From: a virus
Strand: one strand, 5' to 3'
DNA: 24,560 nt
IMG/VR virus record: IMGVR_UViG_3300035184_001019
Location: 1 to 24,560 of that record
Positions 1-24,560 of the stretch are shown piece by piece. The notes beneath the pieces were generated by a model. The model was not told the origin of the DNA, made no database searches, and saw only the letters and a program-made list of their open reading frames with translations. A program made the position numbers and the translations under genes. The stretch's first letter is position 1; every line of letters starts with the position of its first letter.

Positions 1-433
1 CTAAAGGAGATCAAGGTTTCCAAGGTATAACTGGAGCTAAAGGTAATACTGGAGACAGAGGAGCTACAGGTGCTAAAGGAGATCAAGGTATTCAAGGTCC
101 TATTGGTGCTAAAGGTAATACTGGAGCTAAAGGAGATCAAGGTTTCCAAGGTATAACTGGAGCTAAAGGTAATCCTGGTGCTCAAGGTGCTAAAGGTACT
201 ACTGGAGACAGAGGAGCTACAGGTGCTCAAGGTTCTACTGGAGCTAAAGGTGATAAAGGTACTAAAGGAGATCAAGGTTTTCAAGGTCTTAAAGGAACTA
301 AAGGAGATACTGGTGCTCAAGGTGCTAAAGGAGCTAAAGGTGATACTGGAGCTAAAGGAGATCAAGGTTTCCAAGGTATCGCTGGAGCTAAAGGCGATAA
401 AGGTACTAAAGGAGATCAAGGTTTCCAAGGTAT
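1..433 (+). repeat. Nucleotide-level repeats in the collagen tract
   Basis: A 28-base unit beginning ctaaaggagatcaaggtttc occurs exactly at 1-28, 127-154, 352-379 and 406-433. For the first two copies the identity extends to 47 bases (1-47 and 127-173, a 126-base spacing). The near-identity at DNA level, not only protein level, points to recent duplication or gene conversion within the fibre gene. Confidence 0.85.
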
Positions 434-1109
434 TAAAGGTAATACTGGAGACGTGCCAAGATGGGCCGCTGTAACAATAGATCATGGAGCTGGAGAAGCC
501 GCTGTAGGAGTGGAAGATGCAGGTGGTGGAAAATACAATCTACACTTTGAAGTACCACAAGGTCTTAAAGGAGACACTGGTCTTAAAGGAGATATAGGTA
601 CAACTGGTCTTAAAGGAGATATAGGTGCAACTGGTCCTATCGGAGTTAAAGGCGATACAGGTACTAAAGGAGATACTGGAGCTAGAGGTTTAGATGGTAG
701 AGGTATAACACATGCATTTCTAGCAAATGGAAAAGATTTAGTTCTTGATACTGATTGGGCAGGAAGTATTAATTTAGGTAATGTTTTTGGTAATACTGGA
801 AATACTGGAAATACTGGTCCTAGTGGATCTACTGGTGCCAGAGGTTATCAAGGTTACACTGGTCCTGCTGGATCTAATGGTTCAACTGGTCCTGCTGGTC
901 CTGCTGGATCTACTGGTTCAACTGGTCCTGCTGGTCCTGCTGGATCTACTGGTTCAACTGGTTCACGTGGTCCTGCTGGATCAAATGGTAACTCTCATCT
1001 TTCTAATATTGAATCGATATCATATGATGGAAGATCGAACACTTTCACTGTGTTGATAGACGGAGCAATGGTTCTACTACAAGTTGCAGGACCAGGAGGA
1101 AAATTCTAA
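1..1109 (+). CDS. Collagen-like tail/receptor fibre protein (5' partial)
   Basis: The reading frame is open from the left edge (first full codon at base 3), so the N-terminus lies outside the window. About 150 residues of uninterrupted Gly-X-Y triplets are followed by a short non-collagenous insert (from about base 453), more triplets, a second insert (about 709-782), a Ser/Thr/Pro-rich Gly-X-Y tract ([12 protein letters not shown] type) and a short globular C-terminal cap ending at the TAA at 1107. Such proteins trimerise into collagen triple helices and are usually phage tail or head fibres. I count 23 complete Gly-X-Lys triplets; every lysine of the collagenous tracts is in the Y position, usually followed by Gly-Asp or Gly-Asn. 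This favours Lys-Asp salt bridges and is also the position used by lysyl hydroxylases. Proline is mostly at X. The family call is firm; the exact virion location is inferred. Confidence 0.88.
888..959 (+). repeat. Perfect 36-bp tandem duplication in the fibre gene
   Basis: Bases 888-923 and 924-959 are identical. Each encodes four triplets, [12 protein letters not shown]. The copies lie in the C-terminal Ser/Thr-rich collagenous tract just before the globular cap. Confidence 0.9.
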
Positions 1110-1140
1110 TATCTAACATAAACTAACATTAATTAGTTTA

Positions 1141-1170
1141 AGGGATCCTCGAAAGAGGGTCCCTTTTTTT
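1141..1170 (+). terminator. Rho-independent terminator after the fibre gene
   Basis: A 10-bp stem (agggatcctc paired with gagggtccct, one T-G wobble) closes on a GAAA tetraloop and is followed directly by a run of T. It isolates the fibre transcript from the oxygenase gene downstream. Confidence 0.92.
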
Positions 1171-1174
1171 GTGA

Positions 1175-1184
1175 TATATAATAA
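1175..1184 (+). promoter_or_regulatory. Candidate promoter box upstream of the oxygenase gene
   Basis: TATATAATAA lies just after the fibre terminator and 47 bases before the start codon at 1232. A new promoter is required here because the terminator is strong. The motif resembles -10 or T4-late-type boxes, but it is AT-rich and I see no convincing -35 partner. Confidence 0.35.
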
Positions 1185-1231
1185 TGTAGTATAGTAATAT
1201 AAACTTTTAACAAACAATATGTATAATAACT

Positions 1232-2170
1232 ATGGCAGATATAATTAACCAAATTACAGAAAATGCTGATATTCTATGGTATATAGACAGTGTTCATGTT
1301 CTTAAAGAAAAGAATAAAATTCAAGTTGAAGGCTGGATTCTTTCTCAAACAGGGGAGGTTAAAGACATTTTAATTAATGGAAAATCATTAAAACCTAAAT
1401 TTAGCTTTAGAAGTGATGTCGATGATATCTATGATTGTCGCGGATTAAACTCTGGATTTAAGTTAGAATTTAACATAGAAGACACATACGAAGCGGTGCA
1501 GGTAAAACTAAAAAAAGACCCAATTGATCTTATTAACATTGGATCTTTTGCAAAGTGGATTGCGTTCTATTCTAAATTTAAATCAATCGATAAAGGAGTT
1601 ATCGTAGTTGATGATTTCTATGGAGATCCTGATTTTATTAGAGAATGGGTTATTAGAGACATCGAGTTTTCTCCATCAAATTACCATAAGGGAGAAAGAG
1701 CAACTTCTAAATTCTTTGTCGATGGCACTAAAGAGGTTTTAGAGCAAATTATAGGAAAACCAATATATAATTGGAATCATGAAAGATACGCCAATGGAAT
1801 ATTTCAATTCTGTACAGCAGATCAACCAATAGTATATCATGTAGATAATCAAACGTATGCTGGAATTGTGTTCCTAACGCCAGATGCTCCATTAAATACT
1901 GGTACTAGTTTTTATAGAAGTAAAGAAACTGGTGATTTTAAGTTTGATGACGAAAAAAGAAGTACTGAATCATATGTTCGTGCGTTTAAAGGCAAGAGCG
2001 CTGAAATGAACTTTTATGATGGAACAAATTTTGAAAAAATAGACGAAGTAGGAAACAAGTATAATAGATTAGTTTTATTTGATGCTAAAAATATCCATGC
2101 TGCTACACAGTATTTTGGAGATGCTATAGATAATTCTAGACTATTTCACATGTTCTTTTTCGACGTATAA
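1232..2170 (+). CDS. 2-oxoglutarate/Fe(II) oxygenase-like protein (DUF6445-like)
   Basis: A 312-residue, two-part protein. Residues about 15-82 form a small beta domain (V-x-G-W-I-L motif near 32-37, R-S-D-V near 60, S-G-F near 74-76) of a kind often attached to glycan-related enzymes. Residues about 120-312 resemble the DUF6445 branch of the prolyl-hydroxylase-like oxygenases. The sequence shows an H203-x-D205 pair (VYHVDNQTYAGIVFL), a distal H289 and an R303 that could bind 2-oxoglutarate, in a double-stranded beta-helix order. Expected chemistry is hydroxylation of a protein or sugar side chain. The gene follows a collagen-like fibre and precedes a two-domain glycosyltransferase, so hydroxylation of fibre lysines or prolines is an attractive inference, not a demonstrated role. 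No Shine-Dalgarno sequence is visible. Confidence 0.72.
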   Translation: MADIINQITENADILWYIDSVHVLKEKNKIQVEGWILSQTGEVKDILINGKSLKPKFSFRSDVDDIYDCRGLNSGFKLEFNIEDTYEAVQVKLKKDPIDLINIGSFAKWIAFYSKFKSIDKGVIVVDDFYGDPDFIREWVIRDIEFSPSNYHKGERATSKFFVDGTKEVLEQIIGKPIYNWNHERYANGIFQFCTADQPIVYHVDNQTYAGIVFLTPDAPLNTGTSFYRSKETGDFKFDDEKRSTESYVRAFKGKSAEMNFYDGTNFEKIDEVGNKYNRLVLFDAKNIHAATQYFGDAIDNSRLFHMFFFDV

Positions 2171-2183
2171 TTAAATTAAATAT

Positions 2184-4034
2184 ATGAAAATTCACGTAAT
2201 TACAAGAAGTACAAGACTTCAAAATTTAAAAACTGTAAAGGAATCAACATTCAACAAAATTCCAAAGGGAGTTAAAATAGAATGGCATGTTGTATTCGAT
2301 ACAGCAACATTAAAAGATATCGACGCAGAGCTTCTAAGCGATCTAAAAGATAATTTAACTAATTATTATTTTAAAAGAGGAGACGCAGATGGTATGTTAT
2401 ATCCTCAATGCTCTGAAATTATTTCTAAATTTAAGAGCGGTTGGGTTTATTTCTTAGACGACGATAATATAATCCATAACGGGTTTTATGATTACATTCT
2501 AGACATTTCAAATAAAAATCCAGAAAAGAAAGTACACGTCGTATCACAAAACGTTGAAAATAAAGATTTTTCTGGACTAGATTACAGAATGGGATCTCCT
2601 GAATTTACTAAAAAACATCAAATAGATCTAGCGCAATATATAGTCCACACTGATGTTTATAATAAAGAAGGATATAAATTCTTACCAGATTACTGTGCAG
2701 ATGGTATCTTAATTGAGAGTGTACATAGAAATAACCCAGAATGGTTTACATATACACCAACAGTATTATCACACTATAATTATTTACAAAAGGAATCAAG
2801 CGCAAAGGTACCTAAAGTCCTATATATTGGAAAAGATGAACCTGAACTTAAGTCTTTAAAAATACTAGATTATGAGGCAGATAATTTAGATGTAAGATAT
2901 CTAAAAAACGATTCTGAAATTGTAATTAATCTAGCTCAATTTAATCCAGATGTAATCATATCAAGAGGAAAATCATGGGAAGATTTTCCAAACCTCGGTG
3001 CAATGCCTCTTCAATTTAGAAGAAAATGGATGAATATGCCTAAAGAAAGAACAATTGAAGAAGTTGGTCAAGCAGCATACCAGTGCGCAATGACCACGAT
3101 GTTAGACAAGGATAGTGTCGAAGATTCAGAAATGATCTCATACACAACGCCAATCTATAACACAGGAGATAAACTGTATAATACATATCAATCTCTTTTA
3201 GAACAAACTTATTCTAACTGGGAGTGGGTGCTATTAAATGATTCTACAGATGGCGGAAGAACTCTTAAGATAGCAGAAGATATTGCTAGTAGAGATCCTA
3301 GAGTTAAAGTATATGATTTTAGAGAAAAGAGTGGAGGTCTTATTGGAGAAGTAAAATGGAGAGCTAATTGTATGGCTAGAGGATTTATACTTGCTGAACT
3401 GGATCACGACGACTTATTAGTTCCATGGTGTACTGAAGATTTATATAAAGCAGCAAAGAAACACCCAGAAGCGGGATTCTTTTTTAATGATACGCTAGAA
3501 GTTAATGAAGATTGGGAATCTCAAACATATCCTGATGGATTTGCATTCGCTTATGGTTCTTATAGAGAGGAAGAGTACAAAGGCCAGATGATGCATGTTG
3601 CTAACCAACACAACATTAACCCAAAAACAATTAGACATATTGTCGGAGTTCCAAATCACGTAAGGGCTTGGAGAAGATCGACGTACTTTGAAATTGGAGG
3701 ACATAATAGAAATCTTGCAGTTGCTGATGATTATGAATTAGTTGTAAGAACATTCCTAAAAACTATTACATGTAAAATACCAAAACTAGGATATGTTCAA
3801 TTCTTATATAATAACGCAAATGGACAAAACACTCACGATATGGCGAGAGCAGATATTCAAAGACGTGTAAGAACAATTGGTTATTACTATAATGAACAAA
3901 TCAAAGACAGATTTACTGACCTAGGATTACATGACTGGGCATACGAGGAAAACCCACATGCTCCTTTACATACTCCACCAAGATATGGTGAAGATGAAAT
4001 GGCTGCTAACATAGTTTATAATGAAAACGAGTAA
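2184..4034 (+). CDS. Two-domain glycosyltransferase (GT-A + GT2)
   Basis: 616 residues with at least two catalytic-looking modules. The N-terminal region (about 1-200) has a GT-A pattern with a DxD-type site in FLDDDN (residues 90-95). A middle region (about 210-300, V-L-Y-I-G start, P-D-V-I-I-S-R-G) may be a small Rossmann-like linker. Residues about 317-560 form a family-2 glycosyltransferase domain: YTTPIYN at 320-326, the nucleotide-binding LLNDSTDGG, and DHDD at 407-410 as the metal-binding motif. A bifunctional enzyme adding two sugars in sequence is likely; donor and acceptor cannot be read from sequence. It follows the oxygenase by 13 bases, so the two probably share a transcript. It may glycosylate the upstream fibre, surface glycans or DNA; the fibre is favoured by position only. 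Confidence 0.8.
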   Translation: MKIHVITRSTRLQNLKTVKESTFNKIPKGVKIEWHVVFDTATLKDIDAELLSDLKDNLTNYYFKRGDADGMLYPQCSEIISKFKSGWVYFLDDDNIIHNGFYDYILDISNKNPEKKVHVVSQNVENKDFSGLDYRMGSPEFTKKHQIDLAQYIVHTDVYNKEGYKFLPDYCADGILIESVHRNNPEWFTYTPTVLSHYNYLQKESSAKVPKVLYIGKDEPELKSLKILDYEADNLDVRYLKNDSEIVINLAQFNPDVIISRGKSWEDFPNLGAMPLQFRRKWMNMPKERTIEEVGQAAYQCAMTTMLDKDSVEDSEMISYTTPIYNTGDKLYNTYQSLLEQTYSNWEWVLLNDSTDGGRTLKIAEDIASRDPRVKVYDFREKSGGLIGEVKWRANCMARGFILAELDHDDLLVPWCTEDLYKAAKKHPEAGFFFNDTLEVNEDWESQTYPDGFAFAYGSYREEEYKGQMMHVANQHNINPKTIRHIVGVPNHVRAWRRSTYFEIGGHNRNLAVADDYELVVRTFLKTITCKIPKLGYVQFLYNNANGQNTHDMARADIQRRVRTIGYYYNEQIKDRFTDLGLHDWAYEENPHAPLHTPPRYGEDEMAANIVYNENE

Positions 4035-4248
4035 TATATTTGCAAAAATATGGGTTCACAACATGGAAGTCGATCGAATGATCGACTTCCTTAATAACAA
4101 GGTAGATTCTGCACCTAAATATTACATAAGCCAGATCGATGTTCCAGACTCTATAACTGGAGGATGGGTAGAATTATCAATACCCTTTATAAAATATAAG
4201 AAACTTACAACCTCTTCTAGTAATATAGATTTCTTAACTAATTTGTAA
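4021..4248 (+). CDS. Small protein of unknown function
   Basis: 75 residues, starting inside the last 14 bases of the glycosyltransferase gene, which suggests translational coupling. No recognised domain. It is mixed hydrophobic and charged with no signal peptide or membrane segment. The coding sequence contains a perfect 11-bp inverted repeat at 4065-4090, which either constrains the encoded MEVDRMIDF stretch or is the true functional element. A non-coding interpretation of this stretch therefore remains possible. Confidence 0.5.
   Translation: MKTSNIFAKIWVHNMEVDRMIDFLNNKVDSAPKYYISQIDVPDSITGGWVELSIPFIKYKKLTTSSSNIDFLTNL
4065..4090 (+). other. Perfect 11-bp inverted repeat inside the small gene
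   Basis: GGAAGTCGATC (4065-4075) and GATCGACTTCC (4080-4090) are exact reverse complements around a GAAT loop. No T-run follows, so it is not a classical terminator. As RNA it would be a stable hairpin about 45 bases into the 75-residue gene. Confidence 0.75.
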
Positions 4249-4273
4249 ACTTTATTTAGTTTCCATATATAAT

Positions 4274-4540
4274 ATGTATATGGCAAAGAAAATAGAAAAA
4301 AAGATACTTGTTAAAAACCCAAAGATAGGAAAAGATTATTATTTCTTTTTTGCAGGTTCTATTGAATACGGAAAGTGCGTTAACGTTTCAGAAAAACTAA
4401 CTTCTCATTATGGGTTTAAATATTACACGTTCGAAGCAATGCAGCAATACACTGCTAAAAACGGTACTGAACCGAGAATGATGACGTATCCAGTGGCCAT
4501 TCATGATATTAGAGAAAACAACCCACGTAAAATCAATTAA
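4274..4540 (+). CDS. Small basic protein of unknown function
   Basis: 88 residues; an alternative start at 4280 (MAKKIEKK) would remove two residues and is equally plausible. The N-terminus is lysine-rich, followed by an aromatic stretch (DYYFFFAG at about 20-27) and a probable beta-rich body. No family is recognised. TATATAA lies directly upstream (4266-4272), and the stop codon abuts the start of the exonuclease gene (TAAATG), so the two are probably co-translated. Confidence 0.65.
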   Translation: MYMAKKIEKKILVKNPKIGKDYYFFFAGSIEYGKCVNVSEKLTSHYGFKYYTFEAMQQYTAKNGTEPRMMTYPVAIHDIRENNPRKIN

Positions 4541-5263
4541 ATGTATAGACCTGAAGATTTAAAAGGAATGTTGTTTATAGATATTGAAACAACATCAGAA
4601 TTTAGAGAATTTAAAGAATTTGAAGAGAATAGACCAAGAGCAATAGAGCATTGGTCAAGAAAGGCTGATCAATATCGAAGAGGAGGCGAACATGTAGAAA
4701 AAACTGACGCTGAAATGTACCAACACATGACAGCGCTATCTCCTGAATTTGGTAAAATAAGAGTAATATCTATTGGTCAAATACAATTTGAAGAAAATGG
4801 TACAACTTCTATTTCTAAAATTAAATCTTTTTATGGAGATGACGAATCTGAATTACTTAGAGAATTCTTAGGTACTATGCAATCTGTTTTTGACACAAAG
4901 CCAGGTATCAAATTAATCGGACATAACATCAAGAACTTTGATATGCCATTTATTATTAAAAGATCTATTATTAACGGGTTGTCAATACCGCATCAGTTTC
5001 ATTTTCAAAAAAAGAAGCCATGGGAAAATTGCCTGTTGGATACTTATGAAATTTGGAAATTTGCAGGATGGACTAGTTCTTCTTTAGACTTAATTTGCGA
5101 AACACTAGATATACCATCACCAAAAGATATTATGCATGCTGTAGAAACAACTGATCAATATTGGGCTGGTAATCTAGAGAAAATAAAAGATTATTGTGAA
5201 GGCGACGTTAAAGCAACAATGAACGTAATGCTAAGAATATCAAACTTAAATATTATAAATTAG
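4541..5263 (+). CDS. DEDDy-type 3'-5' exonuclease (DnaQ/PolB-exonuclease-like)
   Basis: 240 residues with the three exonuclease motifs of the RNase H-like DEDD superfamily: Exo I FIDIETT with D14 and E16, Exo II GHNIKNFDMPFI with D134, and Exo III YCEGD with Y218 and D222, which marks the DEDDy subclass. The layout resembles the stand-alone exonucleases related to the PolB proofreading domain. It should remove nucleotides from 3' ends of DNA or RNA using two metal ions. It has no polymerase domain. It lies between glycosyltransferase-block genes, one base before the next start, so the operon mixes nucleic-acid and glycan functions. Replication proofreading, repair or host DNA degradation are all possible. 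Confidence 0.85.
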   Translation: MYRPEDLKGMLFIDIETTSEFREFKEFEENRPRAIEHWSRKADQYRRGGEHVEKTDAEMYQHMTALSPEFGKIRVISIGQIQFEENGTTSISKIKSFYGDDESELLREFLGTMQSVFDTKPGIKLIGHNIKNFDMPFIIKRSIINGLSIPHQFHFQKKKPWENCLLDTYEIWKFAGWTSSSLDLICETLDIPSPKDIMHAVETTDQYWAGNLEKIKDYCEGDVKATMNVMLRISNLNIIN

Positions 5264-5264
5264 C

Positions 5265-6101
5265 ATGAGAGTATGGTCGTTCGCAACAATATGGAATGAA
5301 GAAAAGATGTTACCATTCTATCTTAAACATTATTCTCAATTCTGTGAAAAGATGGTTTTCTTTGACAATGAATCTGATGATAGATCTCATGAGATAATTA
5401 ATTCATATCCAAATACTGAGATAAGAACATTTAAAACTAAAGGAACTCTTGATGACTTTGTGCATCTTGCTCTAAAGGCAAGATCAATCGAAGAGGCTAG
5501 AGGAAATTGTGACTATGTAATAATTGGGGATTGCGATGAGTTTGTGTATCATCCTAACATTTTAAATTTCTTAAAAGAACATCTCAATAAAACATCGGTG
5601 TTTTTCCCAGCAGGATTTCAGATGGCTTCTCCGTATTTTCCAAAATCAGAAGGACAAATATACGAATCTATTTTGACTGGTGTACCAGATGCATGGTATA
5701 CTAAACCAATATTACTAAACCCTAATATGGTTCAAAACTTCGAGTGGGTTGAAGGCTGTCATGAGATTGACTACAGAAATTCTAAATTATTAGGAGATAT
5801 CTTTCACCCAATTCCGCATAATATTAGACCGATTGGAGAATATAAAGGAAACCCATGGGGAAAGTTTGAAATGTTATTTGAGAAAACACATTTATTCAAT
5901 AACGTGCCACTAAAACTTTTGCACTACAAACACCTTGGGAGTGATTTCGTTACCGATAGATATAATCAATATATAAACAGGTCGGGTGAATCTAATAAAT
6001 CCGAAGGACTTGGTACACAGTACGAAAGATCAATTGCTGAAAACAATATAGATTCTACGATTTATCAACTACTCGAACTATCAACTATGGTAAATTTATA
6101 A
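5265..6101 (+). CDS. Family 2-like glycosyltransferase
   Basis: 278 residues of the GT-A type seen in Glyco_tranf_2_4 and GT92-like enzymes. The N-terminus carries the nucleotide-binding strand with N-E-E at 11-13 (ATIWNEEKMLPFYLKHY), followed by FFDNESDD at 32-39 and the metal-binding DxD within GDCDEF (88-93). A conserved LLHYKHLGS stretch lies near the C-terminus (about 218-226), as in related enzymes. There is no membrane segment, so it would act in the cytoplasm on a soluble or virion acceptor. It is the third glycosyltransferase module in this block and the last gene before the repeated promoter element at 6111. Acceptor unknown; the collagen-like fibre is a candidate. Confidence 0.82.
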   Translation: MRVWSFATIWNEEKMLPFYLKHYSQFCEKMVFFDNESDDRSHEIINSYPNTEIRTFKTKGTLDDFVHLALKARSIEEARGNCDYVIIGDCDEFVYHPNILNFLKEHLNKTSVFFPAGFQMASPYFPKSEGQIYESILTGVPDAWYTKPILLNPNMVQNFEWVEGCHEIDYRNSKLLGDIFHPIPHNIRPIGEYKGNPWGKFEMLFEKTHLFNNVPLKLLHYKHLGSDFVTDRYNQYINRSGESNKSEGLGTQYERSIAENNIDSTIYQLLELSTMVNL

Positions 6102-6110
6102 AAATAATTT

Positions 6111-6175
6111 AAAAATAAATCACTCCAGATTTTTTTATGTCATTTAAAATGATTATATTTATACTATAATTAAAA
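6111..6175 (+). promoter_or_regulatory. Conserved promoter-like element, copy A
   Basis: One of three near-identical ~65-base elements (others at 10120 and 10642). It consists of an upstream block, aaaaataaatcactccag followed by a T-rich run, then a variable patch, then a second block ending in atactataattaaaa with TATAAT at 6165-6170. The start codon of the next gene (6188) is 17 bases after TATAAT. The upstream block has imperfect dyad symmetry around cactccag. It is probably a phage-specific promoter with a bound activator; it does not match the Bacteroidetes housekeeping consensus. Confidence 0.75.
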
Positions 6176-6187
6176 CAATTGAAAGAT

Positions 6188-6478
6188 ATGGAAGATTACG
6201 AAGAATTCGAAGATGATTTTAAAGATGAAATCGCTGAACTAATTAAAGATTCTGAAATGAAAGAAGAACTAGAAATAATTAAGCTTAAATTAGCTAATGA
6301 AAACTACCATGCTCTTATTTTAAAAGGGCTTGATATTGAAACAATGAACTTGATGGGAGTTGATCTAGAACCAATACATAGAACCTTGTCTGAGATGTTA
6401 AATATGTTTCAAGAGCTTGAACAATATGAAAAATGCGCAAAGGTCGTAGAATTCATCAAGGAAATTGAAAATATATAA
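6188..6478 (+). CDS. YEKC-family small acidic protein 1
   Basis: 96 residues from the ATG at 6188; a TTG at 6179 would add three residues but falls too close to the promoter element. The N-terminus is strongly acidic (MEDYEEFEDDFKDEIAEL), probably helical. The C-terminus carries FQELEQYEKCAKVVEFI, shared with the proteins at 7512 and 8055 (consensus F-x-E-x-E-x-Y-E-K-C). The motif resembles the helical UVR-type hairpin (Y-E-K-A-A) of UvrB/McsA-like proteins, a weak similarity only. First gene behind promoter copy A, so probably expressed early or strongly. Function unknown; a small adaptor or host-interaction protein is a reasonable guess. Confidence 0.7.
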   Translation: MEDYEEFEDDFKDEIAELIKDSEMKEELEIIKLKLANENYHALILKGLDIETMNLMGVDLEPIHRTLSEMLNMFQELEQYEKCAKVVEFIKEIENI

Positions 6479-6503
6479 TATAATAATAAAGAAATATAAT
6501 AAT

Positions 6504-6710
6504 ATGGAAGATTCAACTTTAAATAGAATTGCGGAAGCCCTTGAAAGAATCGCTACTTCAATGGAAAACACAGAAAGAAGAGGTATCAATATTAGCAGAA
6601 AGGCAAGAATCGAAGAGTCGAAAAAAGCAAAAGCTGTTATGATGTCTGAGGCAAAAAAGCATATAAGAGCGAAAATAACAGAAGCTAAAGGCTCTAAAAA
6701 AAATAAGTAA
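6504..6710 (+). CDS. Small lysine-rich protein of unknown function
   Basis: 68 residues from the ATG at 6504; an upstream TTG at 6465 would overlap the previous gene and is not needed. The N-terminal half is a predicted amphipathic helix (LNRIAEALERIATSME), the C-terminal half is rich in Lys, Arg and Ala, so a nucleic-acid-binding or coiled-coil role is possible. Its stop shares a base with the DnaJ-like start (TAATG), indicating coupling. No family recognised. Confidence 0.6.
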   Translation: MEDSTLNRIAEALERIATSMENTERRGINISRKARIEESKKAKAVMMSEAKKHIRAKITEAKGSKKNK

Positions 6711-7519
6711 TGGGGCATTATGAAACTCTAAACGTTTCTCCAAATGCAACAGTCGAAGAAATTAAAAAATCTTATCGAAAGCTAGCTAAACAATATCATC
6801 CAGATAAAAACAATGGAGATGATGTAAAATTTAAAAAATTAGCAGAAGCATATGAAGTTTTAGGAGATCCTAATTCTAAAAAATCTTACGACTTTAGTAA
6901 TAGAAGAGGAGATCCGCAACAAGATCGATTCGATAATGCGTGGAGAAGCGCATTTAATAATTCTGATAGTTTCTCAGATATATTCAATAATTCATTTGGT
7001 GGAGAATCAAAAGGACCTGATATTAGAGTTTCTTTAAATATAACATTTGATGAGGTATATTCTGGAACTAGAAGATATATTAATCTAGGAAACACTGGAT
7101 TTAATCTCAATATACCTAAAGGAATATTAAACGGTACTAAATTAAAAATTAAAGGAAGAGGCGCAATTCATCCAATAAATACTTCAGCGCCTAAGGGAGA
7201 TGTCATAGTCACTGTAAATGTTTTATATGATACCGAACTTATAGTGAACGGTTCGGATATCTTCGTAGATCTACAATTAGATTGGTTCGATTTATTATTA
7301 GGAGGAGAATTCGAAATAAAAACAAAAATACATTCTGTTAAAATTAAAGTTCCTCTAGGTTCTTATGATTCTAAAATGTTAAGAGTCGTTGGAAAAGGAA
7401 TGCCAATATATAATACGAATGATTACGGTAATTTAATGGTTAAGCTTAGAACTAACAGTATACAATTAAGCGAAGATCAAATAAAATACCTAAAAAAAAT
7501 TAAAAATAATAATGGATGA
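6710..7519 (+). CDS. dnaJ: DnaJ-like co-chaperone (class B, CbpA-type)
   Basis: 269 residues. An N-terminal J domain (about 1-65) contains the diagnostic HPD at 30-32 within AKQYHPDKNN, needed to stimulate Hsp70 ATPase. A linker rich in Asn, Ser, Phe and Gly (about 66-103) replaces the classical G/F region. There is no CxxCxGxG zinc-finger region. Two C-terminal beta-sandwich substrate-binding domains (about 104-260) follow, with K-G-R-G and V-G-K-G-M-P typical of this family. It probably recruits the host DnaK, since no Hsp70 gene is visible here. It sits among the YEKC genes and upstream of bS21, in an overlapping gene chain. Phage DnaJ proteins are uncommon; roles in capsid or tail assembly, replication-complex remodelling or stress control are all possible. 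Confidence 0.9.
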   Translation: MGHYETLNVSPNATVEEIKKSYRKLAKQYHPDKNNGDDVKFKKLAEAYEVLGDPNSKKSYDFSNRRGDPQQDRFDNAWRSAFNNSDSFSDIFNNSFGGESKGPDIRVSLNITFDEVYSGTRRYINLGNTGFNLNIPKGILNGTKLKIKGRGAIHPINTSAPKGDVIVTVNVLYDTELIVNGSDIFVDLQLDWFDLLLGGEFEIKTKIHSVKIKVPLGSYDSKMLRVVGKGMPIYNTNDYGNLMVKLRTNSIQLSEDQIKYLKKIKNNNG

Positions 7520-7766
7520 TCTAGAAGAATATGATGAAGGCCAAATGGGATTTATGAAAGATTTGCAAGAATCTTCTAAAGAAACCATGATGGAAATGAT
7601 ATACAACGCAGTTATTAACAAACGACACGGCGCCCTTAATCATGAGGCTTCTAATTCAACAAAAATAGAGGGACTAACTAATATTTTAAACTTTTTTAAA
7701 GAAAGAGAAGAATATGAGAAGTGTAATGAAATTAAGAAAATAATAAACGAATATGATAATAATTAA
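7512..7766 (+). CDS. YEKC-family small protein 2
   Basis: 84 residues, overlapping the end of the DnaJ-like gene by 8 bases. An acidic N-terminus (MDDLEEYDEGQ) leads to a C-terminal helix pair with FFKEREEYEKCNEIKKII, clearly related to the motif in the proteins at 6188 and 8055. The rest of the protein has diverged. The last 14 bases overlap the bS21 start, so translation of this gene probably feeds ribosomes to bS21. Function unknown. Confidence 0.72.
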   Translation: MDDLEEYDEGQMGFMKDLQESSKETMMEMIYNAVINKRHGALNHEASNSTKIEGLTNILNFFKEREEYEKCNEIKKIINEYDNN

Positions 7767-7947
7767 AGTAGATAGTAATAATATAGAAAAGGCTCTTAAA
7801 CAATTAAAATATAAAGTCAGAAGTACTAGGCAAACTCAAGAATTAAGAGATAGAAAAGAGTTTGAAAAACCATCAATAACTAAAAGAAAACAAAACATCA
7901 AAGCTAAATTCATTCAATCAATTAGAGACCAAGAAAACAAATGGTAG
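7753..7947 (+). CDS. rpsU: Ribosomal protein bS21 (phage-encoded)
   Basis: 64 residues, the usual length of Bacteroidetes bS21. The N-terminus MIIIKVDSNNIEKALKQLK matches the conserved start (I-I-x-V, N-I-E-x-A-L), followed by LRDRKEFEKPS and KRKQNIKAKFIQSIRD, the R/K-rich helix of the family. bS21 binds the 30S platform near the 3' end of 16S rRNA. In Bacteroidetes it helps mask the anti-Shine-Dalgarno, and loss of bS21 changes mRNA preference (established for Flavobacterium). A phage copy could replace the host protein and bias initiation toward phage mRNAs. The start is nested in the preceding gene and has no Shine-Dalgarno, unlike the host rpsU leader known to be autoregulated. Phage bS21 genes are known from marine and huge phages. 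Confidence 0.92.
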   Translation: MIIIKVDSNNIEKALKQLKYKVRSTRQTQELRDRKEFEKPSITKRKQNIKAKFIQSIRDQENKW

Positions 7948-8054
7948 TATAATGATATGATATTTTTTTTACTCCGGTTGTCTTAACCCGAAGCGACATC
8001 AAATATATACATTATACCAAATACGAAACACGTATTAAAAATAAGAATTTAAGA
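7948..8054 (+). promoter_or_regulatory. Non-coding gap with GC-richer core upstream of YEKC protein 3
   Basis: 107 bases between bS21 and the next gene. It holds TATAAT at 7948-7953, a T-run (about 7961-7970), a GC-richer core (about 7971-7997, starting actccggttg) unlike other gaps here, and a 6-bp inverted repeat AATACG/CGTATT at 8020-8036. The small dyad ggtt/aacc lies in the core. It may combine weak termination with a new promoter or a leader RNA structure; nothing is decisive. Confidence 0.35.
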
Positions 8055-8312
8055 ATGAATGATAATATAGGAGATGACCGAGATTCTCTTATGAGGTCTA
8101 GCTATTATATAATCACAAGAAATTTTACAAAGACCGTTAATAGATTTGTAGTTTTTCGAGATGGTTTAAACATAATCGATATTCCACATGGAGTCGGACA
8201 GAGAAGTAAATTTATAGATGTATTAATGAAATACTTTATAGAGATTGAAGAATATGAAAAGTGCGATACTCTTTCTAAGCTTAAAGAACTTGTCATTATG
8301 GCGGGTGACTAA
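8055..8312 (+). CDS. YEKC-family small protein 3
   Basis: 85 residues. The C-terminal FIEIEEYEKCDTLSKLKEL matches the motif of the proteins at 6188 and 7512. Unlike those, the N-terminal half is not strongly acidic and looks beta-rich (TVNRFVVFRDGLNIIDIP). It is preceded by a 107-base non-coding gap and followed 16 bases later by the PhoH gene. Function unknown; three diverged copies in 2 kb suggest repeated duplication and specialisation. Confidence 0.7.
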   Translation: MNDNIGDDRDSLMRSSYYIITRNFTKTVNRFVVFRDGLNIIDIPHGVGQRSKFIDVLMKYFIEIEEYEKCDTLSKLKELVIMAGD

Positions 8313-8328
8313 ATAAAAGATATAATAA

Positions 8329-9036
8329 ATGGATAAAGGTAATAGTTCAAGAATGCCAGCTGGCAAAAGAAATATTAATATTAAACCTGAAAATATAAAA
8401 GCGCAACTAAGACAAACTCAAAATAAATACGTAAACACAATATTAGAAAATGAAATAACATTTTGTCAAGGACCTGCAGGTACTTCTAAAACTTTTACAG
8501 CATGCTACACTGCTTTAAAACTATTAGCCAACAAAGAAATTTCTCAAATTGTTTTATGTAAACCAATACAAGAATCTGGTGAAAAGCTAGGATTCTTACC
8601 AGGAGATATAAAAGAAAAGACTGATCCATACATGCAGTCTTACGTATCAAACCTTAAAAAAATTATAGGAGATCAGGTAACTGAAGCTCTAGTCGAAAAC
8701 GAAATAATAGTATTCAAGCCTCTTGCTTTTATGAGAGGAGATACTTTTGATAAGTCATTAATGATACTTGACGAGGCTCAAAACGCAACATTTAAACAGT
8801 TAATGTTATTTGTTACTAGAATGGGTAAAGGGTCTAAAGTAATAGTAACTGGTGATGTTAGCCAATATGATATACCAAAAAATAATGTTGGACTTCCTGG
8901 ATTTATTAAACTAATGGACGGTGTTAAGGGAATTGGACATCACGTATTTGAAAACAAAGATATTGTTAGAGCTAAGATTCTACAAGAAGTTGTAAACAAA
9001 TACGATAAGTGGAAGATCGATAACCCGGATAAATAA
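8329..9036 (+). CDS. phoH: PhoH-like P-loop ATPase
   Basis: 235 residues. Walker A is GPAGTSKT (48-55), preceded by T-F-C-Q. Conserved PhoH stretches follow: CKPIQESGEKLGFLPGD, Walker B LMILDEAQN (144-152), and VIVTGDVSQYD with sensor-like GD-x-x-Q. The family is an RNA helicase-like or nucleotide-dependent ATPase, frequent in marine phages and in Pho regulons, whose phage role is unresolved. The N-terminus (1-30) is basic and extended. The neighbouring RNase HII and bS21 suggest an RNA-metabolism block. Confidence 0.93.
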   Translation: MDKGNSSRMPAGKRNINIKPENIKAQLRQTQNKYVNTILENEITFCQGPAGTSKTFTACYTALKLLANKEISQIVLCKPIQESGEKLGFLPGDIKEKTDPYMQSYVSNLKKIIGDQVTEALVENEIIVFKPLAFMRGDTFDKSLMILDEAQNATFKQLMLFVTRMGKGSKVIVTGDVSQYDIPKNNVGLPGFIKLMDGVKGIGHHVFENKDIVRAKILQEVVNKYDKWKIDNPDK

Positions 9037-9045
9037 GAAACAAAA

Positions 9046-9073
9046 TTGATTCCATGTATATAACTAGTATAAA
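9046..9073 (+). promoter_or_regulatory. Candidate promoter upstream of RNase HII
   Basis: TTGATT (9046-9051) and TATAAA (9068-9073) are separated by 16 bases, a sigma-70-like arrangement, with the ATG nine bases after the -10. A 46-base gap between phoH and rnhB leaves room for it. It could also be a chance AT-rich match. Confidence 0.35.
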
Positions 9074-9082
9074 ATTAAACAC

Positions 9083-9718
9083 ATGCAATCTAAAATTATT
9101 TCACTTAAAGGTAGTTTCAATAATGACTCAGATATTATTGAAGTAGGTATTGACGAAGCAGGTAGAGGAGCTCTTGCCGGTCCAGTAACAGTATCAGCAT
9201 GTATAATGCCACATGGATTTAGCCATCCTCTTATTAAAGATTCTAAACTTCTTAATGAAAAACAAAGAAAAGTTGCTAGAGAACTAGTACTCGAGAACGC
9301 ACTAGCGTATCACATAGAACATATTAATCCAACTGAAATTGAATCAACAAATATATTAAGAGCAACTCTTAGGGGTATGCATCTGTGTTTGTTGAAGTTA
9401 AAAGAGAACAACAAAGAGTTTAATTTCATATTAGTTGACGGAGATCAATTTCATGGATTTGATGGAATTCCATTCGAAACAATTATTGGTGGAGACAATA
9501 AATATACATCAATCGCTGCAGCGAGTATTCTAGCTAAAACAAGTAGAGATGCTATGATGAAAGAATTAGACGAAGAAACTTACGGATACGGTTGGAATTC
9601 TAATAAGGGCTATGGGACAAAGCAACACATTACAGCAATCAAAGAATTAGGACCTACTGAAAACCATAGAGAAAGTTTTATTTCTCATTTATTAACAGAA
9701 ACTGGAACTTTATTCTAA
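9083..9718 (+). CDS. rnhB: Ribonuclease HII
   Basis: 211 residues, close to the usual bacterial length. The signature GIDEAGRGALAGPV gives catalytic D24 and E25; LVDGDQF supplies D119 and KTSRDAMM supplies D156, completing the four-carboxylate metal site. K-D-S-K-L-L (52-57) and the G-Y-G-T-K-Q-H substrate loop are also present. It nicks RNA-DNA hybrids 5' of ribonucleotides, so it probably removes replication primers or misincorporated ribonucleotides. It shares one base with the following membrane-protein gene (TAATG). Confidence 0.94.
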   Translation: MQSKIISLKGSFNNDSDIIEVGIDEAGRGALAGPVTVSACIMPHGFSHPLIKDSKLLNEKQRKVARELVLENALAYHIEHINPTEIESTNILRATLRGMHLCLLKLKENNKEFNFILVDGDQFHGFDGIPFETIIGGDNKYTSIAAASILAKTSRDAMMKELDEETYGYGWNSNKGYGTKQHITAIKELGPTENHRESFISHLLTETGTLF

Positions 9719-10062
9719 TGAAAGGACTTTTAGCAGGCGTTTTATTATTTGCGCTAGGACAATCTATGATATGGATTCAGACAAATGGTCAATTCGTATG
9801 GCCATGGTTTAAAAAGAACCCAATAACCATTTCGATAATTGGAGGTACCGTAATCAGTTATATGTTTATAGTTGCGACTAAACTAATAGCAGAATATTAC
9901 GACGGTCAAATATGGCCGGGTAGATTTATTGGATTCACATGCGGAATCATAACCTTTTCAGCACTCACATACTATTTATTAGATGAGGGTATCACAACAA
10001 AAACCGCTATTTGTTTAATGTTAGCATGCTGTATTATAGGTATTCAAATATTTTGGAAATAA
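9718..10062 (+). CDS. Small four-helix membrane protein
   Basis: 114 residues with four hydrophobic segments at about 2-19, 36-58, 69-88 and 96-113, separated by short polar loops (one with NGQFVWPWFKKNP, one with YYDGQIWPGR). The topology recalls small DMT-like proteins, but I see no family-defining motif. It would sit in the host inner membrane; a holin or superinfection-exclusion role is conceivable, though four helices and linkage to rnhB do not prove either. It is the last gene before two hairpins. Confidence 0.7.
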   Translation: MKGLLAGVLLFALGQSMIWIQTNGQFVWPWFKKNPITISIIGGTVISYMFIVATKLIAEYYDGQIWPGRFIGFTCGIITFSALTYYLLDEGITTKTAICLMLACCIIGIQIFWK

Positions 10063-10080
10063 CTTGACTGCCAGTCAAGT
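10062..10080 (+). other. Perfect 8-bp hairpin before the terminator
   Basis: ACTTGACT and AGTCAAGT pair perfectly around a GCC loop. It overlaps the last base of the membrane-protein stop codon and lies three bases before the terminator stem. It may protect the 3' end, aid termination or be a binding site. Confidence 0.6.
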
Positions 10081-10083
10081 GCT

Positions 10084-10105
10084 AGGGACTTCGGTCCCTT
10101 TTTTT
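10084..10105 (+). terminator. Rho-independent terminator with TTCG loop
   Basis: AGGGAC pairs with GTCCCT around a TTCG tetraloop and runs into seven T residues. It ends the phoH-rnhB-membrane protein transcript and precedes promoter copy B. Confidence 0.93.
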
Positions 10106-10119
10106 ATGTAAACTTTTTG

Positions 10120-10183
10120 AAAATAAATCACTCCAGATTTTTTTATGTCGTTTATTTTGTTTATATTTATACTATAATTAAAA
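10120..10183 (+). promoter_or_regulatory. Conserved promoter-like element, copy B
   Basis: Second copy of the element at 6111 and 10642. The upstream aaaataaatcactccag block and the downstream ttatatttatactataatta block are conserved, while the patch between them differs (gtttattttgt here). TATAAT is at 10173-10178, and the ATG follows 14 bases later. It stands directly after a strong terminator, which supports a promoter role. Confidence 0.8.
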
Positions 10184-10192
10184 GATAAACAA

Positions 10193-10396
10193 ATGCAAAA
10201 CGTTAGAGAATTACTACAAGAATTAAAAAATGACTTGGTAACTATGGATAATCAAGGAATGGGAGACAGCCCTGATTATGAAAATCTAGAGTGGTATACC
10301 ATTAAACTTGAAAGGGCTATTAAGCTAGACGACGCTTGGAAACAAGAAGAATCTGAATTCAACTCGCACCTTAGCATCGAATCTTATAACCTTTAA
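10193..10396 (+). CDS. Small acidic protein of unknown function
   Basis: 67 residues, first gene behind promoter copy B. It has an N-terminal helix (VRELLQELKNDLVTM) and a second probable helix (YTIKLERAIKLDDAW). No cysteines, membrane segments or known motif. The promoter context suggests an early or regulated product, perhaps a small host-takeover protein. Confidence 0.6.
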   Translation: MQNVRELLQELKNDLVTMDNQGMGDSPDYENLEWYTIKLERAIKLDDAWKQEESEFNSHLSIESYNL

Positions 10397-10407
10397 AATT
10401 TAAACAT

Positions 10408-10626
10408 ATGACAACACCTACATTTAAATTAAGCCAATTAGTAGACATTGAAGTAGACGGAATAGATACTTCTGATTTCCCAGATTTCTGTGACGCATTC
10501 ATTAGCAGTGCAGCTGTAGAAACATGGGACGGACAATATAGAGAACTTACAGAAGAAGAACTTGATTGGCTCAACGATGAGTGTCCTGATTTCGTATACG
10601 AAGAGGTATATAAGACAATATACTAA
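10408..10626 (+). CDS. Small acidic protein, phage conserved hypothetical
   Basis: 72 residues, 11 bases after the previous gene. It has a pattern I associate with a widespread small phage protein: V-D-G-I-D-x-x-D-F-P-D-F-C-D-A-F-I-S-S near the N-terminus, then LTEEELDWLNDECPDF and a C-terminal V-Y-E-E-V. Very acidic, with two or three helices. No biochemical role is known to me. Confidence 0.65.
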   Translation: MTTPTFKLSQLVDIEVDGIDTSDFPDFCDAFISSAAVETWDGQYRELTEEELDWLNDECPDFVYEEVYKTIY

Positions 10627-10641
10627 TTGTTAATAACTTTT

Positions 10642-10706
10642 AAAAATAAATCACTCCAGATTTTTTTATATCAACTAAAATGATTATATTTATACTATAA
10701 TTAAAA
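10642..10706 (+). promoter_or_regulatory. Conserved promoter-like element, copy C
   Basis: Third copy of the element at 6111 and 10120, almost identical to copy A through the second block (aaaatgattatatttatact). TATAAT is at 10696-10701 and the ATG of the next gene lies 18 bases on. There is no terminator before it, so it would add a second input to the same operon direction. Confidence 0.78.
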
Positions 10707-10719
10707 AACAATAAAACAA

Positions 10720-10902
10720 ATGACAAAACTAAACGTAAATTCAGAAAACAGTAAAATGGTCGGCGATGTTCTTTACATTACTATGGTAATGGCACTGAAT
10801 CTAAAAAAAGAACAAAAAACAGCAGTCGATTATACAAGCAAGGTAAAGTTTCCTAAAATTGGAGAACTTGTAAAGTATTCAGGAGAATTCTTAAGATCAT
10901 AA
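10720..10902 (+). CDS. Small protein of unknown function
   Basis: 60 residues, first gene behind promoter copy C. The middle (VGDVLYITMVMALNL) is hydrophobic but contains charged flanks and is too weak to call a membrane segment. No family recognised. Followed 16 bases later by another unknown gene. Confidence 0.55.
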   Translation: MTKLNVNSENSKMVGDVLYITMVMALNLKKEQKTAVDYTSKVKFPKIGELVKYSGEFLRS

Positions 10903-10918
10903 TCTAAAATATAAAAAA

Positions 10919-11302
10919 ATGAAAGTATCAGATATTAAAGCAAATGGTGTCAGTTATTATACACCTGCAAAAAGTTCAATTCCAACTATAGAAACTGCAA
11001 TAGGTCTATATAAAATGAGGTTTACAGAAGATGAGATCTTGGATAAATTCGATCAGACCGAACAATTCTATACTGGAGTACGGTATAATGATAATAATGC
11101 AGTTGCTATAAGAATTGCAGGAGCTATTACTAAAACCGCAATTTCCAAAACCGGAACTAACGAAGAATTAATACTAGAAGGATATATTAAAGCATTTGTA
11201 GATTCTCTTAGCGGTTCTGAAATGGATATAATTATACTTGATGGTTTAGATTGCTGCGCAAAAGCCGATCATTGGTATGAATTTGAAAAAGAATGGAGTT
11301 GA
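10919..11302 (+). CDS. Protein of unknown function
   Basis: 127 residues behind a very A-rich leader (ataaaaaaatg) without Shine-Dalgarno. It looks like a compact alpha/beta protein: a helical middle (AVAIRIAGAITKTAIS), then a buried strand MDIIILDGLDCCAKADHWY with a Cys-Cys pair. No recognised motif. It overlaps the next gene by 10 bases. Confidence 0.62.
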   Translation: MKVSDIKANGVSYYTPAKSSIPTIETAIGLYKMRFTEDEILDKFDQTEQFYTGVRYNDNNAVAIRIAGAITKTAISKTGTNEELILEGYIKAFVDSLSGSEMDIIILDGLDCCAKADHWYEFEKEWS

Positions 11303-11529
11303 TTTCCTTTGAGGAGAGAATTGATAGAATATCAGAAACAACACATATCGTTTACATAGAGGATATGACAGTTCATCAGGTCTCTTCAGTTGAACAATTA
11401 GGAGAGGTTGTATTTGTCAACACAGGAACAGGATTACTATTTCAGGATCTAGATGTGTTCACACTAGAAGAAGCATGTGACGCTGAAAGATTTTTAAACA
11501 AAATTAAAAAATCACTTATAATAAAATAA
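11293..11529 (+). CDS. Small protein of unknown function
   Basis: 78 residues, starting within the last 10 bases of the previous gene. Predicted beta-rich centre (THIVYIEDMTVHQV, EVVFVNTGTGLLF) with a C-terminal basic helix. No known domain. It is followed four bases later by the UV endonuclease gene and is probably co-transcribed with it. Confidence 0.58.
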   Translation: MELISFEERIDRISETTHIVYIEDMTVHQVSSVEQLGEVVFVNTGTGLLFQDLDVFTLEEACDAERFLNKIKKSLIIK

Positions 11530-11533
11530 AACT

Positions 11534-12457
11534 ATGGCTGCAAATTACGGATATTGTTGTATTAACCTAACACTAGAAAAAGAACGTGGAATTAAGATTG
11601 GAAGATCTATGATAAAACGTACATTTAAAGCCAAGGGTATCGAATACGCTGGTGAATTAGCAGAAGCTAACCTCACGGACATGATTGAAATTCTTAAATG
11701 GAATACACAACAAGGTATTAACTTATACCGAATGTCTTCTAATATGTTTCCATGGATGTCAGAATATGAATTGTCTGATTTACCAAACTTTAAAAAGATT
11801 AAACAGTTATTAGAAACTGCAGGTAAATTGGCAATCGACAGCGGACAGCGCATTGGATTTCATCCAGGTCAGTTTTGTGTTTTACCAAGTCCTAGTCCAC
11901 ATGTTGTAGAAAATACAATAAATGAATTAGATAAGTCAGCACAGATATTAGATCTTATGTGTCTTCCACAGGATCAGACATACTCAATGAACATACATCT
12001 TGGTGGATCTTATGGCGACAAAGAATCTGCTATGGAACGATTTGTTTTAAACTTTAAAAGATTATCTAAATCCGCTCAAAACAGAATAGTACTAGAAAAC
12101 GACGATAAACCAGCGCAGTATTCTGTTTTAGATCTATACGAAATCTATAAACAAATAGGAACACCAATCACATTCGATTACCATCATCATAGATGTTATA
12201 ACGATCCAATGCCTGAAGAAGATGCACTAAAATTAGCAGCCACTACTTGGCCTGATGGAATTAGACAGCTTTGTCATTATTCAAGTGCTAAAAAACTACA
12301 TGAAGACGAAACCGCTATTATTCGCGCACATGCTGATTATTTATATGAACGCATCGAAACATATGGGATGGACCTAGATATAGAACTCGAAGTAAAAGCA
12401 AAAGAACTCGCATTAATTAAATATCGTAAAGAATATCTAGATGCCGTTTTATCTTAG
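11534..12457 (+). CDS. uvsE: UV damage endonuclease (UvdE/UvsE)
   Basis: 307 residues with the family's TIM-barrel motifs: GYCCINLTL at the N-terminus, LYRMSSNMFPW (64-74), GFHPGQF with H110, NIHLGG with H155, VLENDDK with E188, FDYHHHR (214-220) and HYSS (248-251). These residues supply the metal cluster. The enzyme nicks DNA 5' of UV photoproducts and some other lesions, starting alternative excision repair. A phage copy would protect virion DNA of a sunlit-water phage or repair it soon after infection. It ends with TAG, 11 bases before the capsid-targeting-like gene cluster. Confidence 0.94.
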   Translation: MAANYGYCCINLTLEKERGIKIGRSMIKRTFKAKGIEYAGELAEANLTDMIEILKWNTQQGINLYRMSSNMFPWMSEYELSDLPNFKKIKQLLETAGKLAIDSGQRIGFHPGQFCVLPSPSPHVVENTINELDKSAQILDLMCLPQDQTYSMNIHLGGSYGDKESAMERFVLNFKRLSKSAQNRIVLENDDKPAQYSVLDLYEIYKQIGTPITFDYHHHRCYNDPMPEEDALKLAATTWPDGIRQLCHYSSAKKLHEDETAIIRAHADYLYERIETYGMDLDIELEVKAKELALIKYRKEYLDAVLS

Positions 12458-12468
12458 ATATATAATTA

Positions 12469-12810
12469 ATGAAACATATTAAACTATTTGAACAGTTTAT
12501 TAACGAGGCTGAAAAGGCTAAAGGAGATAGAGGACCACTTAAGGGTAAAGGTGTAGAAACTGGAATTAAGAATAAATCCAAAGAAAGCGGAGTACCTTTA
12601 CCAATTCTTAGAATTATAATGAGACGTGGAATGGACGCTTGGAATAGTGGCCACCATCCAGGAATGACACAAGAAGGATGGGGATACGCAAGAGTAAACG
12701 CATTCTTAGAAAAAGGAAAAGGAACATGGGGTGGCGCTGATTCTGATGTCGCGAAAGAGGTTAGAGACGGTGGTCATGATAAGAAACTTCCATACAAATT
12801 TGAAGACTAA
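12469..12810 (+). CDS. DUF5824-like protein with capsid-targeting-like N-terminus
   Basis: 113 residues. The first 14, MKHIKLFEQFINEA, closely resemble the T4 capsid-targeting sequence (MKTYQEFIAEA), including an I-N-E/A site that fits the (L/I)-x-E cleavage rule of the T4 prohead protease. The remainder, SGVPLPILRIIMRRGMDAWN, then H-H-P-G-M-T-Q-x-x-W-G-Y-A-R-V-N-A-F, resembles the DUF5824 domain found in phage head-associated proteins. It may therefore be packaged in the prohead and matured. Its stop overlaps the next start (TAATG). Domain call moderate, packaging inferred. Confidence 0.72.
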   Translation: MKHIKLFEQFINEAEKAKGDRGPLKGKGVETGIKNKSKESGVPLPILRIIMRRGMDAWNSGHHPGMTQEGWGYARVNAFLEKGKGTWGGADSDVAKEVRDGGHDKKLPYKFED

Positions 12811-13349
12811 TGAAATTTATTAAAACATTCGAAAATTGGAGTAATGTATCTCCAGAATTAAAGGCGCATTTAGAAGAAGAATTAGATTTGACAAATTCTC
12901 TGTTTAGATTAGGTAGCGATAAATACATTGAGCTATTTGAAGAAGTTAAACAATACTGGGACAAAGGTAATATTATTCTTAAAGGACCAAGTGGATGGAT
13001 GGCTAAAAACTTAGAAATAGGTACCGACGCTGTTTATAAACCAAGAGGCGGTAACCAAACTAAAGTTAAACTAGATACACCATCAAGAGGTGGAAAGGCT
13101 AAATTTATAGTATATCGTAATTCAGGTAAAACTGATAAGGATGGAAACATTGTTGCGAAGAAAATAGAATGGGGAGATCCTTCAACAACTGTAAAGAATG
13201 AAGATCCAAAAAGAGCAGCTAGTTTTTGGGCTCGACATGGATGCGATAAGGCAGCTAAGATGGATCCGATGAAGGCTGGATTCTGGGCATGCTATGGACC
13301 TACATTGTTCTCAAAACAATTAGGTATAAAATCCGACCAGCCATGGTAA
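12810..13349 (+). CDS. Phage protein with capsid-targeting-like N-terminus and ARHGC-type C-terminus
   Basis: 179 residues. N-terminus MKFIKTFENWS is of the same type as its neighbours. A helical segment (about 15-50) is followed by a basic Gly-rich region. The C-terminal 50 residues carry KKIEWGDPSTTVKN and ASFWARHGCDKAAK, then G-F-W-A-C-Y-G-P, a conserved phage C-terminal pattern (R-H-x-C plus W-x-C) whose domain name I cannot fix. The two cysteines might bind metal. It overlaps the following gene by 7 bases. A head-internal or structural role is inferred from the N-terminus only. Confidence 0.66.
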   Translation: MKFIKTFENWSNVSPELKAHLEEELDLTNSLFRLGSDKYIELFEEVKQYWDKGNIILKGPSGWMAKNLEIGTDAVYKPRGGNQTKVKLDTPSRGGKAKFIVYRNSGKTDKDGNIVAKKIEWGDPSTTVKNEDPKRAASFWARHGCDKAAKMDPMKAGFWACYGPTLFSKQLGIKSDQPW

Positions 13350-13693
13350 AAAAAGATTGTAAATGTGAATCTTGTAAATGTGGTAAGGAATCATTCGACG
13401 AAATGATTCAAAACATCGACGACTACACTAAACCTTTTATTGAAACTATTATATCTGAAACTGAAGTTATTAGAGAGTTTACTACAGGGCATCCTGATCA
13501 TTTATATAAATGGCATGCAGATCCCGAGGACCGGTTAATTACAGTATTAGAGGATTCTGACTGGAGATTTCAATACGATAACGAACTGCCAACACTATTA
13601 ATGGTAGGTATAGATATAAAAATACCTAAAGGAACTATCCATAGATTAATACCAGGAACAACAGATCTTAAAATAAAGATATATAAATCATGA
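13343..13693 (+). CDS. Cupin-like protein with N-terminal Cys cluster
   Basis: 116 residues from the ATG at 13343; a longer frame from 13289 would overlap the previous gene by 61 bases and add an unlikely hydrophobic extension. The N-terminus has four closely spaced cysteines (CKCESCKC, residues 6-13), a possible metal site. The body reads like a small cupin found in many phages: YKWHADPEDR, then W-R-F-Q-Y-D-N-E-L-P, and IPKGTIHRLIPG, giving two or three histidines for a metal centre. It is the only gene of the cluster lacking the capsid-targeting-like N-terminus. Enzymatic role unknown. Confidence 0.68.
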   Translation: MVKKDCKCESCKCGKESFDEMIQNIDDYTKPFIETIISETEVIREFTTGHPDHLYKWHADPEDRLITVLEDSDWRFQYDNELPTLLMVGIDIKIPKGTIHRLIPGTTDLKIKIYKS

Positions 13694-13878
13694 AACATGT
13701 TAAACTATTTGATAATTTTATAGAATCAAAGAAAAATAAAGATTCTGTAAACGACGATAAATCTGTAATTCCTAAGATTAATTACGGAGATAAAGAGGCT
13801 CATGACGATGAAGATCATATAGAATTTTTAAAAGATGTTGCGATTAAGAATGCAGTAAAAAATAGCGTAGGTTACTAA
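13690..13878 (+). CDS. Small protein with capsid-targeting-like N-terminus
   Basis: 62 residues, overlapping the cupin gene by 4 bases (ATGA). N-terminus MKHVKLFDNFIESKKNK matches the neighbouring proteins almost residue for residue; the remainder is polar and acidic, probably disordered with a short C-terminal helix. If the N-terminus is cut off, only about 48 residues remain, as in small internal head peptides. No enzyme motif. Confidence 0.62.
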   Translation: MKHVKLFDNFIESKKNKDSVNDDKSVIPKINYGDKEAHDDEDHIEFLKDVAIKNAVKNSVGY

Positions 13879-14252
13879 TGAAACTAGTAAAATTATTTGA
13901 AGAATTTATTAAAGAGGAAGAAGAGATCGAAATTGATGGACTTGACGATATTAGTGATGAAGAGGCTGACGAAGAGGATATAGATATCGATATTGAAATA
14001 GAGGACGAAGAGGGAAAATCAATTGACGAGACCAATGAAAGGGCAAGACCACCTAAAATTCTTCCAAAACAAAGAAAGGCAAACTCGGTAAAATCAAAAG
14101 TGGTAAAAGAACTACTAGGACCAGAATCTAAATTAAGGCCTGTAATTAATAAAATCTTTTTAAAGATTCAAAAGGAGATTAAGAAAGAGGCATCTGCACA
14201 AGGCGTTCCAATATCTGGAATAAACCTGGATAAATTAACAATTAAACGATAG
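13878..14252 (+). CDS. Acidic/basic bipartite protein with capsid-targeting-like N-terminus
   Basis: 124 residues; start overlaps the previous stop by one base (TAATG). MKLVKLFEEFIKEEEE includes I-K-E, which fits the (L/I)-x-E processing rule. Residues about 13-55 are almost wholly Asp, Glu and Ile; residues about 57-124 are strongly basic (K-V-V-K-E-L-L-G, KIFLKIQKEIKKEA). This charge split resembles prohead core or internal proteins, and the basic half could bind DNA. Function not recognised. Ends with TAG. Confidence 0.65.
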   Translation: MKLVKLFEEFIKEEEEIEIDGLDDISDEEADEEDIDIDIEIEDEEGKSIDETNERARPPKILPKQRKANSVKSKVVKELLGPESKLRPVINKIFLKIQKEIKKEASAQGVPISGINLDKLTIKR

Positions 14253-14253
14253 A

Positions 14254-14406
14254 ATGAAAAGAGTAAAATTATTTGAAGAGTTTACAGTAAACATGGTAAA
14301 ATGTGATAACTGTGATTGGGAATGGAAATCAGAAGACGGTGGAGATGATTTATATATTTGTCACGAATGCGGACATGATAATACACCAGTCCTAGGTGAA
14401 CAATAA
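14254..14406 (+). CDS. Tiny zinc-ribbon protein with capsid-targeting-like N-terminus
   Basis: 50 residues, one base after the previous gene. N-terminus MKRVKLFEEFTVN is the fifth of the series, but without an (L/I)-x-E site. The rest is a compact zinc ribbon: C17-D-N-C20, a hydrophilic loop, then C36-H-E-C39-G-H. Such ribbons bind nucleic acid or protein. It is very short but in frame, uses typical codons and fits tightly between neighbours, so I regard it as real. Confidence 0.7.
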   Translation: MKRVKLFEEFTVNMVKCDNCDWEWKSEDGGDDLYICHECGHDNTPVLGEQ

Positions 14407-14426
14407 AACACTCTTTAATTTAAAGA

Positions 14427-14433
14427 TATATAA
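14427..14433 (+). promoter_or_regulatory. Candidate promoter box upstream of the acidic 237-residue protein
   Basis: TATATAA preceded by aaaga, in a 54-base gap made almost entirely of A and T, 27 bases before the ATG at 14461. Since the downstream gene is bracketed by this gap and a terminator, a dedicated promoter is likely; the exact box is uncertain. Confidence 0.35.
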
Positions 14434-14460
14434 CTAAAATATAATAAAATAATATAAATC

Positions 14461-15174
14461 ATGGCAAAATTAAAAACATTCACACAGTATGTCGCAGAAA
14501 TGGACAGATCTGAAGAAATCGAAGACGACATCGTAAAAGCTGGAGAACCAGAAGGAAAAGATATCGAAGAATTAGAGGACGAAGCTGAAGAAGTTCAAGC
14601 AAACGAAGCAACTGTAGTTGTAGACGCAACCGATCCTAAATCTAAAACACTAGCAAAATTACTTAAGAAACATAAAGTTTCTATGGAAGTTATTGATCAA
14701 GATGGACCAAGTGGTTTTCCAGAAGTTGAATTAACAGGAGCTAGAAAAGATCTTGAAGCGGTATTAGCATCTGAAGACGGATGGGACGATGCTGGTTTAA
14801 ACGATTACATCGAAGAATCTAATGAAACATTTACTGTTAAAGTAAAAGCATTAAACGAAGAAGATCATGAAGAAGCTAAAGAAGAAAAATCAATTCCGGT
14901 TTCTGAAATGTTAGAAAACTGTTACGCAAACGTTCAAGAAGAAGCTGGTGTTTGGGAATCAGATGCACACGATGATCACACTATCGAAACGTATATGGTT
15001 GAAAACGCTGCACTTGTAGCGACACTTGCTGCAAACGCTCTTAAGGAAATGAAGAACGAAAGTGCAAATGAAGCATATGAAGCTGCTATTAACCAAATGG
15101 TTGAGTCATACACTAAGAAAATGAGCGAAATGAAAGAATCATCTAACGCACCTGGTGCTGAATTAGAAGATTAA
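14461..15174 (+). CDS. Acidic head-internal or scaffold-like protein (putative)
   Basis: 237 residues, strongly acidic. N-terminus MAKLKTFTQYVAEMDRSEE is a variant of the capsid-targeting-like pattern (F-T-Q-Y-V-A-E against T4 F-I-A-E). A Glu-rich N-terminal third is followed by a small alpha/beta region (VVVDATDPKSKTLAKLLKK, then V-S-M-E-V-I-D-Q-D) and a long Ala/Glu-rich helical C-terminus (about 150-230) suited to coiled coils. It has its own upstream AT gap and a strong terminator, so it seems monocistronic and well expressed. A prohead core, scaffold or packaged internal protein is the best reading; homology to a named family is not evident. Confidence 0.62.
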   Translation: MAKLKTFTQYVAEMDRSEEIEDDIVKAGEPEGKDIEELEDEAEEVQANEATVVVDATDPKSKTLAKLLKKHKVSMEVIDQDGPSGFPEVELTGARKDLEAVLASEDGWDDAGLNDYIEESNETFTVKVKALNEEDHEEAKEEKSIPVSEMLENCYANVQEEAGVWESDAHDDHTIETYMVENAALVATLAANALKEMKNESANEAYEAAINQMVESYTKKMSEMKESSNAPGAELED

Positions 15175-15196
15175 TTTTCTAAAAACTAAACTTTTT

Positions 15197-15236
15197 AAAA
15201 AGTCTATATATAATATAACATATATAGACTTTTTTT
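15197..15236 (+). terminator. Rho-independent terminator with 14-bp stem
   Basis: AAAAAGTCTATATA (15197-15210) pairs perfectly with TATATAGACTTTTT (15221-15234), with a ten-base loop and a T-run. It ends directly at the ATG of the dCMP deaminase gene. The A-run before the stem makes it potentially bidirectional. The stem-loop region contains TATATATAA, a possible promoter box for the next gene. Confidence 0.88.
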
Positions 15237-15659
15237 ATGCCTAGAATACCGATAAATATATCATACATGCAAGTAGCATACCAGTTTTCTAAATTGAGTT
15301 ATGCTGAAAGACGTAAAGTCGGTTGCATCATTGTAAAAGATCATCAAGTAATATCGTTTGGATATAATGGAATGCCTCATGGCTTCGATAACACTTGTGA
15401 GATAGATAACACAACAAAACCTGAAGTACTGCACGCAGAATCAAACGCAATCATGAAGGTTGCAAAATCTACAATGAGTTGCGAAGGAGCTGAATTATTT
15501 ACAACAACATGTCCTTGTTTCGGATGCGCAAAGCTAATTATACAAGCAGGTATTTCAAAAGTATATTACACTGAAGATTATAGAGATATGGGAGGCGTTG
15601 ATCTATTACGTCAAGCCGGAATTATTGTTGAACAAGTAAACACATGGAATGAGCATTAA
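15237..15659 (+). CDS. dCMP/cytidine deaminase family protein
   Basis: 140 residues. Zinc-site motifs are HAESNAI (H66-A-E68) and TCPCFGCAK (C94, C97), the classic H-x-E and P-C-x-x-C of the deoxycytidylate deaminase family; KVGCIIVKD and GYNGMPHG fit too. It converts dCMP to dUMP, feeding thymidylate synthesis. The family is usual in T4-like phages. The ATG at 15237 lies immediately after the terminator T-run; a second ATG at 15267 (MQVAYQF) matches where many homologues begin, so the true start may be there. Confidence 0.9.
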   Translation: MPRIPINISYMQVAYQFSKLSYAERRKVGCIIVKDHQVISFGYNGMPHGFDNTCEIDNTTKPEVLHAESNAIMKVAKSTMSCEGAELFTTTCPCFGCAKLIIQAGISKVYYTEDYRDMGGVDLLRQAGIIVEQVNTWNEH

Positions 15660-15849
15660 TAAAAGATATTTACCAAAAATTGAAGTTTTAAAATCTTCAT
15701 TAAAAGAAAAAGGGAGTCAAGAATTCTATAGGACTTATGTTAGAAAAACAGACGCATTTATTGGAAGCGTTGAGTCTTCAAAGTTCATAGATACATTCTG
15801 TGATAAATATTTTAAAGATGAGAATACTAAGTTTACTGAAATCGTTTAG
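15649..15849 (+). CDS. Small basic protein of unknown function
   Basis: 66 residues, starting in the last 11 bases of the deaminase gene, so probably coupled to it. Rich in Lys with aromatic residues (YLPKIEVLK, EFYRTYVRK, FCDKYFKDE), likely helical. No family recognised. Confidence 0.58.
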   Translation: MSINKRYLPKIEVLKSSLKEKGSQEFYRTYVRKTDAFIGSVESSKFIDTFCDKYFKDENTKFTEIV

Positions 15850-15895
15850 GAAACAATTTCAAAAAAATGAATATAATTATAAAAATAACAATACA

Positions 15896-16399
15896 ATGCC
15901 TAACACTAAGACTAAGTTGAAACAATTTCAATGGAAAAAAGGAGATAAATTTGGAGATATAGAGACTGTTGAGTCTGAAGATTCTAAATTTTATTATTTT
16001 AAAGGAGGATCTAAACTATTTAAAAATGTACAAGGTGAATTTTTAGAGCCTGTTTTAGATGGAGTAGTTCCTTTTCCTAAAACTGACGTTAACGATACTA
16101 AGCCTAATACTAAAACTATTGAGACTAAACCTGTCGAAAAAGTAGTAGAAGTATCTGCAATTGAAGAATTGGTCGAGAAGTTATCAAAAAAGAATATTGA
16201 GAAATTTGAAACAACGTTAAATTTAAATATACCAAATAAAGACATATACAATATGTTGGTAAATAGCGCTGACGAAGATCCACAAGAATTAATTAACGTG
16301 ATAGCAAAAGTTGCAGTCTCGAAAATTGAGATAAATAAACTACAAGAATATTTAACAATAGAAGTAACTAATTTTATAAACAAATACTATAATGAGTAA
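15896..16399 (+). CDS. Protein of unknown function
   Basis: 167 residues from the ATG at 15896 behind an A-rich leader; an upstream GTG at 15800 would overlap the previous gene and add an implausible extension. An N-terminal small domain (QFQWKKGDKFGDIETVESE, then F-Y-Y-F-K-G-G) looks SH3-like or beta-rich. A Thr/Pro/Lys linker follows (about 65-85), then a helical C-terminal domain (about 90-165). The modular layout suggests a structural or adaptor protein, but no family is recognised. Confidence 0.6.
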   Translation: MPNTKTKLKQFQWKKGDKFGDIETVESEDSKFYYFKGGSKLFKNVQGEFLEPVLDGVVPFPKTDVNDTKPNTKTIETKPVEKVVEVSAIEELVEKLSKKNIEKFETTLNLNIPNKDIYNMLVNSADEDPQELINVIAKVAVSKIEINKLQEYLTIEVTNFINKYYNE

Positions 16400-16784
16400 A
16401 GGAACAACACAATCAAGAAGACAAAGAAGAGGACAGTTTAGAGCTGCAGGGTATTTAAAGATAAAAAACATGTATGGTAGATTCTCTTCACAAGGAATCG
16501 CATGGTATGCTAAAATGGCTGCTGACGGAAAATTAGCACATGAAGCACATACTGACAGGGTTCAAGATAATATCGAACACCAATTACAAATTAAATTAAA
16601 TTCAGCAAAAGAAACATGGACCGGTATTGGTTATAATGCTGAAGAAATTCAAAAATTAGAGGAAGCATTTGCACTGGACTCTATAAAAAATAAAGAATCT
16701 TATAGAGAAGATAAAAAAGAGTCTAAGAAATTAAGAAAAGAAGCTCAATTATCTTTACAACAAAGATTAAATGCAGACTGTTAA
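16392..16784 (+). CDS. Basic helical protein of unknown function
   Basis: 130 residues, overlapping the previous gene by 8 bases. N-terminus is very basic (SKGTTQSRRQRRGQFRAAGY), followed by long helices and a Lys/Arg/Glu-rich tail (YREDKKESKKLRKEAQ). A nucleic-acid-binding or virion-assembly role is possible. No recognised domain. Confidence 0.6.
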   Translation: MSKGTTQSRRQRRGQFRAAGYLKIKNMYGRFSSQGIAWYAKMAADGKLAHEAHTDRVQDNIEHQLQIKLNSAKETWTGIGYNAEEIQKLEEAFALDSIKNKESYREDKKESKKLRKEAQLSLQQRLNADC

Positions 16785-17079
16785 AATAACGCTAGCAGAT
16801 AACGGAGTTATTAAGACAGTAGTTGATGATAATATCAATGCTGCTGGCGAATCATTTGAGTCGACTAACGTTTATGAGTTCGATACAAATGAAGACAAAA
16901 TAAAATTTATTGAAGAATTATGTATGGATATTGGTTTATCCTTCGGTAATTCTAAAAGTAAAAATCAAATACAAGTTTCATTAGGATGGGGTACACATTA
17001 CAAACCAAATCCAAAAGAGGCTTTAGAAAAAATAAGCAATCTTCAGGTTCAATTAGATACATTGAAGAGTGTGCTATAA
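16771..17079 (+). CDS. Protein of unknown function
   Basis: 102 residues, starting 14 bases inside the preceding gene. It begins with beta strands (TVKITLADNGVIKTVVDD) and ends with a helix of heptad character (ALEKISNLQVQLDTLKSVL) that could form a coiled coil. No family recognised; the position between deaminase and baseplate genes leaves its role open. Confidence 0.6.
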   Translation: MQTVKITLADNGVIKTVVDDNINAAGESFESTNVYEFDTNEDKIKFIEELCMDIGLSFGNSKSKNQIQVSLGWGTHYKPNPKEALEKISNLQVQLDTLKSVL

Positions 17080-17084
17080 TTTAA

Positions 17085-17486
17085 ATGACTGAACAAATAA
17101 TAGAATGCGTATGGTGTTCTTCAAAAAGAGATTTTAATAAATTTATTAGAGACGTTGATCGAAAATCAACTAAGATCGTAGATCACGTTTCTATTAAAAA
17201 TAAGCTCATGAAGGCTGATCCCTATTCAGAAGACCCTAGCGATTCTGTTGTTGGCCTTACAATAATGTCAGATATTAATAGATTCTTTACTCAACAGAAT
17301 CATGGTAAACTGATATACTCATTTAAAAACCTAGATATAGAAACAGTGTCAAACTTTATTTCATATGTTTCTACAGTTTCAGAAGAAGATACTAAAATTT
17401 CTTTAGTTATTATTGACAGGGAGGATTACCCACAAGACGGCGTTCTCAGTCAATTCGAGAGTGTTAAGTTTATAAAAAATGATTAG
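17085..17486 (+). CDS. Protein of unknown function
   Basis: 133 residues. The N-terminus has a Cys pair (IIECVWCSSKRDF, C8 and C11). The body alternates strands and helices (SVVGLTIMSDINRFF, then ISLVIIDREDY), suggesting an alpha/beta fold, possibly Rossmann-like but without a P-loop. It overlaps the next gene by 8 bases. Function unknown. Confidence 0.58.
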   Translation: MTEQIIECVWCSSKRDFNKFIRDVDRKSTKIVDHVSIKNKLMKADPYSEDPSDSVVGLTIMSDINRFFTQQNHGKLIYSFKNLDIETVSNFISYVSTVSEEDTKISLVIIDREDYPQDGVLSQFESVKFIKND

Positions 17487-18066
17487 ACATAAATTATTTT
17501 CAAAGGGTGATCATATACATACCTTAATAACTAATTCTAAATTCCCAAACGTATTAATACCGGTAAGAGCATTTATTCATGATGTTGAATTTAATGACAA
17601 AATGCCAAGATATCAGATTAGAATTACTAGATTCTATGATGACCTAGACTTTTTAAAAAGGTATATGTTTGGTATGAAATACGATAAATCTTTCAGTGGA
17701 GGATATACTAAATTTAATTTATCAAGAAAAAGATTTAAAACACGTAAGGAATTAGAGGATCAAATTAACTCTAATTGGAATTCATATCTATTAGTAGTTG
17801 ATTCAGTAATGTGCGCTAGGACATATGACGAAATAAACACGTTATATAACGACATACAAGATTTCTTAATAGAGAAGAAGTTTAAAGAACTATTCGAACT
17901 ATCTAATAGATCAACATACTCTACTGGTAAGTATTTCTATAAGAGTCGAGGTGTTTTTGAGGCGCATCTTAAAAAATTCTTAGGGGATAGATTTGATGGA
18001 AACTCTGAATATTTTAACAAATTATTATTCAAACCAAAGTCCGTAGAGCTAGATGATTTAGAATAA
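17479..18066 (+). CDS. Protein of unknown function, possibly tail-related
   Basis: 195 residues rich in aromatic and charged residues. The first 65 residues read as beta strands (VLIPVRAFIHDVEF, YQIRITRFYDD); the rest is mostly helical (KELEDQINSNWNSYLL, then I-Q-D-F-L-I-E-K-K-F). It is the last gene before the baseplate operon, so a tail-assembly function is possible, with no motif to support it. Confidence 0.58.
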   Translation: MIRHKLFSKGDHIHTLITNSKFPNVLIPVRAFIHDVEFNDKMPRYQIRITRFYDDLDFLKRYMFGMKYDKSFSGGYTKFNLSRKRFKTRKELEDQINSNWNSYLLVVDSVMCARTYDEINTLYNDIQDFLIEKKFKELFELSNRSTYSTGKYFYKSRGVFEAHLKKFLGDRFDGNSEYFNKLLFKPKSVELDDLE

Positions 18067-18078
18067 CTAGATAATGTG

Positions 18079-18103
18079 GATATATATAAAAAATAAATAT
18101 ATC
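18079..18103 (+). promoter_or_regulatory. Candidate late promoter region with dyad upstream of baseplate genes
   Basis: GATATAT (18079-18085) and ATATATC (18097-18103) form an inverted repeat enclosing TATAAAAAATAA, near the T4 late-promoter idea TATAAATA. It lies in the 45-base gap before the first baseplate gene (ATG 18112). AT-rich sequence makes chance dyads likely, so this is tentative. Confidence 0.35.
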
Positions 18104-18111
18104 TACTATAT

Positions 18112-19962
18112 ATGGGATTCAAAAGTTTTTCAAACGATCTTGGTAAAGGCAGCATAAAAGCCGCTAAGGATGCATTAGGTATTTCTTACGATCCAGAGCC
18201 AATCAGCCAGGAAGAGCAAGATTTAAACGATAGCATTAAAAAAGACTCAGGAGTCGATTGGACATTAGTTGATCTTGAAAATCCAGATGGTGTTGTCAAT
18301 TCCTTTGTGAGATCTAATATTAAAAACATTATTAAAGGGAGTGCAGTTCTAGAACCAAACTCACCTGAAGGAAAAATATACTCAAAACCTCTTACATTCG
18401 CCGAAGCTAGCGATACTAAAGGAACTTATTACTCAAAGGATGTGGATTCTATGAAATATGTTTCTACAGCAGCAGGCGGTACCGCTAAAAAAGGACATAA
18501 TAAAGATGGTACAACGAAAGGTACTGAAATTTCAGAAGGTCCTAAGCCATACTCTATCTTTAATAGATTTTCGTTAGCTAGTTATAGAGGTAGTCCATTG
18601 ACTGGAGACGCTGAAGGAATTAATGCAGCTAGTGGAAAATATCATAAAATAGATCAAGGAGAATTAGCAAATCCAACAGCTACTAAAATTATCGAAACAA
18701 CGAGTGCTGTTAGCGAAAACTACGGATATCTATATGATTATTCTGATTTTGCCTTAGTAAAATACTATGGTAAAATACCAAACAATCAAATGATTACTCT
18801 TAGAAGATTTGCTTTTCCAGTAACTGATGATATAATCACACCAAAGGTATTAGGAGAAAATGGAGCTATGATAGACAACAAACACCCTGATATCGCAAGA
18901 GCAATTACATATCTTGGAGAGGCTCCTGGAAATAAAATAGAGGATATTCTTAAGTTTAGCCACGGGTATAAATGGAAGGCATCAGAGGCTGATGTACAAA
19001 CTATTACAAGTCAAAGTGGAAAAAGTGGTGGTAAACTTGGAGGGCTTGTAAACGGTAGTACGTTTCTTTCAGCCGCTTCAAACGCAAGTGCTGGTAAAGA
19101 TGCAGTTGCTTCAAGCTCACAAGAAGCAAATGCAGGATATGACGCATTTAAAAACACGTATCCTAACCACGTGTTTGGTCCACTTAACGTTATTAAAGAT
19201 ACTCTAGTTAGAGAAAAAGGACTTACATTTGAACAGGAATTTACTCTTAAATTTACATATGAACTGAGAAGTTTTGGAGGAGTTAATCCTAAGATCATGA
19301 TGCTCGATCAACTTGCAAACATATTAGCACTAACTTCTAATACTGCACCCTTTTGGGGAGGAGCGGTTCGATATACTGGAGGTGGAGGTGCAGCAAGACC
19401 TTTAGGAGATCTTAAAAAACTACGAAGCGGAGATTACGCTGGATTTATGGGATCTATAATGAAAGACATGGGTAAAATGTTTAGTAGTGTTGGAGACGGA
19501 TTAAAAAACTTAACACAAGGTAAAGATTCAAAGCTTTTAAATAACTTAGTAGGTGGTGGTTTAATGAAAATGTTTAATACACCGCAAGGTGGTCAAGCAG
19601 TAAACGCGTTACTTACTGGAGATCCTACTGGACAATGGCATGTTACTGTAGGAAATCCACTTAATCCTATTATAGTCGTTGGTAATCTTGCATGTCAAAG
19701 TACTGATATATTATTTGAAGGAGGTACAGGTGTTCAAGATTTTCCAGAAAGAATGGTAGTTACTATTAAACTAAAACCTGGTAGACCTAGAGATAGAGCA
19801 GAGATAGAATCGATGTTTAACGCTGGTCGTGGTAGATTCTACTTAACGCCAAATGACGGTGTCGATATTAACGAAACTTCTGACACTAGTGCTTATGGTA
19901 ATAAAGATAGAAAAGGAAATAAAGCATATGTTAACAAATTTAGAAAAATAGCAACAGGATAA
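18112..19962 (+). CDS. Baseplate tail-tube junction protein (gp48-like, putative)
   Basis: 616 residues. The C-terminal part carries GQWHVTVGNPLNPI (about 507-521) followed by V-G-N-L, and TIKLKPGRPRDRAEIESMFN (about 552-571), the pattern I associate with gp48/gp54-type tube-cap and junction proteins that connect baseplate and tail tube. The N-terminal half is long, with a Gly/Ser/Ala-rich segment (about 300-345) and a middle SYRGSPLTG region, making it much longer than T4 gp48 (about 360 residues). It starts a co-oriented baseplate operon and overlaps the next gene by one base (TAATG). Family assignment moderate. Confidence 0.62.
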   Translation: MGFKSFSNDLGKGSIKAAKDALGISYDPEPISQEEQDLNDSIKKDSGVDWTLVDLENPDGVVNSFVRSNIKNIIKGSAVLEPNSPEGKIYSKPLTFAEASDTKGTYYSKDVDSMKYVSTAAGGTAKKGHNKDGTTKGTEISEGPKPYSIFNRFSLASYRGSPLTGDAEGINAASGKYHKIDQGELANPTATKIIETTSAVSENYGYLYDYSDFALVKYYGKIPNNQMITLRRFAFPVTDDIITPKVLGENGAMIDNKHPDIARAITYLGEAPGNKIEDILKFSHGYKWKASEADVQTITSQSGKSGGKLGGLVNGSTFLSAASNASAGKDAVASSSQEANAGYDAFKNTYPNHVFGPLNVIKDTLVREKGLTFEQEFTLKFTYELRSFGGVNPKIMMLDQLANILALTSNTAPFWGGAVRYTGGGGAARPLGDLKKLRSGDYAGFMGSIMKDMGKMFSSVGDGLKNLTQGKDSKLLNNLVGGGLMKMFNTPQGGQAVNALLTGDPTGQWHVTVGNPLNPIIVVGNLACQSTDILFEGGTGVQDFPERMVVTIKLKPGRPRDRAEIESMFNAGRGRFYLTPNDGVDINETSDTSAYGNKDRKGNKAYVNKFRKIATG

Positions 19963-20453
19963 TGAAGAGTCTATTCGAAAAACCAATACTTGATGGAAAG
20001 GTCAGAATGACCCAACCTACTCTTATATTTGTACCAAATCTACAGATAATAGATGAACACATAGTTAATTCTGATGAAGTATGCAGAATTGATCTGATAT
20101 CTTTAGAATACTATAAAGATGCATCATATGTTGATTATATACTTAAATACAATGGTATATCAAACCCATTTTCTATTACAGAAGGAGATGTATTGTTAAT
20201 ACCTACCAACGAGTTTTCTACTACTAGATTTATTCCGTTTAAAACAATAAATAATGACGATAACAAATTATCTATTAGAGATCAATTCATTAATACAAAA
20301 AGACTTAGCGTAAAAGACGCTAAGCGAATTGAATATTTAAAAAGAAAGGCTGCGCTTAAAGTTAATGGGTCTAAAGAGATTCTACCGCCAAATATTAAAG
20401 GAACAGGAGATGGAGCGAATATTAAGATCGGTAACGGTAAAATTATTATATAA
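19962..20453 (+). CDS. Baseplate wedge protein with LysM-like domain (gp53-like)
   Basis: 163 residues. Residues about 46-84 form a LysM-like unit: S-L-E-Y-Y-K-D-A-S-Y, then YILKYNGISNPFSITEGDVL and L-I-P-T. T4 gp53 has such a LysM-like domain and links wedges to the hub in the contractile baseplate, and this size and neighbourhood fit. A basic C-terminal tail follows (KRIEYLKRKAALKVNG). It lies between the junction-like and hub-like genes. Confidence 0.68.
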   Translation: MKSLFEKPILDGKVRMTQPTLIFVPNLQIIDEHIVNSDEVCRIDLISLEYYKDASYVDYILKYNGISNPFSITEGDVLLIPTNEFSTTRFIPFKTINNDDNKLSIRDQFINTKRLSVKDAKRIEYLKRKAALKVNGSKEILPPNIKGTGDGANIKIGNGKIII

Positions 20454-20457
20454 TTAA

Positions 20458-21966
20458 ATGGCAGCATTAGACAATCATATTTTAACAGTACTTGAGCCAA
20501 CAATAAAATTAGATGAGGTTCAATTTCCATCTTATGGAGAGGGTGAAGGTAATGAAAAGGCAGATACTAGTAAAGACTACCTCGTTCTAGTTACGGTTAA
20601 CAATTACACTTTTTCAGATGAAAATATTAAATCAATGTCTTTAAATGTTAGTGGCAAAATACCTTCTCTACAATTAGTATTAGAAGATAGTCAAGGTTTA
20701 TTTAAAGCAGATACGTATCCTAGAGATGGTGATGTTGTAAATATTAGAGTCGGTGCTAGGCAAAAAGAAACATATAAAGATATTAGAATTGATTTCGATA
20801 TTATTGAAGTCACGTCACCAAAGGCAAATCCACAAAATCCTGAAAGTACAGCAGGAGCAAAATATACATTTACTGGAAGAATGAAAATTCCAGGAATTTA
20901 TGCTGATATATCTAAATCTTATGGAAAGGGTAGTTCATTAGATCATATTGAATCTATAGCAACTGATCTTAAATTAGGATTAGCAACAAATATAGATTCA
21001 TCTGACGATGATATGAATTTATTTATAGCATATGACTCAATAGATGATGTTTTAGGAGATCTTGTAAAACATTCTTACGTTAATGACGATTCGTTTCAAA
21101 CCTATTCAATAGATCCCTTCTACTATATTAACTTTGTCAATATGAATTTACTAATGGAGTCTGAAGAAACTTTCGAGGATGCGCTTGCTGCACTTGATGT
21201 GGCTATGACTGATCAGCAGACTAGCGTAGACGCTGATGAATCAAATAACATGAAAACACCATTAGTATTATCGACTCACAATAGATATACGGGAACAAGT
21301 AATCATATCACTAAATTTGCTTTAACAAATAATGCTGGATCTAATATTGAAAAGAATGGTTACAAGCAAACTTTAAAATTTTATGAAAATGATTCTGAAG
21401 AAGGGTTAGTTAGTTTTGATATTGAACCAGTTACCAGTAAGAAGATGAAGGATATTGAAGAGCCTATGAAGGGTAGGAGAGATGAGGATAGATACAAAAA
21501 TGAGGTAAAAACTAAATGGATGGGTAGGAAGAACGCAGATCCAGAAACTTCTAATATACATTTAAATTATGAATTTGCGGCAATTCACAACGCACAAAAT
21601 CTAGATGAGCTCGGTAAAATGACTCTTGAAATAGAGTTATCAACATATAATCCGGCAATACATAGATATCAAAAGATTCCAATTATAATTTTTAAAGAAA
21701 GCCCTGAAGAAATAGGAGCTGATAAAGTTATTAAAGATAAAAAGAAAGAACAGGGATTCGACGTTGACACAGATACTGGTGAAGAGGAAATACCACAAGG
21801 AGGTACTGTAGTTGCTGATGAGTTTTTAAGTGGCTATTATGTTGTTGGCGGGATTGAATACATATATAAAGCAGGTTTTCCTGCAGTATCTCAAAAACTT
21901 ACTTTACTAAGAAGAGAGTGGCCAAGTAGAATTAATAATATAAATGAAGACACAGTGTCATCGTAA
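20458..21966 (+). CDS. Baseplate hub protein (gp27/gpD-like)
   Basis: 502 residues. After a beta-rich first domain (MSLNVSGKIPSLQLVLED; D-G-D-V-V-N-I-R-V-G), the segment SSLDHIESIATDLKLGLATN (about 160-179) is the characteristic hub helix seen in gpD, gp27 and VgrG-type proteins. The C-terminus ends in SGYYVVGGIEYIYKAGFP and L-L-R-R-E-W-P-S, also typical of hub proteins. An acidic Gly-rich linker precedes it (VDTDTGEEEIPQGG). Hub trimers form the platform that holds the spike, encoded two genes downstream. Confidence 0.78.
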   Translation: MAALDNHILTVLEPTIKLDEVQFPSYGEGEGNEKADTSKDYLVLVTVNNYTFSDENIKSMSLNVSGKIPSLQLVLEDSQGLFKADTYPRDGDVVNIRVGARQKETYKDIRIDFDIIEVTSPKANPQNPESTAGAKYTFTGRMKIPGIYADISKSYGKGSSLDHIESIATDLKLGLATNIDSSDDDMNLFIAYDSIDDVLGDLVKHSYVNDDSFQTYSIDPFYYINFVNMNLLMESEETFEDALAALDVAMTDQQTSVDADESNNMKTPLVLSTHNRYTGTSNHITKFALTNNAGSNIEKNGYKQTLKFYENDSEEGLVSFDIEPVTSKKMKDIEEPMKGRRDEDRYKNEVKTKWMGRKNADPETSNIHLNYEFAAIHNAQNLDELGKMTLEIELSTYNPAIHRYQKIPIIIFKESPEEIGADKVIKDKKKEQGFDVDTDTGEEEIPQGGTVVADEFLSGYYVVGGIEYIYKAGFPAVSQKLTLLRREWPSRINNINEDTVSS

Positions 21967-21984
21967 AATAACAATATATAGAAT

Positions 21985-23163
21985 ATGTCAGATTTTAAGA
22001 GCATAAAAGACTTTAAAAAAGGTTCGTTAACGAGTTATCCATATCAGGATCCAACTTACTTGTCGTTTGTCATATTATTTGACTTTTTTGATGCTGAAAA
22101 TTCCCCGCTACTTTCAAAGACTACTGAAAACTATCTTAAGAAATTAGCAGATGGAAATGAATATTATGCTGAAAAACTAGAGGCTTTAATTAATTTTAAA
22201 CAAGCACTTGCAACTATAAATAATGCAATGCCATGGTATTGGCAATCTTTAGAAGGTCTTGAAAGACTTCAAAAATATGATCCAACCAAAAATTATTGGG
22301 GAGGAGATGATGCTAAATTAGTAATAAAGACATTAGAGTCAATAAACCTTACTGCTTCTGGTTTAATGCACCTTTATAAAAAAGCGGTGTTTGATGATCA
22401 AAAATGGCATTGGGTAGTACCTGCGAACTTACGTAAATTTAGAATGTGGGTATATGTTACTGAAATTAGGACTATAAAAAACATGAATAAGCCTAAAATT
22501 GGTGGTATAAACAAAAAGGCACTTACAGATTTTCCAGATAATTTTAAACCGTCTATTGGTATTGAAAACAGCAATGAGGGAATATCTGGACAGGGCGGAA
22601 GACCTTTCTTTATGTTTGGTTTAAAATACTGTGAATTTGATATGATGAGTGGAGGAGAATTCCTATCAAGTCTTTCAAAGAATCCTTCAGAATCAGCTGC
22701 TGGTGAATTAACAATAACGTATGAGGCTCTTGATAAAATTCAAGCGAGAGTATTAAATGGAATTGTTAGTTCTAGTTTTAATGGAGATGTTTTATCTCCA
22801 GCTCCAGATTCTGAAAACGAAAGTTTTGATAACTTATCAGATTATCTAATAGATAAAGTTACTGATAGAATTGGTGGAGCAGTTGCTAGTGCAAAGGATG
22901 ATTTAACTAGACTTGCACAAGATAAAAAGAACGAAATCGTACAGAAGGTAAGAGACAACACAGTTAATAGAATTCCTACATTTGAGAATATATTTCAAAA
23001 TGCATTGAGAAGCGCAGATAGCGCAACTGATATTAATAAACAAACTAGAGATGTCGGTGCTGCGATTGTAGCTAACGTAAATGACGAAACTATTCCAACT
23101 GGAAACGCTAGAGCAGCACTAGACGCTGCAGCGGAGAGAGCACTTGGAAACGTAAACGATTAA
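21985..23163 (+). CDS. Baseplate/tail-tube-associated structural protein (putative)
   Basis: 392 residues. The first 230 contain aromatic-rich stretches (PWYWQSLEGLERLQKY, WHWVVPANLRKFRMWVYVTE) and RPFFMFGLKYCEFDMMSGG, reminiscent of tube-like beta proteins that adjoin the hub, such as tail-tube initiators. The last 130 residues are helical and Ala/Asp-rich, probably an extended coiled coil or flexible tail. It lies between hub and spike genes. Assignment to gp54 or another named component is not secure. Confidence 0.55.
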   Translation: MSDFKSIKDFKKGSLTSYPYQDPTYLSFVILFDFFDAENSPLLSKTTENYLKKLADGNEYYAEKLEALINFKQALATINNAMPWYWQSLEGLERLQKYDPTKNYWGGDDAKLVIKTLESINLTASGLMHLYKKAVFDDQKWHWVVPANLRKFRMWVYVTEIRTIKNMNKPKIGGINKKALTDFPDNFKPSIGIENSNEGISGQGGRPFFMFGLKYCEFDMMSGGEFLSSLSKNPSESAAGELTITYEALDKIQARVLNGIVSSSFNGDVLSPAPDSENESFDNLSDYLIDKVTDRIGGAVASAKDDLTRLAQDKKNEIVQKVRDNTVNRIPTFENIFQNALRSADSATDINKQTRDVGAAIVANVNDETIPTGNARAALDAAAERALGNVND

Positions 23164-23174
23164 CAATATTAAAA

Positions 23175-23879
23175 ATGGCAGAAGGAAGAGACGATATTAA
23201 AGGTACTCATTGGATTGGAGAGGTTGTAGATAATGCAGACCCTTCTAATCTAGGGAGATGTCGAGTTAAAGTATTTGGTAAGTTTGACGATTTACCAGAT
23301 GACTCTATTCCATGGGCAACTCCAATGAATCGTGATTTTGTAGGAATGCATCATACTCCAAATATTGGAACTGTAGTTGCAGTCAGATTTGACAACGGTA
23401 ACATCTATCATCCAGAGTATTGGTTTCAAATAGATCAAAATAAAGATTTAAAGGCAGATATCTTAGACACTTCTGACGCTCCACAAGATGTTGTTAGTTT
23501 AGTGTATGATTCTACAAGAAACGTAAGAATATACCACTCAGATAAAGATGGCTTAGTTATAACAAGAGGAACTGGAGCCAAAGAGAGGCCAATAATCCAA
23601 TTAGATGAGGCTGGGATAATTAAAATATCTTCAGATGATAAAATATTTCTTGATGCTGGAAATGTGTATCTATCAAATACTGGTGAAGCAGTAGATGGAA
23701 GTGATGCGACGGAGGACATTAGTGAACCAACTGTTAGAGGAAAATCATTGGAAGCTTTTTTAGATATCTTTAAAGACCTATATAATAGCCACATCCATCC
23801 GACACCAACAGGTCCTAGTGGAAAGCCAATTATTCCATGGAATCCAGTACATCCACCGTATCAGCAAGAAAATAAATAG
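23175..23879 (+). CDS. Baseplate central spike protein (gp5 OB-fold/gpV-like)
   Basis: 234 residues. Residues about 10-90 match the OB-fold of gp5 and gpV-type spikes: HWIGEVVDNADPSNLGRCRV, V-F-G, I-P-W-A-T-P, then IGTVVAVRFDNGN. A beta-helix-like middle (IIQLDEAGIIKISSDDKIFL) forms the spike shaft. Near the C-terminus SHIHPTPTGPSG holds H206-x-H208, the type of His pair that binds iron at the tip of P2 gpV-like spikes. There is no lysozyme domain, unlike T4 gp5, so peptidoglycan cutting must come from another protein. Confidence 0.82.
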   Translation: MAEGRDDIKGTHWIGEVVDNADPSNLGRCRVKVFGKFDDLPDDSIPWATPMNRDFVGMHHTPNIGTVVAVRFDNGNIYHPEYWFQIDQNKDLKADILDTSDAPQDVVSLVYDSTRNVRIYHSDKDGLVITRGTGAKERPIIQLDEAGIIKISSDDKIFLDAGNVYLSNTGEAVDGSDATEDISEPTVRGKSLEAFLDIFKDLYNSHIHPTPTGPSGKPIIPWNPVHPPYQQENK

Positions 23880-23908
23880 AATATATAATTCTATAAACTA
23901 AAGGAATT

Positions 23909-24560
23909 ATGCCGGCAAATTGGCCTACATTTATTAATAACGTATCTAGCAAACTATCAAGCGGAACACTCGAAGGTCCTATTGAGATGGGGAAATTCGT
24001 GGCTAGTGAATATTTCAACGCGGTTAAATCATCACAAACTTTATTTGGAAACATTCATAAATCTGGACAATTGCTTATTTTACAAGGAAATGATCCTGGT
24101 GTTGAGCGATTAACTCCAATAACTGCATATCCTCCTCCAATCGGAAACCCAGACCCAAACAACAGACCAGATTATCCAACAGAGATAATTACACCTGGAT
24201 TTGGATCAGGTCCAGTTGCTGGATTTACAAAGGCATTTTCCGAACTACACGCATCTCTTGAAGGAACTGATCCAGTGGTCCATGAACCAGTATCAAACCC
24301 AACGGTAGAAGAAAAGTTTACAATTGAAGAATATTCTGATTTTGAAGAAGGATATCCTGTAATCGAACCATTTAACCACACGTGCGAACTAGAAGCATGG
24401 ATCGAAGAAAACAAGGCTGACTTAGATGATTTTAAATTCTATGAATATTTTAAAAAGAACGATTTACCAGATGTTTTATCATCAAGTGTCGTCGTATTAG
24501 ACAAGGATATTAAATTAGCTGACAACATATTTGTATCTTCTCTATTAAATAGCGGAAATA
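23909..24560 (+). CDS. Structural protein of unknown family, 3' partial
   Basis: Open from the ATG at 23909 to the right edge with 217 codons and no stop. N-terminus ANWPTFINNVSSKL and V-A-S-E-Y-F-N-A-V-K-S-S-Q-T-L-F-G-N is a pattern often found in baseplate operons directly after the spike gene. A Pro-rich stretch follows (about 76-92), then an acidic region (TIEEYSDFEEGYPVIE). The unseen C-terminus could carry an enzymatic domain. A partial SD-like AAAGGA lies only three bases before the ATG. Confidence 0.65.
   Translation, partial: MPANWPTFINNVSSKLSSGTLEGPIEMGKFVASEYFNAVKSSQTLFGNIHKSGQLLILQGNDPGVERLTPITAYPPPIGNPDPNNRPDYPTEIITPGFGSGPVAGFTKAFSELHASLEGTDPVVHEPVSNPTVEEKFTIEEYSDFEEGYPVIEPFNHTCELEAWIEENKADLDDFKFYEYFKKNDLPDVLSSSVVVLDKDIKLADNIFVSSLLNSGN

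Follow-up and report, generated by a model that had tools for sequence, protein, structure and literature searches.

Described bS21 systems and the locus under study

bS21 is the commonest ribosomal protein in phages, and in Bacteroidetes it is a switch that hides the anti-Shine-Dalgarno (anti-SD, ASD) sequence. Tyr54 of the Flavobacterium johnsoniae protein stacks on the anti-SD. Ribosomes of this bacterium without bS21, or without its C-terminus, initiate worse on mRNAs free of a Shine-Dalgarno (SD) sequence and better on rpsU, and autoregulated rpsU genes of Flavobacteriales carry an extended SD of less than -13 kcal/mol (McNutt 2023, PMC9976891). The sequence-only reading of the DNA studied here had quoted this biology correctly. 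It had also called the functional consequence of a phage bS21 in a Bacteroidetes host largely open, which is less so in view of two studies. A pelagiphage bS21 enters E. coli ribosomes (Mizuno 2019, PMC6375957), and for freshwater Bacteroidetes phages a bS21/ASD proposal was made and late expression was recorded in situ (Chen 2022, PMC9723584). Earlier publications already cover phage bS21, Bacteroidetes hosts, residue 54 and the idea of a takeover. Four points described below were not found in the openly available main texts covered and appear to be new: the DnaJ/EEYEKC/PhoH setting, the recurrent loss of bS21 from it, the overlap of the bS21 start with the upstream stop and the variable SD; DnaJ is not mentioned in the main texts of Chen 2022 and Mizuno 2019.

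The window, i.e. the whole stretch of 24,560 nucleotides that was analysed, carries the following features around bS21:

6188-6478, + strand: small protein with an EQYEKC motif
6710-7519, + strand: DnaJ-type J-domain co-chaperone (J domain and DnaJ C-terminal domain, without a zinc-finger match)
7512-7766, + strand: small protein of 84 aa with a C-terminal EEYEKC helix motif, homologues in many module loci
7753-7947, + strand: phage bS21, 64 aa, ATG start (Pfam, NCBIfam, PHROG and structure matches)
7963-7970, + strand: T run directly 3' of bS21, possible transcription end
8002-8009, + strand: AATATATA element between bS21 and the next gene, possible promoter
8055-8312, + strand: small protein of 85 aa with an EEYEKC motif, 66-99% identity across the module family
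8329-9036, + strand: PhoH-like ATPase (E 3.5e-64)
9083-9718, + strand: RNase HII (E 5e-34)
9718-10062, + strand: conserved hydrophobic protein, last of the module

The window and the phages of Chen 2022 (PMC9723584) have in common a Bacteroidetes-type bS21, an aromatic residue at position 54 and predicted Bacteroidetes hosts. In Chen's phages, however, the gene lies on the opposite strand inside a terminase/portal/capsid module and is expressed late, whereas in the window it is co-directional with a cluster of DnaJ, PhoH and RNase HII genes, has an EEYEKC gene on either side and overlaps the upstream one. The Chen-like opposite-strand capsid-module layout was seen in four other loci (L029, L044, L071 and L077). 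The late, capsid-linked setting is not the sole one for bS21 of Bacteroidetes phages. The bS21 of F. johnsoniae (rpsU; PDB 7JIL; McNutt 2023) belongs to the same family, has equal length and is aromatic at position 54; the window protein differs by Phe for Tyr, by the phage signature Gln27/Val22 and by having no extended SD upstream. Pelagibacter phage HTVC008M (Mizuno 2019) resembles the window as a lytic myovirus with bS21 and a heat-shock gene nearby, but has an alphaproteobacterial host, SD-using genes and a bS21 outside the Bacteroidetes-type clade. Huge phages of 630-735 kb (LR745206, LR756502) encode a Bacteroidetes-like bS21, 45-50% identical to that of the window, with a J-domain gene nearby; the 10 kb neighbourhoods examined showed no other part of the module.

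Identity, lineage and host

The open reading frame at 7753-7947 matched Pfam Ribosomal_S21 (PF01165; E 1.8e-11, 44 bits against a cut-off of 27), the NCBIfam equivalog TIGR00030 (36.1 bits against 28.95) and the PHROG annotated as ribosomal protein S21. The closest solved chain to its product was 9i5v_9 (E 8e-10), and chain 7jil_z of the F. johnsoniae ribosome was aligned over residues 2-60, nearly the full length (E 3e-9). The earlier assignment of the 64-residue protein to bS21 over its length is thereby borne out. It is the only bS21 copy in the 24,560-base virus record. A second copy of this bS21 was found on another contig (L002), 94-95% identical and in identical gene order. The dN/dS between the two, about 0.15 from only 7 substitutions, speaks for purifying selection on the window gene.

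In a tree of 129 bS21 sequences, the phage copies retrieved by similarity formed one group with a support of 99/96, in which rpsU of MED-G17, a marine Bacteroidetes, is the one cellular sequence; two huge-phage copies adjoin this group. The phage and MED-G17 group sits among Bacteroidota sequences in a tree of 64 columns with few other phyla sampled. As the alignment is this short, the broad placement alone was used. This is the outcome of the phylogeny that the sequence-only reading had proposed as a check. A recent capture of bS21 from a host is not favoured, as the phage clade is deep and its residues are phage-specific.

The window is a myovirus-like fragment. Phages of Tenacibaculum, Flavobacterium, Chryseobacterium and Prevotella gave most matches to its large structural proteins, with further ones from Sphingomonas phage PAU and unassigned metagenomic phages. 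Since most of these are Bacteroidetes phages, a Bacteroidetes host is likely. The scan of cellular genome contigs for bS21 yielded only 4 loci, so the host assignment leans mostly on the structural proteins. No bS21 match was found in the cultivated phages matched by these proteins.

Residues of the phage bS21

Phe53 of the window protein occupies the position of Tyr54 of F. johnsoniae, and the aromatic character is kept. Together with the structural protein matches, this agrees with the earlier description of the protein as bS21 of Bacteroidetes type. Among 51 distinct bS21 sequences of the module family, position 54 is Tyr in 47, Phe in 2, His in 1 and Lys in 1, i.e. aromatic or His in 50. 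The window protein has the phage signature Val22/Gln27; in F. johnsoniae numbering, Gln28 is present in 97% of the phage copies and position 23 is Val or Thr. The largest differences between phage and cellular bS21 fall in the N-terminal part, at F. johnsoniae positions 5, 10, 21, 23, 24 and 28. The phage bS21 of Chen 2022 (PMC9723584) also has divergent N-terminal positions, and positions 21, 23 and 28 are common to both sets. The predicted ASD-contacting end of phage bS21 is thus conserved while its N-terminal half diverges.

A separate phage bS21 clade (L009, L014, L015, L017, L022 and relatives) carries Arg, which is not aromatic, at the Tyr54 position, whereas all phage copies in Chen 2022 are stated to be aromatic there. 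In this clade the anti-SD sequestration may have been lost, or the hosts may differ.

Shine-Dalgarno leaders

The 41 gene starts of the window showed a median anti-SD pairing of -0.6 kcal/mol, compared with -0.5 in shuffled sequences, in agreement with the earlier statement that SD-free mRNAs occur throughout the window. The same absence of SDs was seen in related phages, whether or not they carry bS21, and the identical procedure found strong SDs in the region of pelagiphage HTVC008M. The sequence-only reading had further proposed that a phage bS21 could re-program 30S subunits towards SD-free mRNAs. This part did not hold, as host mRNAs are SD-free by default and the bS21-less sister phages are equally SD-free; SD-free leaders were rejected as a phage/host discriminator on the same two observations. 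A bias towards SD-free mRNAs alone cannot favour the phage because the host mRNAs are SD-free too.

These observations bear on the specialised-ribosome idea proposed in Chen 2022 (PMC9723584), with a similar takeover suggested in Mizuno 2019 (PMC6375957), in which the diverged N-terminal helix would make the 30S subunit prefer phage over host mRNAs. The location of the strongest phage/cell differences in the N-terminal part, as in Chen 2022, is consistent with it, and so is a residue signature common to phage clades with different gene contexts. However, no SD or leader-pairing feature separates the phage genes from the SD-free host genes, and the sister phages without bS21 have similar leaders, which leaves this explanation unlikely.

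The leader of the window bS21 itself pairs with -2.5 kcal/mol, far from the value below -13 of autoregulated rpsU, and 47 of the 51 distinct module bS21 leaders are weaker than -4.5 kcal/mol. Only one, that of L235 (G287 contig), has an extended SD below -13 kcal/mol: a perfect AAGGAGGT with -13.6 kcal/mol, the strongest SD of the 131 open reading frames on the 119 kb contig. This bS21 thus carries a perfect host-like SD (AAAAAGGAGGT) in a phage that is otherwise almost SD-free. Leaders of -9 kcal/mol or lower were found for 2/51 bS21 genes versus 0/183 other module genes, so that SD enrichment at phage bS21 is only suggestive.

Host rpsU leaders differ by lineage, with values of -13 to -21 kcal/mol in several of the sampled Bacteroidota. 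Of the cellular rpsU genes retrieved, those closest to the phage copies (in MED-G17 and two Flavobacteriales MAGs) have no SD. This weakens any general claim that phage bS21 genes have lost an autoregulatory SD that their host counterparts carry, as the closest cellular genes lack it as well. For the same reason, the host of the window phage may have no autoregulatory rpsU loop to silence. The 16S tail of MED-G17 has an intact CCUCC core; a pattern search did not find that of G014 and G015.

Gene cluster and expression signals

All genes of the cluster are co-directional, in the order DnaJ, small protein, bS21, small protein, PhoH, RNase HII and hydrophobic protein. A scan with the 8055-8312 protein gave 80 viral loci with a nearly always identical order wherever the contig reaches.

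In the window, the stop of the 7512-7766 gene overlaps the bS21 start by 14 nt, and a start/stop overlap of bS21 with the upstream gene, typically of 7 nt, is present in most loci. This overlap suggests translational coupling of bS21 to the upstream small protein. Downstream of bS21, T runs in an AT-rich stretch were found in 30/53 distinct intergenic sequences versus 12% in shuffles, and AATATATA in 52/53 versus 5%; within the window alone there was no excess of AATATATA. The T run followed by AATATATA may represent a transcription end and the promoter of the next unit.

The C-terminal helix motif E-[EQ]-Y-E-K-C is common to the three small proteins at 6188-6478, 7512-7766 and 8055-8312, around DnaJ and bS21. 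The C-terminus of the 8055-8312 protein is predicted to form a helix-hairpin, and its weak resemblance to UVR (UvrB C-terminal; Foldseek E 4.7) is taken as a lead only. A fold search of the EEYEKC small protein in PDB and BFVD gave no match at E <= 0.001. Gram-positive chromosomes have a dnaJ...rpsU...phoH-ybeY-era neighbourhood, and the order dnaJ, rpsU, phoH at 6710-9036 of the window resembles it.

This setting raises the alternative that DnaJ, the two EEYEKC proteins and PhoH aid bS21 exchange or 16S 3' end maturation as a platform-remodelling module, with bS21 as its cargo. Consistent with this are the gene order fixed in about 70 viral loci and the J-domain genes near bS21 in two 630-640 kb phages. 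In bacteria, the PhoH-like YbeZ acts together with YbeY as the platform and the 16S 3' domain are formed (PMC10582724, PMC5101352), and phage-encoded factors aiding bS21 exchange were the subject of speculation in McNutt 2023 (PMC9976891); both the YbeZ kinship and this speculation are treated as leads. On the other hand, nine loci keep the cluster although bS21 is gone, phages often encode PhoH and DnaJ, which may have no role at the ribosome, and the small proteins gave no significant match in fold searches. Such a module is considered unlikely. The broader version is clearly improbable: a 30S-platform takeover by a bS21 swap via DnaJ, UVR-like EEYEKC adaptors and a YbeZ-like PhoH, in which the occluded anti-SD would shut off the SD-dependent host rpsU. 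If it were true, the rpsU shut-off would make the takeover self-reinforcing, and phage lineages without bS21, or with an SD, would mark hosts with a different rpsU control.

Loss of bS21 from the cluster

In the nine loci mentioned, bS21 is missing from an otherwise intact cluster. No bS21 was found elsewhere on the contig in the seven of these that were searched (7/7), all of them fragments. Further apparent absences in L239, L247 and L252 were due to contig ends and were excluded from the losses. A tree built from three module proteins puts the nine loci at three separate positions, each within phages that carry bS21, and the simplest reading is that bS21 was lost at least three times. One of them, L216, keeps MLIINAKYKQPRDL-stop in place of bS21, which reads as an internally deleted gene with its first and last codons joined; in its sister L210 the bS21 gene is whole. 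Because the clusters stay intact after repeated loss, phage bS21 is useful but dispensable, and its cluster neighbours are independent of it. A phage family with bS21 present, lost, SD-less or with a perfect SD in one gene order offers a natural comparison set for the question of what purpose phage bS21 serves.

Proposed role in the host ribosome

The best reading, with a probability of about 0.55, is that of a Bacteroidetes-infecting phage with a functional, long-resident viral bS21 that replenishes or replaces the host bS21 in the 30S subunit. Phage bS21 would be made together with the DnaJ-type co-chaperone and the small helical protein, probably by translational coupling. We infer that it enters the host 30S platform, replacing or adding to host bS21, where its C-terminal helix would hold the 3' tail of the 16S rRNA in a sequestered state, Phe53 standing in for Tyr54. 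The 30S subunit would then stay competent for SD-free initiation, used by host and phage mRNAs, while host rpsU expression fails. Where host rpsU has an extended autoregulatory SD, phage bS21 filling the 30S subunit would in addition shut down that gene. The phage copy, SD-free and coupled, would escape this autoregulatory loop because its own leader has no SD. Against this reading stands the dispensability of bS21, which at least three times has disappeared from a cluster that is otherwise complete.

Phage bS21 might also poison host translation, since E. coli ribosomes with the pelagiphage bS21 were nearly inactive, at about 5% activity (Mizuno 2019, PMC6375957). Phage bS21 would in that case poison the 30S subunit for host initiation at a chosen stage. 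However, that experiment crossed phyla, and the phage genes use the identical ribosomes with SD-free leaders like those of the host, so that a shut-off of this kind is very improbable. Keeping the 30S subunit replete and anti-SD-sequestered during infection is the simplest and more likely reading of phage bS21.

Other genes of the window

Otherwise different proteins encoded at 12469-15174 (and at 13159-16189 of L002) have a common N-terminal motif, MK-x-[IV]-K-[LT]-F-[ED]-x-[FWY], found in the genes starting at 12469, 12810, 13690, 13878 and 14254 and in a looser form at 14461; it is absent from the window bS21. Internal head proteins of T4 carry a short capsid-targeting leader, and by likeness to it the motif proteins may be packaged and injected. 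A tail fibre protein with collagen-like Gly-X-Y repeats, truncated by the window start, is encoded at 3-1109. The gene at 11534-12457 encodes a UvdE-type UV endonuclease, and other phages (L003, L006 and L011) also have a UvdE-type gene, some 4 kb downstream of their bS21.
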